NCBI RefSeq assembly: GCF_028279465.1
Contig: NZ_JANQNS010000006.1
Location: 1-64,000 of the forward strand
DNA: 64,000 bases
Source of the DNA: Parasphingopyxis sp.
GTDB taxonomy: Bacteria > Pseudomonadota > Alphaproteobacteria > Sphingomonadales > Sphingomonadaceae
Reading direction: 5' to 3'
The notes under the pieces are model-generated. The model made no database searches, was not told the DNA's origin, and worked only from the letters and a program-made list of their open reading frames with translations. Position numbers and translations under genes: made by a program. Every line of letters starts with the position of its first letter. The first letter of the stretch is position 1. Positions 1-64,000 of this stretch are shown piece after piece.

Positions 1-29
1 GCGCCGAGCCGAAGGCGAGGTCTGACAAA
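1..29. repeat. Truncated end of the TTTGTCAGA palindromic element
   Basis: The first bases resemble the inverted outer end of the two full elements at 52491 and 63233. A GC-rich partly self-complementary stretch leads into TCTGACAAA at positions 21-29, which is the exact terminal sequence of the 63-kb copy. The text just before it (GAAGGCGAGG) resembles the reverse complement of that copy's left end. The rest of the element lies outside the window, so this is a probable third copy rather than a proven one. Confidence 0.5.
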
Positions 30-53
30 AAGAACTTCCGCGCCCTTCGACCT

Positions 54-1460
54 TCACTCCGCCCTCGGCGTATACTCCACCAAACCGATCCGCTCGCGCA
101 TCATCCAGCGCGCGGTCAGCAGGACGGCCGCCACGCCGAGCCCGGCGGCGAGGCCGATCCAGATGCCGATGCCGTCCATCCCGGCATAAAAGCCGAGGCC
201 GACGGCCACGCCGATGCCCACGACCCAATAGCCGAAGCCGGCGAAAAGCATCGGCCAGCGCGTATCCTGCAGCCCGCGCAAAACGCCAGCACCCACGGCC
301 TGCACCCCGTCGGCAAGCTGGAACATCGCGGCGATGAACAGGAAGCTGACGGCGAGGTCGAACACCCGGCTGCCCGGGCCGACGCCCTCTTCCATGAACA
401 GGCTGACCAAAGGCCCGGGAACGACGATCATGATCAGCGCGAGCAGCATCGCCGCGCCGACGCCCAATCCATAGGCGACCTGCCCGGCGAGGCGGATGCC
501 GTCCCTATCTTCGCGGCCATAGTAGAAGCCGACGCGCACGGTCGCCGCCTGGGAGAGGCCGAGCGGGATCATGAAGGCGAACGCCGCAATCTGCAGCGCG
601 ATCGCATGGGCCGCAACGGAATCCCGATCAATGAGCCCCATCAGGAAGATCGCCGCGCTGAAGATCGTGACTTCGAGCGTCAGCATGATCGCGATCGGCA
701 CGCCGAGCTTGGTTATATGCCAGAGCCGCGGCCAGTCGCTGCGCCAGAAATTGGCAAACAGGCGATAGCGGCGAAATGGCTTCAGCCCGGTTGTGACGAT
801 GATCATGCCGAGCATCAGCACGATGTTGGACATCACGCTCGCAATCGCGGCACCCTCCAGCCCGAGTTCGGGAAACGGGCCGGGGCCGAAGATCAGCAGC
901 CAGTCCGCGACGATATTGAAGCCGACGCCGATCACCGTGACGATCACGCCCCAGATCGGCCGTTCCAGCGCGGAGACATAGAGCCGCAGCACGAGGAAGA
1001 TCAGGAAGGGCAGCATGCCCCACATCGCGAAGCGGTTATAGGACGCCGCCTCGGCCGATATCCGCGCCTCCTGCCCGAAGAGCAGCATCACCGCCTCGGT
1101 ATTCCAGATGATCAGCCAGATCGGCACGCTGATCATGATCGATAGCCAGATCGCCTGGCGCACCGTGCGCCGGGAATCGCGGACCGGATGGATGCGCTTG
1201 CCGCGCGCCGCCGCGATCAACGGCGAGGCCGCCATGACAACCCCGACCGCGAACATGACGAGCGCGAAATAGAGGTTCACGCCCAGCGCGGACGCGGCGA
1301 GCGCGTTCACATCGTAGCGGCCGAGCATGATGATATCGGTAGTGTTGATCGCGTTTTGCGCGAAATTCCCGAGGATTAGGGGGAGGGCGAGCGCAAGGGT
1401 GGCGCGAATCTCCGCGCGCAGGGGCGTGCGATGGCCGTCAAGGGCGATCCTGGTAGCCAT
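54..1460 (-). CDS. MATE family efflux transporter
   Basis: This 468-residue inner-membrane protein is almost entirely hydrophobic segments, as expected for a 12-helix MATE (NorM/DinF type) antiporter of about 450-470 residues. MATE proteins expel cationic or drug-like compounds using H+ or Na+ gradients. The N-terminal helix has the typical opening LALALPLILGNFAQNAINTT, with the conserved proline and polar residues seen in the first MATE helix. The two halves resemble each other in length and spacing. The start ATG at 1460 has only a weak ribosome site. The gene stands alone and its substrate cannot be told from sequence. Confidence 0.9.
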   Translation of the reverse strand: MATRIALDGHRTPLRAEIRATLALALPLILGNFAQNAINTTDIIMLGRYDVNALAASALGVNLYFALVMFAVGVVMAASPLIAAARGKRIHPVRDSRRTVRQAIWLSIMISVPIWLIIWNTEAVMLLFGQEARISAEAASYNRFAMWGMLPFLIFLVLRLYVSALERPIWGVIVTVIGVGFNIVADWLLIFGPGPFPELGLEGAAIASVMSNIVLMLGMIIVTTGLKPFRRYRLFANFWRSDWPRLWHITKLGVPIAIMLTLEVTIFSAAIFLMGLIDRDSVAAHAIALQIAAFAFMIPLGLSQAATVRVGFYYGREDRDGIRLAGQVAYGLGVGAAMLLALIMIVVPGPLVSLFMEEGVGPGSRVFDLAVSFLFIAAMFQLADGVQAVGAGVLRGLQDTRWPMLFAGFGYWVVGIGVAVGLGFYAGMDGIGIWIGLAAGLGVAAVLLTARWMMRERIGLVEYTPRAE

Positions 1461-1578
1461 TTGGGCACGGTTAGAGGCGACTCACGTTGGTCATGATGGC
1501 GGCGGTGTAACGCGATTGCGGGGCCGGGCGAAAGGCGTTGCGGCGTTCGCGCAACAGTGTTTCCGCCCGCTGTATCCT

Positions 1579-2109
1579 TTAGGTCACAGCATGGCCGCGC
1601 ACAAAGGCGGTCCGGTCAGCAACGGACGCCGGGGCAACAGACACGCATTCATAGCCGAGTTCGGCGTACAGCGCGGCATGGAGCGCGCCAAAACGGCGCG
1701 CCTCGTCGAGACCGATCCGCCGGGCGGCCGTGTTCTCGATAAAGTCGAGGCTTTCGATCAGAAACACGCGGCGCGCGAACAGCTTTTGCGCGGCAATCCG
1801 GTCCAGCAATCGCGTCAACACCGGCGGTACCGGCACGTCGAGATGCCGCGCCAGCGCATAGGTGCAGATCGGCGAGCGGTCGTAAAACTGGATCGCGCCG
1901 GTTGCCCCGGCAAGGCGCTGCTCTTGCAGCGTGGCGATCTGCGCGATGAAACCGTCGCGCTCCCAAGGCGCGTCGATACCGTTCGCCTGTTCACGCGCGA
2001 TTATATCGGTCGCCGCCTCGGGTACGGTTGCAAACCCCTCCGCCGCTAGCTGGCGGATGATCGCAGTCTTGCCCGCGCCGGGGGCGCCGGTCAGGACAAA
2101 ACGTCGCAT
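1579..2109 (-). CDS. Small AAA-type P-loop ATPase
   Basis: This 176-residue protein opens with a Walker A motif, GAPGAGKT, at residues 8-15, right after the first beta strand. It resembles the AAA_28/NadR-like P-loop family of small nucleotide-dependent kinases or ATPases. FYDRSPICTYALA in the middle is the conserved acidic 'DRS' segment of that group, and an acidic FLIESLDFIENT segment lies further on. No extra domain is present. Its substrate is unknown. It precedes the polyprenyl synthase gene on the minus-strand map but runs in the same direction, upstream of it being the P450 block; a functional link is not evident. Confidence 0.75.
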   Translation of the reverse strand: MRRFVLTGAPGAGKTAIIRQLAAEGFATVPEAATDIIAREQANGIDAPWERDGFIAQIATLQEQRLAGATGAIQFYDRSPICTYALARHLDVPVPPVLTRLLDRIAAQKLFARRVFLIESLDFIENTAARRIGLDEARRFGALHAALYAELGYECVSVAPASVADRTAFVRGHAVT

Positions 2110-2137
2110 GATGGGTCCCCGATCTGCGGGAGTCTGG

Positions 2138-3154
2138 CTAATAGGCCCGTGCCACGGCGAACTCGACGGCTTCGGTCAGCGCGGCCTTGGCCTGACCGCT
2201 GGCGAACGGCCCCAGCGCGTCGATCGCGCGCTGGCCGTAATGGCGGGCGCGGGCCATGGTGTCGGCAATCGTATTGTGGTGGATCAGCAGGTCCTTGGCA
2301 TGCGCGAGGTCTTCATCGCTGGCCCGCCGCCCTTCGATCGCGTCGCGCCAGAATTGCTTTTCCGCGTCGCTGCCGCGCGCATAGGCGAGGATCACGGGCA
2401 GCGTCACCTTACCGTCGCGGAAATCGTCGCCGACATCCTTGCCCATCACCTCTTCGTCCGAGACATAGTCGATGGCATCATCGACGAGCTGGAAAGCGAT
2501 GCCGAGATTGCGGCCATAGGCGTCAAGCGCTTCCTCGACCTCCTCGTCGCGTTCGGCGACGACGGCGGCGATGCGGCACGCGGCGGCAAAGAGTGCGGCG
2601 GTCTTCGCGCCGATGATTTCGAGATAGCGATCCTCGCCGGTATCGATCCGGCGCTGGGCAGTGAGCTGGTTGACCTCGCCCTCGGCGATCACGGCGGACG
2701 CGCCCGACAGGATACGCAGGACCTTGAGGCTGCCATCCTCGACCATCAGCTCGAACGAGCGCGAGAATAGGAAATCGCCGACCAGCACGCTCGCCGGATT
2801 GCCCCAGATCACATTGGCCGTCTTCTTGCCGCGCCGCTGATCGCTGACATCGACGACATCGTCATGAAGGAGCGTCGCCGTGTGGATGAACTCGACACAG
2901 GCCGCGAGCTTGTGATGCCGGTCGCCCGGATAATCGAGCAGCTTCGCGCAGGCCAGCGTCAGCATCGGCCGCATCCGCTTGCCCCCGCCCGCGATCAGAT
3001 GCCCGGCAAGCTCCGGGATCAACGGCACGTCGGAGCGCATGCGATCGAGGATGACATGATTGACCCGGTCCAGATCGGCCGAGACGAGCGCCATGATCGG
3101 ATCGAGCGAGGGCGGCGTATCGCCGCCACGGATCGGGGTTACGGTTGCGCTCAT
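2138..3154 (-). CDS. ispB: Octaprenyl/polyprenyl diphosphate synthase
   Basis: This trans-prenyltransferase condenses isopentenyl diphosphate onto an allylic primer, making the side chain of ubiquinone. From the chosen start it is 338 residues, normal for IspB. It carries GGGKRMRP at 56-63, the first aspartate-rich motif DDVVD at 98-102 and the second, DDAID, at 225-229. The reading frame stays open upstream to 3487, but that part overlaps the P450 gene and has no prenyl synthase homology, so the ATG at 3154 (MSATVTPIRGG) is preferred even though its ribosome site is weak. Exact chain length (C40 or C50) cannot be read from sequence; the symbol is by family. Confidence 0.88.
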   Translation of the reverse strand: MSATVTPIRGGDTPPSLDPIMALVSADLDRVNHVILDRMRSDVPLIPELAGHLIAGGGKRMRPMLTLACAKLLDYPGDRHHKLAACVEFIHTATLLHDDVVDVSDQRRGKKTANVIWGNPASVLVGDFLFSRSFELMVEDGSLKVLRILSGASAVIAEGEVNQLTAQRRIDTGEDRYLEIIGAKTAALFAAACRIAAVVAERDEEVEEALDAYGRNLGIAFQLVDDAIDYVSDEEVMGKDVGDDFRDGKVTLPVILAYARGSDAEKQFWRDAIEGRRASDEDLAHAKDLLIHHNTIADTMARARHYGQRAIDALGPFASGQAKAALTEAVEFAVARAY

Positions 3155-3219
3155 GATGGTGTGGGGTTTGCGGACCTTCGCTCCGAAAGGCAAGGGCAAG
3201 CCGTCTCGCGATCCCGTCC

Positions 3220-4554
3220 CTACGCCTTGAACGTCACTGGAAGCTCGGTGATCGCGTGCACAAAATTGTTCGGCGCACACACCATTTCGCCGTCCATATG
3301 CATGTCCGGGAAGCGGACGAGCAGCTGGCGATAGGCGGCCTCCAATTGCATCAGCGCGATCTGGCGACCGAGACACACATGTTTGCCGAAGCCGAAGGCG
3401 AGATTCTTCGCCGCATTCTTGCGCTCGATATCGAAGGCGTGCGGGTTTTCGAACATCGCCGGATCGCGGTTCGCCGCGCCATACCACATGACGACCTTCT
3501 CGCCTTCCGCGATCTTCTGCCCGCCGACTTCGGTATCCTCGAGCGCCGTACGCTTCATATGGATGACCGGTGACACGAGCCGCACGGCCTCCTGGATCGC
3601 ATTGGGCAGGCGATCCAGATCCTCGACGAGCTTCGCTTTCTGATCGGGATTCTCGGTCAGCAGCTTCATCATACCGCTGATCGAGTTGCGCGTCGTATCG
3701 TTGCCGGCGATGAAGATGAGTTCCCAGGCGCCATAGAGATACATTTCGGGCATCGTGTCGCCATCGACGACGGCGTTGGCGATGGCGGACATAAGGTCCT
3801 CGCGCGGTTCCTCCTGGCGCTTCTTGATCTCGTGCATACCGTAATCGAAGAATTCGCGGATCCGGTCCTCCCAGCCATTATAGACTTGGATCATCTCGGG
3901 TGTCGGCTGGAGCAGGCCCTCGCGGATCGCGCCGAAATAGGGCGCCATCTCCAGGTCCGTCATCCACTGGACGAGCCGCGGCCGGTCCGCCTGGTCGACA
4001 CCCAAGAGCTCGGCCAGGGTGAACAGCGGCAACTGCGCCGCGAACTCGTCGACGAGATTGCAGTGCGGCGCATGTTCGGCCAGCTCGTCGAGCAGTTCGC
4101 CGACCTTGACGTCGACCTTCTCCTTGAGCTTCGCGATAAAGGCAGGCGTGAAGAAGGGCATATGCTGGCGGCGCAGCTCGAGATGCGATTCCCCGTCGAG
4201 CGCGATCATATTGTCGAGCGCGGCCGGCGAGAGCAGCGGGTGCATATTGTCCGGATCGCCATAGGAGATGTTCACGCCGCCCTTCTGGCTGGAGAAAATC
4301 TCGGGCTTCTTCGAAATCGTCTTCACATCGGCATAGCGGGAGAAGGCCCAATAGCCGGGCTCCTTCTCCATCGGCTCGTCCTGCCAATAGATCGGCGCTT
4401 TTTCGAGAAGCTCGACATAACCCTCGATCGGCTGGCCCTTGCGGAACAGATCGATGTCCGAAAGATTCACGATCTCGCCGACATCGTAGATGGGCGCGTT
4501 ACGCGGGCCGGTCCAATCGACGCGGGTATAGTTTTCGTGGTTGAGCTCGAGCAT
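3220..4554 (-). CDS. Cytochrome P450
   Basis: This 444-residue soluble bacterial P450 has all the hallmarks. The I-helix oxygen-activation motif AGNDTT is at 283-288, the K-helix ExxR is EAVR at 322-325, and the haem loop FGFGKHVCLG is at 387-396 with the axial Cys394. There is no membrane anchor. The GESHLELRRQHMPFFTP segment is the conserved 'H..LRR...F' C-helix region. The substrate is not identifiable; related families oxidise terpenes, steroids and hydrocarbons. No ferredoxin or ferredoxin reductase gene lies beside it, so its electron donors must be encoded elsewhere. Confidence 0.9.
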   Translation of the reverse strand: MLELNHENYTRVDWTGPRNAPIYDVGEIVNLSDIDLFRKGQPIEGYVELLEKAPIYWQDEPMEKEPGYWAFSRYADVKTISKKPEIFSSQKGGVNISYGDPDNMHPLLSPAALDNMIALDGESHLELRRQHMPFFTPAFIAKLKEKVDVKVGELLDELAEHAPHCNLVDEFAAQLPLFTLAELLGVDQADRPRLVQWMTDLEMAPYFGAIREGLLQPTPEMIQVYNGWEDRIREFFDYGMHEIKKRQEEPREDLMSAIANAVVDGDTMPEMYLYGAWELIFIAGNDTTRNSISGMMKLLTENPDQKAKLVEDLDRLPNAIQEAVRLVSPVIHMKRTALEDTEVGGQKIAEGEKVVMWYGAANRDPAMFENPHAFDIERKNAAKNLAFGFGKHVCLGRQIALMQLEAAYRQLLVRFPDMHMDGEMVCAPNNFVHAITELPVTFKA

Positions 4555-4662
4555 CAGGGCGTTCTCCGGTGCGGGTTTGCGGACGTCGAGAATGTCTAGC
4601 CGACGCTTACGTTCACGTTAAGGGGAGTCGGACCGAAAACTTCTTTGGCCAACCAGTGCCGT

Positions 4663-5967
4663 TTAGAGCCGCAGATCCGTTTGCTTCACCAATCGAGATC
4701 TTCCGACGCCCATCCACGCATCGAAAACACCGCCCAGGTCAATCGCTATTCCGCCCCTGCGCTTTATTTCGGTACAATAGAGTTTCCCGAGATATCCTCC
4801 GCCAACTAAGAAAACGGAGCCTTCGCGTTCAACTCTGAGTCGATCGACAATGTTTCGGTATTCGGATGGATAATGGCTGCTCTCGGGCTGCGTGAACGAT
4901 GCGTGGCCGGGGATCTGGATGAAGTCAGCGCGCTTCACATTAGGATAGCGATCCAAAAATTTGGGTCTCGGATCGGTATGCGTGACAAAAGTGACATGAT
5001 CCAAAATATTGATCAGGCGATCGAGACTCCCATGTCTCGCGGCGAACCTGAATATGAAAGTGTCGAACGCGCGATCAGCGCCCAAAGCCGAAATTTTCTC
5101 GCGACATGCGAGATAGGCACGACAAAAGGCCAGCTGCGCCCAAATCACATTGCCCGTGCCGTCCAGTCTCATATGCTTGAAACTCGAGGTTCCGAGAAAA
5201 TCCGCCTCCTGAATCGATTCTCTGAGAAACCCCTGCAGTTCCATCATCGCGTTCGGTACGCCGAAAACCGGATCGCGGGCATAGATTTCATCCAAGGCCT
5301 TGCGGCCGAACATGTATCGAAGGCACTGAGGTATCGTTTCCGAATTCGAAAAATCCGAAGGATAGCCAAGTATGCGCCCTTCGCCATCGCCAAATCGAAC
5401 CATTGACATAGGACGACCCGACTCAACGAACTCGATCATACCGTCTATGAGCTGATCATGGTCGAACCATCCGGCGTCACCCTGTTCCTCTTTGGCCAAT
5501 GTCCGCGCAGCGGATATAGAGCGGTTGATTTCACTAGCGCTGCGAATTCCCCCGCGCAGCGACACACACTCAATTGACCAACCCTCGGTCGGAGGCCGTT
5601 CTCCGCTTACGAACAGAAAGGCTTTCAACTTCCCTTTTTTCGCTAATGCGCTTTTGATCCCATAATCGAGATATATCTCTCCATCTTCGAAAATCTGTCG
5701 TGGTGGGCTCGCTACGCCTAGAACATGCACGGACACGGAGACGGGTTGCGGATCACTCGTCGACCGGGTGAGGCGGAATCGCATCTGGAGATATCCAAAA
5801 TCATCCAGACAGTCCCCCTCCATCTCGAAAGTGACCATCACGCCAGCGACAGCTTTCACTTCCTGATCGTCTTTCTGGTCGGGAGCGGGCAAATCTTCTG
5901 ATGTCTGTCGAAATGCGAGTTTGCGAAACGTCCCGCCAAAAATATTAGGCTCGTCGCTTTGCATCAT
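4663..5967 (-). CDS. GT-D fold glycosyltransferase-like protein with N-terminal beta domain
   Basis: The start ATG at 5967 is favoured by GGAGAG eight bases upstream, giving 434 residues. Residues 40-140 are beta-rich with no recognisable family. The C-terminal part (about 165-434) matches the GT-D (DUF1792-like) glycosyltransferase fold: RFGDGEGR at 191-198 is the nucleotide-sugar/metal signature, and GGGYLGK at 389-395 followed by GGIAIDLGGVFDAW is the typical end of the domain. Such proteins act in glycan or exopolysaccharide decoration. The gene is AT-richer than its neighbours and is divergent from a sulfotransferase-like gene, suggesting an acquired glycan-modification set. Donor and acceptor are unknown. 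Confidence 0.72.
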   Translation of the reverse strand: MMQSDEPNIFGGTFRKLAFRQTSEDLPAPDQKDDQEVKAVAGVMVTFEMEGDCLDDFGYLQMRFRLTRSTSDPQPVSVSVHVLGVASPPRQIFEDGEIYLDYGIKSALAKKGKLKAFLFVSGERPPTEGWSIECVSLRGGIRSASEINRSISAARTLAKEEQGDAGWFDHDQLIDGMIEFVESGRPMSMVRFGDGEGRILGYPSDFSNSETIPQCLRYMFGRKALDEIYARDPVFGVPNAMMELQGFLRESIQEADFLGTSSFKHMRLDGTGNVIWAQLAFCRAYLACREKISALGADRAFDTFIFRFAARHGSLDRLINILDHVTFVTHTDPRPKFLDRYPNVKRADFIQIPGHASFTQPESSHYPSEYRNIVDRLRVEREGSVFLVGGGYLGKLYCTEIKRRGGIAIDLGGVFDAWMGVGRSRLVKQTDLRL

Positions 5968-6178
5968 TAGCGTTACTCTCCACCCAACGGCAGCGCGTTT
6001 CCCGGAACAAAACCAACATCTCGGCGGAAAATCTCGTGGCTGCAAATGCCAGATTGACCTGTCGTTACGATTCCCCGATCACTGCCTGCGACCGAATTCA
6101 CCCTCTAGCCAACGTCATCAGTTGGAACAACAAACAAACTCTGCCTTTATATAGCATCGAACAGTGGACGCAGAATTC
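5968..6178. promoter_or_regulatory. Divergent AT-rich promoter region
   Basis: This interval of about 210 bases separates the divergent glycosyltransferase-like and sulfotransferase-like genes and must hold both promoters. It is AT-rich near 6110-6160. I see no clear -35/-10 pair or operator palindrome, so only its position supports the call. Confidence 0.4.
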
Positions 6179-6796
6179 ATGAACGAGAAGAAGATATTCA
6201 ACCTATCTTTGAATAAATGTGCAACGGGCACGTTTCACAGATTTCTTGAAGGGAATGGAATCAAATCTTGCCACAACGGCGGAAAGAAAAAGGCGGCCAA
6301 TCTAGCCATCCATATATCCAATAACTTCTTCTCTGGGCTCGATCCTCTCCGCAATATCGATCAATTTAAAGGCTATTGCGATATTAACTACCTCGATAGT
6401 AGCACATTCTATGAAGCAGCGTCTCTATTCGAATACATTCATGATCACTATCCAGACAGCTATTATCTGCTGGTCACAAGGGACGTGGATAAATGGATTA
6501 ACTCAAGATTCGTTCATGGAAACGGATCCTTTGCGCGGCGCTATAAGGAAGCTCTTTCGATAGATACTGATGATGAGCTAGCGTCGATATGGAAGAATTC
6601 ATATCTCGCGCATTCGCGAAAAGTCATCGAGTATTTCAGCGCTGCGGAGAATAGCAGATTTCTTCACTACGAGCTGGAAAGCGCTCAGCCCGAGATCATA
6701 AGCGAATTTTTATCTCCGGATTTCGATACTGATCCGGCGCTATGGGGCCATCACAATATTTCCGCGAAACTGTTTCGGAAAGCCGAGACGAACTGA
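6179..6796 (+). CDS. Sulfotransferase family protein
   Basis: This 205-residue protein resembles PAPS-dependent sulfotransferases. Residues 9-18 (LSLNKCATGT) fit the 5'-phosphosulfate loop, which in most members reads 'PKTGTTS'. RDVDKWINS at 101-109 fits the 3'-phosphate-binding 'RxPxxxxxS' helix. Sulfotransferases move sulfate from PAPS to sugars, lipids or proteins. The ATG at 6179 is chosen over an in-frame GTG at 6164; neither has a good ribosome site. Codon use is strikingly AT-rich (AAA, ATA, TTT) against the surrounding genome, a sign of recent transfer. The protein is short for the family, so it may act on a small acceptor. Confidence 0.7.
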   Translation: MNEKKIFNLSLNKCATGTFHRFLEGNGIKSCHNGGKKKAANLAIHISNNFFSGLDPLRNIDQFKGYCDINYLDSSTFYEAASLFEYIHDHYPDSYYLLVTRDVDKWINSRFVHGNGSFARRYKEALSIDTDDELASIWKNSYLAHSRKVIEYFSAAENSRFLHYELESAQPEIISEFLSPDFDTDPALWGHHNISAKLFRKAETN

Positions 6797-6907
6797 AGCC
6801 TTTGATCGTCCGGCCTGTGCTTTGGCTTGGTCGTCGGTGACCATGGATTAATCTAAGTTTCCGACAGGAGGGTCCCTATTGGTTGTGGCTGTGACGGCTA
6901 GCGATCG

Positions 6908-7669
6908 TTAAACCCTGCTAAGAACAGCCCCATCAGCGGTGTCTGAGAATATGGAAAGACACCGATAGCCAAAACGCGCATGATCGCGACAGCGCGTGTC
7001 CGGAAAATGCTCCTTGAGGTGCGCGAGTACGGTTTCGATATAGCGATCATGAAAAGACAGATTGCAGAGCAACAGTTTGTTGCAGCTGTAAAGCACAGGC
7101 ACGAAGCGCCGTGATCCGCCGAAATAGTGTTTCGCTATCCCTTCCTGCACGCCGGGCCAGTTCGCATTATTATAATCGTCGATGAAAATGATCCCGTCCC
7201 GCCGAATAACTTTGAGGGCGAATTCCAGATCGTTCACCGTATGCTCGGCGGTATGACAACCATCAACGCTGAACATTGAAAAACCGCCCGTCTTTGCGCG
7301 TAACGCAGCGGCGTCATCATCGCTCAACCCCATCGAATCGGCTTCGATAAGATCGGTCGCTTCGGAGATACCGCACTGTTCCAGATTATTGCGAAAGACG
7401 GCTTCGTCGCCTTTGCCAGCGCCATCCAGATTGAATTCCTGCATCGAAAACACATCGATGGCAGTATTATGGGCTTTCGCGCCCATGGTTTTGGCGAGGC
7501 CGATAAAGAATTTGCCGTGATAGACGCCTATTTCGGCAACCGGCCCGGCGTCTCCATCTGATCGCATCGCTCGGGCCAGAGGCTCGATCGATTGCCAGAG
7601 CTGCGGAATGCACCAGCCTTGCACGTCTTCGAACTCATTTTCGAGATAATGGGCGAGGTCGCTAAACAT
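6908..7669 (-). CDS. Class I SAM-dependent methyltransferase
   Basis: This 253-residue protein has a Rossmann methyltransferase core. Motif I is AEIGVYHG at 45-52, the acidic end of strand 2 is ID at 71-72, and VDGCHT (135-140) with IDDY (163-166) matches the Methyltransf_24/TylF-like group, in which aspartates bind a metal and the substrate hydroxyl. Such enzymes methylate sugars or small aromatic hydroxyls. It follows the UDP-sulfoquinovose synthase gene on the same strand after about 50 bases, so the two may be co-transcribed. Its neighbours suggest a sugar or glycan acceptor, which is an inference. Confidence 0.8.
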   Translation of the reverse strand: MFSDLAHYLENEFEDVQGWCIPQLWQSIEPLARAMRSDGDAGPVAEIGVYHGKFFIGLAKTMGAKAHNTAIDVFSMQEFNLDGAGKGDEAVFRNNLEQCGISEATDLIEADSMGLSDDDAAALRAKTGGFSMFSVDGCHTAEHTVNDLEFALKVIRRDGIIFIDDYNNANWPGVQEGIAKHYFGGSRRFVPVLYSCNKLLLCNLSFHDRYIETVLAHLKEHFPDTRCRDHARFGYRCLSIFSDTADGAVLSRV

Positions 7670-7720
7670 CCAAGGCCTTTCTGGCAGGAGATATGGTTCG
7701 GGCGGGAATCAGCTTCAAAG

Positions 7721-8878
7721 TCACCGCCAGGTCGACACGCAGGGAATTTTCTCGCGATCGCAGCGGTCCGCATATTTCGCCGCGATGTCGCGGACTTCGG
7801 CGACCATCCCGTCACCGAGCTTTACCGGATCTAGCCCCAAGCCTAGGAACCGGTCGTTCGCGACGTGCAGATCGTTCTCGTCCGCCTCGTTGCGCGGATT
7901 GTCGAGATAGGCGATTTCGCCGCCCGTGCGCTCGGCCAGCATCTTGGCGAGATCGCGCACCCGGTGCGTCTCGGTCATCTGGTTGAGGATGTTCACGCGT
8001 TCGCCGGTTTGCGGCGGGTTTTCGAGCGCCAGCTCGATACAGCGGCAGGTGTCGGTGATGTGGATGAAGGCGCGGGTCTGGCCGCCCGTACCGTGCACGG
8101 TCATCGGATAGCCGATCGCCGCCTGCATGATGAACCGGTTGAGCACCGTGCCATAATCACCGTCATAGTCGAAACGGTTGATCAGCCCCTCGTCGAGTTT
8201 CGTCTCCTCGGTCTGCGTGCCCCAGACGATGCCCTGGTGCAGATCGGTAATCTTCACCCCGTCATTCTTGTTGTAGAAGAAAAAGAAGAGCTGATCCTGC
8301 GTCTTCGTCATATGGTAGATCGAACCCGGATTGGCCGGGTAGAGGATTTCCTGCTCGGCCGGGCCATGTTCGGTATCGACCTTCACATTCAGATAGCCTT
8401 CGGGAATCTTCATCCCCGCTGTGCCATAGCCATAGACGCCCATCGTCCCGAGATGGATGAGGTGGATATCCTGCCCGCTTTCGACGATCGCGGCGAGCAC
8501 ATCGTTCGTCGCGTTGAGATTGTTGTTGACCGTGTAGCGTTTATGCGCGCTCGATTTCATCGAATAGGGCGCGGCGCGCTGCTCGGCGAAATGAATGATT
8601 GCGTCGGGCTTTTCGTCTTCGATCAGCGTCAGCAGCCGGTGATAATGTTCGCCGACCGTGAAATTATGGAAATCGATCGTTTTCCCGGTCAGTTCTTTCC
8701 AGATGCGCAGCCGTTCGCCGATCGGGCGGATCGGCGTCAGGCTCTCGACCTCCAGCTCGACGTCGATCTTCCGGCGCGAGAGATTGTCGACGATGATCAC
8801 GTCATGGCCGCGCTGCGACAGATAGAGCGCGTTGGGCCAGCCGCAAAAGCCGTCCCCGCCCAGAATGATAACCTTCAT
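7721..8878 (-). CDS. sqdB: UDP-sulfoquinovose synthase (SQD1/SqdB)
   Basis: This 385-residue short-chain dehydrogenase/epimerase-fold enzyme makes UDP-sulfoquinovose from UDP-glucose and sulfite. The NAD loop GGDGFCG is at 7-13, followed by the characteristic [14 protein letters not shown]. The catalytic triad is T145 (HLGTMGVYG), Y188 and K192 (YHMTK). [15 protein letters not shown] and [10 protein letters not shown] are signature stretches of SQD1 rather than of UDP-glucose 4-epimerase. The ATG has GGAG upstream. Sulfoquinovose is the head group of the sulfolipid SQDG and is also found in some glycans. No SqdX or SqdD glycosyltransferase lies beside it; the neighbours are a methyltransferase and a GT-D protein. 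Confidence 0.9.
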
Positions 8879-8986
8879 ATACTACTCCGTTCGATGGCCC
8901 GCCCTGCGGCGGCATCGGTTATGCGGTCGTAAAGGCTTTTGCGCGGCGATGGTCAAGCCGGGAATGGCATCGCCGCCGGGATCGGT

Positions 8987-9865
8987 TCAGGCTGCGGCCG
9001 CGCCGTCCCAGTAAGGCCGGTCGCCCTTGATCGTTGCGCGTTCCATCACGCGGCGCGCCGGGAAATAGTCGGACGCGGCGAAATGCTGGCAGGCGCGGTT
9101 ATCCCAAAAGGCGATCGAACCCGGCGTCCAGCGGAAGCGGCACTGGATTTCCGGATTGCTCGCCTGCGCGTAGAGATGGCGCAGCAGATCCGCGCTTTCC
9201 TGTTCGGAGAGCCCCTTAATATGGCTGGTGAAGGCCGTGTTGACATAAAGGCAGGGGAGTCCGATTTCCGGGTGGGTGCGCACCACCGGATGCTCCATCG
9301 GCGGATATTGGTCGTGTAGCTCCTCGGGCCGTTTGCCGAGCCGCTTGGCGAAAACGCGCGCGATATCGTGCACTGCGGTCAGCCCAGTGATGAAACCGCG
9401 CATCTCGTCGGACAGCCCCATGAACGCCGCGTGCATATCGGCGAACAGCGTATCGCCGCCGACCTCGGGCACTTCGATGGCGCGCAGGATCGAGCCGAGC
9501 GACGGTTCGGCGCGCCAAGTGACGTCCGAATGCCAGGCATTTTCCTGTCCCCGGCTTTTCGGCCCATGTTCGATGCGCAGGATCTCCGGATAGTCCTGAT
9601 CCTTGGGCGTCGCCGGATGGATTTCGAGTTCGCCAAACATCTGCGCAAAGGCGAGATGCTGTTCGCGCGTGATATCCTGATCGCGAAAGAAGATGACCTT
9701 GTGATCGAGCAGCGCCTGCCGGATCGCCGGTATCGCATCGGCGATGTCGGGCGCACCGAGATCGATATCGAGCAGTTCCGCGCCAATCGCCGGTGTCAGC
9801 GGGCGAACGGTGAACGGCACATCGGCCTCCGCCCGGATTTCGGTTGCAGCATCGATATCGGCCAT
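8987..9865 (-). CDS. TauD/TfdA-family Fe(II)/2-oxoglutarate dioxygenase
   Basis: This 292-residue enzyme has the complete iron triad H112-x-D114 (WHSDVTW) and H261 (NRACQHF), plus the 2-oxoglutarate-binding arginine R276 in RRVMERATIKGDRP. Overall it follows E. coli TauD closely. Comparing from memory, His70 of TauD is kept (EIHP) but Tyr73 and Asn95 appear to be replaced, so taurine may not be the substrate. Alkyl sulfate esters or other acids are alternatives within this family. The gene lies downstream of a TonB receptor and a lipoprotein hydrolase on the same strand, suggesting an uptake-and-breakdown set. Confidence 0.85.
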   Translation of the reverse strand: MADIDAATEIRAEADVPFTVRPLTPAIGAELLDIDLGAPDIADAIPAIRQALLDHKVIFFRDQDITREQHLAFAQMFGELEIHPATPKDQDYPEILRIEHGPKSRGQENAWHSDVTWRAEPSLGSILRAIEVPEVGGDTLFADMHAAFMGLSDEMRGFITGLTAVHDIARVFAKRLGKRPEELHDQYPPMEHPVVRTHPEIGLPCLYVNTAFTSHIKGLSEQESADLLRHLYAQASNPEIQCRFRWTPGSIAFWDNRACQHFAASDYFPARRVMERATIKGDRPYWDGAAAA

Positions 9866-10011
9866 GGCCCAACTCTCCTACGACTCTTGCGAACGGCCAA
9901 GGTGAACGCAAAGCGGCGTGCAGGCAAGACGGGTGCCCTGTCCCGTCTGCGTCAGTACAATGCCGATAGGGCGGTATCGACGATCGCGCGCGCCGGCTTC
10001 CCGCCTGTCCG

Positions 10012-12369
10012 CTAGAAGCGCATCCGGGCGCTGGCGAAGGCACGGAAGGGATCGCCGTAAAAGGCGGTCAGCGTGCCTTCGAGGCCGAGCGTCGGGACGA
10101 AGCCACCCATTCCGTTGGGCGCCACGAAATTATAGCCCGAAACGATATAGCGTTCGTCGGTAATGTTCTTCAGATGCACGCCGAGCTGCCAATGATCGTC
10201 GTCAGACGTCCAGACCAAGCTCGCATCCCAGAGCGCATAACCGGGCTGGTCGAGCGGGCTCCTGACTTCGAACTGGCTCGTTTCACTGCGATAGCTGAGC
10301 GTCGTCAGGAAATTGAGATCGCCATCCCATAGCGGCACCGAATAATCGAGCGTACCAGACAGCGTCCATTCCGGCGTATTTTGGAAGACACGCTGGTCGG
10401 CGACATCGACGCCGAACGCATCGATAAACTCGTCATATTCGGCGTTGATATAGCCGAGCGCCCAATTGAAGCCGAGCCGGTCTCCGGCCGCCGCAAGATC
10501 GCGGCCGACACGCGCCTGACCCTCAAACTCGATGCCCCAGATGGTCGCCGCGCCGGCATTGGAGGTGATGCCGATAAAGGTATCGTTGGTACCATCCCCG
10601 TCGCTGTCGACGCCGGCCGAACCCGGAATCTGGATATCGGTATAATCGGCATAGAAGCCGGCGAGCGCGAGATTGACCGCGCCGTTTGCGAGCGATCCAC
10701 GATAGCCGAGTTCGAAACTGTCGACCGTTTCGGGCGCGAAGCGCATGAATTCGAAGATATCCGCATCGTCGATATCGCCGTCGCCGTCGAGATCGGGCGC
10801 GGCGCTCGTCTGGCCGCGTGGGTCGAACCCGCCGCCCTTGAAGCCGCGCGCATAACCGAAATAGATATTGTGATCGGGCGTCGGCCGGTAGGAAATCGAA
10901 GCGCGCGGCGTGAATTCCTCGAACGTTTCGCTGCCGTCGAAATCGGACGTCGTCGCGATCAGCGTCAGAAACGGATTGTTGCCGCCGAATTGCGGCGTCG
11001 GACCGAAAATGAAGCTCTGGCGCAGAACGCGTGAATCCCGCCGGTCATTGGTGTAGCGCCCGCCGACCGACAGGCTCCACTGCTCGGTGATATCGAAGGT
11101 GAAATCGCCGAACACTGACCAGGTCTCGGTTGCAACATCGCCAAAGGTCTTCGCCGTAAAGCCCGGTAGCGGTCCGAAGGGCGGCGGCGTCAGCTGCCCA
11201 GTCACATCGAGGATGACGTCGAAATCGGTCGAGGCGTTGGCGTCCAGATAGTAGAAGCCGAGCAGGCCCGCTAGTCTACCGTCGTCGTAGAGAATCTGGA
11301 ATTCCTCGGAGAATTGATCGTTGGCATAGGCGGCCGGCACATCGAGATCGGCACTTGGCAGGCTATCGAAGTCGATCGGCGTCGTGCTCTCATCATCGCG
11401 ATAGGCGATGATGTTGCGCAGCGTGATAGTGTCGCTGACCTGGATCTCGATCGTACCGGAAATGCCCCAAGCCTCGACCCGCTGCCGGGGATCCTGCAAG
11501 CCGGCGCGCGTATCGAAATCATCATCCAGCACCGGCGCGCCGGTGAGCAGGCCGGGGATCAGGCGGCTGCCCTGGCGCGGATTGGACCGGTCGTCGGTAT
11601 AATCACCGGTGATCCGTACGAAGATATCGCTATTCGGCGCATATTCGATGGTGCCGCGCGCGGCGAACACATCCTTGTCGTAATTGTCGATGCCGAGATT
11701 GAGATTCTCGCCGAAGCCGTTGCGGGTCAGCAGTGCTGTGGCGCCGCCGACATAGAATCCGCTATCGCCGAGCGGCACCGCCACCGAAGCGACACCGTCG
11801 AACTGGCCATAGGTGCCGACATTGATCCGCGCTTCGCCGGTGGGGCTGTCTTCGAGCCGCCGGGTGACGAATTTGACCGCGCCGCCGATCGTGTTGCGGC
11901 CGTAAAGCGTGCCCTGCGGCCCGCGCAGCACCTCGATCCGCTCGACATTGAAGATGTCGAGTACTGCGGCCTGCGGGCGATTATAGTAGACATCGTCGAC
12001 ATAGAGACCGACGCCGTTCTCGAACCCGGCGACCGGATCCTGCTGCCCGACGCCGCGGATGAATGTTGTCAGCGTCGTATTGGTGCCGCGCGAGACTTCG
12101 AATGTGACGTTCGGCACGCTCTCGGCGATCTCGGTAATGTCGAGCGTGCCCGTCTGTTCGAGCTGTTCGCCGCTCACCGCCGTGATCGATAGCGGCACCT
12201 CGACCAGCGCCTCGTCGCGCCGCCGGGCGCTGACGATGATCGGCGGGTTTTCGCTCGTCTCGGCCCCCGTGCCCGTCTGCGCTTGGGCAGTGCCGGGCAG
12301 CGCGAAAGCGAGTGGCGCAAGGGCGATCCCGCTCAGATAGCGGATGGCGCGGTTGCTGCGATTGGTCAT
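10012..12369 (-). CDS. TonB-dependent outer-membrane receptor
   Basis: This is a 785-residue receptor. The start ATG at 12369 is supported by AGGGAG six bases upstream; an in-frame ATG at 12399 is less likely. A signal peptide ends near TAQAQ (about residue 31). A TonB-box-like IIVSA follows, then the plug domain with FIRGVG and GRNTIGG, then a beta-barrel ending in the usual C-terminal phenylalanine (ARMRF). It is close to the FecA/sphingomonad catabolic receptor type and is not obviously haem-specific. The adjacent TauD-type dioxygenase and hydrolase suggest it imports an organic compound such as an ester or sulfonated molecule. Confidence 0.92.
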   Translation of the reverse strand: MTNRSNRAIRYLSGIALAPLAFALPGTAQAQTGTGAETSENPPIIVSARRRDEALVEVPLSITAVSGEQLEQTGTLDITEIAESVPNVTFEVSRGTNTTLTTFIRGVGQQDPVAGFENGVGLYVDDVYYNRPQAAVLDIFNVERIEVLRGPQGTLYGRNTIGGAVKFVTRRLEDSPTGEARINVGTYGQFDGVASVAVPLGDSGFYVGGATALLTRNGFGENLNLGIDNYDKDVFAARGTIEYAPNSDIFVRITGDYTDDRSNPRQGSRLIPGLLTGAPVLDDDFDTRAGLQDPRQRVEAWGISGTIEIQVSDTITLRNIIAYRDDESTTPIDFDSLPSADLDVPAAYANDQFSEEFQILYDDGRLAGLLGFYYLDANASTDFDVILDVTGQLTPPPFGPLPGFTAKTFGDVATETWSVFGDFTFDITEQWSLSVGGRYTNDRRDSRVLRQSFIFGPTPQFGGNNPFLTLIATTSDFDGSETFEEFTPRASISYRPTPDHNIYFGYARGFKGGGFDPRGQTSAAPDLDGDGDIDDADIFEFMRFAPETVDSFELGYRGSLANGAVNLALAGFYADYTDIQIPGSAGVDSDGDGTNDTFIGITSNAGAATIWGIEFEGQARVGRDLAAAGDRLGFNWALGYINAEYDEFIDAFGVDVADQRVFQNTPEWTLSGTLDYSVPLWDGDLNFLTTLSYRSETSQFEVRSPLDQPGYALWDASLVWTSDDDHWQLGVHLKNITDERYIVSGYNFVAPNGMGGFVPTLGLEGTLTAFYGDPFRAFASARMRF

Positions 12370-12395
12370 TTTTGGCTCCCTGTAAGATATCGTTC

Positions 12396-13325
12396 TCATT
12401 GGCCGCTGCCCTCAATGAAGGCGCGGACATCGGCGGCGGTCTCCGCCGGTATTTCTTCCTGCGGCGCATGCCCCACGCCGGGATAGGTGATGAGCCGCGC
12501 ATCCGGGATCGCGGCTTCGATACGCCGGGCATGGTCGAGCGGGATCACCCGGTCTTCCTCGCCCCACAGGATCAGGGTCGGCGCGGTCACCCGCGCCAGA
12601 TCGACCTCGGGATCGGGCAGCACGAATTCTTCGAGATGCCCGATAAAGGCCTCGCCATTGCCGGGCTGGGCCATCATTTGCTGGATCTGTTCGATCCGGC
12701 CCTCCGGCAGGCGGGTTGGATCGGCATAGATCTGCATCGCCGAGGCCTGCACGCCGGCAAGCGGCGCGGCGAGCAGATAGCCGCGCATCGCATCGGGCAC
12801 CGGCACCGGGTCTTCGGTGACGCCGTAGATCGAATAGGCGCCGCTATCGACGAGGATCAGCCGCTCGACCCGCTCGGGTTTCGCCGCGGCAAACCGCCAG
12901 GCGACGAGCCCGCCGAAACTGTTGCCGCCCAATGTCGCGCGCTCGATATCGAGCGCATCGAGCAGCCGGCCGAGCACCGCTACGCGTTCGTCGGGCGCGT
13001 AGCGCGCGAGCGGGTCGGGCCCGGTCAGGCCATGGCCGAGCAGATCGTAGCGGACGATACGATAGTCGCCGGAGAGTTGTTCCGCCCAGCCGTCCCAGCT
13101 TTCCAGGCTCATCGTGAAGCCATGCAGCAGCACGATAACCGGCGCGTCGACAGGGCCTTCGAGGCGGACGCGGATCTGCGCGCCGTCCATTTCGACCATG
13201 CGGGTTTCGGCAGCCGCTTCGCTTGCCGTCGCTGTTTGCGGGCCGGAGGCTTCGCTCGCGCAGCCGGGAAGACCGATCGCCATCGCGGCAATCAGGACGG
13301 CCGAAAGACATGCTGCACTTTTCAT
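12396..13325 (-). CDS. Alpha/beta hydrolase lipoprotein
   Basis: The chosen start at 13325 gives 309 residues with a lipoprotein signal: a hydrophobic run ending in LPGC, with Cys22 as the lipidated residue. The frame stays open to 13553, but that part does not look like protein. The hydrolase fold shows the oxyanion strand LLHGF (66-70), nucleophile elbow GNSFGG (Ser136), Asp258 and His286 as the triad. It is probably an esterase held in the envelope. It stops 26 bases before the TonB receptor gene, which indicates an operon in which a substrate is trimmed in the periplasm before or after uptake. Confidence 0.82.
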   Translation of the reverse strand: MKSAACLSAVLIAAMAIGLPGCASEASGPQTATASEAAAETRMVEMDGAQIRVRLEGPVDAPVIVLLHGFTMSLESWDGWAEQLSGDYRIVRYDLLGHGLTGPDPLARYAPDERVAVLGRLLDALDIERATLGGNSFGGLVAWRFAAAKPERVERLILVDSGAYSIYGVTEDPVPVPDAMRGYLLAAPLAGVQASAMQIYADPTRLPEGRIEQIQQMMAQPGNGEAFIGHLEEFVLPDPEVDLARVTAPTLILWGEEDRVIPLDHARRIEAAIPDARLITYPGVGHAPQEEIPAETAADVRAFIEGSGQ

Positions 13326-13440
13326 CGCAATCGCTACCCCGAAAGCACCGGCTATTGCTGCCAGCTTCTGCCTTTCCCTAACCGCGCCGAAGCAAGCCGG
13401 TCGATGACGGGTTCGATCAATTTGAAAGGGACATTTTCGC

Positions 13441-14496
13441 TCAGTCGCCCGTGCCGCGCCGATAACGCCGGGGAGAAAGGCCCGTCCAGGAGCGGAAAGC
13501 GCGTGCAAAACTGCGGCCGTCGCTAAAGCCCAATTCCTCGGCAATGGCGGCAACGGAGCGCCCCTGCTCCAGCCTCAGCTTGGCCTCTTGCGCGAGCGTT
13601 TTCGCGCGCAGATCGCGGAAGGTCGCGCCACGCTCTTCGAGCCGCCGGCGCAGTGACGCGACGCTCATGCCCAGATGCCTTGCGACAGCGTGCTGATCGC
13701 CAAGCCCGTCTCGCAGCGCCTGAACGGTCCGCTGGACGATATCGCCGACAAGCGGATCGGCCGTATCGAGGCTGTCGAGCGTGCGGGCGATGCCGCCATA
13801 GATGGTGCGCGAGCCGAGCACGGAACAGCGCGCCGGATCGACCGGCCAGTCCGCGACCGCTTCGTCATAATGGATGGCGAAATGCGGCGCGCCATGCACC
13901 AGTGGAACGCCCCATGCGGCGAGCGGGCTTGGTGCTGCATCCTTCTCGCGCCGCGTGCGCAGGCTGCGCACCGGAAGCGGCGCGTCCGCCGTGCTGCTCG
14001 ATTGCAGCAGGACATGGACATAGATGAGCAACGCTTCGAGCGAGAAGAGTATGAAGGCATCGTCCCGGGCGATGGCATAGGGAAAATCGCTGTCGTCCAT
14101 GACGAAGGACAATGTATCGCGCGCCGCCGCGACCCGGTTGTAGCGCCCGCCATGAATGACGTTGTAACTCTCGGCGAGGATATCGAGCATGCCGCGCACC
14201 GTTGTGGCGTTGCGCAGACGGTCCCGGATGAAATCGGACGTGCCGAGCATCAGCGGACGGGCCGACACATGAACGGTCTCGTCGCCGATCGCGAGCGCGA
14301 TCTGCTCGGTCAGCCGGTAATAATCGGCGAGGCTGACACTGTCTTCGTGGCCGGCATCGAGCAGGGTATCCGGTAGGTGCGCGGCTTCGAGCACAGCGCC
14401 GCGGTCCAGTTCCGCCTCCGTCATGATCGCGCCGAGCGGCCGCAGCGTCGCCGCGGCGACGCGCACACTGCCCAGTCCGCGCGCTTCGATCATCAT
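13441..14496 (-). CDS. AraC family transcriptional regulator
   Basis: From the ATG at 14496 this regulator has 351 residues; a further in-frame ATG at 14544 is possible. The N-terminal part matches the arabinose-binding-like (PF12625) sensor domain with LxPDTLLDAGHE. The C-terminal 90 residues form the paired helix-turn-helix of AraC: VARHLGMSVASLRRRLEERG and then AIAEELGFSDGRSFARAFRSW and SPRRYRR. It lies 115 bases upstream of the hydrolase/TonB receptor/dioxygenase genes and reads in the same direction, so it may control them. The effector is unknown. Confidence 0.88.
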   Translation of the reverse strand: MMIEARGLGSVRVAAATLRPLGAIMTEAELDRGAVLEAAHLPDTLLDAGHEDSVSLADYYRLTEQIALAIGDETVHVSARPLMLGTSDFIRDRLRNATTVRGMLDILAESYNVIHGGRYNRVAAARDTLSFVMDDSDFPYAIARDDAFILFSLEALLIYVHVLLQSSSTADAPLPVRSLRTRREKDAAPSPLAAWGVPLVHGAPHFAIHYDEAVADWPVDPARCSVLGSRTIYGGIARTLDSLDTADPLVGDIVQRTVQALRDGLGDQHAVARHLGMSVASLRRRLEERGATFRDLRAKTLAQEAKLRLEQGRSVAAIAEELGFSDGRSFARAFRSWTGLSPRRYRRGTGD

Positions 14497-14626
14497 GGGC
14501 CATTCTATAGGCGAGCCATGAGCCGCTGTCTTGCGATGGGTCAAAAGGGGGCGACCGGCGCTTGCGCTTGGGCTTGGGCGCCGTTTCGAACGAACGTCCC
14601 CCGGACGTCCATCTGTCTCGAAACGA

Positions 14627-14702
14627 TGGTGGAGCTAGGGGGATTCGAACCCCCGACCTCTGCAGTGCGATTGCAGCGCTCTCCCAACTGAGCTACAGCC
14701 CC
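14627..14702 (-). tRNA. tRNA-Ala (CGC)
   Basis: A 76-nt cloverleaf is visible on the minus strand, with the CCA tail encoded. The acceptor is GGGGCTG pairing with TAGCTCC. The D arm is TAGCTCAGTTGGGAGAGC. The anticodon stem CTGCA/TGCAG encloses loop ATCGCAC, giving anticodon CGC (forward-strand gcg at 14667-14669), which reads the Ala codon GCG. The T arm is GGGGGTTCGAATCCCCC. The GCG codon is abundant in this window, consistent with a dedicated isoacceptor. Confidence 0.95.
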
Positions 14703-14906
14703 GCACCATCGGTTCCGCCGCTTTCGCGCGGCGGGCGCTTCCTTTAACCGCGACACGAGCGACACGCAACGGCGGAATGTTCCGGCGGTTATTTGCCGTA
14801 CTCAGGCCGATGCCGCGGTTTCCCGACAGGGAAATTCTGACAAAGCGAATCCATTCCTGCTACGCTCGGTTGCAATTCAAAACCCGATTCGTACCAGGAG
14901 AGACCT

Positions 14907-15896
14907 ATGGCCACTGCATGGCACCTGAAATCCCGTCCCATCGCAATGCCCGCGCATGAGAATTTCGAGCTCAAGGATTTCGCGCAGACACCGATGGGCG
15001 ACAGCACGATCCGCGTGGCCAACACGTGGCTTTCGGTCGATCCCTATATGCGCGGCCGGATGCGCGATGTGAAAAGCTATGTCCCGCCTTTCGCGATCGA
15101 CGAGCCGATGCAGGGCGGCGCGATCGGCGAGGTGGTCGAGAGCAATGCCGATGGTTTCGCCGTCGGCGACATGGTCCAGCATATGGCCGGATGGCGCGAC
15201 GAAGCCGTGATCCCGGCCGCCGAAGCGCAAAAGCTGTCCGATCTCGGCATTCCTGTACAGTCCTTTCTGGGCTTTCTCGGCATGCCGGGGATGACCGCCT
15301 ATTTCGGCCTGCTCGAGGTCGGTCAGGCGAAGGAAGGCGATATCGTATTCGTGTCCGGCGCGGCCGGCGCGGTCGGTTCGACGGTGATCCAGATCGCCAA
15401 GGCGAAGGGCATGACGGCGGTCGGCTCGGCCGGCGGCGCGGACAAATGCGAATGGGTGAAGTCGCTCGGGGCCGATGACTGCATCGATTACAAGGCGGAG
15501 GGCGAGCTGCTCGACAAGATGATGGCAGCCATGCCCAACGGCCTCGACGTCTATTTCGACAATGTTGGCGGCGAGCATCTCGACTGCGCCTTCGCGGTCG
15601 CCAATCCGGGCGCGCGCTTTGCCGAGTGCGGCATGATCTCGGGCTATAACAGCATGGAGCCGATGGAGTTCCGCTACATCATGAACCTGATCGGCAAGGG
15701 CATCATGATGAAGGGCTTTATCGTCACCCAGTTCATGGACCGGATGGCCGAGTTCCATCAGGATATGGGCGCGATGCTGCAAGCCGGGAAACTGAGGAGC
15801 CAGGAAACCGTGCATGAAGGCCTGGACAGCCAGGTCGACGCCTTTCTCGGCCTGTTCACCGGCAACAATACCGGCAAGATGCTCGTCAAGGTCTGA
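14907..15896 (+). CDS. NADP-dependent zinc-free oxidoreductase (CurA/leukotriene reductase type)
   Basis: This 329-residue medium-chain reductase lacks the zinc ligands of alcohol dehydrogenase. It has the NADPH-binding loop GAAGAVG at 151-157, the family pattern VDPYMRGRM at 44-52, and FGLLEVGQ before the loop. Members (CurA, prostaglandin reductase 1, YncB) reduce the C=C bond of enones or alkenals at the expense of NADPH. GGAG lies a short way before the start. The gene appears to be a single unit following the divergent tRNA; no partner gene is evident. Confidence 0.9.
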   Translation: MATAWHLKSRPIAMPAHENFELKDFAQTPMGDSTIRVANTWLSVDPYMRGRMRDVKSYVPPFAIDEPMQGGAIGEVVESNADGFAVGDMVQHMAGWRDEAVIPAAEAQKLSDLGIPVQSFLGFLGMPGMTAYFGLLEVGQAKEGDIVFVSGAAGAVGSTVIQIAKAKGMTAVGSAGGADKCEWVKSLGADDCIDYKAEGELLDKMMAAMPNGLDVYFDNVGGEHLDCAFAVANPGARFAECGMISGYNSMEPMEFRYIMNLIGKGIMMKGFIVTQFMDRMAEFHQDMGAMLQAGKLRSQETVHEGLDSQVDAFLGLFTGNNTGKMLVKV

Positions 15897-15976
15897 CCGT
15901 TTCGGGCGCGATTTCAAGCGCCTCGGCTTGATCCGACTCGATCCTGCGATCCATGCTGATTGCAGGAGGGGCGCGT

Positions 15977-18325
15977 ATGACGAGGATCGGCCTGCTATTC
16001 GTTCACGGAATCGGTGAGCAAAAGCGCTTCGAACATCTGCGCAATTCGGTCCGGGAATTCGCCGAACTTCTCAAGATGGAAGAGCGCTGCAAGGCGCAGG
16101 CCAAAGCTCGAGATCGAAAAAAGTCCGAAGAGACAGATGAAGCGCCCGAAACCCCGCGGACGATTTCAGTCGTGGACCGGACGGCGGACTGGGAGCCCCC
16201 GGATGTGGATCTCTGCCCCGCGAAGCAGAAGCCGCCGATAACGCTGTCCATAACGCACGCGGGCGAAGAGGATTCCGACACAGACATCGAAGTCGACTGT
16301 CATGAAGTCTGGTGGAGCGACCTTGGCGCGCGCGACTCGCTTGGCGAGAAGATCGGTTTCTGGATTTGGGGGCTTGGGCAATGGGCGGCGCCGATCTATA
16401 GCGAGATCGATCCCACGGGCATAGATACCGACCAGCTTGGCCAGAGCAGAGGCGACAAGAATCATTCTGAAGCCGCCAAGACTGAAGACACTCAGGATGA
16501 AGCTGTTCGAACAGCAACTGCCCAAATGCCGGAAAGCGTCGCCGGCCGCTTCTTCGCCGAATGGAGCGTGCGCGTGCGACTGGCCGCCGCCGGGCTGGTA
16601 ACGATATTGACGGTTTTCTCCTGGGCGCTGCTCAAAAGGCTGTTCGAATTCTTCGCCGATGCGCCGTCCACCACCTTGATCTTCCAATATGTCGGCGATG
16701 TCCGCACCTATGAGCGCCGGGCGACGCCAAATCGCAGCCGTGCGAGTGATCCCGGCTTGCCGCTACGCGTGCCGATACGGCGGCGGATGGTGTCCGAGAT
16801 GGTTGCGATGGCGGAACGCGATTATGACGGCTGGTATATATGCGCGCACAGTCTGGGTTCCGTGGTGGCGTATAACGGCCTCACGGAAATCGGCCACGCT
16901 CTTCCCAACTATTTGAGCGAAGAGCAGTGGATGCGGTTGCCGCAAAAATTCAAGCATCGAAAGGACACCGCAAAAAGGCCGGTTTCGGATATTCACATGA
17001 TGATGCCGGCCCGCCCGGCCTGGCTCTCCGATACGGACGTGATCGACCGCCGGCGGCTCTTCAAACACTTGCGCGGATTTCTCACCTATGGCTCGCCGCT
17101 CGACAAGTTTGCGGCGATCTGGCCGCGGATCGTCGCGACCGCCGACGACCGACCTGCCGACAAGCCGGCCTTCGGCGAACGGTTTCGATGGATCAATGTG
17201 GCGTCGGCCAATGACCCTGTCGCCGGCGTTCTCGACGAATATGATTCGAAAAACCTGAAGGGAGTGCCCAAGCCGCTTACCAATGTCCGCACCGTTATGG
17301 ACTGGATGCCCGGCCTCTCGCACATCCGCTATTTCCGATCGAGCGAACGCTCGACGCGTAACCGGCGCACGGAACAGCGGTACGATCTCGTCAATTGGCT
17401 ATTCAGACCAATCAGCAGAGAGGCGGATAAAGAGAAAGAAGAAGCAGACGGGAAGGACAAAAAGGACGATCTCGCTCACACGGCAAAATATTGGTGGCAG
17501 CGACTCGTTCACAGCGAAAAATGGTATATCCGCGGCGCATTGCCGACTGAGAAGGAGGCTGAAGACGACGAAGACAAGGCCCGCATGAGCCGCTGGCTCA
17601 ATGCCGGTCGCAGTATCCTCGCATGGGTACAGTATATCGCAATAATGATCGCGCTGCTGATCCTGACCGGAATTGTCTTTTTTCTGGCCGGCGGCATTTT
17701 GGCCGCCTTCGGTTTGGACGGTGATACGGTAAACGAGGCGATCGACAAAGCGAAAGACGCGATAGCAACGGGAAGCAGCAACCCCGACGAAGCATCGGGG
17801 CCGGAAGGCGCGCAAACGGCAGACCCTGCCGATGGGCAGAAAAGCGGCAGCACCTTGGCTTTGGTGAAGACTGCGATCGGCGGCATGGCGGCACTGCTCG
17901 GTATCGAGGCGTTGAGCACCGACGCAATCGCGCGGATTACCGCGCTCTTCCGTTCGATTTTCGGCGCCGCGGCGGCGGCCATGGCGATATTGTCGCTGAC
18001 CGGTATTTGGCGCTGGTTCTCGGAGGCCTCATTGAATCTCAAACTCGCCAACGCCGATGGCAAGGATCCGGCCATCCTACGTCTCTTGGGGGCACAAAGA
18101 GTGGTTTCCACGCTTTGGCTTGTACTGGCCATTGTAAGCTGCGCGCTGGCTATTGCGGCCGATCTCGGCATCTATCACGCCGAGCTTCTGGGATTCGCAC
18201 TTATGACGTTCGAGCCACCGCTCAATACGCTTGCAACGGCAACCATGGCGCTAGTCAGCGCGATGATCGCTCAAGCATTGGTCAACTGGTCCTTCGTCGA
18301 CAAAAAGAACGCGGCCAAAAACTAA
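15977..18325 (+). CDS. Large membrane protein with alpha/beta-hydrolase motif, function unknown
   Basis: The ATG at 15977 has AGGAGG upstream and is preferred over an ATG at 15953, giving 782 residues. The protein opens with LFVHGIGEQ (7-15), a strand-and-loop typical of serine hydrolases. AHSLGS (290-295) fits a nucleophile elbow with Ser292, and LTYGSPLDKF and NDPVAG follow where acidic/His residues of the triad could lie. A probable membrane helix is at about 203-219, and more helices lie in the C-terminal 250 residues, between charged linkers (KEKEEADGKDKKDD). No named family is recognised. It may be a membrane-bound lipase-like or effector protein. Its stop codon overlaps the next gene's stop. 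Confidence 0.8.
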   Translation: MTRIGLLFVHGIGEQKRFEHLRNSVREFAELLKMEERCKAQAKARDRKKSEETDEAPETPRTISVVDRTADWEPPDVDLCPAKQKPPITLSITHAGEEDSDTDIEVDCHEVWWSDLGARDSLGEKIGFWIWGLGQWAAPIYSEIDPTGIDTDQLGQSRGDKNHSEAAKTEDTQDEAVRTATAQMPESVAGRFFAEWSVRVRLAAAGLVTILTVFSWALLKRLFEFFADAPSTTLIFQYVGDVRTYERRATPNRSRASDPGLPLRVPIRRRMVSEMVAMAERDYDGWYICAHSLGSVVAYNGLTEIGHALPNYLSEEQWMRLPQKFKHRKDTAKRPVSDIHMMMPARPAWLSDTDVIDRRRLFKHLRGFLTYGSPLDKFAAIWPRIVATADDRPADKPAFGERFRWINVASANDPVAGVLDEYDSKNLKGVPKPLTNVRTVMDWMPGLSHIRYFRSSERSTRNRRTEQRYDLVNWLFRPISREADKEKEEADGKDKKDDLAHTAKYWWQRLVHSEKWYIRGALPTEKEAEDDEDKARMSRWLNAGRSILAWVQYIAIMIALLILTGIVFFLAGGILAAFGLDGDTVNEAIDKAKDAIATGSSNPDEASGPEGAQTADPADGQKSGSTLALVKTAIGGMAALLGIEALSTDAIARITALFRSIFGAAAAAMAILSLTGIWRWFSEASLNLKLANADGKDPAILRLLGAQRVVSTLWLVLAIVSCALAIAADLGIYHAELLGFALMTFEPPLNTLATATMALVSAMIAQALVNWSFVDKKNAAKN

Positions 18326-19218
18326 AGCCGGTTAGTCGCAAATGTATCGCAGGCGGCCGGATCGCCGGTCTCCATCCCCCGGCGCAGCCAGCGCATCCGC
18401 TGTTCCGACGTACCGTGCGTGAAGCTTTCGGGCACTACGTAACCTTGGGCCTGGCGTTGTAGCCTATCGTCGCCAACGGCGCTGGCGGCGCGCATGCCTT
18501 CTTCCATATCGCCCGGCTCCATCCGGTCCCGATTGCGCGCCGCCCAGACGCCGGCATAGCAATCGGCCTGTAACTCTATCCGCACTTCCAAACGATTGCC
18601 CTCGACCCGGCCGACGGCCTGCTGGCGGCTGCGCACGTCGCGCAGCTGGCCGGTCAGATACTGGACATGGTGGCCGACCTCGTGCGCGATGACATAGGCT
18701 TGCGCGAAATCTCCGGTCGCGCCCAACTGGGTTTCCATCTCGCGAAAGAAGCTGGTGTCGAGATAGATGCCCTGATCGGCCGGGCAGTAGAAAGGCCCCA
18801 TAGAGGCCGACGCCGCGCCGCAGCCCGAACGCGTACCGCCCTCATAGAAGTTGAGCGTCGGCGGCGCATATTGCGATCCGTTTTGCCGGAACAAGTCGGT
18901 CCAGGTCTGTTCGGTCGAGGTCAGGACACGGCAGGCGAACAGCTCGGCCTCGGTGTCGCATGGCTGCTCGACGCCCGACGCCTGGCCGGACTGGATCGTC
19001 GGCGTAACCTCGCCCATCTGCAGGCCGCCGCTCGAGAAAAGAAAATAGCCGATGATCACGATGATGATGATCGTGCCGAGGCCCATGCGGCGGCCGAGCA
19101 GCAAGGGCAGCAATCCGATCAACCCGCCAAGGCCACCCCGGCTGAACCCACCGCCGCCACTGCCACCGCGTCCTCGGTCGCGGGTGTTCCTGCTCGGATC
19201 CAGATCGTCGAGGCGCAT
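18322..19218 (-). CDS. ypfJ: Neutral zinc metallopeptidase, YpfJ family
   Basis: This is a 298-residue member of the KPN_02809/YpfJ family (PF04228). A glycine/arginine-rich N-terminus (DRGRGGSGGGG) leads into one membrane helix at about 48-63, then a periplasmic or cytosolic catalytic part with HEVGHH (179-184), the zinc-binding HExxH. YpfJ proteins are putative peptidases of unknown substrate. The ATG at 19218 is preceded by AAGGGA; the frame stays open to 19335 without support. It ends tail-to-tail with the large hydrolase-like gene, sharing four bases. Confidence 0.88.
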   Translation of the reverse strand: MRLDDLDPSRNTRDRGRGGSGGGGFSRGGLGGLIGLLPLLLGRRMGLGTIIIIVIIGYFLFSSGGLQMGEVTPTIQSGQASGVEQPCDTEAELFACRVLTSTEQTWTDLFRQNGSQYAPPTLNFYEGGTRSGCGAASASMGPFYCPADQGIYLDTSFFREMETQLGATGDFAQAYVIAHEVGHHVQYLTGQLRDVRSRQQAVGRVEGNRLEVRIELQADCYAGVWAARNRDRMEPGDMEEGMRAASAVGDDRLQRQAQGYVVPESFTHGTSEQRMRWLRRGMETGDPAACDTFATNRL

Positions 19219-19341
19219 CGCGATTCCCTTCGTTGGTCGCGGCGATAATGCGCAAGCCAAACACAAACCGCAATTTATTAAGAGACTGGGCCCCGCATGG
19301 CGTTGCAACGCGCAGAAGCCTGCCCGATAAACCAAGGCGTT

Positions 19342-20472
19342 ATGGCCGATATCGACCCCTCTTTTAACAACGCTTTACCCCTGCCCGAACAGACGGCACT
19401 CGTCCTGCAGGGCGGCGGCGCGCTCGGCTCCTATCAAGGCGGCGTCTTCGAGGCACTGGCCGAAGCCGGCATCATGCCGGACTGGATCGCGGGCATCTCC
19501 ATCGGCGCGATTAACGCGGCGATCATCGCGGGCAACCCACCCGGCCATCGCGCCTTGCGGCTCCGGCATTTCTGGGAGGAGATGACATCGGCCGTGCCGA
19601 ACTTCCCCGTCTGGCCGAGCGATTACATCCGCGAGGCGATGCATGAATGGTCGGCCGGGTTCGTCGCCGCTTTCGGCGTGCCCGGCTTCTTCACACCCCG
19701 CGCAGTGCCGCCTTTCATGGCGCTGCCGGACAGCGAAGGGGCGATGAGCTTCTATGACAGTGCGCCGCTGCGCGACACGCTGGACGCGCATGTCGATTGG
19801 GATCTCGTCAATGGCGGCGATGTGCGCCTCTCGGTCGGCGCGGTGAATGTCGAAAGCGGGAACTTTCGCTATTTTGACAGCGCCAATGAGCGGCTCGACG
19901 CACGGCATATCATGGCCTCGGGCGCATTGCCGCCCGGCCTGCCGCCGATTGAGATCGATGGCGGACTTTGGTGGGATGGCGGGCTCGTCTCCAACACGCC
20001 GCTCCAGCATATCGTCGCGGAGCGGACAGGCGACATGCTGGTCTTCCAGGTGGACCTGTTCAGCGCGTCCGACGTGCGGCCATCGACGATTACCGATGTC
20101 TTCGCGCGCGAAAAGGAAATCCGCTATTCGAGCCGCACCCGCCAGATCACCGACCAGTTTCTCGCGCGCAGCGAGACGGCGGGCACGATCCGAGCCGCGC
20201 TGCGCAAACTGCCCGCGGAACTGTGCGACGATCCCGATATCGCCGCATTGAAGGCGCTGGCCGAGGAACCCGCGCTCAACATCGTCCATCTCATTCACAA
20301 GGCCAATGCCTGGGAGGGTGGATCGCGCGACTATGAGTTCTCCCGCCGCACGATGGACGAACATTGGCAGGCCGGTCGCGAAGCGGTCGCCGAAACGATG
20401 CGCCACGGCGATGTGATCGCGCGCAATATCGCGGACGGCAAGAGCGCCGCATTCGATCTCAACCCCGCATAG
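19342..20472 (+). CDS. Patatin-like phospholipase (DUF3734 type)
   Basis: From the ATG at 19342 (MADIDPSFNN) it has 376 residues. The patatin Ser-Asp dyad is complete: oxyanion loop GGGALGSYQGG (24-34), nucleophile GISIG with Ser53, and WDGGLVSNTP with Asp212. The C-terminal 100 residues match the DUF3734 extension. Patatins hydrolyse phospholipids or neutral lipids. It is followed after 15 bases by the 3-hydroxybutyrate dehydrogenase gene, an arrangement that recurs in alphaproteobacteria and points to lipid or polyhydroxybutyrate breakdown. An upstream in-frame ATG at 19297 is less likely. Confidence 0.9.
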   Translation: MADIDPSFNNALPLPEQTALVLQGGGALGSYQGGVFEALAEAGIMPDWIAGISIGAINAAIIAGNPPGHRALRLRHFWEEMTSAVPNFPVWPSDYIREAMHEWSAGFVAAFGVPGFFTPRAVPPFMALPDSEGAMSFYDSAPLRDTLDAHVDWDLVNGGDVRLSVGAVNVESGNFRYFDSANERLDARHIMASGALPPGLPPIEIDGGLWWDGGLVSNTPLQHIVAERTGDMLVFQVDLFSASDVRPSTITDVFAREKEIRYSSRTRQITDQFLARSETAGTIRAALRKLPAELCDDPDIAALKALAEEPALNIVHLIHKANAWEGGSRDYEFSRRTMDEHWQAGREAVAETMRHGDVIARNIADGKSAAFDLNPA

Positions 20473-20487
20473 TAAAAGGGCGTTTTC

Positions 20488-21273
20488 ATGTTTCTCAAGG
20501 GCAAGACGGCGATCGTCACCGGCTCGACGTCGGGCATCGGCCTCGCCTATGCAAAAGAGCTGGCAGCCGAGGGCGCGAGCGTGATGATCAACGGCTTTGG
20601 CGATGCCGATGAGATCGAGGCCGAGCGCGTGGCGCTGGCGGAAGTTTCGGGCGCGCCGGCGCTCTATTCCGATACCGATATGACGGACCCGGCGGCGATC
20701 GAAGCGATGGTGGCGCGCTGCACCGAGGAACTGGGCGGCGCGGATATCGCGATCGCCAATGCCGGCATCCAGCATGTCGCGCCGATCGACGATTTTCCGC
20801 CCGAGAAATGGGATGCGATCATTGCGATCAACCTGTCCTCTGCCTGGCATCTCGCGCGGCTGACCGTGCCGGCGATGAAAGAGAGGGGCTGGGGCCGGAT
20901 TATCTGCACCGCTTCGGCGCATTCGCTCGTCGCGAGTCCCAACAAATCGGCCTATGTCGCGGCGAAGCATGGCATTGCCGGGCTCGTCAAAACGCTCGCG
21001 CTCGAAACCGCGCAGCACGGCATCACCGTCAACTGTATCAGCCCCGGCTATGTCTGGACGCCGCTCGTCGAGAAGCAGATTCCGGACACCATGCAATCGC
21101 GCGGTATGACGCGCGAGGAAGTGATGAACGACGTTCTGCTCGCCGCCCAGCCGACCAAACAGTTCGTGACGCCCGAACAGGTCGCCGCCCAAGCCCTCTA
21201 CCTATGCCGCGACGAAGCCGCATCGATGACCGGCGCCAATCTCGTGATCGACGGGGGCTGGACGGCGCAGTAG
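20488..21273 (+). CDS. bdhA: 3-hydroxybutyrate dehydrogenase
   Basis: This 261-residue classical short-chain dehydrogenase interconverts D-3-hydroxybutyrate and acetoacetate with NAD. TGSTSGIG (11-18) is the cofactor loop, NAG is at 91-93, and the catalytic set is Ser143, Tyr156 and Lys160 (SAYVAAKHG). CISPGYVWTPLVEKQI and the C-terminal MTGANLVIDGGWTAQ are characteristic of BDH. A ribosome site precedes the ATG. It forms an operon with the patatin gene, consistent with use of stored polyhydroxybutyrate or ketone bodies. Confidence 0.92.
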   Translation: MFLKGKTAIVTGSTSGIGLAYAKELAAEGASVMINGFGDADEIEAERVALAEVSGAPALYSDTDMTDPAAIEAMVARCTEELGGADIAIANAGIQHVAPIDDFPPEKWDAIIAINLSSAWHLARLTVPAMKERGWGRIICTASAHSLVASPNKSAYVAAKHGIAGLVKTLALETAQHGITVNCISPGYVWTPLVEKQIPDTMQSRGMTREEVMNDVLLAAQPTKQFVTPEQVAAQALYLCRDEAASMTGANLVIDGGWTAQ

Positions 21274-21313
21274 CGTCTATGCCGCACCGGCAAGATCGGC
21301 TAGGTCTTGCCGC

Positions 21314-21985
21314 ATGACCGGGCGAGTGCATGCAATATTGGCCGCGATAACAGCGGCTTTGCTGACCGCCTCTTGCGCCTATACGACCGGCGTAACGGGT
21401 ACGCCTGCGGGCGCCAATCCCGATCAGGAACTCCCGACCATTTGGCGGTCGATCGCGACGGACGACGATCGGCAGCGGATTTCGAATGTCCGCCGCTCCT
21501 TCCGCGAAGGGGTCGCCGATGCTGCGGCTGGCGGCCATGCGCATGAAGTGGCCCAGGAAGGCATATTGCTGCAGCCCGATGCCGGGCGCGCCGATCCGCG
21601 CCCACCGGCCGGCTATTATCGCTGCCGGTTCGTGAAGCTCGGTTCGCAGGGCAGCGTACCGCTCTCCTTCGTCGCCTATCCCTGGTTTCGCTGCCGGATC
21701 GACGATCAGGGCGAAACGCTGCGCTTCGTCAAGCTCACCGGATCGCAGCGGCCGAGCGGCACCTTCTATCCCGATAATCGGCTCAGGATGATCTTTCTCG
21801 GCGTGCTCGTGCTCGGCGATGAGACCCGCGCCCATGTCTATGGCCGGGACACGACGCGCGACATGGCCGGCATACTTGAGCGGATCGGCGATGCCCGCTG
21901 GCGGATCGTGCTACCCTATCCACGCTTCGAGTCGCTGGTCGATGTCATCGAACTGGTGCCGGAGGATCAGGGGAGTGCCGGATGA
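21314..21985 (+). CDS. DUF4893 lipoprotein
   Basis: This 223-residue protein has a lipoprotein signal (LTASC, Cys21) followed by a domain matching DUF4893: paired PAGYYRCRFVKLG and WFRCRID, with two cysteines placed symmetrically around the central strands. The function of the family is unknown. It is presumably anchored in the outer membrane facing the periplasm. Its TGA overlaps the next gene's ATG by four bases, so the two proteins are translationally coupled and probably act together. Confidence 0.78.
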   Translation: MTGRVHAILAAITAALLTASCAYTTGVTGTPAGANPDQELPTIWRSIATDDDRQRISNVRRSFREGVADAAAGGHAHEVAQEGILLQPDAGRADPRPPAGYYRCRFVKLGSQGSVPLSFVAYPWFRCRIDDQGETLRFVKLTGSQRPSGTFYPDNRLRMIFLGVLVLGDETRAHVYGRDTTRDMAGILERIGDARWRIVLPYPRFESLVDVIELVPEDQGSAG

Positions 21986-22473
21986 GCGTCTGGACCATCG
22001 ACGGGACGATAGAATCGGCGGATGAGGGCCGCTCCGGCTGGGCGCAGATGATCTACCGCTCGATCGTGGTTCGCGAAGCGGATGGGGAAACGGCGGAACA
22101 CAGAAAGCTGGTCGCCAAGCAGGATATGCGCGCGCTGATCGCGCCCGGCCTGTCGGGCCGTTTCTATTTCTACAAGGCCGGCGACCAGAAAGGCATTTAC
22201 GCGGTTCGCGCCGCATCCGGGGAAGAGCTGCTCGCCTTTCCCAATTTCGCGACCTGGATCTATGCGATCTGTTTTTTCGTGAGCTTGCCGATCTTCCTGC
22301 TGAACTGGTCCGAAGACGGCCTGTTCAACCTGTTCACGCTGACGCCGCTCGTCGCCACTGTCATCGGCGCGGTCATGCTGCCGATCCAGCTGATGGCCCG
22401 GTCGCAAGCCATCGCGCAATTCGAAGCCGATGCCGGTTTTACGCCTGACGCCGAACACGCGCCCGATCAGTAG
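21982..22473 (+). CDS. Hypothetical inner-membrane protein
   Basis: This 163-residue protein has an N-terminal soluble part (about residues 1-85, beta-rich) and two predicted membrane helices at about 90-107 and 113-135. A short polar tail follows. I recognise no family. It starts inside the DUF4893 gene's last codons (ATGA overlap) and is followed 22 bases later by the amidohydrolase start, so all three may be one transcript. A role in envelope maintenance is a guess from position only. Confidence 0.6.
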   Translation: MSVWTIDGTIESADEGRSGWAQMIYRSIVVREADGETAEHRKLVAKQDMRALIAPGLSGRFYFYKAGDQKGIYAVRAASGEELLAFPNFATWIYAICFFVSLPIFLLNWSEDGLFNLFTLTPLVATVIGAVMLPIQLMARSQAIAQFEADAGFTPDAEHAPDQ

Positions 22474-22495
22474 CACTCCGTTCAAGGATATCACG

Positions 22496-23821
22496 ATGAA
22501 ACGCCTGTTGTTCGCCCTTCCCCTGCTCTTCGCCGCGGTGCCCGCGCAGGCAGATGAGCTGCGCGACGCCGTTGCCGCGGATATGCCGGAGCTGATGGAA
22601 CTCTACCGCCATCTGCACGCCAATCCCGAACTCTCCTTTCAGGAAGACGATACCGCCGCGCATCTCGCCGCGATCGCCGAAGAACTGGGCCTCGACGTGA
22701 CGACGGGCGTTGGCGGCCATGGCGTCGTCGCGGTGATGGAAAACGGCCCCGGTCCGGTGCTGTTGCTGCGCGCCGATATGGACGGGCTGCCAGTGCAAGA
22801 GGAAACCGGCTTGCCCTTTGCGAGCACGGTTGTCGCCACCACCGATGAAGGCATTGAGTCATACGTCATGCATGCCTGTGCGCACGACACGCATATGACC
22901 GCCTGGGTCGGCGCAGTCCGCCAGCTCGTCGCGCGGCGCGATCAATGGTCGGGCACGCTCGTCGCGATCCTGCAGCCGGCCGAGGAACGCGGCGCGGGCG
23001 CGCGCATGATGCTGGAAGACGGGCTCTATGAGCGCTTTCCCCGGCCCGATTACGCGCTGGCGTTTCATAACGCCGCCTCCGCACCGGCGGGCTTTATCGG
23101 CGTTGTATCCGGCTTTGCCATGGCCAATGTCGATAGCGTCGACATTCAGGTGCGCGGCGTCGGCGGGCATGGCGCCTATCCACACACGACGCGCGATCCC
23201 ATCGTACTCGGCGCGCGGATCGTCGGCGCGCTGCAGACGTTGGTGAGCCGCGAGATCGATCCGCAACAGCCCGCCGTCGTTACGGTCGGCAGCTTCCGCG
23301 CGGGATCGAAGCACAATATCATTTCGGACGAAGCGCAGTTGCTCCTCACCGTGCGCAGCTATACCGACGAAGTGCGCGAACAATTGCTGAGCGGCATCGA
23401 GCGGATCGCGCGCGCCGAAGGCATGGTGGCCGGATTGCCCGAAGAGTTGCTGCCGGTCGTGACGCGGCGCGATGAATATACGCCGGCGGTCTACAATACG
23501 CCGGAAATGTCGGGCGAACTCTTCGCGCTATGGCGCAGCCGGTTCGGCGAGGAGCGCGTGCTGGAAGGCCAGCCCGTGATGGGCGGCGAAGATTTCAGCC
23601 GCTATTATCGCGCCGACCGCGAAAATGTGCAGAGCGTGCTCTTCTGGGTTGGCGGCGTGCCCCATGATCGCTGGGAAGCGGCGCAGCGCGGCGAGATCGA
23701 ACTGCCATCGCTTCACAGCGCCCATTGGGCGCCGGACGCGGAAATCGTTGTGGGCACGGCGACCGAAGCGCTGGTCGCCGCGGCGCTCGATATCCTGCAA
23801 CCCGAAAATGCCGGGGATTGA
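22496..23821 (+). CDS. M20 family amidohydrolase, secreted
   Basis: From the ATG at 22496 (AAGGA upstream) it has 441 residues. A signal peptide ends near VPAQAD (about residue 19-20). The M20D (hippurate/aminoacyl hydrolase) core has HACAHD, the first metal ligands, then AEERGAGARMM, and GGEDFSRYY near the C-terminus. These enzymes cut N-acyl amino acids or peptides. The frame stays open to 22430 without support. A secreted member suggests scavenging of N-acylated compounds or detoxification in the periplasm. Confidence 0.88.
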   Translation: MKRLLFALPLLFAAVPAQADELRDAVAADMPELMELYRHLHANPELSFQEDDTAAHLAAIAEELGLDVTTGVGGHGVVAVMENGPGPVLLLRADMDGLPVQEETGLPFASTVVATTDEGIESYVMHACAHDTHMTAWVGAVRQLVARRDQWSGTLVAILQPAEERGAGARMMLEDGLYERFPRPDYALAFHNAASAPAGFIGVVSGFAMANVDSVDIQVRGVGGHGAYPHTTRDPIVLGARIVGALQTLVSREIDPQQPAVVTVGSFRAGSKHNIISDEAQLLLTVRSYTDEVREQLLSGIERIARAEGMVAGLPEELLPVVTRRDEYTPAVYNTPEMSGELFALWRSRFGEERVLEGQPVMGGEDFSRYYRADRENVQSVLFWVGGVPHDRWEAAQRGEIELPSLHSAHWAPDAEIVVGTATEALVAAALDILQPENAGD

Positions 23822-23825
23822 TACT

Positions 23826-24428
23826 ATGAGAACATTCAAATGCGCTCTTGTTGCATTGGCTTCTGTCACCCTGGCTGTGTCTCCCGGTGCGGCTGAATCG
23901 GTCGCGCCGCTGTCCGCAGAGATGATCGACAATAGCGGTTTCTCCGGGACGCTGGGGCGCTATGGCGATCTCTATATTGCAAGCCAGCCCGATGAGGCCG
24001 GATTGGCAAGGATGGCGGCGGCGGGCGTGACGACCGTTATCAACCTGCGGACGCCGGGCGAGATGGAACGGCTCTCCTTCGATCAGGCAGCGGCGGTTGA
24101 GCGCCTCGGCATGCGCTATGTCCATGTGCCGCAGGGTGGAAGCGACTATCCGGCGACGCCCGAAGCGCTCGCTGAAGTTGCGGCGGCTATCGACGAAGCC
24201 GACGGCGCGCCTGTGCTGCTGCACTGCGCGAGCAGCGGTCGCGCGAGCCATATGTTCGCGGCATGGCTGTATCGGGACGGCGGCGTATCGCTAAACGAAG
24301 CGATATACGAAGCGCGCGAAATCGGTTTCGGCATGCTCCGCGTCGAAGGGCTGCTCGGTACGCCCTTCTTCTGGGACATCCCGGCCAGTGCGGCAATGAA
24401 CGAAGCGGGCGCCGCGTTGGAAGATTAG
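23826..24428 (+). CDS. Secreted DSP/PTP-like phosphatase (DUF442 type)
   Basis: The true start is the ATG at 23826, four bases after the amidohydrolase stop, giving 200 residues with a signal peptide (cleavage near SPGAAE). The core has the DUF442-type dual-specificity phosphatase signature HCASSGR, a shortened C-x4-R loop instead of the C-x5-R of typical PTPs, and YIASQPDEAGLARMAAAG with VTTVINLRTPGE at the N-terminus. It could dephosphorylate a periplasmic substrate or be an inactive binding protein. It is in an operon with the M20 gene. Confidence 0.8.
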   Translation: MRTFKCALVALASVTLAVSPGAAESVAPLSAEMIDNSGFSGTLGRYGDLYIASQPDEAGLARMAAAGVTTVINLRTPGEMERLSFDQAAAVERLGMRYVHVPQGGSDYPATPEALAEVAAAIDEADGAPVLLHCASSGRASHMFAAWLYRDGGVSLNEAIYEAREIGFGMLRVEGLLGTPFFWDIPASAAMNEAGAALED

Positions 24429-24444
24429 GCTGGAGTCGCCTACA

Positions 24445-25161
24445 CTATGTCTTCACATCGCTCGAGAAGCGGCCGGCATTTTCCTTGAGGAATTCGGCAT
24501 CGTCGGCATCGCCCCAAAAGGCGGGGACAGGTTTCGGCTTCTGTAGCGCCCGTTGCACGCCGGGGCGCGCATCGATCCGTTCGAACCAGGCGGCGAGATG
24601 GTCGAGGCCGTCGATCGAAACCTTGGCCCAGGGATAGGCCCGCGCCCAGGGATAGGTCGCGATATCGGCGATCGAAAAGCTGTCGCCGACCAGGAATTCG
24701 CGGCCCTTTAGGCGGCCGTTCAGCACTTCGAGCAACCGCCGGCTTTCGTCGACATAGCGTTGAATCGAGAAGGGTTCTTCCTGCCCATTGGGCGCGGCGA
24801 TCCGCTGGAAATACATGGCCTGCCCCATCATCGGGCCGATGCCGCCCATCTGGAACATGATCCATTGCAGCGTTTCGGATTTGAGATCGGGATTGGCGCT
24901 CAGAAATTGGCCGTATTTCTCCGCGAGATACCAGAGGATCGCGCCCGATTCGAACACGACGAAATCACTGTTGCCGCGATCTACGATGGTCGGAATGCGG
25001 CCATTGGGATTGAGCTTCATATACCAGTCCGATTTCTGCTCCTTCGTGCTGAAATCGATCGGCGTCAGATCATAGTCGACCCCGGCTTCTTCGAGAAAGA
25101 TGGTCGGCTTCCAGCCGTTCATGGTCGAGGCGGTGAAAAGGTGAATATCGGGCTGGGGCAT
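24445..25161 (-). CDS. Glutathione S-transferase family protein
   Basis: This 238-residue protein has an N-terminal thioredoxin-like domain (ASTMNGWKPTIFLEEAGVDYDLTPIDF, then NGRIPTIVDRG and FESGAILWYLAEKYG) and a helical C-terminal domain with the conserved FSIADIATYPW. It fits the GST family, close to the Ure2p-like/YfcG group. It is divergent from the HxlR regulator gene with about 100 bases between, which suggests that the regulator controls it in response to a reactive compound. Its catalytic role is not determined. Confidence 0.9.
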   Translation of the reverse strand: MPQPDIHLFTASTMNGWKPTIFLEEAGVDYDLTPIDFSTKEQKSDWYMKLNPNGRIPTIVDRGNSDFVVFESGAILWYLAEKYGQFLSANPDLKSETLQWIMFQMGGIGPMMGQAMYFQRIAAPNGQEEPFSIQRYVDESRRLLEVLNGRLKGREFLVGDSFSIADIATYPWARAYPWAKVSIDGLDHLAAWFERIDARPGVQRALQKPKPVPAFWGDADDAEFLKENAGRFSSDVKT

Positions 25162-25262
25162 GTCGGTCCTTTCGGCGCGCTGGCGGAACGCTGGCCGACC
25201 TGCTAGCTGTGGAAAGGAAAATCAACCAGTATACTTTTCGTAACCTAACCCGAAGGCCAAAC

Positions 25263-25619
25263 ATGGACGCGCGGATCGAAATCGACAGCAAGGGCCGCAA
25301 ATCGGTCCGCGACGGATGCGACGAGCCATGCGCGATCGAACAGGGCATGGCTATTCTCGGCGGAAAATGGACGGCATCGATCCTCTGGCATCTGCGCGAC
25401 GAGCCGGTCCGCTTCAACGATCTCGCCCGGATGATCAGCGGTTCGAGCAAGAAGATGGTGTCCGAGCGCCTGCGCCATCTGGAAGCACATGGATTGATCC
25501 GCCGCACGGTGATCGAGACGAAACCGGTTGCCGTAAGCTATTCCATCACGGACCGCGGACAGGCGGCGATCGGGATATTGGAAGAGCTGCAGCGCTGGAC
25601 CGAGCAGCACGCGGGGTAA
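25263..25619 (+). CDS. HxlR family transcriptional regulator
   Basis: This 118-residue winged-helix regulator starts at ATG 25263 (GAAGG upstream) rather than at 25209. The HxlR signature is clear: CAIEQGMAILGGKWTASILWHLRDEP, FNDLARMISGSSKKMVSERLRHLEAHGLI and SYSITDRGQ. HxlR proteins sense aldehydes, quinones or redox stress, often through cysteines; here two sit near the N-terminus (DGCDEPC). It faces the GST gene across a short divergent promoter region. A terminator follows. Confidence 0.9.
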   Translation: MDARIEIDSKGRKSVRDGCDEPCAIEQGMAILGGKWTASILWHLRDEPVRFNDLARMISGSSKKMVSERLRHLEAHGLIRRTVIETKPVAVSYSITDRGQAAIGILEELQRWTEQHAG

Positions 25620-25627
25620 GAAAGAAA

Positions 25628-25657
25628 ACGCCCGCCTGGATTGCTCCGGACGGGCGT
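25628..25657 (+). terminator. Rho-independent terminator after the HxlR gene
   Basis: The stem ACGCCCG pairs with CGGGCGT, with an inner helix CTGGA/TCCGG around a short loop (TTGC), followed by a pyrimidine-rich tail. It lies nine bases after the HxlR stop. Confidence 0.75.
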
Positions 25658-25728
25658 CTCTTCTCCTCCCCAGGAAAAGCTCGATAATCTGGGCAGGCAC
25701 CCTCTCCCATAGGGTGTTCAATACAAAA

Positions 25729-25750
25729 GATGGGGGCACCTGCCCCCATC
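25729..25750 (-). terminator. aceA: Rho-independent terminator after aceA
   Basis: A perfect inverted repeat GATGGGGGCA/TGCCCCCATC lies just downstream of the aceA stop. On the minus strand it is followed by TCTTTTGTAT, a T-rich tract. Confidence 0.8.
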
Positions 25751-25768
25751 AGTAAACTCCTTATTTCA

Positions 25769-27049
25769 TTACTCGGCCGCCTCGACGAACTGGTCGGCTT
25801 CGGTCGACTCGGCGAGCGCCGTCGTCGAGCTCTGTCCGCCCGTAATCGCGTTGGAAACCATGTCGAAATAGCCGGTGCCGACTTCGCGCTGGTGGCGTGT
25901 CGCCGTGTAGCCATTTTCTTCGGAATCGAATTCGGCCTGCTGCAGTTCGCTGTAAGCCGCCATGCCGCGATCCTTGTAGCCGCGGGCGAGCTCGAACATG
26001 CCGTGATTGAGCTGGTGGAAACCGGCCAGCGTCACGAACTGGAACTTGTAGCCCATCGCGCCGATCTCGCGCTGGAACTTCGCGATCGTATCCTTGTCGA
26101 GATTGGCCTCCCAGTTGAAGCTCGGCGAGCAGTTATAGGCCAGCATCTTGTTCGGATATTCCTTCTTGATCGCTTCGGCGAATCGGCGGGCATCGTCGAG
26201 ATTGGGCTTCGAAGTTTCCCACCAGAGAAGGTCAGCATGTTCGGCAAAGGCGAGGCCGCGCTTGATGCAGTGATCGACGCCGGTGCCGTCCTTGAGACGG
26301 AAAAAGCCTTCGGGAGTCCGCTCGCCGGTCATGAACTCGTGATCGCGCTCGTCGATGTCCGAAGTCATCAGTTTCGCAGACTCAGCATCCGTACGCGCAC
26401 AGATCACCATCGGCACGCCGCACACGTCCGCGGCGAGGCGCGCGGCATCGAGATTGCGGATATGCGCCTGGGTCGGGATCAGCACCTTGCCGCCCAGATG
26501 GCCGCATTTCTTCTCCGAAGCGAGCTGGTCTTCGTAATGGACGCCCGCCGCGCCGGCCGCGACATAGGCCTTCATGATCTCGAAACAGTTGAGCGGACCG
26601 CCGAAACCGGCTTCGGCATCGGCGACGATCGGCGCGAACCAATCGCGCTCCGCCCCGCCTTCAGAATGTTCGATCTGATCGGCGCGCTGCAGCGTGTTGT
26701 TGATCTTGCGCGCAAGCTCCGGTCCGGCATTGGCCGGGTAGAGCGACTGATCGGGATAGGTCTGGCCGGCGGTATTATTGTCGGCCGCGACCTGCCAGCC
26801 CGACAGGTAGATCGCCTGCAACCCAGCGCGCACCATCTGCATAGCCTGATTGCCGGACAGCGCGCCCAGCGCGTTGATATAGTCTTCGGTGTGCAGCAGC
26901 TCCCAAAGCTTGTTCGCACCCTTGCTTGCCAGCGTATAATCGATCTTCACCGATCCACGCAGCGCGTCGACCTTGTCGGGCCCATAGGGACGGGTGATGC
27001 CGTCAAAACGGCCGGGTGCGGCGGGAATCAGCTCTTCGAAAGTCGCCAT
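25769..27049 (-). CDS. aceA: Isocitrate lyase
   Basis: This 426-residue enzyme cleaves isocitrate to succinate and glyoxylate, the first step of the glyoxylate shunt, needed for growth on acetate or fatty acids. The active-site signature KKCGHLGGK is intact, with ASEKKCGH and the catalytic Cys. [25 protein letters not shown] and [12 protein letters not shown] are all typical. No malate synthase gene is adjacent. It is divergent from the ScfR/RamB-type regulator, its probable controller, and ends at a clear terminator. Its C-terminus is a little extended ([11 protein letters not shown]). Confidence 0.96.
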
Positions 27050-27185
27050 TTCAGTTAATCCTTTACATGCCTTTTTCGATTGGGGAGGAACGGCTTTCCG
27101 CCGCGCTTCGAGGGACTACATAGCTGATTCGGCTTTTTCCGCCTATGCTGCAGTGCGATATATGAGGTCCGGGAGTCGGCCATCT

Positions 27186-27225
27186 TGCCTTTCACTTTGT
27201 ATTTTTGTAAATTTATTGACAACAC
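27186..27225. promoter_or_regulatory. AT-rich operator candidate between aceA and its regulator
   Basis: In this GC-rich intergenic region the segment ACTTTGTATTTTTGTAAATT stands out. It has two TTTGTA repeats (27197-27202 and 27204-27209) offset by one turn less a few bases, and it loosely resembles the ACTTTGCAAA box of RamB, the actinobacterial isocitrate lyase regulator. A TTGACA follows at 27216-27221. This is a candidate only. Confidence 0.4.
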
Positions 27226-27249
27226 TCATTCGGCGGTGGAAGGAAAGCC

Positions 27250-28641
27250 ATGGCCGACCCCAAGCTTTTCGCCGGACACCGGATCAAGCGCGTCCGCCGC
27301 CAGGCCGCGCTTACCCAGGCGGCGATGGCCGACACTCTCGATATCAGCCCGAGCTATCTGAACCTGATCGAGCGCAATCAGCGACCACTCTCCGCGACCC
27401 TCCTGCTGCGCCTCGCCGAACAGTTCGATTTCGATCCGCGCAGCCTGTCCGACGACGAGCCGGGCGGCGGCGAAACCGGACTCCGGCGGCGGCTCGCCGA
27501 TCCGCTGTTCGCCGATCTCGATATCGACCGCAACGAGCTGCTCGAATGGCTGGCTGCGGCGCCCGGCGGCGCGGAAGCCTTCGCGCGCGCCTTCGACCGG
27601 ATGGTGCAAGGCGGCGGCAGCGGCGATCCGCAGGCGCTGGATCCGATCATCCCCGTCCGCCGCGAGATCGAGCGGTGGAAAAACCATTATGCCGATCTCG
27701 ACGGCCAGGCCGAGGCGCTGGCGGATGAATTGCGCCTCGGCGCGGGCGACCTGTACGGCGCGATCGCCGAACGTCTGCGCTCCAAGCATCAGCTCACGAT
27801 CCGCATCCTGCCCGCCGATGTCATGCCCGACCGGCTCCGCCGCCTCGACCTGCACGCGCGTCAGTTGCAGCTCTCCGAAATGCTCGACCAGGCGAGCCGC
27901 ACCTTCCAGGCCGGGTTCCAGCTCGCCCAGATCGAAGCCAAGGCGGAGATCGACGCGCTCGTCGCCGGGGCGGAATTTGCCGAAGCCGTGCAGGAGCGTT
28001 TCTATCACCGGCATCTCGCCGGCTATTTCGCGGCCGGGCTGATGATGCCCTATCGCCGGTTCCTGCGCGCCTGCGAGAGCAGCGGCTATGATTTCGAGCT
28101 GCTGCAGCGGCGCTTCGGTGCGGGCTTCGAACAGGTCGCGCATCGGCTGACGACGCTGCAGCGCGTCGGCGAGCGCGGCCTGCCCTTCTTCATGATGCGC
28201 ATCGACCGGGCGGGCACGGTGTCCAAGCGCTATGCCGGGGCGAGCGGATCGCCGCTGACCGATGCGACGGGCTTCTGCCCACTCTGGCATATCCACCGCG
28301 CCTTCGACCGGCCTGGCGAATTCGCGCGGCAGCTCGTGGTGCTTGAGGACGAGAGCCGCTGGCTGACCATCTCGCGCACCGTCCATCCGGTCAGCCGGGC
28401 GCCGAGCGGCGTGCGCGCGGAATTCGCGATCGGGCTCGGGCTGGCCGCCGAGCATGCCGGATCGCTGGCCGAAGCACGTGGGATGGATCTGCAAGCGGGC
28501 ACCGCGACACCGATCGGGCTGGGCTGCCGCGCCTGCACGCGTGCCGATTGCCCGCAGCGCAGCGCGCCGCCCTTGGGTCGCGCGCTACTTATCAACGAAC
28601 GCGAACGGGCCTTGACGCCCTTTGCCTTTGCAGGCGATTAG
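27250..28641 (+). CDS. Short-chain fatty-acyl regulator family protein (RamB/ScfR-like)
   Basis: This 463-residue protein has an N-terminal XRE helix-turn-helix (IKRVRRQAALTQAAMADTLDISPSYLNLIERNQRP), a zinc-peptidase-like (IrrE/DUF955-like) middle and the DUF2083 C-terminal domain. A cysteine cluster lies near the end (GCRACTRADCPQRSAP). RamB and ScfR proteins in actinobacteria and alphaproteobacteria sense acyl-CoA levels and control acetate and propionate genes, including isocitrate lyase. Its divergent position to aceA supports that role here. Confidence 0.88.
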   Translation: MADPKLFAGHRIKRVRRQAALTQAAMADTLDISPSYLNLIERNQRPLSATLLLRLAEQFDFDPRSLSDDEPGGGETGLRRRLADPLFADLDIDRNELLEWLAAAPGGAEAFARAFDRMVQGGGSGDPQALDPIIPVRREIERWKNHYADLDGQAEALADELRLGAGDLYGAIAERLRSKHQLTIRILPADVMPDRLRRLDLHARQLQLSEMLDQASRTFQAGFQLAQIEAKAEIDALVAGAEFAEAVQERFYHRHLAGYFAAGLMMPYRRFLRACESSGYDFELLQRRFGAGFEQVAHRLTTLQRVGERGLPFFMMRIDRAGTVSKRYAGASGSPLTDATGFCPLWHIHRAFDRPGEFARQLVVLEDESRWLTISRTVHPVSRAPSGVRAEFAIGLGLAAEHAGSLAEARGMDLQAGTATPIGLGCRACTRADCPQRSAPPLGRALLINERERALTPFAFAGD

Positions 28642-28675
28642 TCGGGCATCCCAACGCTCAACCGGAGGCCTGAAA

Positions 28676-29443
28676 ATGCAGAGATTTTCGACCCTTATGC
28701 TGTCCGCAGTGCTGCTCGCCATGCCAGCGACAGTTGCGGCCGAACCGACGCCGATCACGGTCCGCGTCCTCTCCGACGATGCGAAATTCATCGGGACGAC
28801 ATTGGGCGGCGCGCATGTCGTTATCCGCGATGCGGAGACCAATGCCGTGCTCGCCGAGGGCGTCACCTCGGGCATCACCGGCAATACCGACCGGATCGTC
28901 AATACGCCACGCGCCCGGCATGGCAGCATTGCCGGCGAAGGCGATGCCGGTTTTTCCGCGACGATCGATATCGATGCGCCGACGCTGGTGCGGATCGACG
29001 CCCATGGGCCGGTCGATCATCCCCAAGCAGCCACCGCCGCCTCGCAGACGCTCTGGATGATACCGGGCCGCCCGCCGCACGGCGCGGACGGCGTGATCCT
29101 GACGCTGTCCGGCCTGATCGTCGATTTCGGCGCACCCTCTTCCTTCGGCCGCGAATTCACGGCGGGAGCCGAGGTGCCGATCGCGGTGGAAGTCGCCCAT
29201 CTGTGCGGCTGCCCGCTCACACCGGGCGGCACCTGGGACGCGGACCAGTATGAGATCAGCTACAGCGTCACGCGCGACGGCGCGGCGGTGACGGATGGCG
29301 ATCTCGCCTATGCGGGAACGGCCACCCAGTTCGCGGGCGCGTTCACGCCGGCCGAAAGCGGCGTCCATACGATATCGGTCATCGCCTATCATCCGATCAC
29401 CGGGAATACCGGTATCGGCAGCCGGACGATCACCGTGCGCTAG
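28676..29443 (+). CDS. Secreted protein of unknown function
   Basis: The ATG at 28676 (CGGAGG upstream) gives 255 residues with a signal peptide ending near ATVAAE. The mature part is beta-rich with repeats of short strands and a central SQTLWMIPGRPPHGADGVILTLSGL. Two cysteines (HLCGCPL) could form a disulfide. The end (GSRTITVR) recalls an immunoglobulin-like strand. I recognise no family. It converges with the guanylyltransferase gene, overlapping it by four bases at the stops. Function is unknown. Confidence 0.65.
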   Translation: MQRFSTLMLSAVLLAMPATVAAEPTPITVRVLSDDAKFIGTTLGGAHVVIRDAETNAVLAEGVTSGITGNTDRIVNTPRARHGSIAGEGDAGFSATIDIDAPTLVRIDAHGPVDHPQAATAASQTLWMIPGRPPHGADGVILTLSGLIVDFGAPSSFGREFTAGAEVPIAVEVAHLCGCPLTPGGTWDADQYEISYSVTRDGAAVTDGDLAYAGTATQFAGAFTPAESGVHTISVIAYHPITGNTGIGSRTITVR

Positions 29444-30495
29444 AGAAGATTGTTCGGGTCTTCGCCGGCCTTGAGTGCTTCGACCACATCTTTCACGCGC
29501 TGACTTTCGCCGCGCGGCAATATGAGAACGGCATCGCCCGTCGCGACGACAATCAGATCGTTGACGCCGACTGCGGCAACGCTGGGGCCATCCGTACGGA
29601 TAAGCGTATTCGCGCTGTCGATGGCCAGCACCTCGCCCGACAGCGCGTTCCCGGCCGCATCCTTCTCTAACAACTCATGCAGCGCGTCCCAGCTGCCAAG
29701 GTCCGACCAGCCCATGCTGACCGGCACGACGGCGACGCGCTCCGCTTTTTCCATCACCGCATAGTCTATGGAAATGGACGGCGCGGTGCCGAATGCTGCG
29801 GCATCGGGTTCGATGGAATCCGCATCCGCCGCCACATCCGCCATCGCCGCGCGGGCCGCCGCCGCGATTTCCGCCGCATGGGCGTCGAGCCCGGCCATAT
29901 AGGCGCGGGCGGTAAACAGGAAGATGCCGCCATTCCAGTGATAGCCGCCCGCGGCCAGAAACTGCTCCGCCGTTTCGCGGTCCGGCTTTTCGACGAACCG
30001 CTCGACTGCGAACGCGCCATCGCCGATGGCTCCGCCTTCCAGAATATAGCCATAGCCCGTTTCCGGCCCGTCCGGCGCGATGCCGAACGTGACAAGCCAG
30101 CCTTCCGCCGCCAGTTCGGCCGCCGTCTCGATTGCCGCGTGAAAGGCCGGGACGTCGGCGATCACATGGTCGCTCGGCATGACCAGCATCAGCGCATCGG
30201 GGGCGAGGGCGAGCGCGGCGAGCGCGATCGCCGCTGCCGTATTCCGCGCCATCGGCTCGAGCATCAGCCGCGCATCGCCGCCCAGCGCGCGCAGCATATC
30301 GGCCTGCGCCGCACCGCCGACCAGCATCGGCCGCGCGAACCGGTCGCCGGTCGCACGCGCGATCGTCTCTTCGAGCATCGTGCGCTCGCTTGCCAGCGGA
30401 AGGAACTGTTTGGCGCGCGCCTTACGCGAGAGCGGCCAGAGCCGCGTACCGCTGCCGCCGGTCAGGATGACGGGAGTGATCGGGGGTTTCGCCAT
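29440..30495 (-). CDS. manC: Mannose-1-phosphate guanylyltransferase
   Basis: This 351-residue enzyme makes GDP-mannose for polysaccharides. The nucleotidyltransferase signature LTGGSGTRLWPLSRKARAKQF is at the N-terminus, with MPSDHVIAD and FVEKPDRE downstream. It is shorter than the bifunctional type (about 470 residues) and lacks the C-terminal isomerase domain; a separate phosphomannose isomerase gene lies at 59182. It may feed the exopolysaccharide genes starting at 35022. Its stop shares four bases with the converging secreted-protein gene. Confidence 0.92.
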   Translation of the reverse strand: MAKPPITPVILTGGSGTRLWPLSRKARAKQFLPLASERTMLEETIARATGDRFARPMLVGGAAQADMLRALGGDARLMLEPMARNTAAAIALAALALAPDALMLVMPSDHVIADVPAFHAAIETAAELAAEGWLVTFGIAPDGPETGYGYILEGGAIGDGAFAVERFVEKPDRETAEQFLAAGGYHWNGGIFLFTARAYMAGLDAHAAEIAAAARAAMADVAADADSIEPDAAAFGTAPSISIDYAVMEKAERVAVVPVSMGWSDLGSWDALHELLEKDAAGNALSGEVLAIDSANTLIRTDGPSVAAVGVNDLIVVATGDAVLILPRGESQRVKDVVEALKAGEDPNNLL

Positions 30496-30562
30496 GCGCG
30501 GCCTTATGGCGGTTTCGCCCGCGCGGCGAAAGCCGTTAGAGCATAATCGGCTTCAATTGAAT

Positions 30563-30656
30563 CGTCATTGCGAGAAGCCGGAGGCGACGAAGCAATCCAG
30601 GGCGGCAGGCGATATCGCTAGCCGCTCTGGATTGCTTCGCTTCGCTCGCAATGACG
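30563..30656. repeat. CGTCATTGCGAG palindromic extragenic element
   Basis: The 12-bp ends CGTCATTGCGAG and CTCGCAATGACG are a perfect inverted pair, with a nested second pair CGAAGCAATCCAG/CTGGATTGCTTCG inside. Only one copy is in the window. It resembles the widely scattered CGTCATTGCGAG repeat of many bacteria, which is not known to encode a protein. It lies between two convergent gene tails. Confidence 0.75.
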
Positions 30657-30683
30657 GATGCCTCAACCTGAACTGGTCATGCT

Positions 30684-31505
30684 TTAGGCAACCGATCGGT
30701 AATAGTCGCGCCAGATCGCCTGACCACGTGCGTTGTAACGCTTCATCGCATCGACGAGCCGGTCCCGCGGGCCGTTATCGACCATGGCGCCGGGCAGCAG
30801 CGGATCGAGATTGATGAGCCGGATCGCGGCCTGGCCGAGCAGCAGGGATTCTCGGGCGGCCGCGCCGAGCGGCAGGTCACCAAGCCGGGCGGCGCTCGTT
30901 TCGATGACCGCCAGCGCCTCGGCATAGCGTGCCTGAAGTCCTTCAATGTCCCAGAGCGTTGCGAAATCCACGCCATCGGGCGCGGCATAGTCGGCCAGTG
31001 CGAACAGCATCGCGCCCTCGTCGAGACCGATCCCGATCAGCTCGCCGCGCAGCGCGTCGATCTCTATCGCCAGATTGGCCGGGCGCACCCAGAGATCGGG
31101 TTCGGCCTCGGCAAAACCGTTGAGCTTGAGCGCCTGCGAGCGCGCCGCCAACTGCTTGCGGTCCGTGCGCCCGAGATTGCCGGCGGGGACGGCGAGCCAG
31201 CCGCCCGCCCAGTCTCGCGTGCGTTCGCGGACATTGCGCCAACCGCGGACCTGATCGCGCAAGGGCCGAGATTCGGGGCCGGACACGTAAAGCCCGCGCC
31301 CAGCGCTCTCCAGCAGGCCTTCCTTGATCAGTCGCGTCGCGGCCATGCGCATCGCACTGTCTTCGATATCGAATATCGAACCGGCCGCGATGAGCTGCGC
31401 CGCCGTCATCTGCCGCGTGCCGACGGCATTCATTAGCGACAGGATCAGGCTACGCCCCGTCATGTCCGCGCCGTCCGGCCGGTCGAATGAAACAGAAATT
31501 GACAT
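30684..31505 (-). CDS. PaaX family transcriptional regulator
   Basis: This 273-residue protein has an N-terminal winged-helix domain (SLILSLMNAVGTRQMTAAQLIAAG) and the PaaX middle and C-terminal domains (NVRERTRDWAGGW, then LLLGQAAIRLINLDPLLPG). PaaX regulators bind a CoA thioester, such as phenylacetyl-CoA, and repress catabolic genes. The gene is divergent from the desaturase operon, 52 bases apart, so it very likely controls that operon, which handles acyl chains. The ligand is not known. Confidence 0.85.
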   Translation of the reverse strand: MSISVSFDRPDGADMTGRSLILSLMNAVGTRQMTAAQLIAAGSIFDIEDSAMRMAATRLIKEGLLESAGRGLYVSGPESRPLRDQVRGWRNVRERTRDWAGGWLAVPAGNLGRTDRKQLAARSQALKLNGFAEAEPDLWVRPANLAIEIDALRGELIGIGLDEGAMLFALADYAAPDGVDFATLWDIEGLQARYAEALAVIETSAARLGDLPLGAAARESLLLGQAAIRLINLDPLLPGAMVDNGPRDRLVDAMKRYNARGQAIWRDYYRSVA

Positions 31506-31557
31506 AATATTCGATTTTCAGTTATAAGTTTTCCGGTCACCTTGCAAGGGAGCGATC

Positions 31558-32469
31558 ATGTCCGAACCGGTCAGCCTGTCCGACGCCGTCAGCAAGGACG
31601 AATTGCGCGCGCTGATGAAGACATCCGACGTCAAGGCGCTGGCCATTCTGGTTATAACCTACGCGATCATCGCCGGTGCATTCGCGATGGCGATCCTGTG
31701 GCCCAACCCGCTGACGATCCTGCTGGCGATCGCGCTGCTCGCCGGGCGGCAGCTCGGCCTTTCGGTCATCATGCACGATTGCGCGCATCATGCGTTCTTC
31801 TCCAGCCGCCGTGTCAACGAATTTGTCGGTCATTGGCTGGCGGGCGGGCCGATGAATGTGTCGCTCAAAGCCTATCGCAAATATCATCTGACACATCACC
31901 AACATGCCGGCACGCCGAAGGACCCCGATATCGCGCTCGTCAAAAACTATCCGGTGCCGCGCGACAGTCTGCGCCGCAAATTCACGCGCGACTTCACCGG
32001 GCGCACGGGCATTCGCGACCTGATCTTCAAACTGCGCAAGTTGAAACTGCCCAAGGACCTGCCCTGGCTCGTTTTCCATGCGGCGCTGTTCGCGTCACTC
32101 TGGTTTGCGGGCGCGCCTTGGGCCTATGCGCTGTGGTGGGTGGCCGAGCTGTTCGTCTTCCCGGCCGTCACGCGGCTGCGCAATATTGGCGAGCATGGCG
32201 TGGTGAAGGACCGGCTGAGCCTTGAACCGCGCGAAAACACCAACACCACGATCGCCAACCCGATCGAGCGGCTGTTCCTCGCACCCAACTACGTCAACTA
32301 TCATTGCGAGCATCACCATTTCGCGGCCGTGCCGCCCTATAACCTGCCGAAGCTGCACCGGCTGCTGCGCGAACGCGGCTATTATGACCGGCACGACTGC
32401 CTCTCGCGCGGCTATCGCGATGTCATCCGGCGCGCGGTGCGGCCCGAACCCGTAGCGGCAGCGGCCTGA
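31558..32469 (+). CDS. Fatty acid desaturase family protein
   Basis: This 303-residue membrane protein has the three histidine boxes of the diiron desaturase/hydroxylase superfamily: HDCAHHAFF, HLTHHQHAG and HCEHHHFAAV. Four helices are predicted around them. It introduces a double bond or hydroxyl into an acyl chain, or oxidises an alkane or sterol. It is the first gene of a run of four genes on the same strand, spaced by one to four bases, and is divergent from the PaaX regulator. The substrate is unknown. Confidence 0.88.
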   Translation: MSEPVSLSDAVSKDELRALMKTSDVKALAILVITYAIIAGAFAMAILWPNPLTILLAIALLAGRQLGLSVIMHDCAHHAFFSSRRVNEFVGHWLAGGPMNVSLKAYRKYHLTHHQHAGTPKDPDIALVKNYPVPRDSLRRKFTRDFTGRTGIRDLIFKLRKLKLPKDLPWLVFHAALFASLWFAGAPWAYALWWVAELFVFPAVTRLRNIGEHGVVKDRLSLEPRENTNTTIANPIERLFLAPNYVNYHCEHHHFAAVPPYNLPKLHRLLRERGYYDRHDCLSRGYRDVIRRAVRPEPVAAAA

Positions 32470-32470
32470 T

Positions 32471-33364
32471 ATGGCGCGGGGCGAAGAGGGTGTCGCGGAG
32501 AGCGACATCGCACAATGGCTGGACGGGCGCAGCTTCGCCGACTGGAAGGCGGAGTTCGACGAAACCGGCTATCTGATCTTCGAAAACGTCCTGCCGCCCG
32601 AAGAGGTGGATCGGCAGCGCGCCGCGCTGCGGCCCTATCTCGATGCGGACGTCACGGGCCGCAACGATTTCGAAGGCATGAAATCGAATCGCGTCTATGC
32701 GATGCTCGCCAAGTCGCCAGTGTTCGCCGATCTCGTTACCCATCCGCTGGCGCTCGCCTTTGCCGAGGCCGATCTGGGGCGCTCCTGCCTGCTTTCCGCC
32801 TGCCTCGCGATCAAGCTGCAGCCGGGCGAGACCGTCCAGCCCTGGCATTATGACGACAGCCATTTGCGCGTCGATCGCCCGCGCCCATCCTTTGGCGTCA
32901 GCACTTTCTGGGCGATCGACCCGATGACCGAGGATAATGGCGCGACCGAGCTGCTGCCCGGTAGCCATTTGTGGCCCGAAGACAGCATTGCGGGCGCGAA
33001 CAGCGCCGCCGATTTCGCCAACACCGACATCCGCGACGTCGATGACGATCCGGCCGCACGCGACGATGCGATCAAGGCGGTCATGCCATCAGGCTCGCTG
33101 ATGGTGACCAAGGGCACGCTCTGGCATCGTGGCGGCGCCAACCGGTCGGACGCGCCGCGCCTGATCGTCACTCCCCAATATTGCACGGGCTGGGCGCGGC
33201 AACTTGAGAATATGGCGATGACGATGACGCCCGCTGAGGCGGCGACCTTGCCCGAGCGCGCCCGCGAACTGATCGGCTATTCGATCCACCCGCCCTTCAT
33301 GGGCTATGTCGACGGCATGCACCCGAAGCGTGTATTGGAGGGCGCACACAAACACGGAGGGTGA
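32471..33364 (+). CDS. Phytanoyl-CoA dioxygenase family protein
   Basis: This 297-residue PhyH-type Fe(II)/2-oxoglutarate enzyme begins one base after the desaturase stop. The iron ligands are seen in WHYDDSH, where His and Asp sit in an HxD motif, and the distal His in LWHRGGANRSDAPR, which also holds the 2-oxoglutarate-binding arginine. PhyH proteins hydroxylate acyl-CoAs or small acids. With the neighbouring desaturase, SDR and enoyl-CoA hydratase it suggests breakdown or tailoring of a branched or unusual acyl chain. Confidence 0.86.
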   Translation: MARGEEGVAESDIAQWLDGRSFADWKAEFDETGYLIFENVLPPEEVDRQRAALRPYLDADVTGRNDFEGMKSNRVYAMLAKSPVFADLVTHPLALAFAEADLGRSCLLSACLAIKLQPGETVQPWHYDDSHLRVDRPRPSFGVSTFWAIDPMTEDNGATELLPGSHLWPEDSIAGANSAADFANTDIRDVDDDPAARDDAIKAVMPSGSLMVTKGTLWHRGGANRSDAPRLIVTPQYCTGWARQLENMAMTMTPAEAATLPERARELIGYSIHPPFMGYVDGMHPKRVLEGAHKHGG

Positions 33365-33367
33365 ATC

Positions 33368-34093
33368 ATGGCCGGATCGGCAATTGTTCTCGGCGTCGGC
33401 GCCGAACGTGGCCTGGGCGCGGCAATCGCGCGGCGCTTCGCCGCAGAGGGACTGCACACCATCGTTTCCGGCCGGACCAAGGACAAGCTCGATACGGTCG
33501 TGGACAGCATCGCGGCCGATGGCGGCAGCGCGGAAGCGCTGGCCGGGGACGCGACCGATGCCGGCGATATTGCGGCGCTGTTCGATCATGCAGCGGAACG
33601 CGGACCGATCGACGCCGTCATCTATAATGTCGGCAATAATGCGATCATCCCGTTCGCGGAGCTGACGCCCGAACAGTTCGAACAATTCTGGCGCGTCTGC
33701 TGCCTTGGCGGCATGCTGACGGCCAAGGCCGCGATGCCGATCCTCGCCGAACAGGGCCATGGCACGATGCTGTTCACCGGCGCATCCGCCTCGATGCGCG
33801 GCAAGCCGGCCTTCGCCCATTTCGCGGCCGCTAAGGCCGGCCTCAGGATGCTCGCCCAGTCACTGGCGCGCGAATATGGACCGCAGGGCGTGCATGTCGG
33901 CCATGTGGTCATCGACGGCGTGATCGACGGCGAAATGGTGCGCAGCCGCTTCGGAGACTATCTCGAACAGCTGGGCGAGGATGGCAGCCTCGATCCGGAC
34001 GCGATCGCCGAAAATTTCTGGCATCTGCACAGCCAGCACCGCTCGGCCTGGACGCATGAAATCGACCTCCGCCCGTTCAAGGAAAACTGGTAG
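33368..34093 (+). CDS. Short-chain dehydrogenase/reductase
   Basis: This 241-residue SDR has the cofactor loop VLGVGAERGLGAAIA and a NVGNNA element. The catalytic region GASASMRGKPAFAHFAAAKAGLRMLAQ is divergent: Ser is present but the usual Tyr of YxxxK is Phe in AHFAAAKAG, so the catalytic tyrosine may be lost or shifted. It follows the PhyH gene after three bases. It probably oxidises a hydroxyl produced by its neighbours, or has an altered role because of the missing tyrosine. Confidence 0.84.
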   Translation: MAGSAIVLGVGAERGLGAAIARRFAAEGLHTIVSGRTKDKLDTVVDSIAADGGSAEALAGDATDAGDIAALFDHAAERGPIDAVIYNVGNNAIIPFAELTPEQFEQFWRVCCLGGMLTAKAAMPILAEQGHGTMLFTGASASMRGKPAFAHFAAAKAGLRMLAQSLAREYGPQGVHVGHVVIDGVIDGEMVRSRFGDYLEQLGEDGSLDPDAIAENFWHLHSQHRSAWTHEIDLRPFKENW

Positions 34094-34097
34094 CCCG

Positions 34098-34895
34098 ATG
34101 AGCGTGCTCAAAGTCGATAAGCGCGGCGCGGTCGCGATCCTGACCCTCAACCGGCCGGACTCGATGAACGCGCTGAGCAACGGCCCGGACGGCGCCGAGA
34201 TCGCCGCCGCGTGCGACGAGGTGACGGCCGATCCCTATATCCGTGCGGCGATCCTAACCGGTGCGGGCCGGGCCTTTTCGGCCGGCGGCGATATCAAGGC
34301 GATGCGCAAGCGCGATGGCGCGTTCGGCGGCGCACCCGATGATATCCGGCGCAGCTATCGCGGCGGCATCCACAAGCTGGTCAGCGCGCTCTACCATTTC
34401 GAGCTGCCGCTGATCGCCGCGGTTAACGGCCCGGCCATCGGCCTCGGATGCGACGTCGCCTGCATGGCGGACCTGCGGATCGCTTCCGACAAAGCGAAAT
34501 TCGGCGTGACCTTCCTGAAGCTCGCGCTGATTCCGGGCGATGGCGGGGCTTGGCTGTTGCCGCGCATCATCGGTCACGCACGGGCGGCCGAACTCCTCTA
34601 TACCGGCGATGTGGTCGATGCCGAAACGGCGCTCGAATGGGGGCTAGTTTCGCGCGTCGTACCGGGCGAGCAGCTGATGGACACTGCCATGGCGCTGGCC
34701 GAAAAAATCGCCGCCCAGCCGCCACAAGCGCTACGTCTGGCGAAACAGCTGATGCGGCGCGGTGCGACGAGCGATTTCGACACGATCATGGAAATGTCGG
34801 CCGCGAGCCAGGCACTGATGCATGTGACCGAGGATCATATCGAAGGCATCGATGCGATCCTCGAGAAGCGAGCCCCCGATTTCAAAGGAAAATAG
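34098..34895 (+). CDS. Enoyl-CoA hydratase/isomerase family protein
   Basis: The true start is the ATG at 34098, four bases after the SDR stop, giving 265 residues. The crotonase core is clear: AILTGAGRAFSAGGDIKAM, NGPAIGLGCDVACMADLRIAS and FLKLALIPGDGGAWLLPRIIG. The acidic residue of the second catalytic position is Asp in PGDGGAW, where many hydratases have Glu. It completes the desaturase operon, supporting a role in acyl-CoA metabolism. Confidence 0.9.
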   Translation: MSVLKVDKRGAVAILTLNRPDSMNALSNGPDGAEIAAACDEVTADPYIRAAILTGAGRAFSAGGDIKAMRKRDGAFGGAPDDIRRSYRGGIHKLVSALYHFELPLIAAVNGPAIGLGCDVACMADLRIASDKAKFGVTFLKLALIPGDGGAWLLPRIIGHARAAELLYTGDVVDAETALEWGLVSRVVPGEQLMDTAMALAEKIAAQPPQALRLAKQLMRRGATSDFDTIMEMSAASQALMHVTEDHIEGIDAILEKRAPDFKGK

Positions 34896-34938
34896 CGGGT
34901 TTCACCCCGCGCACTCCAACCTGCGGGCGTAAAATATC

Positions 34939-34967
34939 CCGACACGCGCATTGTGTCGGATTTCTTT
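34939..34967 (+). terminator. Rho-independent terminator of the desaturase operon
   Basis: CCGACAC pairs perfectly with GTGTCGG around a seven-base loop, followed by ATTTCTTT. It lies about 45 bases after the enoyl-CoA hydratase stop and before the exopolysaccharide gene cluster. Confidence 0.8.
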
Positions 34968-35021
34968 ACGATTTGCGGCTAAGACAGTCTGAATTGCAGG
35001 CAATAATGGGCGTTTCCGGGC

Positions 35022-36410
35022 GTGATCAGGCTGTTCAAACATTATGTGCCCAATGCGGTGCTGCTGCTGGGGATCATGGATTTCATCCTGCTCTTCGTCG
35101 CGGCGGAGCTCGGCTGGGTCTATCGCCTCAGCCAGATCGGCGCGATTCCCGAGCCGCTGACGACGCGGATTCCCGAACTGCTCGCCTTTGCCGTGGCGCT
35201 GGAGATCGCGATGATTGCGGTCGGCGTTTACGGCACCGAGGCGCTCAATTCGCTGCGCTTCGCGCTCGCGCGCCTGCTCGTCGCGATCTCGATCGGGATC
35301 ATCTGCCTTTCGGCGATCTTCTTCCTTGTGCCCGATCTCTCGCTCTGGCGCTCCAACCTTTTCTATTCGATGATCATCGCAACCGTCCTCTTGTTCGGCA
35401 TGCGCATCCTACTGGGCAAGACGCTGGGCGGGGCGGCCTTCAAACGTCGTCTCGTCGTGCTCGGCGCCGGCACGCGCGCGCAGCGGATCAAGGAACTGGC
35501 CACGGACCCGGGATCGGGCTTCGTCGTCGTCGGCTATATCGCAATGAACGACGGCCGGCAGGAAATCCCCGAAGCGATTAACCGCGAGGCGATCTACAAT
35601 CTTGCCGATCATGTCGTACTCTTGAACGCCAGCGAAGTCGTGCTGGCGCTCGAGGAACGGCGCAACGCCCTGCCGCTCGACGATCTGTTGCGGATCAAGA
35701 CGACCGGCGTGCATGTCAACGATCTGTCGAGCTTTCTCGAACGCGAAACCGGGCGGGTCGATCTCGACAGCGTTAATCCGAGCTGGCTGATCTTTTCCGA
35801 CGGCTTTTCGAGCGGGCGGCGGATTTCGAGCGCGCTGAAACGCCTGTTTGATATCGTTGCGAGCAGCCTGTTGCTGGTCCTGACCGCGCCGATCATTCTG
35901 TTGACCGCGATCGCTATCAAGCTGGAGAGCAAGGGTCCGGCCTTTTTCCGCCAGAAGCGCGTCGGCCAATATGGCCAGGAATTCGAGCTCATCAAACTAC
36001 GCTCGATGCGCGACGATGCGGAAAAGGATGGCGAGGCCGTCTGGGCGCAGAAGAACGATCCGCGCGTGACGCGGGTCGGCCGGATCATCCGCAAATTGCG
36101 AATCGACGAACTGCCCCAGGCCTGGACCGTGCTGAAGGGTGAGATGAGCTTCGTCGGCCCGCGCCCGGAGCGCAAACAGTTTGTCGACGATCTGGCGACC
36201 AAGATGCCCTATTATGCCGAACGCCATATGGTGAAACCGGGGATCACGGGCTGGGCGCAGGTCAACTATCCCTATGGCGCGAGCCTCGAAGATGCGCGGC
36301 ACAAGCTCGAATATGATCTCTATTACGCCAAGAATTACACACCGTTTCTCGATCTGTTGATCCTGTTGCAGACGGTGCGGGTCGTGATCTGGCCCGAAGG
36401 CGCGCGCTGA
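35022..36410 (+). CDS. Exopolysaccharide sugar transferase (PEP-CTERM/XrtA type)
   Basis: This 462-residue protein begins with a GTG codon. An N-terminal region with four to five helices is followed by a nucleotide-binding CoA-like domain and then the bacterial sugar transferase domain of the WbaP/EpsB type (about residues 265-460). The domain shows KRLFDIVASSLLLVLTAPI, then FFRQKRVGQYGQEFELIKLRSM, and GWAQVNYPYG. It transfers the first sugar phosphate to undecaprenyl phosphate and starts exopolysaccharide synthesis. It matches the TIGR03013 sugar transferase linked to PEP-CTERM systems, and the prsK gene follows one base later. Confidence 0.9.
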   Translation: MIRLFKHYVPNAVLLLGIMDFILLFVAAELGWVYRLSQIGAIPEPLTTRIPELLAFAVALEIAMIAVGVYGTEALNSLRFALARLLVAISIGIICLSAIFFLVPDLSLWRSNLFYSMIIATVLLFGMRILLGKTLGGAAFKRRLVVLGAGTRAQRIKELATDPGSGFVVVGYIAMNDGRQEIPEAINREAIYNLADHVVLLNASEVVLALEERRNALPLDDLLRIKTTGVHVNDLSSFLERETGRVDLDSVNPSWLIFSDGFSSGRRISSALKRLFDIVASSLLLVLTAPIILLTAIAIKLESKGPAFFRQKRVGQYGQEFELIKLRSMRDDAEKDGEAVWAQKNDPRVTRVGRIIRKLRIDELPQAWTVLKGEMSFVGPRPERKQFVDDLATKMPYYAERHMVKPGITGWAQVNYPYGASLEDARHKLEYDLYYAKNYTPFLDLLILLQTVRVVIWPEGAR

Positions 36411-36411
36411 G

Positions 36412-38493
36412 ATGATCGAAACGGCCGGCATCTGGGGCCACGGAATCGCGGCCATCCTGTTCGGGCTGCTCGCGATCTGGCAGTTCGCCAATCGCGAAGC
36501 CCAATCGGGGAAGACGATCCTTGCCATCGCTTTCCTGCTCACCGCTATCTGGGCGGGGCTGGCCGCCGCCTTTGGGCCGGGCTCCATCGCCGCCAGCCTT
36601 GGCGAGACGGCGCGCAATCTTGGCTTTCTGACCTTCATGTTCGTGCTGCTGCGCCGCGGCCTCGGCGAGGATCGCCGGCCGTTCGTCGGGCTGATCTATG
36701 TTGCGCTGTTCGCCGTCGCGCTGATGCAGATTCTCACCAACGGCATGCTCAGCCTGTTGCCGGACAGCGCCGCCGTGCAGGCCTTTGCCGCGGAAAGCAC
36801 GGTGATCCTCGATCTGTGTTTCACCATCGGCGCCTTGCTGCTCGTCCATGCGCTCTATTCGGCGGCGACTCCCGAAACGCGCTGGGGCATCCGGCTCACC
36901 ATGATCGCGATAGCCGCGATGTGGGTGTACGATCTCAACCTCTACACCTTCGCCTGGCTGACCGGACGACCGCCGGTCGAATTGCTCGCGGTGCGCGGCG
37001 CGCTGATGATCGGCCTCGTCCCGACCTTCCTGCTCGCGGCTCGCCGCAACACCGATTCCAAACTCAAACTTTCGCGCAAGGTCACCTTCCGCTCGCTCTC
37101 GCTGCTCGCGATCGGCGGCTATTTCCTCGCCATGTTCGTCGCGACGCGGATCATCGATATGGTCGCCGGCAACAGCGCGGCGCTCGTCCAGGTCGCGCTC
37201 GTTTTCCTCTTCTCTGCCGGCGCCATCATATTGCTGCCGTCGAAACGCGTGCGCGGCTGGCTGCGCGTCAAGGTCGCCAAGCATCTGTTCGAACATCGCT
37301 ACGACTATCGCGCGGAATGGATCCGGTTCAACCATACCTTGGCCCGCCCAGGCAGCGGCGCGGACCCGCTCGATGCGCGGGTGGTGCAGGCGCTCGGCGA
37401 GATCACCGAAGCGCAGGGCGGGCTGCTGCTCATTCCGCAGGACGACAACAGCCTTCGACCCGGCGCCCGCTGGAACTGGGACGATTTCGAAAGCGCCGAA
37501 CCGACCGAAGACGGCGCGCTCGGCGACTGGCTCGGCACGAGCGGCCATATTGTTGAACTCGACCCGCTGCGGCGCGGCGAGCATGGCGATCCGGAGGCGA
37601 TCGCAACGCTCGTCCCGCATTGGATGCTCGACGAGGCGGACGCCTGGGCGCTCGCGCCGCTCATCCATCGCGACCGGCTCGCCGGCGCGGTGCTGCTGAA
37701 GCGGCCCAAGGTCGATCGCACGCTCGACTGGGAGGATCTCGATCTGCTGCGCATCGCGGGTCGGCAGGCCGCTAGCTATCTCGCTGAAGCACGCAGCCAA
37801 GATGCGCTGGCCGAGGCCCGCCGTTTCGACGAGTTCAACCGGCGCTTCGCTTTCATCCTGCACGATATCAAGAATCTGGTGAGCCAGCTGAGCCTCGTCG
37901 CGCGCAATGCGGAGCGCCATGCCGACAATCCGGAATTCCGTGCCGATATGGTCGCGACGCTGCAGGATTCGGTGGGCAAGATGAACGATCTTCTGGCCCG
38001 TCTCGCGCCCAAGGACCGCGCCCGCAGCGAGGCGCCGCGCCCGCTGGGTCTGCGCAAGATGGCCGAACAGATTGCCGGGCAGAAGGGTCAGGCGCATCCG
38101 ATCCGCATCGTCGGCGGCCCCGAATGCCATGCCATGGCCGATCCCGTCCGGCTCGAAACGGCGCTCACCCATCTCGTGCAGAATGCAATCGACGCGAGCC
38201 CGGCCGAAACGCCGATATGGCTGGTTGTGGGCGGCGATGACGACGAGGCCTGGATTGCGATCGAGGATAATGGCGCGGGCATGGACAAGGATTTCGTTCG
38301 CGAAAAACTGTTCCAGCCGTTCAATTCGTCAAAAACCGGCGGCTTCGGGATCGGCGCCTTCGAAGCGCGCTCGCTCGTCTTAGAAATGGGCGGCCGGATC
38401 GATGTCGATAGCCGAAAGGGCGAAGGCACGCGCTTCACCATCACCCTGCCTGCCGCGACGGCGGATGCCGAAACCGATCGGGAGATCGCCTGA
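36412..38493 (+). CDS. prsK: XrtA/PEP-CTERM sensor histidine kinase PrsK
   Basis: This 693-residue sensor has eight or so N-terminal helices (to about residue 290), a GAF-like domain (about 320-465) and a histidine kinase core with H484 in FAFILHDIKNLVSQLSLV. The N, G1 and G2 boxes are HLVQNAIDASPAET, DNGAGM and GGFGIGAFEAR. It starts one base after the sugar transferase gene and its last A forms the next ATG. PrsK/PrsR control exopolysaccharide genes linked to PEP-CTERM protein sorting. The input signal is unknown. Confidence 0.9.
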   Translation: MIETAGIWGHGIAAILFGLLAIWQFANREAQSGKTILAIAFLLTAIWAGLAAAFGPGSIAASLGETARNLGFLTFMFVLLRRGLGEDRRPFVGLIYVALFAVALMQILTNGMLSLLPDSAAVQAFAAESTVILDLCFTIGALLLVHALYSAATPETRWGIRLTMIAIAAMWVYDLNLYTFAWLTGRPPVELLAVRGALMIGLVPTFLLAARRNTDSKLKLSRKVTFRSLSLLAIGGYFLAMFVATRIIDMVAGNSAALVQVALVFLFSAGAIILLPSKRVRGWLRVKVAKHLFEHRYDYRAEWIRFNHTLARPGSGADPLDARVVQALGEITEAQGGLLLIPQDDNSLRPGARWNWDDFESAEPTEDGALGDWLGTSGHIVELDPLRRGEHGDPEAIATLVPHWMLDEADAWALAPLIHRDRLAGAVLLKRPKVDRTLDWEDLDLLRIAGRQAASYLAEARSQDALAEARRFDEFNRRFAFILHDIKNLVSQLSLVARNAERHADNPEFRADMVATLQDSVGKMNDLLARLAPKDRARSEAPRPLGLRKMAEQIAGQKGQAHPIRIVGGPECHAMADPVRLETALTHLVQNAIDASPAETPIWLVVGGDDDEAWIAIEDNGAGMDKDFVREKLFQPFNSSKTGGFGIGAFEARSLVLEMGGRIDVDSRKGEGTRFTITLPAATADAETDREIA

Positions 38494-39851
38494 TGGCTGA
38501 TACCAAACCCGTGCTTCTGATCGTCGAAGATGACGAAGGCCTGCAGCGGCAATTGCGCTGGGCCTATGAAGACTATGACGTCGTGATCGCCGGCGACCGC
38601 GAGACGGCGATCGATATGTTTCGTCAGCACGAGCCCGCGGTCGTCACGCTCGACCTCGGCCTGCCGCCCGATCCGGACGGAACGAGCGAGGGCTTTGCGA
38701 CGCTCGAAGCGATCCAGACGCTAAAGCCCGATACCAAGGTGATCATCGCTTCGGGCCATGGCGCGCGGGAAAGCGCCTTACGCGCCATTTCGAGCGGTGC
38801 CTATGATTTCTACCAGAAGCCGGTCGATATCGACGAGCTCGGCCTGATCGTAGCCCGGGCATTTCAGCTCCATGCGATCGAACGCGAAAATGAGCGGCTC
38901 GCGAGCCGCACCGGGGCGGATCAAACCGTGCTCGGCGGCATGATCACCGCCGCGCCGGAAATGCTCAAGGTCGCGCGCACCATTGAGCGCGTCGCATCGG
39001 CTGATGTCTCGGTCATGCTGCTCGGCGCCTCGGGCACCGGCAAGGAATTGCTCGCGCGTGGCCTGCACGACGAAAGCCCGCGCGCCGACAAGCCGTTCGT
39101 CGCGATCAACTGCGCGGCGATTCCGGAAAATCTGCTCGAAGCCGAACTGTTCGGCTATGAGAAGGGCGCGTTCACCGGCGCGGTCAAAACCACCGAGGGC
39201 AAGATCGAACTGGCCGAGGGCGGCACGCTGTTTCTCGACGAAGTGGGCGACATTCCGCTGCCCTTGCAGGTGAAGCTCCTGCGCTTCCTGCAGGAGCGCG
39301 TGGTCGAGCGGATCGGTGGACGCAAGACGATTCCGGTCGATGTGCGGATCGTCTGCGCGACGCACCAGGATCTCGACGCGATGATCGCCGAGAAAAGTTT
39401 TCGCGACGATCTCTATTACCGGCTCGCCGAAATCGTCGTCACGATTCCCGCACTCGCCGAACGGCCCGGCGATCCGACGCTCTTGGCCCGCCACTTCCTG
39501 CGCAAATATGCCGGCGAGATGAACTCGGCGGTCAAGGGCTATAGCCCCGAAGCGCTGGCCGCGATCGAAGGCTGGAACTGGCCGGGCAATGTCCGCGAGC
39601 TCGAAAATCGGGTCAAACGCGCAGCCATCATGGCCGATGGCAAGCTGGTGACGGCCACCGATCTCGATTTCGAGGACAGCGCGGATGACGAACCGCTGAA
39701 CCTGAAGGCCGCGCGCGAAATCGCCGACCGCAAGGCGATCCGGCTCGCCCTGTCGCGCGCGGAGAATAATATCTCGCAGGCGGCCAAGCTGCTCGGGATC
39801 AGTCGCCCGACACTCTACGATCTGCTCAAACAATATGATCTGAGCCCATGA
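38493..39851 (+). CDS. prsR: Sigma-54-dependent response regulator PrsR
   Basis: This 452-residue regulator has a receiver domain with phosphoacceptor D54 (TLDLGLPPD), an AAA+ domain with Walker A GASGTGKE and the sigma-54 contact loop GAFTGA, and a C-terminal Fis-type helix-turn-helix (NNISQAAKLLGISRPTLYDL). It overlaps prsK by one base and the prsT gene overlaps it by four. It activates RNA polymerase with sigma-54 at PEP-CTERM and exopolysaccharide promoters. I found no convincing -24/-12 promoter upstream of the cluster here. Confidence 0.92.
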   Translation: MADTKPVLLIVEDDEGLQRQLRWAYEDYDVVIAGDRETAIDMFRQHEPAVVTLDLGLPPDPDGTSEGFATLEAIQTLKPDTKVIIASGHGARESALRAISSGAYDFYQKPVDIDELGLIVARAFQLHAIERENERLASRTGADQTVLGGMITAAPEMLKVARTIERVASADVSVMLLGASGTGKELLARGLHDESPRADKPFVAINCAAIPENLLEAELFGYEKGAFTGAVKTTEGKIELAEGGTLFLDEVGDIPLPLQVKLLRFLQERVVERIGGRKTIPVDVRIVCATHQDLDAMIAEKSFRDDLYYRLAEIVVTIPALAERPGDPTLLARHFLRKYAGEMNSAVKGYSPEALAAIEGWNWPGNVRELENRVKRAAIMADGKLVTATDLDFEDSADDEPLNLKAAREIADRKAIRLALSRAENNISQAAKLLGISRPTLYDLLKQYDLSP

Positions 39852-41842
39852 GCCGGCGGCGGCGCAAACGCAGGTTCCGGTTGAAGCTGCCGGCCATCCC
39901 GCGCCGCGCCTTGCTCTGGCTGGGCGGCGGCGTGGCGGTCGTCCTTGTGCTCGTCATGATCGTTTCGTTGCGCGGCAGCGATCCGGCCGGCGCCCTGGCC
40001 CGCGCCGAGGCCTTCGAAGCCAGCGGCAATCATCGGGCCGCCCGGGTCGAGGCGATGAACGCCGTCGACCACGCGCCCGGCGACGAAGCCGCATGGCGGC
40101 TGCTCGCACGCAGCCAGCTCGCGCTCGGCGACGGAACGGCCGCGCGCGGGACGGTCGAGCGAGCGCGCAATGCCGGCGTGCCGCCCGAACGCACCCGCCA
40201 CCTGATGGCCGAGGCGATGCTGCTCATGGGCGAAGCCGACGCCGCGCTGGCCGAAACCGAAAATGCCGAAATTGATCCCGAATTTTTCGGCGAAGCCGCG
40301 CGCATCCGCGGGCGTGCCTTCCAGCAGCTCGGGCAGATCCAGGCCGCGGCCGAAGCCTTCAACATCGCGATCGAGAACGATCCTGAAAGCGCCGGGCTCT
40401 GGCTCGATATCGCGCGTTTCCGACTGACGACCGGCGAACAGGCCGGGGCCATCGAGGCAGTCGACGAAGCGCTGCGGCTCGATCCGGCCGATATCGATGC
40501 GCTGATCCTCAAGGGCCGGATGGCGCGCGATCAATATGGTCTGGTCGCTAGCCTCGCCTGGTTCGATCGCGTGCTCGAGATCGACGACCGCCACATTCCG
40601 GCCCTGCTCGAACGCGCGGCGACGCTCGGCGAGATCGGCCGGATGCGCGACATGCTGGATACGACGCGCGACGTGCTCGCCCTCGATACCGGCAATCCGC
40701 GCGCGCTCTATCTGCAGGCGGTGCTTGCAGCGCGGGCGCGCGATTTCCCGCTCGCCCGGCGCATCGTCTCGCTGACGGGCGGCATGCTCGATGGCCAGCC
40801 GTCGATGATGCTGCTGCAGGCGACGATCGATTATGGCGAACAGAATTACGAGGCGGCGATCCGGCGGCTCGAGCGCCTGCTCGAATTCCAGCCGGCCAAC
40901 CGGACGGCGACCCGTCTGCTCGGCGCGGCGAAATTCCATGCCGGCGATATGCCCGCCGTGATCGCCGCGCTGGGCCCGCTCGCCGACCGCCCCGATGCCG
41001 ATAGCTATGTGCTGACCCTGGTCGGGCGCGCCTGGGAACGCGAAGGCGATTTCGAACGCGCCACGCTCTATCTGAGCCGCGCGGCCCGGCCCATGCGCAG
41101 CGGCCTGACGCCGCTCGGCGCGCCGCCCGAAGACGCCGCGGCTCTGGCGCTGATCCAGCGCGACGCACAAGGCGGCGGCGCCCGGGCCGAAGTCGAGCTG
41201 ATCCGCGCCTATCTCGCGCTTGGCCGCACCGGCGACGCACTCGCGCGCGCAGAAACGCTGCGCAACGCCAATCTCGGCGCGCCGGACGCGCATCTTATCT
41301 ATGGCGACGCACTCGGAGCCGTCGGCCGCTATGGCGATGCTGCGGCCGCCTATGCGAGCGCAGCGAATATCCGCTTTTCCGAACGTGCCGCGCTCGGCAT
41401 GTTTGAGGCCCTGCAGCGTGCCGGACAGCCGGAAGAGGCGTTGCGCGTGCTCAGCCTGTTCCGGCAACAAAACCCGCGCAATATCGCAACCGCGATGATC
41501 TCCGCGCAGCTCAACCTGCAGGCGGGGCGCTGGACCCAGGCGGCCGCGATCCTCGAACAATTGCGCCTGCGCCTCGGCGACCGCGACGCGGCGTTGCTCG
41601 CCAATCTTGCCTGGGCGCGATACGAGATGGGCGATGTGGACCGCGCGCTCGCGCTTGCCCGCCGCGCCTATCTGCTGCTGCCGATGAACGCCTCGACCAG
41701 CGAGATTTACGGCTGGATCCTTGCCGATGGCAGCAGCGATCCGGAATTGGGCATCGCGATGCTCGAAAAGGCGCAAAGCCTCGCACCGGACGATCCGCAG
41801 ATCGCCGAACGGCTGGCCGCCGCGCGCGCCGGCCAAACATAA
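39848..41842 (+). CDS. prsT: TPR repeat protein, PrsT-like
   Basis: This 664-residue protein has a basic cytosolic start, one membrane helix (about 21-42) and then tetratricopeptide repeats along most of its length, outside the cytosol. Its ATG overlaps the prsR stop by four bases. TPR proteins in this position (PrsT) are thought to scaffold exopolysaccharide assembly with PEP-CTERM proteins. There is no signal or sorting motif other than the anchor. The assignment depends on its context with prsK and prsR. Confidence 0.85.
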   Translation: MSRRRRKRRFRLKLPAIPRRALLWLGGGVAVVLVLVMIVSLRGSDPAGALARAEAFEASGNHRAARVEAMNAVDHAPGDEAAWRLLARSQLALGDGTAARGTVERARNAGVPPERTRHLMAEAMLLMGEADAALAETENAEIDPEFFGEAARIRGRAFQQLGQIQAAAEAFNIAIENDPESAGLWLDIARFRLTTGEQAGAIEAVDEALRLDPADIDALILKGRMARDQYGLVASLAWFDRVLEIDDRHIPALLERAATLGEIGRMRDMLDTTRDVLALDTGNPRALYLQAVLAARARDFPLARRIVSLTGGMLDGQPSMMLLQATIDYGEQNYEAAIRRLERLLEFQPANRTATRLLGAAKFHAGDMPAVIAALGPLADRPDADSYVLTLVGRAWEREGDFERATLYLSRAARPMRSGLTPLGAPPEDAAALALIQRDAQGGGARAEVELIRAYLALGRTGDALARAETLRNANLGAPDAHLIYGDALGAVGRYGDAAAAYASAANIRFSERAALGMFEALQRAGQPEEALRVLSLFRQQNPRNIATAMISAQLNLQAGRWTQAAAILEQLRLRLGDRDAALLANLAWARYEMGDVDRALALARRAYLLLPMNASTSEIYGWILADGSSDPELGIAMLEKAQSLAPDDPQIAERLAAARAGQT

Positions 41843-41879
41843 CTGGCGCGAAACGCGCTTCGGCGTCTACAAGCGCCCC

Positions 41880-42716
41880 ATGACCGACGACACCCTGTCC
41901 CGCATCGCCGATGCGCTGGACCGGATCGCGCCGCCACTCGGCGAGCCGGCCGATCCGCTTGCCCATCCCGCCTATATCTGGCGCGAGGGCGGGCTTCATG
42001 TCGCGCAGCATTTCGCGCCGCTCGATTTGGCGCTGCTGACCGGGATCGATGCGCAGAAAACGGCGGTGCTCGAGAATAGCCGCCGGATCTCGCAGGGTGC
42101 GGCGGCGCATGACATATTGCTCTGGGGCGCACGCGGATCGGGCAAGTCGATGCTGGCTAAAAGCGCCGTCGCCGCGCTGCAGGCCGAGGGCGAAAATCTC
42201 GCGCTGATCGAGGTCGCGTCCGACCGGCTCGACAGCTTGCCAGAGTTATTCGCGTTGCTCGCGCCAGTGGAGCGCGCCTTCATCCTGTTTATCGACGATA
42301 TCGGCTTCGACGGCGATGCGGCCGCCGCCCGCGCCCTGCGCTCGCTGCTCGAAGGCGGGGCCGAAGCGCGACCCGCCAAAATGCGGCTCTACGTCACCTC
42401 CAACCGCCGCCATATCGTGCCGCGCTCGATGGCCGAGCAGGACGATCCGGTGAACCCGCGCGACGCGCGCGACGACAGCCTTGCGCTATCCGATCGCTTC
42501 GGCCTGAGCCTCGGTTTTCATGCCGCGAGCCAGGCCGATTATCTGGCGATGATCGAGGCCTATGCGGCCCATTTCGAACTGGCCTTCGATGAAACGGACG
42601 CCATCGGCTGGGCGACCCGCCGGGGCAGCCGCTCGGGCCGTGTCGCCTGGCAATATATCGTTGAACTGGCTGGGCGCTCTGGCCGGTCTTTGGCAGAGAC
42701 AAACCGCGACAAATGA
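41880..42716 (+). CDS. DUF815 ATPase
   Basis: The true ATG is at 41880, giving 278 residues. It matches the DUF815 P-loop family: Walker A GARGSGKS, the acidic Walker B ILFIDDIGFD, and a Sensor-1-like YVTSNRRHIVP. DUF815 proteins are AAA+ ATPases with no known substrate, widely conserved in proteobacteria. It follows prsT after 37 bases and is probably part of the same transcript, though a link with exopolysaccharide is not shown. Confidence 0.86.
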   Translation: MTDDTLSRIADALDRIAPPLGEPADPLAHPAYIWREGGLHVAQHFAPLDLALLTGIDAQKTAVLENSRRISQGAAAHDILLWGARGSGKSMLAKSAVAALQAEGENLALIEVASDRLDSLPELFALLAPVERAFILFIDDIGFDGDAAAARALRSLLEGGAEARPAKMRLYVTSNRRHIVPRSMAEQDDPVNPRDARDDSLALSDRFGLSLGFHAASQADYLAMIEAYAAHFELAFDETDAIGWATRRGSRSGRVAWQYIVELAGRSGRSLAETNRDK

Positions 42717-42728
42717 GAAGGAACGCAT

Positions 42729-43940
42729 ATGAGCACAGTCCACGGCACCGCCGACAATAAATTCGCCGCCGTCCGCGAAGAATTCGAGCGCAATTTCGCC
42801 GAGCGGGGCGAAGTCGGCGCGTCGGTCTGCCTGAGCGTCAACGGCGAAACGATGGTCGATCTGTGGGGCGGGTCGGCAGACCCGGATACCGGCGCGGACT
42901 GGGGCGAGGACACGGTCTCCATCGTCTTTTCCTGCACCAAGGCGGCGGTCGCATTGTGCGCGCATATGCTGATCGACCGCGGCCAGCTCGAACTGCACAG
43001 GCCCGTCGCCGATTACTGGCCGGAATTCGCGCAGAAGGGCAAGGAGGGCGTCACCGTCCAGATGATGCTCAACCATCAAAGCGCCGTGCCCGCGCTGCGC
43101 GAACCGGTGAAGCCGGGTGGCTTTCTCGACTGGGACTATATGATCGAACGGATGGAGCAGGAGGAGGCCTGGTGGGAGCCGGGCGTGACGGCCGGATATC
43201 ATATGGTCAATTTCGGCTGGACGGTTGGCGAACTCGTACGGCGCGCTTCCGGCAAGGGCCTCGGGCAGTTCTTCCGCGAGGAAGTCGCCGAGCCGCTGGG
43301 CAGCGATTTCTGGATCGGTATCCCTGAAGATTTTCCCCACCCCATCGCGCCGATCCGGCTCTACCAGCCGACGGGGCAGGAAACGCCGATCCCGTTCACG
43401 ATCAAACTGCTGACCGAACCGAATTCGCTCCAAGCGCTGAGCTTCCTCAACACCGGCGGCTGGGGCCCCAACGATGCCGACGGACATCGCGCCGAGATCG
43501 GCGGCGGGGGCGGCATATCCAATGCGCGCGGGCAGGTGGCGATGTATACACCGCTCGCCAATGGCGGATCGCACAATGGCGTGACGCTCGTGTCCGCCGA
43601 CCAGCTTGCGATCATGGAGCGCTGCTCGGCAGCCACGGGCATCGATGCCACGCTGCTGAGCCGCACGCGCTTCGCTTCGGGTTTCATGAAATCGATGGAC
43701 AATCGCGCCTATCCGGGCGGCGAGCAGATGAGCGCGATCATCGGCGAGCGCGCCTTCGGCCATGTCGGCGCGGGCGGTTCGGTCGGTTTCGCCGACCCCG
43801 AATGCGGCCTCGCCTTCAGCTATACGATGAACCAGATGGGCCCGGGCATCATGCTCAACGAGCGCGGGCAGAGCCTGATCGACCGGACGTACGAAATTCT
43901 CGGCTATCGTTCGAACGCATCGGGGGCGTGGATACGCTAG
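42729..43940 (+). CDS. Serine hydrolase, beta-lactamase family
   Basis: This 403-residue protein has the class C beta-lactamase/EstB fold: the SxxK motif in SCTKAAVAL, a tyrosine-containing GYHMVNFGW where the YxN element lies, and a C-terminal GHVGAGGSVGFADP which takes the place of KTG. There is no signal peptide, so it is likely a cytosolic esterase rather than an antibiotic-degrading enzyme. It follows the DUF815 gene after 12 bases and may be co-transcribed. The substrate is unknown. Confidence 0.87.
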   Translation: MSTVHGTADNKFAAVREEFERNFAERGEVGASVCLSVNGETMVDLWGGSADPDTGADWGEDTVSIVFSCTKAAVALCAHMLIDRGQLELHRPVADYWPEFAQKGKEGVTVQMMLNHQSAVPALREPVKPGGFLDWDYMIERMEQEEAWWEPGVTAGYHMVNFGWTVGELVRRASGKGLGQFFREEVAEPLGSDFWIGIPEDFPHPIAPIRLYQPTGQETPIPFTIKLLTEPNSLQALSFLNTGGWGPNDADGHRAEIGGGGGISNARGQVAMYTPLANGGSHNGVTLVSADQLAIMERCSAATGIDATLLSRTRFASGFMKSMDNRAYPGGEQMSAIIGERAFGHVGAGGSVGFADPECGLAFSYTMNQMGPGIMLNERGQSLIDRTYEILGYRSNASGAWIR

Positions 43941-43989
43941 ATCGAGTGACTATCTCGGACCTGACCCAGCATCGAAAGGACGAACTCCC

Positions 43990-44574
43990 ATGAAACTCTA
44001 TTATTCGCCCGGCGCCTGCAGCCTCGCCGCCCATATCGCCCTCGCCGAAAGCGGCGCCGACTATGAAGCGATCAAGGTCGATATCCGCAAGAAGCTGCTG
44101 CCCGACGGCTCGGATTATCGCAGCGTGACGCCCAAAGGCTATGTTCCGGCGCTCGCCACGGACGATGCCGGTCTCATCACCGAAGCCCCGGCCGTGCTCT
44201 CCTATCTCGCCGACCATTACGATGTCGGACCGAGCGAGGGCGCAGACAAATATGCGATGATCGGCTGGCTCGGCTTTATCGGGACGGAGCTGCACAAACA
44301 GTTCGTCCCGCTCTTCTGGAACGGCAGCGAAGAGGCCAAACAGGCCGCGCGCGAGAAACTGGCCGGGCAGTTCGCTCTGACCGTCGAGCTGATGGAGGGC
44401 GCGGACTGGCTCGTCGGCGGTAAGCTGAGCGTCGCGGACAATTATCTGTTCGTGGTGCTGCGCTGGGCGCAGGGATTGAAGATCGACCTGCCCGCCGAGC
44501 TGGACGCCTATCAGGCGCGCAATCTCGAACGCGCCAGCGTGCAGCAGGCATTGGCCGACGAGGGGCTGGGCTAG
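43990..44574 (+). CDS. gstA: Glutathione S-transferase, beta class
   Basis: This 194-residue protein matches bacterial beta-class GSTs: SPGACSLAAHIALAES with the conserved active-site Cys, PKGYVPAL with the cis-proline, and LSVADNYLFVVLRW in the C-terminal domain. A ribosome site (AAGGA) precedes the start. It converges with the ABC-F gene, overlapping it by four bases at the stops. Beta-class GSTs take part in detoxification and stress protection. Confidence 0.92.
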   Translation: MKLYYSPGACSLAAHIALAESGADYEAIKVDIRKKLLPDGSDYRSVTPKGYVPALATDDAGLITEAPAVLSYLADHYDVGPSEGADKYAMIGWLGFIGTELHKQFVPLFWNGSEEAKQAAREKLAGQFALTVELMEGADWLVGGKLSVADNYLFVVLRWAQGLKIDLPAELDAYQARNLERASVQQALADEGLG

Positions 44575-46376
44575 CCGCTCTCCAGCGCTTCCGCCATCTC
44601 GGCAACTTCCAGCCAGCGCTCCTCATGCGCGGCGCGGGTGGCGCGGGCGTCTTCGATCTCCTGTGTCAGCACGTGAAAGCGATCCGCGTCGCGCTGATAG
44701 AGGTCGGGATCGGCGAGCGCCGCTTCGGCTTCGGCAATCGCCGCGTCGATCTTCTCGATTTCGCCGGGCAGCCGATCGAAATCGCGCTGGTCCTTGTAGC
44801 TGAGCTTGGTCGGCTTCGATGGCGGAGGAGGGGGCGGCGCTTTCGATTTCGGCTTGGACCCGTTGGTCTGCTTCTCAACCGGCGGCGTGCGCTTGCGTTC
44901 CCAGTCGGCATAACCGCCCGCCACAATATCGACCTTCCCCGACCCATCGAGGCCCAGCGTCACCGTGACCGTGCGGTCGAGAAAATCGCGATCATGGCTG
45001 ACGATCAGCACCGTGCCCTCATAATCGGCGATCACCTCCTGCAAGAGGTCCAGTGTTTCCATGTCGAGATCGTTGGTCGGCTCGTCGAGCACGAGCAGGT
45101 TCGAGATTTTCGCGAATTCGCGCGCCAACAACAGCCGCGATTTCTCCCCGCCCGAAAAGGTGCCGATCCGCGCGTCTGTCAGTTTCGAATCGAACAGGAA
45201 ATCCTTCAGATAGGCCTCGATCCGCTTCGGCGTACCGCGCACATCGATCCAGTCGCTACCTTCGCTGAGCACATCGCGGACCCGCTTGTCCGGCTCCATC
45301 AGTACGCGCTGCTGATCTATGATCACCGCATCGAGCGTCTTGGCGCGCTTGATCCGCCCGGCATCGGGCTCGATCTCGCCGGTGAGCAGTTTGAGGAGCG
45401 TCGTCTTGCCCGCCCCGTTCGCGCCGACAATGCCGATCCGGTCGCCGCGCTGCACCTTGAAGGTGAAATCGTTGATGATCGTGCGCCTGTCGTCTTCGGC
45501 GCCATAGCTTTTCGACACCCGGCGCGCATCAATGATGCTCTTGGTTTTCACCTCGTCGCTCTCGACCGCGAGCTTGGCGACGCCGGTTGGCGACAGCATC
45601 TGTTCGCGCCGTTCGCGCATCTCGTAGAGCTTGGTCAGCCGCCCCTGATTGCGCTTGCGCCGTGCGGTCACGCCGCGGTGCAGCCAGTGCATCTCGATCT
45701 TGAGCTTGGCGTCTATCCGTTCGGCCGCTTTCGCTTCCTCGGCATAGATTTTTTCGACCCATGCATCGTATCCGCCGAAACCGATCTCGGCGCGGCGCAG
45801 AGTACCGCGATCCAGCCACAGCGTCGCGCGGGTCAGGCGCTTCAAAAACGTCCGGTCGTGGCTGATCGCGATGAACGCGCCCGTGTAGCGGCCGAGCCAG
45901 TCTTCGAGCCAGTCGATGGCCGTGAGGTCGAGATGGTTGGTCGGCTCGTCGAGCAGCAGGATATCGGGGTCCTGCGCCAATGCGCGCGAAATCGCGGCGC
46001 GGCGCCGCTCGCCGCCCGAGGCGGTCTCGGGATCGATGGTGAGATCGATGCCGAGCTGCCCGGCAATCGCGTCCACCTCATGCGGCGCGGGCGCGTCTTC
46101 GCCAGCCAGCGTCCAGTCCTTAAGCGTCGCATGCCCGCTCATGTCCGGGTCCTGCTCGAGCAGCACGATATTGGTGCCTGGCTGGATCGTCCGCCGCCCC
46201 TCGTCCGCCTCGATCTGATCTGCAAGCAGACGGAAAAGCGTCGTCTTGCCCGTGCCGTTACGGCCGATCAGCGCCAGCCGGTCGCGCGCGCCGATATGGA
46301 TATCGATGCCGCGAAAGAGCCAGCCCGTGCCCTGGTTGAGCCCGAGATTTTCGTAGGAGAGAAGCGGCGCGGCCAT
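44571..46376 (-). CDS. uup: ABC-F ATPase, Uup type
   Basis: From the ATG at 46376 it has 601 residues with two ABC domains: the first has GRNGTGKTTLF and SGGERRRAAISRAL, the second GANGAGKTTLL and SGGEKSRLLLAREF. A proline-rich linker and a C-terminal coiled coil (about 500-600) identify Uup rather than EttA. An ATG three codons further upstream (46385) is an alternative. It has no membrane part, so it acts on ribosomes or DNA structures. It converges with the GST gene. Confidence 0.93.
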   Translation of the reverse strand: MAAPLLSYENLGLNQGTGWLFRGIDIHIGARDRLALIGRNGTGKTTLFRLLADQIEADEGRRTIQPGTNIVLLEQDPDMSGHATLKDWTLAGEDAPAPHEVDAIAGQLGIDLTIDPETASGGERRRAAISRALAQDPDILLLDEPTNHLDLTAIDWLEDWLGRYTGAFIAISHDRTFLKRLTRATLWLDRGTLRRAEIGFGGYDAWVEKIYAEEAKAAERIDAKLKIEMHWLHRGVTARRKRNQGRLTKLYEMRERREQMLSPTGVAKLAVESDEVKTKSIIDARRVSKSYGAEDDRRTIINDFTFKVQRGDRIGIVGANGAGKTTLLKLLTGEIEPDAGRIKRAKTLDAVIIDQQRVLMEPDKRVRDVLSEGSDWIDVRGTPKRIEAYLKDFLFDSKLTDARIGTFSGGEKSRLLLAREFAKISNLLVLDEPTNDLDMETLDLLQEVIADYEGTVLIVSHDRDFLDRTVTVTLGLDGSGKVDIVAGGYADWERKRTPPVEKQTNGSKPKSKAPPPPPPSKPTKLSYKDQRDFDRLPGEIEKIDAAIAEAEAALADPDLYQRDADRFHVLTQEIEDARATRAAHEERWLEVAEMAEALESG

Positions 46377-46419
46377 CGGGCGCATGTAGGCGGCGCGGCG
46401 AAGAACGGCCAGCCCGCAA

Positions 46420-47772
46420 TCAGTCCCGCCGGTGTCGGACCAGAGGTAGCCCGTTTTCGGGCTTGAGCGTCACCGTGCCGACCGGGCGGACGGTATGGCC
46501 GGGCGCGGGCGCGAAGCGCCACGCGGCCAGCCAGTGCGCAAGGATCGTCAGCGCTTCGACGATCGAAAAGCGCATGCCGACACAGATGCGCGACCCCGCG
46601 CCGAACGGGATATATTGGAAGCGATGCTGCTCGGCCTTGGCTTCCGGCAGGAAGCGGTCGGCGTCGAACATGTCCGGATCGTCCCACAACGCCTTGTGGC
46701 GATGCAGCACCCAGGGCCAGATCGAAATGATATCGCCGGGTTCGACCCTGGTGCCGCTCAATTCGTCCTCCCCGATCGCCTGGCGATCGAAGCGCGGAAC
46801 GGGCGGGTAGAGGCGCAGCGTCTCGTCGAGTACGCGGCGGAGCAATGGCACCCGGTCCGCGAGAGTCGCCGCATCGTCTTCGGCCAGCGCCGCGCGCACC
46901 TCTTCGGCGACCTGCTCCTGCAGATCGGGTTGGGCGGAGAGCGTGTAGAGCGTCCAGGTCACGGCATTGGCTGTCGTTTCATGCCCGGCCAGATAGAAGG
47001 TCGCGGCATTATCGACGGCGAGCGGCAGGGCTTCCTCGCGGCCGAACTGGTCGATCAGATCGCGGATCAGAGCCCCAAGAAAGTCGTCGCCGCCATCGGG
47101 AAAGCGATCGCGCACGACATCGGCCAAGGTCCGGCGTAAAGCCTTTTGCGCGCGTTGCCCCTCGCGCATCGTCTTGTTCCATGGGAGCGGCGGCAGACCG
47201 AGGATCGCCGTTACACGCACCTCGCCGCCGGCCTTCAGGGACGCGGCGATATTGCGCATCGCTTCGGGCGTTTTGAGCCGCGCATCGCCGCTGAACAGCG
47301 TATCGGCGATGATCGTCATCGTTGTCGCTGTCGCCTCGGCAGCCATATCGCCGGTATCGCCATCGACCCAGTGCGCCGCCTGCACATCCGCCGCTGCGCC
47401 GAAGATCGGCGCGACCGTCTCGACCGCGCCCGGCGTGAAGCTTGCCGCGACGATCCGCCGCTGCTTGCGCCAGAGCTCGCCGTCGGACGAGAGCAGGCCC
47501 CGGCCGATCATCGGCGCGATCAGCTTCTTGACGATATCGGGTTTCGCATAATTGGCGGCATTGCTCTGCAGCACGCGCTGCACGGCATCGGGATCGAGCG
47601 GGATATGGACGGTGAAGCGGAACACCTGCCGCCGGATATGATCGATCTCGAACGCCTTTTCCGACCAGCCATAGACGGAATTGCGCGCCCGCTCGCCGAA
47701 AAAGCCCCGCCAGATCGGCGCCGCTTCCGCCGTGCGCGGCGGATGGGGCGGGATGAACGCGCTGCCCGTCAT
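46420..47772 (-). CDS. Cytochrome P450
   Basis: This 450-residue P450 has the I-helix AGHETT, the K-helix ETLR (VLDETLRLYPP) and the haem loop FGAGSRICVG with its axial Cys. The pattern RKQRRIVAASFTP and the PFGAG loop place it nearer to the eukaryote-like BM3/CYP4-style group than the first P450 in this window (3220-4554). It has no membrane anchor. It is read in the same direction as the ABC-F gene, which starts 43 bases after its stop. The substrate is unknown. Confidence 0.9.
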   Translation of the reverse strand: MTGSAFIPPHPPRTAEAAPIWRGFFGERARNSVYGWSEKAFEIDHIRRQVFRFTVHIPLDPDAVQRVLQSNAANYAKPDIVKKLIAPMIGRGLLSSDGELWRKQRRIVAASFTPGAVETVAPIFGAAADVQAAHWVDGDTGDMAAEATATTMTIIADTLFSGDARLKTPEAMRNIAASLKAGGEVRVTAILGLPPLPWNKTMREGQRAQKALRRTLADVVRDRFPDGGDDFLGALIRDLIDQFGREEALPLAVDNAATFYLAGHETTANAVTWTLYTLSAQPDLQEQVAEEVRAALAEDDAATLADRVPLLRRVLDETLRLYPPVPRFDRQAIGEDELSGTRVEPGDIISIWPWVLHRHKALWDDPDMFDADRFLPEAKAEQHRFQYIPFGAGSRICVGMRFSIVEALTILAHWLAAWRFAPAPGHTVRPVGTVTLKPENGLPLVRHRRD

Positions 47773-47915
47773 CCCGATCGCGCGGCGGAGAATTGGCTAA
47801 CCATGACAAAAGCTTAATTGGCGCGCGCGCCCGCCTCAAGCCTGTCTCTCTGCACAGGCGAACAAATTTCGCCGCGCAGCACATTATCCGTTGACCGATC
47901 CAAAAGCCGGCTCTA

Positions 47916-47943
47916 GATAATATTGCGAATCACTCGCATTATC
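47916..47943. promoter_or_regulatory. Fur-like iron box
   Basis: The interval holds an inverted repeat, GATAAT with ATTATC at its ends (47916-47921 and 47938-47943), enclosing TGCGAATCACTCGCA, itself a palindrome. It lies about 30 bases before the haem receptor gene, the usual place for iron repression. It resembles Fur or Irr sites but not exactly. Confidence 0.6.
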
Positions 47944-47970
47944 ATCTGTGTGGCCTGTAGGGGGAATTGA

Positions 47971-50178
47971 GTGTATCGGACCATATTGCTGTCTTCTGCG
48001 GTCATAGCTGCCGCTTCCTTATACAGCTCTCCGGCGAACGCCTCCGGAACGGCGGATGCTACAGCCAGCCGCCCCGTCATCACCGTTACCGCGACGCGCC
48101 AGCCACTGCTGACCAGCGAAGTTCCGGTCAGCGTCACGGTGGTCGATGACGAAGAGATTGCCGACCTGCTCGCCACCGATATCCGCGATATCCTGCGCTT
48201 CGAACCGGGCGTGACTGTGCGCCGTGCACCGGCGCGGTTCGGCGCGGCCCTCGGCTCTACGGGCCGGGATGGCAATGCCGACATCAATATTCGCGGGATC
48301 GGCGGCAATCGCGTGCTGATCCAGGTCGACGGTATTCGCGCGCCCAACGGTTTCTCCTTCGGCGCACAGGCGGCCGGGCGTGGCGACTATGTCGATATCG
48401 GCGTCGTCAAATCGCTCGAAGTGCTGCGCGGCCCCGGCTCGGCGCTGTACGGATCGGACGGTCTGGCGGGCGTTGTCAGCTTCATCACATCGGACCCCGA
48501 AGACTTTCTGGAAGGCGACAATGATATCGCCGGTCTCGGGCGCTTTACCTATGATTCGGCGAGCGACGAGTTTTCCGAGACCGCGATCCTTGCGGGCCGC
48601 GCGGGCAACATATCCGCGATGATCGCCTATACACGCCGCGACGGCGAGGAGTTGGACAATGAGGGCGATGTCGGCGGCACCGGCCAGACGCGCACCTTGC
48701 CCAATCCTCAGGATACGAGTTCCGATGCGCTGCTCGGCAAGATCGTCTTCGCGGCATCGCCAGAACATACGATCCGGCTGACCGGCGAATATCTCGACAG
48801 CTTCGTATTCAGCGATGTGCTGAGCGGCCGCGTCACCTCCTTCTTCACCGGCGCGACGACCGACAGCCTGACGGCGCGCGACACCATCGAACGCACGCGC
48901 GTGAGCCTCGACTGGCGCTACCAGGGCGAAGGCACATTCGAATATGCGCAGATCGCACTCTATTGGCAGGATGGCGAGAACCGGCAATTTGCCGATGAGG
49001 ATCGCAGCGGACCGACCAACCCGCCCGACCGGGAGCGGCTCAACACGTTCAACAACGAAGTCTATGGCGCGCATGCCGAGGCCAGATTGGCCTTTGGACA
49101 TGGCGATGTCCGGCAACGCATCGTATTTGGCGGCGATATCTCCGTGACCAACCAGACCGGTTTGCGCGACGGCGATGTGCCGCCGATCGGCGAGACATTT
49201 CCGAGCGCGGCCTTTCCCGAAACCGATTTCACGCTTGGCGGCCTGTTCCTCGGTGGTGAATTCGAACTGGGCCCTGTCACCTTCTTCCCGGCCGCGCGCT
49301 TCGATTTTTACGATCTCAACGTCGATCCCGATCCGTTGCTGCCGACCTTCACGCCCGAAGGCCAAAGCGGTTCGCGCTTCACGCCGCGGATCGGCGCGGT
49401 CGTCGATATGGGCTCGGGCTTCAGCATTTATGCCAATTACGCGCAGGGCTTCCGCGCGCCCGAACCGAGCCAGGTTAATCAGTTCTTCGAAAATTTCATC
49501 TTCGGCTATACCTCGCTCCCCAATCCCGACCTCGATCCCGAAACCAGTGAGACCTGGGAAGGCGGCGTGCGCTATACCGGCGACATTTTCTCGGCTTCGC
49601 TGACCGGCTTTATCGGCCGCTATGACGATTTCATCAGCCAGGAAGTCGTATCCGGAACCTTCAGCCCCGGCGATCCCGGCGTCTTCCAGTTCATCAATCT
49701 CGAAGAGGTCGATATCGAAGGCATCGAAGGCCGCTTCTCGTTCGATTTTCCGGGCGGCTTCGACATCGATGGGAGCTTCGCCTGGGCGACGGGCGACGTG
49801 ATCCAGCCAGACGGCTCGTCCGCCCCGCTCTCGACGATCAACCCACTTGAAATCGTGCTCGGCGCGGGCTGGCGCGATCCCAACAATCGCTTCGGCGCAC
49901 AGGCCATTATGACCTTCGCCGCGCGCAAGGATCTTGAGGATACGATCGGTGTCTGCACAACGGAATGCTTCCGGCCCGCAAGCTTCACGGTGTTCGACGC
50001 AACGGCATTTTGGCGGATCACCGACAATTTCACGCTGCGCGCAGGCCTGTTCAACATTTTCGATACGAAATATGCTTGGTGGGCGGACGTACGTGGACTC
50101 GGCGTGAACGCACCGGACACCGACGCCTTCACCCAACCCGGCCGCAATGTGCGCGTCTCGCTGAGCGCGCGCTTCTAG
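47971..50178 (+). CDS. TonB-dependent haemoglobin/transferrin/lactoferrin-type receptor
   Basis: This 735-residue receptor starts at a GTG with AGGGGG upstream. A signal peptide (near ANAS) and a TonB box (PVITVTATR) precede the plug, which has GNADINIRGIGGNRVLIQVDG, and the barrel ends in LSARF. The pattern matches the TonB-hemoglobin receptor family. A Fur-like box lies upstream and a DUF6607 gene, a regular companion of haem receptors, follows. It takes up haem or haem-protein iron under iron limitation. Confidence 0.9.
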   Translation: MYRTILLSSAVIAAASLYSSPANASGTADATASRPVITVTATRQPLLTSEVPVSVTVVDDEEIADLLATDIRDILRFEPGVTVRRAPARFGAALGSTGRDGNADINIRGIGGNRVLIQVDGIRAPNGFSFGAQAAGRGDYVDIGVVKSLEVLRGPGSALYGSDGLAGVVSFITSDPEDFLEGDNDIAGLGRFTYDSASDEFSETAILAGRAGNISAMIAYTRRDGEELDNEGDVGGTGQTRTLPNPQDTSSDALLGKIVFAASPEHTIRLTGEYLDSFVFSDVLSGRVTSFFTGATTDSLTARDTIERTRVSLDWRYQGEGTFEYAQIALYWQDGENRQFADEDRSGPTNPPDRERLNTFNNEVYGAHAEARLAFGHGDVRQRIVFGGDISVTNQTGLRDGDVPPIGETFPSAAFPETDFTLGGLFLGGEFELGPVTFFPAARFDFYDLNVDPDPLLPTFTPEGQSGSRFTPRIGAVVDMGSGFSIYANYAQGFRAPEPSQVNQFFENFIFGYTSLPNPDLDPETSETWEGGVRYTGDIFSASLTGFIGRYDDFISQEVVSGTFSPGDPGVFQFINLEEVDIEGIEGRFSFDFPGGFDIDGSFAWATGDVIQPDGSSAPLSTINPLEIVLGAGWRDPNNRFGAQAIMTFAARKDLEDTIGVCTTECFRPASFTVFDATAFWRITDNFTLRAGLFNIFDTKYAWWADVRGLGVNAPDTDAFTQPGRNVRVSLSARF

Positions 50179-50243
50179 GCCCTAAGAGTTTGACCATGAC
50201 GGCCCCTATGAGGAGGGGCCGAAACCACAGAAGGAAGAAGACC

Positions 50244-51227
50244 ATGACCACATCCCGTTTCACAGCCATGCTGATGGCCGGCGCCATGCTGACCGTCGCG
50301 CCGCTTGCGCCCGTTGCCGCAGAAGTCGACACCGCCGCAATGAGCGCCGAAGAGCGCGCCGATTTCGAAGCCGCACGCGCCGCGATTCTCGGCATGGCCG
50401 GCGACTATCGCGTCAGTTTCGATATGCGCGAAACGACGAGCTGGCATGCAGACTACACACCGCTCGAGGAGAAAATGTCGGGCGGCTTCGAGAGCGTGCG
50501 CATTCTCGAAGACACGGGCGATCATATCATACTCCAGCATCTGCTGATTGTCGGCAGCTCTGACAATCCGATGGTCGTCAAGCATTGGCGGCAGGACTGG
50601 ACCTATGAACCCGCCGATTATCTCTCCTATGCCGGCAATGGCCGCTGGGACCTCGTCGCCGTGCCCGAAGGGGAGCGTGAGGGCGTTTGGTCACAGACCG
50701 TCTGGCAGGTCGATGATTCGCCGCGCTATGGCGGCATCGGCCATTGGACATCCGAGGGCGGTGTCCCGCGCTGGGAATCGAACTGGAGCTGGCGGCCGCT
50801 CGCCCGGCGCGATGCCATCCGCGATCCGATCTATGACCGCTATCTCGCGATCAACCGTCATTCGCCCGCGCCGGTCGGCTGGATCCACTGGCAGGATAAT
50901 CTCAAAATGGGCGAGGAAGATGGCGAGACCTTCCCGGTCGTTCAGGAGATAGTGCTCAACACCTACGCCAAGACCGAGGATTACGATCCCGCGCCTGCTG
51001 ACAGTTATTGGGCGAACACGGAGACCTATTGGGCCGCCGTGCGCCAGGCCTGGGACGAGGCGATCCGCGCCGATAACGGTATCACGCTGACCGAGGAGCC
51101 CAATATGGGCAATACGCATGCCGCGACGCTCTACGGCCTCGGCGACGCAATCAACGCCGGCGATCAGGATGAGGCCGAGGCGATCGCGGAAGCCCGGGCG
51201 CTGATCCTCGGCGGCAGCGGCGACTAG
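50244..51227 (+). CDS. DUF6607 family secreted protein
   Basis: The true start at 50244 gives 327 residues with a ribosome site and a signal peptide ending near VAAE. The mature protein matches DUF6607: GDYRVSFDMRETTSW, HWRQDWTYEP and WRPLARRDAIRDPIYDRY. The family often lies next to haem or TonB receptor genes and is supposed to help haem handling in the periplasm, but no activity is proven. It forms an operon with the receptor gene, 65 bases upstream. Confidence 0.82.
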   Translation: MTTSRFTAMLMAGAMLTVAPLAPVAAEVDTAAMSAEERADFEAARAAILGMAGDYRVSFDMRETTSWHADYTPLEEKMSGGFESVRILEDTGDHIILQHLLIVGSSDNPMVVKHWRQDWTYEPADYLSYAGNGRWDLVAVPEGEREGVWSQTVWQVDDSPRYGGIGHWTSEGGVPRWESNWSWRPLARRDAIRDPIYDRYLAINRHSPAPVGWIHWQDNLKMGEEDGETFPVVQEIVLNTYAKTEDYDPAPADSYWANTETYWAAVRQAWDEAIRADNGITLTEEPNMGNTHAATLYGLGDAINAGDQDEAEAIAEARALILGGSGD

Positions 51228-51241
51228 GCCGCCAGACAGAA

Positions 51242-51273
51242 TTGCGCCGCCATTCCTCACACAGGCGGCGCAA
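51242..51273 (+). terminator. Hairpin after the DUF6607 gene
   Basis: TTGCGCCGCC pairs perfectly with GGCGGCGCAA, beginning 15 bases after the stop. No T tract follows, so it may protect the mRNA end rather than stop transcription. Confidence 0.5.
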
Positions 51274-51336
51274 GGGGCCGGTCCCCCATTCCCAGCTCTC
51301 CGAAGGGCGTCTGCGGGAAATATAACCGGCTCAATG

Positions 51337-51376
51337 GGGCGCTTCGCGGATCGTGGTCCCGCGAAGCGCCCTTTTT
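51337..51376 (+). terminator. Strong Rho-independent terminator of the haem operon
   Basis: A perfect 13-bp stem GGGCGCTTCGCGG with CCGCGAAGCGCCC is followed by five T bases, the clearest terminator in the window. Confidence 0.9.
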
Positions 51377-51482
51377 CGGCAGCACGGCCTGTTGAACCCG
51401 TTGTGCTGCGGCATAGTTGCAACAGTTTTTCCTGAACCAGAGCCAGTTCGGTTATTCACCAGTTGTTCAATGCCCCCGGTCT

Positions 51483-51806
51483 ATGCCAGCCATTATGGCA
51501 ATGGGAATCCGTCTTGCTTTAGCGCTCGGAGTCGCGGCGATGATCGCTGCGCCCATGCCAGCGCATGCCCAGCAGCGCAGCGAGCAGGACATGGTGTTCG
51601 AGAACCGCCAGCAGGGCCGCGCCATGCCCCTGCGCGTCATCGAACGCCGCGTCGTCACGCAGATGCGCGGCTATGACTATCTGGGCAACCCTATTTATTT
51701 TGAGCGCAGCAACACCTATCGCATGACCTTTATGCGGGACGGTCAGGTCATTCGCGTTGAAGTGGATGCCGGATCGGGCCGGATACGGAACCGAAGCGAT
51801 AGGTAA
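51483..51806 (+). CDS. Small secreted protein linked to two-component genes (PepSY-like)
   Basis: The ATG at 51483 gives 107 residues; two more ATGs follow within seven codons. A signal peptide ends near PAHAQ. The short mature part (RVIERRVVTQMRGYDYLGNPIYFERSNTYRMTFMRDG) resembles the PepSY-like proteins that precede PhoP/PhoQ-type genes and may act on their sensor. It is six bases before the response regulator gene and in the same transcript. The family assignment is tentative. Confidence 0.6.
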   Translation: MPAIMAMGIRLALALGVAAMIAAPMPAHAQQRSEQDMVFENRQQGRAMPLRVIERRVVTQMRGYDYLGNPIYFERSNTYRMTFMRDGQVIRVEVDAGSGRIRNRSDR

Positions 51807-51812
51807 AGAACC

Positions 51813-52490
51813 ATGCGCGTACTGATTGTCGAAGACGAACCGACTTTGGGGCGGCAGCTCCGCGCGACGCTCGAAGGCGCGGGCTATGCTGTCGATCTCG
51901 CCACCGATGGCGAGGACGGGCATTTTCTCGGAAGCACTGAAAGCTATGACGCTATCGTGCTCGATCTCGGCCTGCCCGAGATCGACGGGCTGACCGTGCT
52001 CGATCGCTGGCGCAAGGAAGATATTACGATACCCGTGCTGGTGCTCACGGCGCGGGACTCATGGTCCGACAAGGTCGCCGGGCTCGATGCCGGGGCCGAT
52101 GATTATCTGGCGAAACCGTTCCAGACCGAAGAGTTGATCGCGCGGCTGCGTGCGCTGATCCGCCGTGCATCCGGCAACGCGTCGAGCGAGCTCGTCGCCG
52201 GCGATGTCCGCCTCGACACCCGCTCGGGCAAGGTGACGCTGGACGGCGAGCCGGTGAAGCTGACCGCGCAGGAATATAAACTGCTCAGCTACCTCATGCA
52301 CCATAAGGGCAAGGTGGTCAGCCGGACCGAGTTGATCGAACATATCTACGACCAGGATTTCGACCGCGACTCCAACACGATCGAAGTGTTCGTCACACGC
52401 ATCCGCAAGAAGCTCGGCGCCGAGGTGATAACGACGATCCGGGGGCTGGGCTACAGCCTCGAAGACCCGAGCGAGCGGCGAGCTGAATAG
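51813..52490 (+). CDS. OmpR/PhoP-family response regulator
   Basis: This 225-residue regulator has a receiver domain with phosphoacceptor D51 (VLDLGLPEIDG), the switch Thr in VLTARDSW and Lys in DDYLAKPF, and a C-terminal winged helix (LTAQEYKLLSYLMHHKGKVVSRTELIEHIYDQD). It is likely phosphorylated by the downstream sensor kinase. A palindromic element begins at the base after its stop codon and separates it from the kinase gene. Confidence 0.95.
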   Translation: MRVLIVEDEPTLGRQLRATLEGAGYAVDLATDGEDGHFLGSTESYDAIVLDLGLPEIDGLTVLDRWRKEDITIPVLVLTARDSWSDKVAGLDAGADDYLAKPFQTEELIARLRALIRRASGNASSELVAGDVRLDTRSGKVTLDGEPVKLTAQEYKLLSYLMHHKGKVVSRTELIEHIYDQDFDRDSNTIEVFVTRIRKKLGAEVITTIRGLGYSLEDPSERRAE

Positions 52491-52629
52491 TTTGTCAGAC
52501 TCAACCTAGCGGTTGAGCGCCGCACCAGCCCTCTCCCCCTCCCGACCTCCCATTGAGTGTATCCTGTTGGGAGGTCGGGAGGGGGAGAGGGCTGGTGCGG
52601 CGAACTTCCGACAGGAAGTTTCTGACCAA
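52491..52629. repeat. Palindromic element, copy A, between regulator and kinase genes
   Basis: The left end TTTGTCAGA starts on the base after the regulator's stop, and the right end TCTGACCAA differs from an exact inverse by one base. A perfect 34-bp inverted repeat (52519-52552 and 52568-52601) encloses a 15-nt loop. Small hairpins flank it: CTCAACC/GGTTGAG on the left and AACTTCC/GGAAGTT on the right, each around four bases. No protein is encoded. Copy B is at 63233. It could be a miniature mobile element or a structured RNA spacer. Confidence 0.85.
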
Positions 52630-52682
52630 CCAAAACCGCTCTTCGACAAGTCCGGCGCGAAAGGTGTAGTAAGCTCGCGAAT

Positions 52683-54113
52683 ATGGACCAGCCGACGAAA
52701 CATCTTCGCAGAGCGAGCGCCAGCATAGACGCGGCGCGCAAGGGTGGTTCGCTGACCCGGCGCATGATCGGCATCGCCTCGATCTGGATCGTCGTGCTGC
52801 TCGCGATCGGGGGCTTCGCGCTGGACCGGGTGCTGAGCCAGGCCTTCACACGCAATTTCGACGCCCGCCTCGAATATGTGCTCTCCGCGATGATCGTTTC
52901 GGCCGAGCTCGATCCGGATGGCGAGGTCCGCTTTATCCGCCAGCCCGCCGATCAACGCTTCCTCGAACCCTATTCGGGCTTCTACTGGCAGGTATCGGGC
53001 GGCGGGCGCGAACCGTTCCGCTCGCGCTCGCTCTGGGATCGTGCCCTGCCGGTCGGCGAGCCGCATAACGATTTCGAAATCCACAGCTATAACGAGGACG
53101 AGTGGATCGAAGGGCCGCTGCGTATCTTGGAGCGCGATGCGATACTGCCCGAAAGCGATACGCCGTTCCGCTTCCAGGTCGCCTCGTCGCGCGCCGTGCT
53201 CGACGAGCAGATCGCGGAATTGCGGCGCACGCTCGTCCGGTCTTTCGCCCTGCTCGGTCTCGGCCTGATCGCGCTCGCGGCCTTGCAGGCAACCTATGGC
53301 CTCTGGCCGCTCCGGCGGGTGCGCGAGGCGATCACCGATGTCCGCACCGGGCGGCAGGCTCGCGTCGACGAAACGCTGCCGCGTGAGATCGAGCCGCTCG
53401 TCGTCGAACTCAATAACCTGCTCGACCATAATGAGCGCCAGGCCGAGGAAGCGCGGCGCCATGCCGGCAATCTCGCCCATGCGCTGAAAACCCCGCTTAC
53501 CGTGATCCAGAACGAGGCCGAGGCGCAGGATGCCGACCTGCCCGATACGGTGATCCGCGAAGCACGCGTGATGCGGCGGCAGGTCGATCACCATCTGGCG
53601 CGCGCCCGGGCCGTGGGGCGACGCGGCGCCGGCCAGTCGCGCAGCCCGGTCTGGCAGGCGCTCCAATCCGTCGAGCGCGCGGTGCGCCACCTGCACGACG
53701 ATGTGACGATCGATATCGCCGGGGCGCAGGATGCGATCGTCGCCGTCGAGCGGCAGGATCTCGATGAACTGCTCGGTAATCTGATGGAGAATGCCGCGAA
53801 ATATGGCGGCGGACGCGTATTCGTGACGGTCGAAAAGCGTGCGCGTCAGGCCGAATCCGTGCCCGATTTCGTCGATATCCTGATCGAGGATGACGGGCCC
53901 GGCATTCCCGAGGCCGAACGTGACGCGATCTTCGGCCGTGGCGCGCGGCTCGATACGAACCAGCCCGGCACGGGCCTTGGCCTCGCCATCGTCAGCGATG
54001 TGGCCGAAATCTATGGCGGCGCGGTGGCCCTGGAGGAAAGCGAAGATCTGGGTGGTCTGCTGGTGCGGCTCAGCCTGCCGGCCGCCGAAAGCGCGCCGCC
54101 CGAGATCGTCTGA
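52683..54113 (+). CDS. Sensor histidine kinase
   Basis: This 476-residue kinase has an N-terminal helix (about 30-50), a periplasmic sensor of about 130 residues, a second helix (about 185-205), a HAMP-like linker and the kinase core. The phosphoacceptor is H266 in AGNLAHALKTPLTVI. The N box is GNLMENAAKYGG, and DDGPGI and GTGLGLAIV are the ATP motifs. It pairs with the response regulator upstream, from which the palindromic element separates it. The arrangement recalls PhoP/PhoQ, though the sensed signal is unknown. Confidence 0.92.
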   Translation: MDQPTKHLRRASASIDAARKGGSLTRRMIGIASIWIVVLLAIGGFALDRVLSQAFTRNFDARLEYVLSAMIVSAELDPDGEVRFIRQPADQRFLEPYSGFYWQVSGGGREPFRSRSLWDRALPVGEPHNDFEIHSYNEDEWIEGPLRILERDAILPESDTPFRFQVASSRAVLDEQIAELRRTLVRSFALLGLGLIALAALQATYGLWPLRRVREAITDVRTGRQARVDETLPREIEPLVVELNNLLDHNERQAEEARRHAGNLAHALKTPLTVIQNEAEAQDADLPDTVIREARVMRRQVDHHLARARAVGRRGAGQSRSPVWQALQSVERAVRHLHDDVTIDIAGAQDAIVAVERQDLDELLGNLMENAAKYGGGRVFVTVEKRARQAESVPDFVDILIEDDGPGIPEAERDAIFGRGARLDTNQPGTGLGLAIVSDVAEIYGGAVALEESEDLGGLLVRLSLPAAESAPPEIV

Positions 54114-54136
54114 ATCGCGCCGGATCGAGAGGGGCG

Positions 54137-55381
54137 ATGGCGCGCGCATATGAAATCGGCATAGCGGGATGCGGTCCGGGCGGATTGGCGGCGGCGCTGT
54201 TCCTGCACAGGCTCGGCCATCGCATCACCCTGTTCGAACGGTTCGAGGAACCGCGCCCGGTCGGCTCCGGCTTGCTTGTGCAACCGAGCGGCCTCGAGGT
54301 GCTCGAAACGCTCGGCCTGGCCGCACCTATTCGCGAACGCGGCGCGCGCATCGATTTCCTCAAAGGCACCTCCATCCCCTCCGGCAAGCGCGCGCTCGAT
54401 GTCCGCTATGGGGCGCTGCGCGGTGACGCCTGCGCCTATGGCGTGCACCGCGCACTGCTGTTCGGAACGCTGTACGATGCGGTACGCGCCGAAGGCATTG
54501 CGATCGAAACGGGCCGCACCGTCACGGCTGTCGATATCGACACAGGCGGCGGACGGTTCGACTTTGCCGACGGCGCAACGTCCGCCCGGTTCGATTGTCT
54601 GATCGATGCGCTCGGCGCGCGTACCCCGCTGGCCCCGCCATCGGGCCGCGATCTTGCCTATGGCGCCTTATGGGCAACGCTGGATTGGCCGCATGACGTG
54701 AGCTTTCTCGACGATGCGCTCGACCAGCGCTATCGCCGCGCGCATGAGATGGTCGGCGTCATGCCGATCGGCCTCCGGCCTTCGAACGACAAGCAGGGCG
54801 CGGCTTTCTTCTGGAGCGTGCGCGCTGATCAGATCGAGGCGTTGCACGCAGGCGGGACAGCCAAATGGCGCGATACCGTGCTGGCGCTCTGGCCCGAAAC
54901 CGCCCCGCTGCTGGATCAGATCGCCGACACGCGCGACATGGTCTTCGCCCATTATGCACACCGCACCGTTCGCCGACCGGTATCAGCGCGGTTCGCGCAT
55001 CTCGGAGATGCCTGGCATTCGACGAGCCCGCAGCTCGGCCAGGGCGCGAACATGGCGCTGCTCGACGCTGCCGGCCTCGCCTCGGCCTTCCATCGTCATA
55101 CCGATATCGCCGATGCGCTTGCCTATTACGCCTGGCTCCGCACCAACCATATCCAGATCTATCAGGCGCTGAGCTGCGTCTTCACGCCGCTCTATCAGGC
55201 CGGCGACGGCCTCCGCCCTTTCATCCGCGACCAGCTCGTCCACTGGTTCGCCGGCCTCTGGCCCGCCCGCAATCTCGTCGCCGCCATAGTCTCCGGCGGC
55301 ATCGGCTGGCCGCTCAGACCGATGAGGCTGGACGGGTTGGGCAGCCGTAACGCGGCGCCGGTCACAACATCCGGTCCCTGA
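54137..55381 (+). CDS. FAD-dependent aromatic monooxygenase family protein
   Basis: This 414-residue flavoprotein has the Rossmann FAD loop IAGCGPGGLAAALFL, a class A hydroxylase layout with DALGAR, and the second FAD motif GDAWHSTSPQLGQGANMALLDA, as in PF01494 hydroxylases such as UbiH or salicylate hydroxylase. The substrate is not known. It overlaps the DCC-family gene tail by 20 bases on the opposite strand. Confidence 0.88.
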   Translation: MARAYEIGIAGCGPGGLAAALFLHRLGHRITLFERFEEPRPVGSGLLVQPSGLEVLETLGLAAPIRERGARIDFLKGTSIPSGKRALDVRYGALRGDACAYGVHRALLFGTLYDAVRAEGIAIETGRTVTAVDIDTGGGRFDFADGATSARFDCLIDALGARTPLAPPSGRDLAYGALWATLDWPHDVSFLDDALDQRYRRAHEMVGVMPIGLRPSNDKQGAAFFWSVRADQIEALHAGGTAKWRDTVLALWPETAPLLDQIADTRDMVFAHYAHRTVRRPVSARFAHLGDAWHSTSPQLGQGANMALLDAAGLASAFHRHTDIADALAYYAWLRTNHIQIYQALSCVFTPLYQAGDGLRPFIRDQLVHWFAGLWPARNLVAAIVSGGIGWPLRPMRLDGLGSRNAAPVTTSGP

Positions 55382-55814
55382 GCGCGGGATCGGCGATGCC
55401 GCACGCTGCTTTGCGGCCGAAGAGGCGGTAGCGGTGGCGGGCGACGAGATTGTACAGCGCATCGCGGACCGGGCGGGGGATGATCGCAAGCGCCGCGCCG
55501 GCTTTCCATGGCCAGCCGAGGCGCCGGGCGATCTGGGCAACGGCGGTCGAGCGCTGATAGATGCGGCCGTCGGCGATAAGCAGATAGGTCTCGAATGCAT
55601 CGGTCGGCAGGCCGAGATGCCGGTAAAGCGCCTGTCCGATCTCGCCTTGGGCCGGAGTGAGGCGGAAGCGCCGCGCGCGATCGAACCGCAGGATCAGCCG
55701 CATCGAGCGCGAGCAAAGCACGCAATCGCCGTCGAACACGATCAGCGGCTGGCTATCATCGAAATCGGGTACGGCCGGATCGGTGCGCCAGCCATAGATG
55801 TCCGGCGGCGTCAC
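55362..55814 (-). CDS. DCC-family thiol-disulfide protein
   Basis: This 150-residue protein matches the DUF393/DCC family: FDGDCVLCSRSMRLILRFD holds the DxxCxxC motif, and RLTPAQGEIGQALYRHLGL follows. DCC proteins are predicted thiol-disulfide oxidoreductases with a thioredoxin-like core. It ends inside the monooxygenase gene's 3' end and lies 18 bases after the chorismate mutase gene on the same strand, which suggests a two-gene unit. Confidence 0.85.
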   Translation of the reverse strand: MTPPDIYGWRTDPAVPDFDDSQPLIVFDGDCVLCSRSMRLILRFDRARRFRLTPAQGEIGQALYRHLGLPTDAFETYLLIADGRIYQRSTAVAQIARRLGWPWKAGAALAIIPRPVRDALYNLVARHRYRLFGRKAACGIADPALRDRML

Positions 55815-55832
55815 GGAACTAGGGTCCTGACC

Positions 55833-56138
55833 CTAAAGCGGCGAGGGGGCGTCGAAATCCTCGTCGCGAATCTTGCGATGATGCGAGACGACTTCATCGA
55901 TGATGATGCGCAAAAACCGTTCGAGAAAATCGGGGCTGAGGCCGGTTTCGGACGCGAGCGTCTGAAGCCGTTCGACCTGGCGGCGCTCCCGGTCGGGATC
56001 GACCGGCGGCACTGCATTCTCCGCCTTCCAGCGGCCGACTTCGGTCGTGATCTTGAAGCGTTTAGCGAGGAGCGCGACCATCTGGCCGTCGATATCGTCA
56101 ATCTGGTCGCGCCAATGGGCGAGGGGGTCGTCGGTCAT
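55833..56138 (-). CDS. Chorismate mutase, AroQ type
   Basis: This 101-residue all-helical protein fits AroQ chorismate mutase: the helix RDQIDDIDGQMVALLAKR carries the catalytic arginine position, VGRWKAEN follows, DRERRQVERLQTLA is the middle helix, and the third helix ends with IDEVVSHHRKI. It converts chorismate to prephenate for Phe and Tyr. No prephenate dehydratase domain is fused. It is upstream of the DCC gene and divergent from the M15 peptidase gene. Confidence 0.86.
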   Translation of the reverse strand: MTDDPLAHWRDQIDDIDGQMVALLAKRFKITTEVGRWKAENAVPPVDPDRERRQVERLQTLASETGLSPDFLERFLRIIIDEVVSHHRKIRDEDFDAPSPL

Positions 56139-56281
56139 AGGTCGCTCCTGCTGCCGTCCCTTGTCGCGGCAAGGGACGGTCGATGCAAGCCATCTTCGCC
56201 GGACAATCAGTGTCGCTTGATATGTTGGATATCTTATTAGAGCAATATTTGCCTATTTGGTTATTCAACAGGAGACGGACT

Positions 56282-57058
56282 TTGATCGACGATCGCACGG
56301 TGCAGCGCGCACTCGCCAAAGGCGGATTTTACACAGGCGCGATCGACGGCCTCTATGGCGATGTTTCGCGCCGCGCCACGCGGAATGCGCTGATCGCGGA
56401 CGGCCATACCATCGCGCCATGGATCGATCCGCGCTGCCGCATCGCGCTGGAACAGGCGATCATGGCCGAGGCGGGGATCGAAACCGGCCCGATCGACGGC
56501 CTTGTCGGTCCGCAAACCCGGATCGCGCTGGAGCGGTGGCAGGACGGCCAGCGCACCGTCGAGCCGTCTCCCGTCGATATCGCGCACCAGCCCGACCGCT
56601 TCCCGCGCCAAAAGGATGTGCGCGCTTTCTATGGCGCACCGGGCCAGCACCAGACCAAGCTCGACCTCCCCTTCGCGATGCGACTCGCCTGGGATACCGA
56701 CACGATCGTCCGCCGCTTTTCGATCCACGAAAAAGTGCATGACAGCGCCGCGCGCGCCTTCGCCCGGATCCTCGATCATTATGGCGAAACGAAACTGCGC
56801 GCACTCGGCCTCGACCTGTTCGGCGGCTGCCTGAACGTGCGCAGAATGCGCGGCGGCACGGCGATGTCGATGCATAGCTGGGGCATGGCGATCGATTTCG
56901 ATCCCGCGCATAATGCCTTGCGCTGGAACCGCGACCGGGCGCGCATGGCGCGGCCCGCCTATGCGCGCTTTCTCGACATCTGGGAGGAGGAAGGCTGGGT
57001 CAGCCTGGGCCGCGAACGCAATTATGACTGGATGCACGTCCAGGCGGCGCGGCTCTAG
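56282..57058 (+). CDS. Peptidoglycan-binding M15 peptidase
   Basis: I choose the TTG at 56282 because AGGAGA lies six bases before it and the sequence upstream is AT-rich promoter-like DNA, giving 258 residues. An ATG at 56222 and another at 56183 are in frame but lack support. Residues 1-35 and 75-100 look like peptidoglycan-binding repeats (QRALAKGGFYTGAIDGLYG and GIETGPIDGLVGPQTR). The C-terminal part has the M15 D-Ala-D-Ala peptidase motifs SMHSWGMAIDFDP and YDWMHVQ. It would trim or turn over peptidoglycan. No signal peptide is seen with this start, and no phage gene is nearby. Confidence 0.78.
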   Translation: MIDDRTVQRALAKGGFYTGAIDGLYGDVSRRATRNALIADGHTIAPWIDPRCRIALEQAIMAEAGIETGPIDGLVGPQTRIALERWQDGQRTVEPSPVDIAHQPDRFPRQKDVRAFYGAPGQHQTKLDLPFAMRLAWDTDTIVRRFSIHEKVHDSAARAFARILDHYGETKLRALGLDLFGGCLNVRRMRGGTAMSMHSWGMAIDFDPAHNALRWNRDRARMARPAYARFLDIWEEEGWVSLGRERNYDWMHVQAARL

Positions 57059-57651
57059 GAGGGTTTTTGCCTTCGCCCGAACACGCGCTTCAGGACGCGG
57101 CCCGCCGCCCATAGCAGCCCGAGCGTAAACAGCAGGACCAGCGCGAATATGGCGACCGCCAGTCCCGGATTCGCGAGCGCCGCAACGGTCAGCCCGGCCG
57201 TCGCCACATCTTCCCCGGTGGAAACGACCACATTGCTGAACGGCTCGGGACTCGCATTGATCGCGGCCCGGCTGCTGGCCTTGGCGCCATGGCCGAGCAG
57301 CGCGCCCCCGCCGCCCAGGAGCAGCGCCACGATCTGCCAGGCCGGATCGTTCGCATCGACGATAGCGAGCGCCAGCAGCGCGCCGCCGACCGGCCGGATC
57401 AGCGTGTGCAGCCCGTCCCACAGGCTATCGAGCCAGGCGACCTTGTCGGCGAAGAACTCGACGACCAGACCGATTCCGGCCACACCGATGACCCAAGGAT
57501 TGGCGAGCGCGGCCAGCATCTCCAGATTTTCCGGCAGCGCGATCCAGCCCGTCCGCATCGCAAGGCCCGTCGCGAAGATCACGAAATAGAGCCGCCATCC
57601 GGCGAGCAGGCTGACCGATCCGGCCAGCGCGACAAGTTCCACAGCGCTCAT
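57055..57651 (-). CDS. DUF4126 membrane protein
   Basis: The start at 57651 (MSAVELVALAG) gives 198 residues; the frame is open to 57720 but overlaps the Nudix gene start. Four to five helices are predicted, with the DUF4126 patterns GWRLYFVIFATG, EFFADKVAWLDSLWDGLHTLIRP and GHGAKASSRAAINASPEPFSN. The family has no known function. It converges with the M15 gene, sharing four bases at the stops, and is divergent from the Nudix gene. Confidence 0.82.
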   Translation of the reverse strand: MSAVELVALAGSVSLLAGWRLYFVIFATGLAMRTGWIALPENLEMLAALANPWVIGVAGIGLVVEFFADKVAWLDSLWDGLHTLIRPVGGALLALAIVDANDPAWQIVALLLGGGGALLGHGAKASSRAAINASPEPFSNVVVSTGEDVATAGLTVAALANPGLAVAIFALVLLFTLGLLWAAGRVLKRVFGRRQKPS

Positions 57652-57698
57652 CGGCACGAATGCTGGCACAGCGCCGCACGAATGTGTAGGCACGGCGC

Positions 57699-58481
57699 AT
57701 GGATTTCGAGACCAATACAAATCCCGGTATTCCGGCCGCCACGCTGATTCTCATGCGCGATTCCGATGCGGGCGCACCCGATGTGCTGATGGTCGAGCGC
57801 GCCCGGAAAATGGCGTTCGCGGGCGGCGCGATGGTGTTTCCCGGCGGCCGGATCGACCCCGGCGATCATGCGATTGCCGAGAATGACGCGATCGTCCGCG
57901 GCGCGCCGGACGACTCTTTGCAGACCGCAGCGCGGATTGCGGCGATCCGCGAGACGCTGGAGGAGACAGGCATCGCCGTCGCCTTCGATCCGCTGCCCGA
58001 TCATGGCGCGACCGTGCAGCTGCGCGAAGCATTGCATGAAGAGAGCGATTTCGGCGCGATGCTCGCGAGCGGCGGCTGGCAGCTCGATCTCGATCTGCTG
58101 ACGCCCTGGGCGCGCTGGATGCCGAATTTCAAGCAGGAGCGCAACTTCGACACCTGGTTCTTCGTCGCCCGCGCGCCGGCGCTGGCGAAGAACAAGGCCG
58201 ATGGCGGCGAGAGCGTATCGAGCCGCTGGACCGCCGCGCAGCAGGTGATCGACGAGGCTGAGGCCGGGAAATGCTCGATCATCTTCCCGACGCACCGCAA
58301 TCTCGAGCGGCTCGCCCGCCTTGAAAGCTATGAAGAAACGCGCGTGCATGCCGAGGCGCATGCGGTGAAGATGATCACGCCCTGGGTCGAGGATCGTGAC
58401 GGCGAGAAATTCCTCTGCATTCCCGAAGACGCCGGCTATCCGGTGACGGCCGAAAAGGTGACGCGGATGATTCGCGGCTGA
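57699..58481 (+). CDS. Nudix hydrolase
   Basis: This 260-residue protein has a Nudix box spread over the pattern GGRIDPGD and AAIRETLEETGIAV, in which REtxEE is intact though an insertion separates it from the first glycine. It resembles the NUDT19/RPP-like group that hydrolyses CoA or nucleotide diphosphates, judging from length and the C-terminal WTAAQQVIDEAEAGK. The substrate is not proven. It is divergent from the DUF4126 gene. Confidence 0.85.
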   Translation: MDFETNTNPGIPAATLILMRDSDAGAPDVLMVERARKMAFAGGAMVFPGGRIDPGDHAIAENDAIVRGAPDDSLQTAARIAAIRETLEETGIAVAFDPLPDHGATVQLREALHEESDFGAMLASGGWQLDLDLLTPWARWMPNFKQERNFDTWFFVARAPALAKNKADGGESVSSRWTAAQQVIDEAEAGKCSIIFPTHRNLERLARLESYEETRVHAEAHAVKMITPWVEDRDGEKFLCIPEDAGYPVTAEKVTRMIRG

Positions 58482-58545
58482 GACTTCACGCGGCGTTCAG
58501 GACGATAGCGCGAAACGCCCTCATGCCGATTTTCCGGAGACTTTG

Positions 58546-59166
58546 ATGCGACCGATCCGATACCTGCCCGCGCTGCTGCTCAGCTGCATCGCCCTTCCCG
58601 CCGCCGCTCAGGACATGGCCGACGGGCCGACCGAGATGCCGCAGGGCACCTATATGGTCTTTGCCGACGAGGCCGGATCGGCCTTCGCAACCTATAATCC
58701 GGCACTGGCCGAAACCGGCGTCTGGCCGCTCAGCTTTTTCTATTTTCAGGCGGGCACGCTGGCGGGCACCGCGCGCATGTCGGCCAGCCCGCAATGCGAT
58801 CAGGGCATTGTGCGCGGCCGGCTGACCCATGCCATGGGACCGGACGGCGCGGTGATGGAGCTGCCGCAGAGTGCCGAGATGCCGTCCTTCTCATTCGACC
58901 GTGCGGGCGGTGGCGGCGATCAGGCGATTGTCGATTTCATCTGCGGCTCCGTGCAGGACCGGCTGATCCAGGCGCAGACGCCCGTATATAATAGCCTCGA
59001 AGCGACGGCCAACAGCTATGCGCAGCTGCGCGCGCTCGGCCTTGACGGTCCGCTTGCACAAAGCCTCGCGATCCGCGACCGCGAGGCGGCCGAGCCGCTG
59101 ATCGGCACGGCCGTGCCCGAGGCGCTGCGCGATCAGGTGCGTGCGCTGATCGATCCCCGGCACTAG
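58546..59166 (+). CDS. Secreted protein of unknown function
   Basis: The ATG at 58546 with GGAGA upstream is chosen over the TTG just before it, giving 206 residues. A signal peptide ends near LPAAAQ. The mature part has a beta-rich N-terminal half with two cysteines (SPQCDQG and FICGS) and a helical C-terminal half (VPEALRDQVRAL). I recognise no family. It may be a periplasmic protein of the envelope. It lies 65 bases after the Nudix gene. Confidence 0.62.
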   Translation: MRPIRYLPALLLSCIALPAAAQDMADGPTEMPQGTYMVFADEAGSAFATYNPALAETGVWPLSFFYFQAGTLAGTARMSASPQCDQGIVRGRLTHAMGPDGAVMELPQSAEMPSFSFDRAGGGGDQAIVDFICGSVQDRLIQAQTPVYNSLEATANSYAQLRALGLDGPLAQSLAIRDREAAEPLIGTAVPEALRDQVRALIDPRH

Positions 59167-59181
59167 GCCGGAGCCGTACCG

Positions 59182-60006
59182 CTATGTTGCCACCGCACCG
59201 CCCGGATAGGCGATAAGGATCGTGCCCGCATGGCTGAGATCGGCCGCGCCATCGGTAAGCCATACGGTACCCGGCGCCAGCTTTGCATCGCCAAACGCCC
59301 CTTCGCCCGCGAGCGGGATCAGCCAGTGCGGCCGCTCGAGCGACGCGGCAAGCGTCCGCTCCGTCGTGCCGGTCCAGCGCTCGAGCACGAATTTCCGACC
59401 CGCCGCCAATATCTCCCGCCCCGGCGAGACCATGCCCGGCGCATCGGGGGCGGCCCAGGGCCCCGGATGCGCGACGGCCACGGCATCGTCGAGATGCAGG
59501 TCGCGCGGCCGCCCATAATCGTAAAGCCGATAGGTGAGATCGATATTCTGCTGCACTTCGAGCAAGGTCACGCCCGCGCCGATCGCGTGGATGGTGCCGG
59601 CCGGCAGGTAGAACAGGTCTCCGGCCGTGACCGGCCTCCAGTCGAGCATCGCCTCGACCGAGCCATCCAGCGCGGCGCGTCTGAGCTGCTCGGCATCCAC
59701 CGTCTCGACCAAGCCGATGCCGATCTGCGCCCCGGGGTCCGCATCGAGGATCAGCCAGCATTCTTCCTTGCCGTAGCGATGCCCGCGTGCTTGCGCCGCG
59801 GTATCGTCCGGATGGACCTGCACCGAGAGCTTCGCGCTCGTGAACAGATATTTGACGAGCAGTTCAGGTGCCGTGCCATCCGGCGTTTCGAACCAGATTT
59901 CGCCGATCGGTTCCGCATCAGGCGCGGGATCGGCGAAACCGAGGCCGAGTCTGTGCCGGCCCCAGACCTTCTCGATGGCCCGTTCGGTCAGTCTGGTCGC
60001 GGACAT
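59182..60006 (-). CDS. manA: Class I mannose-6-phosphate isomerase
   Basis: This 274-residue cupin enzyme interconverts fructose-6-phosphate and mannose-6-phosphate, feeding GDP-mannose. Metal-binding residues are seen in SVQVHPDD, GKEECWLILD and FYLPAGTIHAIG, and LLEVQQNIDLTYRLYDYGR is the conserved stretch of the family. With the guanylyltransferase gene at 29440 it gives the two ends of the GDP-mannose route, though phosphomannomutase is not in the window. Confidence 0.9.
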   Translation of the reverse strand: MSATRLTERAIEKVWGRHRLGLGFADPAPDAEPIGEIWFETPDGTAPELLVKYLFTSAKLSVQVHPDDTAAQARGHRYGKEECWLILDADPGAQIGIGLVETVDAEQLRRAALDGSVEAMLDWRPVTAGDLFYLPAGTIHAIGAGVTLLEVQQNIDLTYRLYDYGRPRDLHLDDAVAVAHPGPWAAPDAPGMVSPGREILAAGRKFVLERWTGTTERTLAASLERPHWLIPLAGEGAFGDAKLAPGTVWLTDGAADLSHAGTILIAYPGGAVAT

Positions 60007-60030
60007 AGCCGATACTCTTCCGTTGCACGC

Positions 60031-60219
60031 ATGAAGCGGCTTATGGATGAAAAAGCGGCGAAAGGCATCAGCAATGCGGACGATAACGGGACTGGCGATA
60101 CCAGCACTGTTCTTCGCCGCCAGGCTCTATATCGCCCATTAAGCCCGGGCGCGCGTGCCGATCATTTCCTTCTGGACCAGACCGACCGCGGACGGTTCCG
60201 CCGGGTGCTTTGCCGTTAG
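60031..60219 (+). CDS. Possible small ORF
   Basis: A 62-codon frame (MKRLMDEKAAKG to RRVLCR) runs between the isomerase start and the converging hypothetical gene and shares its stop with that gene's stop, as other true gene pairs here do. It has no ribosome site, contains rare codons and is in frame with a long shadow ORF opposite the isomerase gene. I see no family. It is listed as a candidate only. Confidence 0.25.
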   Translation: MKRLMDEKAAKGISNADDNGTGDTSTVLRRQALYRPLSPGARADHFLLDQTDRGRFRRVLCR

Positions 60220-60668
60220 CTTCCGACGCGGCCCTCTTCGACGACCGTCATCTCGCCGCCGGAGTGATGAAAGGCATTATATTCGACGATATCGTTAAGC
60301 CGGTCGTCGCTGCGCGCCAGCGCTTCGGCACGCGTATCGCCGAAACCGAAACCGATCAGGGTGCGGACCCGGCCATTATATTCAACGCCGCCTGCGACCA
60401 CGACATAGTGGCCGGCGCCGCTATAGGTCTGGCAGATAATGCGGCCGGGATCGCGATTGCGTTCGCGCAGCTCGTTTTCGGCCGCTTCGCGCAACAAAGA
60501 ACCGTCGACATCGCCGGCCTCGGACTTGGCGACCGCATAATCGTCGAAGCTGAGAATGCCGTTGCGGTCTTCATTCGACGCTATGCAACCGGCAATCGTG
60601 CCCGCGGACGCCGGGACGGCGGTGGCCATGGCGATGGCTGGGATGCTGAATGTGATGAACGATTTCAT
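60216..60668 (-). CDS. Small secreted protein of unknown function
   Basis: This 150-residue protein has a signal peptide (cleavage near PASAG). The mature protein is acidic, with repeated Asp/Glu segments (SNEDRNGILSFDDY, which loosely recalls a calcium loop) and a Gly-rich VGFGFGDTRAEALARSDD. Two cysteines could form a disulfide. I recognise no family. Its ATG follows GGGAG within a leader hairpin. It is read after the hypothetical gene at 60746. Confidence 0.6.
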   Translation of the reverse strand: MKSFITFSIPAIAMATAVPASAGTIAGCIASNEDRNGILSFDDYAVAKSEAGDVDGSLLREAAENELRERNRDPGRIICQTYSGAGHYVVVAGGVEYNGRVRTLIGFGFGDTRAEALARSDDRLNDIVEYNAFHHSGGEMTVVEEGRVGS

Positions 60669-60677
60669 GGCTCTACT

Positions 60678-60700
60678 CCCGAAAACCCTATGCTTTCGGG
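60678..60700 (-). promoter_or_regulatory. Leader hairpin over the ribosome site
   Basis: CCCGAAA and TTTCGGG pair around nine bases, ten bases before the ATG at 60668. The GGGAG ribosome site partly overlaps one arm, so the hairpin could limit translation. A TATGAT-like -10 lies further upstream (60704-60709). Confidence 0.4.
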
Positions 60701-60745
60701 CGTATCATAGAACAAATTTCTCCGAATCGGAAGCGCGCTGACGGC

Positions 60746-61297
60746 CTAGTGCGGCACGGCGTTTTCCGGAACCTTCTCGACCCAGTCCGGATAGAAGGCC
60801 GGGGCACGGTTCGACCAGCCCGGCGCGGTCGCCGCAGCTTCGCTGATCGATTGCAGCAATATGCGCCGGCGCTCGGGATGGATATGGGGCAGCGCGGCCG
60901 CCGCGCAGAAGGAACCGGGCAGCCAGGGCCGGACATAGGGGCCGAGCAGCCGCTCATAGAGGAACCGATAGGCGGAGAAGGTCGGCAGCCTGTCCTGCCC
61001 GAGATCGAAGGCCGACACCGTGACCAGCGGGCCCATGAACGGCTCGACCGCATCGAGGCCGCTATCGTCGGGAATGGTCTCGCGAATATCGTCGAGCCGC
61101 TTGTAAACGCTGGACTGCGCCTTGATCGCCGCAGCTTCGACCATGTCGCGCGACCATTTGCGGATCGCGTCGCGTCGTTCGAGACCGACATCGAGCGAGC
61201 GGCGGACATAACGCTGGGTCGATGCTTCGAACGACGCGAACTCCTTCATCTCGGCAAGCGCCATCGCGCCGGGCTGGGGAGTGTTGGTCTTCGTCAT
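60746..61297 (-). CDS. Hypothetical protein
   Basis: The ATG at 61297 with GGAGG upstream gives 183 residues. It is helical in the first 100 residues (MKEFASFEASTQRYVRRSLDVGLERRDAIRKWSRDM) and has a proline-rich LGPYVRPWLPGSF. No signal, helices spanning the membrane or known motif are seen. The helix-rich N-terminal half slightly recalls phasins, but this is not supported further. A role is not known. Confidence 0.55.
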   Translation of the reverse strand: MTKTNTPQPGAMALAEMKEFASFEASTQRYVRRSLDVGLERRDAIRKWSRDMVEAAAIKAQSSVYKRLDDIRETIPDDSGLDAVEPFMGPLVTVSAFDLGQDRLPTFSAYRFLYERLLGPYVRPWLPGSFCAAAALPHIHPERRRILLQSISEAAATAPGWSNRAPAFYPDWVEKVPENAVPH

Positions 61298-61493
61298 CGA
61301 ACCCTCCGGTCCGTTGTTGATCCGTGAGCCGATTATGGCACGCAACAGGTTGACGAAGCGTTAACCATAAGCCGCTGTAGCGCCTCTTGAATCACTTATG
61401 TTGCAGCGCATCAACCGTCTTTTGTAATTTTATGTGGATTCAAGCAATATTGTTGCACGAAAACACCGGCTAAGTCGTTTTCGGCCCGGAAAT

Positions 61494-61838
61494 CTAGGCC
61501 GCCGCGCGCTCCGGCCCCAGCAGCAGGACGCGCACATCGCCCTTCGCCGAGTAGCTGACGATCAGCAGATAAGTCGCCAGGAACAACATGCCGCCGAAAA
61601 AGGCGGGAATTGCGAGAATGAGTCCCGTCACGCTGAATTGGTGCCGCCAGGCGACCCAGAGCGCGGACAGCGCGAGGAAAGTGGCAAAATCGACATTGAA
61701 CTGGCCCGGCCAGCCAAAGGCGAGAATATCGCCAAAGAAATCGGAAAACAGATTGGCGCCGTGATTGGCGATGACGGGCGCGGTATAGCCCACAATTATC
61801 ACGAGAAACACGATCAGCAGCAAGCGGAATGCGGTCAT
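61494..61838 (-). CDS. Hypothetical membrane protein
   Basis: The ATG at 61838 with GGAGGA upstream gives 114 residues with three predicted membrane helices (about 5-22, 46-63, 71-97). I recognise no family. It is a single gene between the hypothetical gene at 60746 and the LytS-type kinase gene. An ATG at 61868 is in frame but lacks a ribosome site. Confidence 0.6.
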   Translation of the reverse strand: MTAFRLLLIVFLVIIVGYTAPVIANHGANLFSDFFGDILAFGWPGQFNVDFATFLALSALWVAWRHQFSVTGLILAIPAFFGGMLFLATYLLIVSYSAKGDVRVLLLGPERAAA

Positions 61839-62088
61839 AATGTCCTCCGGAATCGGTGCGTGAAACAACCGCTAGGTCCCGCCGAACGGCGATTCAACTA
61901 CCTCGCGGGTAAAGGCACCGCCGCATTCGGCCCCATAAGCGCGTGGTACGGGACTCACGCGAATCCATCGGTATCCGGCGCTTCGGGGCCGCATATTTCG
62001 ACGAACGTATCGACAAAGCGCTATGGCCGTTCGACTGGAAGCGCGCCACGGCGAGACGGATCGCGTTCCAGCCGCTACAAGACGCCTC

Positions 62089-63231
62089 ATGGACGGCAGA
62101 TCGCTCGACATTTCGCGCAATGCGGCAATCGGACACCGGCTGGGGCTGGTGTCGGTGCTCGGGCTATGGGGATTCTATTTCGTCGTCGTGACGATCCGCG
62201 CCGCGGTCATGGCCTATCCGGGCCAGTTCGAAATGCTGATCTACCGGATATTCGTGATCGGCTTTGCGATCGGCCTCACCTTCCTGCTCTATCTGTTCCT
62301 CGAACGGTTCGCCGACCGGCCGTTGCGCTGGCGCATCCCGATTGCCTTCGCCGCCGCGCTGCCCTTCGCCGCCGCGATCGCCGCATTCAATTTTTACGTG
62401 TTCGAGGTGCTCGATCCGCTGCAGATATTCAAGGGCGAAGAGTGGGAAGAACAGCGCGAGATGATCGAGGAGTTCCAGGCGCGCGATCCGCTGGCCATGT
62501 GGCGCGGCTTCGCCGAGGCCGTGCTGTCGCGATATTTTGTCGTGATCGCCTGGGCGCTGCTCTATATGGCGCTCGGCTATGCGCAGATCGTGCGCCAAGC
62601 CGAACGTCGCGCCGCGATCTTCGCGCAGGAGGCGCAGACCGCCCAACTCCGCGCGCTGCGCTATCAGGTCAATCCGCATTTCCTGTTCAATACGCTCAAC
62701 GTCCTTTCCTCGCTCGTCATGCGCGACCGGCGCGACGAGGCGGAGAAGATGATACTCAACCTCTCCACCTTCTACCGCACGAGCCTGACCGCCGAGCCGG
62801 CCGACGATGTCGCGCTGGAAGAAGAGATCCGGCTGCAGCGTCTCTATCTCGATATCGAGGCCGTAAGGTTCCCCGAGCGGTTGATCGTCGACATTGAAAT
62901 CCCAAAGTCGCTGAACGGCTGCTGCGTGCCCGCGCTGATCCTGCAGCCGATCGTCGAGAATGCGATCAAATATGGCGTGTCGCGCGTACGCCGCCCGGTG
63001 ACGGTGTCGATCCATGCGCGCGCGGAGAATGGCAAACTCATCATCACCGTATCCGACGATGGCGATCCCCTGCCCGACGATGCGCCGCACGGCACCGGGG
63101 TCGGCCTCAACAATGTCTATGAGCGGCTCGACGCACGCTATGGCGACGAGAGCAACGTCACATGGGGGCCGATGGACGGCGGCGGGTTCGCCGTGACACT
63201 CGAACTGCCCATCAACAAAGAGACGTGCTGA
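62089..63231 (+). CDS. LytS/YehU-type sensor histidine kinase
   Basis: From the ATG at 62089 it has 380 residues; ATG 62023 is a less likely alternative and neither has a strong ribosome site. Four helices (to about residue 180) precede a His_kinase domain with H197 in RYQVNPHFLFNTLNVLSSL, the N box LQPIVENAIKYGV and the G box GTGVGLNNVYERL. It belongs to the LytS family and would phosphorylate the LytTR regulator that follows. The element copy B begins at the second base after its stop. Confidence 0.92.
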   Translation: MDGRSLDISRNAAIGHRLGLVSVLGLWGFYFVVVTIRAAVMAYPGQFEMLIYRIFVIGFAIGLTFLLYLFLERFADRPLRWRIPIAFAAALPFAAAIAAFNFYVFEVLDPLQIFKGEEWEEQREMIEEFQARDPLAMWRGFAEAVLSRYFVVIAWALLYMALGYAQIVRQAERRAAIFAQEAQTAQLRALRYQVNPHFLFNTLNVLSSLVMRDRRDEAEKMILNLSTFYRTSLTAEPADDVALEEEIRLQRLYLDIEAVRFPERLIVDIEIPKSLNGCCVPALILQPIVENAIKYGVSRVRRPVTVSIHARAENGKLIITVSDDGDPLPDDAPHGTGVGLNNVYERLDARYGDESNVTWGPMDGGGFAVTLELPINKETC

Positions 63232-63232
63232 T

Positions 63233-63370
63233 TTTGTCAGACCTTCGCTTCGCTCAGGCGCGGCACCAGCCCGCTCCCCCTCCCGACCTCCCAATCAGGG
63301 TATACTCGTGGGAGGTCGGGAGGGGGAGCGGGCTGGTGCCGCGATTTTCCGCCAGGAAAATTCTGACAAA
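63233..63370. repeat. Palindromic element, copy B, between kinase and regulator genes
   Basis: The ends TTTGTCAGA and TCTGACAAA are perfect 9-bp inverted repeats. A perfect 34-bp inverted repeat (63260-63293 and 63309-63342) encloses a 15-nt loop, as in copy A. The right small hairpin is ATTTTCC/GGAAAAT, which keeps pairing despite two base changes from copy A. The element begins one base after the kinase stop and ends 40 bases before the regulator ATG. It encodes no protein. Confidence 0.88.
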
Positions 63371-63410
63371 CAACTCAGAAACACATGCACTCCAACGGAC
63401 TTCCAGCACC

Positions 63411-64000
63411 ATGACCGACACAGCACCGCTTCGTACTCTACTCGTCGACGACGAGCCGCTCGCCATCGAGCGTATGCAGATCCTCTGCGCGCGCACCGAG
63501 GGTATCGACCTGATCGGCACGGCGCAGGATGGGGAATCCGCGCTGCGCATGGTCGAAGCGCTGCAGCCTGAGCTGCTGCTGCTCGATATCGCGATGCCGG
63601 GCATGGACGGGATGGAAGTCGCCCGCGCGCTGGACGGGTTCGATCTCGCCCCGGCGATTATCTTCGTAACCGCTTTTGACCAGTTCGCCGTCGAGGCCTT
63701 CGATGTCGCGGCCGTCGATTATCTCTTAAAACCCGTCGCGCCCGAACGGCTCGAAAAGGCGATCGCCCGCGTTACCGAACAGATCCGGGAAACGCGCGAC
63801 AGCACGGACGAGGATTCGCCCTGGGCCGAGGAATTCTGGGTGCCGCACCGCTCCGAGGTGATCCGTGTGGCGTCCGAGGATATCGACCGGGTCGAGGCGG
63901 AGCGGGACTATATGCGCCTCCATATCGGCGAGCGCAGCTATCTGCTCCACCAGACGATCAGCAATCTCGAAGAGCGGCTGGACCCCGACCATTTCATCCG
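63411..64000 (+). CDS. LytTR response regulator (cut by window end)
   Basis: The ATG at 63411 opens a receiver domain (LLVDDEPLAIERMQ, D59 in LLLLDIAMPGMDG, Thr in IIFVTAFDQF, Lys in DYLLKPV), then the start of a LytTR DNA-binding domain (SEVIRVASEDIDRVEAERDYMRLH). The open frame runs off the end at 64000 after 196 codons; about 40-60 more would complete it. It pairs with the LytS-type kinase upstream, with the palindromic element between them. Confidence 0.93.
   Translation, partial: MTDTAPLRTLLVDDEPLAIERMQILCARTEGIDLIGTAQDGESALRMVEALQPELLLLDIAMPGMDGMEVARALDGFDLAPAIIFVTAFDQFAVEAFDVAAVDYLLKPVAPERLEKAIARVTEQIRETRDSTDEDSPWAEEFWVPHRSEVIRVASEDIDRVEAERDYMRLHIGERSYLLHQTISNLEERLDPDHFI

What the first reader, a model, noticed from the sequence alone, without database searches (positions are those of the whole stretch)
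63233..63370. Element copy B sits in the same position in a second, unrelated two-component pair
A second full copy lies between a LytS-type kinase and its LytTR regulator, starting one base after the kinase stop. Gene order is reversed relative to copy A (kinase first), so it is not a duplicated operon. Two for two full copies inside two-component operons, both hugging the upstream stop codon, suggests targeted placement or selected function rather than chance.
Basis: partly seen in the sequence, partly recalled or inferred. Interest (0 to 1): 0.78.

Follow-up and report, generated by a model that had tools for sequence, protein, structure and literature searches.

The report
Three-hairpin DNA repeat beside stop codons
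The element is one of dozens of copies of a short folded DNA repeat that sits right after gene stop codons in this bacterium and its relatives; it is not tied to signalling genes, and the two outer hairpins of a copy are almost always different from each other, which suggests a rule about how the repeat must fold.

Summary
Window 63233-63370 is a complete 138-nt repeat starting one base after the stop codon of a LytS-type kinase, before its LytTR regulator. The two-component link is not: the genome holds about 57 copies, and apart from the two that prompted the idea only one was found beside a response-regulator gene. Stop-codon adjacency is real and genome-wide: 31 of 42 scorable copies have a stop within 12 nt (2.5 expected); 21 of 42 lie between convergent genes. 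Anatomy: 9-nt inverted ends, two outer hairpins, one central 34-35-bp GC-rich hairpin. The outer hairpins fall into about five stem types and covary strongly; in 0 of 103 typed copies from two genomes do the two stems agree within one mismatch (17 expected), although non-adjacent hairpins repeat freely. A model of the element matches 55 of 157 sampled genomes of the order; other genera keep the central hairpin with different outer ones. Best reading: a REP/BIME-like dispersed palindromic repeat, a new variant rather than a member of the published GTAG or CGTC families, spread by an unknown agent and kept at gene 3' ends. A boundary function is inferred, not shown. Preference for unlike partners and 3'-end location were already published for REPs.

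The parts
63233..63241 (+). left terminal inverted repeat TTTGTCAGA
   Evidence: pairs with 63362-63370; 60 of 96 own ends counted are exactly this
63242..63258 (+). left outer hairpin, type E (CCTTCGC..GCTCAGG)
63259..63292 (+). central stem, 5' arm (GC-rich, 34 counted pairs)
   Evidence: 98.2% of cells in the main central helix paired
63293..63309 (+). central loop containing GGGTA (read TACCC in other copies)
63310..63343 (+). central stem, 3' arm
63344..63361 (+). right outer hairpin, type C (ATTTTCC GCCA GGAAAAT)
63362..63370 (+). right terminal inverted repeat TCTGACAAA
62089..63231 (+). LytS-type histidine kinase; stop 63229-63231. Start uncertain: 62023 is also possible
63411..64000 (+). 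LytTR response regulator, continues past the window end
52491..52629 (+). copy A, flush with the TAG stop of an OmpR-type regulator; left hairpin type A, right type D
14805..14844 (+). lone half unit: inner GGCCGATGCCGCG, hairpin TTTCCC-GACA-GGGAAA, TCTGACAAA

Best explanation
Copy B is a lineage-specific insertion of a dispersed, protein-less palindromic repeat that works like a REP dimer or BIME. SHOWN: a fixed anatomy (short inverted ends, two outer hairpins, a long central hairpin); dozens of copies in this genome and in G005; strong covariation in the outer hairpins; the two outer hairpins of a copy avoid being alike far more than chance; copies concentrate directly after stop codons and between convergent genes; the copy B gap holds no full element in the eight congeners where the operon was found. 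INFERRED: the repeat is spread by a trans-acting enzyme not identified here; the unlike-ends rule exists because like ends would merge the three hairpins into one long perfect palindrome, which is either cleared by repair nucleases or cannot form the junction needed for spread; copies survive at gene 3' ends because they do no harm there and may act as a boundary for transcription or RNA decay. In the kinase-regulator operon copy B would then partly uncouple the two genes. That last step is untested.
For: Copies: 57/56 arms in the own genome; 72/73 in the one-contig relative G005. Covariation: 57 pairs over 52 copies, 95.7% of cells paired, covariation score 0.290 against 0.095 in shuffles and at most 0.060 when slid; all 14 outer-hairpin pairs change on both sides. 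Unlike ends: arms within one mismatch in 0 of 103 typed copies (44 own, 59 G005), 17.1 expected, 0 of 2000 shuffles. Control: inner hairpins against the outer unit of the other side match in 9 of 59 (10.1 expected), while opposing inner ones match in 0 of 88 (15.2 expected) (expectations from random draws, no probability computed). Location: 31 of 42 with a stop within 12 nt; 21 convergent, 19 tandem, 2 divergent; in other genera 48 of 63 within 20 nt. Copy B gap without a full element in 8 of 8 congeners where the operon was found, of 9 searched; two convergent gaps without an element in G005.
Against: No mobilising enzyme identified: no Y1 transposase in the own genome, G005 or G002, while G006 and G008, which also hold copies, have one Y1 gene each without recognisable element ends beside it. 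No target-site duplication was seen by eye; this was not tested systematically and relatives are diverged. One covariation measure, the number of further pair types, does not exceed shuffles (118 of 500 reach it). GT pairs (39) do not exceed AC mismatches (36) over all helices, so RNA-level selection on the stems is not evident; in 19 tandem copies the sense strand shows 18 GU against 10 AC, suggestive only. Loop orientation relative to transcription is mixed (6 one way, 10 the other, 3 unclear). I judged nine gaps to hold an element in both the own genome and G005, so some copies are old or some gaps are hot spots. Gene calls are from my own simple caller, and null gaps come from loci chosen for holding copies.
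Confidence: 0.6

Rival explanations
1. Purely selfish or neutral repeat: insertion favours a short motif (G-rich, then TTTG) that happens to include stop codons such as TTAG, and copies elsewhere are purged because they break genes or promoters. No host function.
For: Flanks share a G-rich stretch then T at -4 to -2 in 61-70% of 84 ends; only 2 of 42 copies in divergent gaps; arm counts differ among congeners (forward arms G005 72, G002 26, G009 3, G004 3; the pattern is tuned to this genome and its reversed control gives 0-3 per strand, so low counts are uncertain); the copy B gap holds no full element in relatives.
Against: Within their own gaps copies still hug stops more than chance (31 against 17.9 expected). 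Pairing is maintained by compensatory changes.
Confidence: 0.3
2. Bidirectional transcription terminator recruited by the host.
For: 21 of 42 copies lie between convergent genes; in 11 of those 21 both stops are within 15 nt of the element, so little else is left in the gap to end transcription.
Against: Reading the sequences (no terminator scan was run), no T-run follows the central stem except before type C ends (4-5 T). G002 manages the first L143 gap with 3 nt between stops and no evident hairpin (read by eye). GU pairs are not in excess overall.
Confidence: 0.25
3. Two-component-specific regulatory element.
For: Both full copies in the window; one more regulator gene beside a contig-end copy.
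Against: Apart from the window's four genes, the 81 flanking genes of 42 copies look like other, mostly housekeeping genes (by eye); 1 of 55 copies besides the prompting two touches a regulator gene.
Confidence: 0.03
4. The unlike-ends rule is only palindrome instability: like-ended copies would be ~60-bp-arm perfect palindromes and are removed by SbcCD-type nucleases or slippage, without any need for a three-hairpin fold. (Compatible with the best explanation; it concerns the cause of the rule.)
For: Published suggestion for REP heterodimers (PMC3733652, section read). A relic that seems to have lost its centre lies in one gap of G002 (read by eye).
Against: The tolerated central stem is already 34-35 bp plus 9-bp ends. 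Same-side neighbours, which are direct and not inverted, are also depleted (3 of 59, 10.1 expected), though slippage could explain that.
Confidence: 0.45

Closest known systems
CGTC-tagged REP repeats of alphaproteobacteria (Di Nocera et al. 2013, PMC3733652)
   Same: Small hairpins in inverted pairs with tags outside; unlike partners preferred in most families; in S. wittichii most copies between convergent genes lie within 20 bp of both 3' ends; no dedicated transposase found
   Different: Here AGA separates TGTC from the stem, stems are mostly 7 bp, there is no CCA tail, outer units are often tandem, and a long conserved central hairpin joins the pair; in other genera only 1 of 93 scored ends carries CGTC or TGTC. 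That paper also lists families with only like partners, such as N. aromaticivorans CGTC-2
GTAG REPs, REPINs and RAYT transposases
   Same: Dispersed palindromic dimers in 3' flanks
   Different: No GTAG tag; no Y1 transposase in G000, G005 or G002; the Y1 genes of G006 and G008 are not flanked by recognisable element ends
BIME mosaic elements of Escherichia coli (details recalled)
   Same: Mosaic of palindromic units in alternating orientation, unlike unit types combined, gene 3' flanks
   Different: Unrelated sequence; long central stem
REPs within 15 nt of stop codons that reduce translation in E. coli (cited within PMC12306157, passages read)
   Same: Distance to the stop codon
   Different: Effect untested here; far larger structure

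Membership tests
CGTC REP superfamily | Unpaired CGTC (or TGTC/CCTC) tag directly against the stem, no extra bases | tested here: not met
   Own ends read TTTGTC-AGA-stem; other genera 1 of 93 ends with CGTC/TGTC in the last 8 nt outside the hairpin. Definition from text and Table 1 of PMC3733652; its Figure 2 could not be seen
CGTC REP superfamily | Stem 8-9 bp starting with A-T pairs, loop 4-5 | tested here: not met
   Stems 7 bp in most ends (8 in long type C), first pair C-G or A-T; loop 3-5
CGTC REP superfamily | Tail fitting CCA | tested here: not met
   Hairpin is followed by CGCGGCACC or CGCCGCACC in most copies
CGTC REP superfamily | Inverted dimers with tags outside, 3'-end location | tested here: met
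GTAG REP / RAYT REPtron | GTAG tag | tested here: not met
   the 12 commonest end variants
GTAG REP / RAYT REPtron | Associated Y1 (PF01797) transposase gene | tested here: not met
   None in own genome; 2 of 10 genus genomes have one (G006, G008, both of which hold copies of the element), but those two loci show no TTTGTCAGA motif (up to 1 mismatch) and no paired arms; L334 has two unpaired weak arm matches
Intrinsic terminator | GC hairpin followed at once by a T-run | tested here: inconclusive
   Judged by reading the sequences only: type C ends give 4-5 T, others none; no terminator scan was run
Rfam family | Score above the gathering cut-off | tested here: not met
   Only sub-threshold matches (microRNA families and one UTR family) in window 52000-64000
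DDE-type MITE | Target-site duplication | tested here: inconclusive
   Flanks read by eye show none; no systematic test, and empty sites are diverged

The most novel reading that the evidence does not exclude
An order-wide element of Sphingomonadales, with scattered likely relatives in other alphaproteobacterial orders, built as a conserved central hairpin plus two interchangeable outer hairpins that must differ from each other, so that the DNA is forced into a four-way junction which an unknown protein recognises to move or maintain copies at stop codons. The rule is about fold, not sequence: lineages swap outer hairpins and tags but keep the centre and the mismatch between ends.
Probability: 0.25. 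Interest if true: 0.75.

Novelty: new variant of a known kind. Interest (0 to 1): 0.5.

Why it matters
Preference for unlike partners in palindromic repeats was called without obvious explanation in 2013 (PMC3733652). Here it is nearly absolute, local to hairpins facing each other across the central stem, seen in a one-contig genome, and echoed in other genera with different hairpins. That makes a clean test system: replication stability or junction recognition. It also gives a large natural set of stop-codon-adjacent structures, some with empty orthologous sites, for measuring effects on RNA ends and operon coupling.

Tried and rejected
Two-component targeting: rejected by genome-wide context. 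RAYT mobilisation in this genome: no Y1 match, while 6 of 14 control genomes ring; G006 and G008 do have a Y1 gene, so a RAYT elsewhere in the genus is not excluded. Known RNA family: none above cut-off in the stretch searched. Phage origin: no phage record matches; two sphingomonad plasmids do, over about 60% of the query.

Rows dropped and counts against the reading. Own copies: 57 extracted, 48 with both ends recognised, 45 after dropping three mirror-image like-ended copies at contig ends (L034, L044:34, L138) as assembly artefacts, 44 typed, 42 with both flanking genes. With the artefacts kept, 2 of 47 typed own copies are within one mismatch (7.4 expected, 30 of 2000 shuffles). Two kept contig-end copies, L132:3394 and L133:62, share one flank and hairpin and may be one junction counted twice. 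By a coarser type label 3 of 103 copies are same-type (22.3 expected, 0 of 20,000 shuffles), all three in the own genome, where 9.3 were expected (177 of 20,000). G005: 53 stretches chosen from a capped list, 66 copies parsed, two more lacked an end, 59 typed. Other genera: loci are best model matches; 65 of 66 parsed (L260 short), 35 with both ends clear, of which 1 (L319) is like-ended; it was not among the 30 that could be shuffled within a genus (0 of those 30; 5.1 expected; 94 of 5000 shuffles gave 1 or fewer). No placement null was run for the other genera. Named kinase loci: 64 of 80 searched with the model; one confident locus, L112, a Sphingomonadales metagenome assembly. Own/G005 shared gaps: 7 of 9 cores align better inverted, but only L131/L197 is a clear whole-array inversion, so no inversion claim is made.

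Literature: the listings showed no description of this element; the library lacks most subscription journals. PMC3733652: abstract and outline, passages, sections 5, 7, 14 and 15 in full, section 17 part 1 of 2; figures not held. PMC12306157: passages only. Other listed papers: search listing only.

Full report
WHAT IS THERE. The 138 bases at 63233-63370 are a complete copy of a repeat starting one base after the TGA of a LytS-type kinase and ending 40 bases before its LytTR regulator. The anatomy is TTTGTCAGA, outer hairpin, central arm, loop, central arm, outer hairpin, TCTGACAAA. As single strand it folds as three hairpins joined by the paired ends (z -13.9). Copy A at 52491-52629 has the same anatomy with two other outer hairpins, flush with the TAG stop of an OmpR-type regulator. 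A lone half unit lies at 14805-14844.

GENOME-WIDE COUNT. The 3.3-Mb assembly has 57 forward and 56 reverse matches to the central arm, with 0 and 1 for the reversed control pattern. I extracted 57 paired copies. With a looser pattern, G005 (one contig) has 72 and 73 arms, control 1 and 1; G002 26 and 26, control 2 and 3; G009 3 and 4, control 0 and 0; G004 3 and 5, control 1 and 2. The pattern is tuned to this genome, so the low counts are uncertain. A DNA-similarity search found matches in 19 of 60 genomes, this one included.

PLACEMENT. For 42 own copies with both neighbours called, 21 lie between convergent genes, 19 between co-directional genes and 2 between divergent genes; 31 have a stop codon within 12 nt of the element, outer tandem units included. 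Uniform placement over intergenic positions gives 2.5 with a near stop and 6.7 convergent; neither observed value was reached in 20,000 simulations. Shuffling each copy only within its own gap gives 17.9. In 11 of the 21 convergent gaps both stops lie within 15 nt of the element. Flanks are G-rich then TTTG-like; TAG is the commonest stop near copies (22 of 41, against 125 of 327 overall). In other genera 48 of 63 copies have a stop within 20 nt of the inferred edge, 27 convergent, 31 tandem, 5 divergent (no null run). The caller is my own script, and the null gaps come from loci fetched because they hold copies.

TWO-COMPONENT LINK. Flanking genes look mostly like housekeeping genes (read by eye; product names recalled). 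Beyond the window's four two-component genes, one response regulator flanks a contig-end copy (the search is weak for kinases). The genome has 22 receiver-domain matches, 21 over the cut-off. Three of 57 copies touch a regulator gene, against about 0.8 by my estimate, or 1 of 55 without the two that prompted the idea. This does not support targeting of two-component operons.

UNLIKE ENDS. The outer hairpins fall into about five stem types. In 0 of 103 typed copies (own genome 44, artefacts removed; G005 59) are the two arms within one mismatch, against 17.1 expected (0 of 2000 shuffles). By a coarser label 3 of 103 are same-type against 22.3. Many copies carry extra outward tandem units of about 44 nt. 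Opposing inner hairpins match in 0 of 88 (15.2 expected); same-side neighbours in 3 of 59 (10.1 expected); an inner hairpin and the outer unit of the other side in 9 of 59 (10.1 expected); opposing outer units in 0 of 7 (1.2 expected) (expectations by random draw). So the avoidance is local. Because G005 is a single contig and its copies were located by the central arms alone, assembly breakage does not explain it there. In other genera 1 of 35 copies with clear ends is like-ended (L319); among the 30 that could be shuffled within a genus there are none, 5.1 were expected, and 94 of 5000 shuffles gave 1 or fewer.

COVARIATION. On 52 copies (42 own, 10 G005) 95.7% of cells pair; all 14 outer-hairpin pairs change on both sides; the covariation score is 0.290 against 0.095 for shuffles and at most 0.060 for slid versions. 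The number of further pair types does not exceed shuffles (118 of 500). GT pairs (39) are no more common than AC mismatches (36), so I cannot claim selection on an RNA strand. Wholesale exchange of hairpins or arm-to-arm copying in DNA would give the same picture.

SPREAD AND LOSS. The kinase-regulator operon was found in 8 of 9 congeners (not in G007), and the gap has no full element in any of the eight; G001 has a short hairpin with degraded ends that looks like a relic. So copy B is most simply a gain in this lineage. Two convergent gaps at L143 hold no element in G005; at the first, G002 has only 3 nt between stops, and at the second G002 and G009 keep relic-like hairpins (junctions read by eye). 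I judged nine gaps to hold an element in both this genome and G005, copy A's among them, mostly with different outer hairpins or orientation; L147/L201 keeps one hairpin type. No Y1 transposase was found in this genome, G005 or G002; G006 and G008, which also hold copies, have one each, without recognisable element ends beside it.

BREADTH. A covariance model (short calibration, rough E-values) matches 55 of 157 sampled genomes of the order, this one included, in 19 of 57 genera, and 10 of 144 genomes drawn from the class, again including this one. Of 18 other-genus loci from the order survey (L251-L269 without L260), chosen as best matches, all show the central GC-rich hairpin; 9 have a clear hairpin on both sides, 6 on one side, 3 on neither. 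Of seven loci from the class survey (L287-L293) all keep the central hairpin, with a clear hairpin on both sides in 1, on one side in 4 and on neither in 2. Two sphingomonad plasmids carry partial matches; no phage record does.

COMPARISON. Di Nocera et al. 2013 (PMC3733652) describe GTAG and CGTC REPs, the latter mainly in alphaproteobacteria and without a transposase; inverted dimers predominate, unlike partners are preferred in most families with no obvious explanation (nuclease clearance of like partners is suggested there), some families have only like partners, and in S. wittichii most copies between convergent genes lie within 20 bp of both 3' ends. The present element shares these habits but fails the tag, stem and tail definitions in that text. 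I could not see that paper's Figure 2, so one of its sphingomonad families may still be a relative. Stop-proximal REPs are reported to reduce translation in E. coli (passages of PMC12306157).

VERDICT. Real, non-random and not a two-component feature. A new variant of REP-like repeats, with an unusually strict unlike-ends rule and a conserved central hairpin. Function at the RNA or DNA level remains inferred.

Noticed in passing
own assembly contig ends, e.g. L034:33-170, L044:34-173, L138:3442-3581: Thirteen of 21 contigs begin or end within about 100 bases of this repeat (my tally), and three such copies have perfect mirror-image flanks, a sign that the assembler turned back through the palindrome.
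   Followed up: partly
G005:C1 about 2.5-2.77 Mb; G002:C1 about 1.85-2.2 Mb: Copies look denser in one chromosome sector in both genomes (capped list, by eye); cause unknown, not tested.
   Followed up: no
L131:3280-3464 and L197:6537-6758: At the same gene gap in two species the array of three hairpin types is present in opposite orientation, suggesting in-place inversion or independent insertion.
   Followed up: partly
L040:3276-3412: A copy lies between genes that look like lepB and rnc (RNase III; names by recall); both genes adjoin without it in G005.
   Followed up: no
L181 (G001) kinase-regulator gap; L282 (G002) and L284 (G009) second L143 gap: Short hairpins with degraded end motifs look like relics after loss of the central stem (by eye).
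   Followed up: partly
G162 and G157 loci (L251, L258, L294-L298, L305-L309): One genus carries two classes of outer hairpins with different tags around the same type of central hairpin (by eye).
   Followed up: partly
L031:2820-2960: A further full copy lies about 2.8 kb beyond the window end, near the contig end.
   Followed up: no
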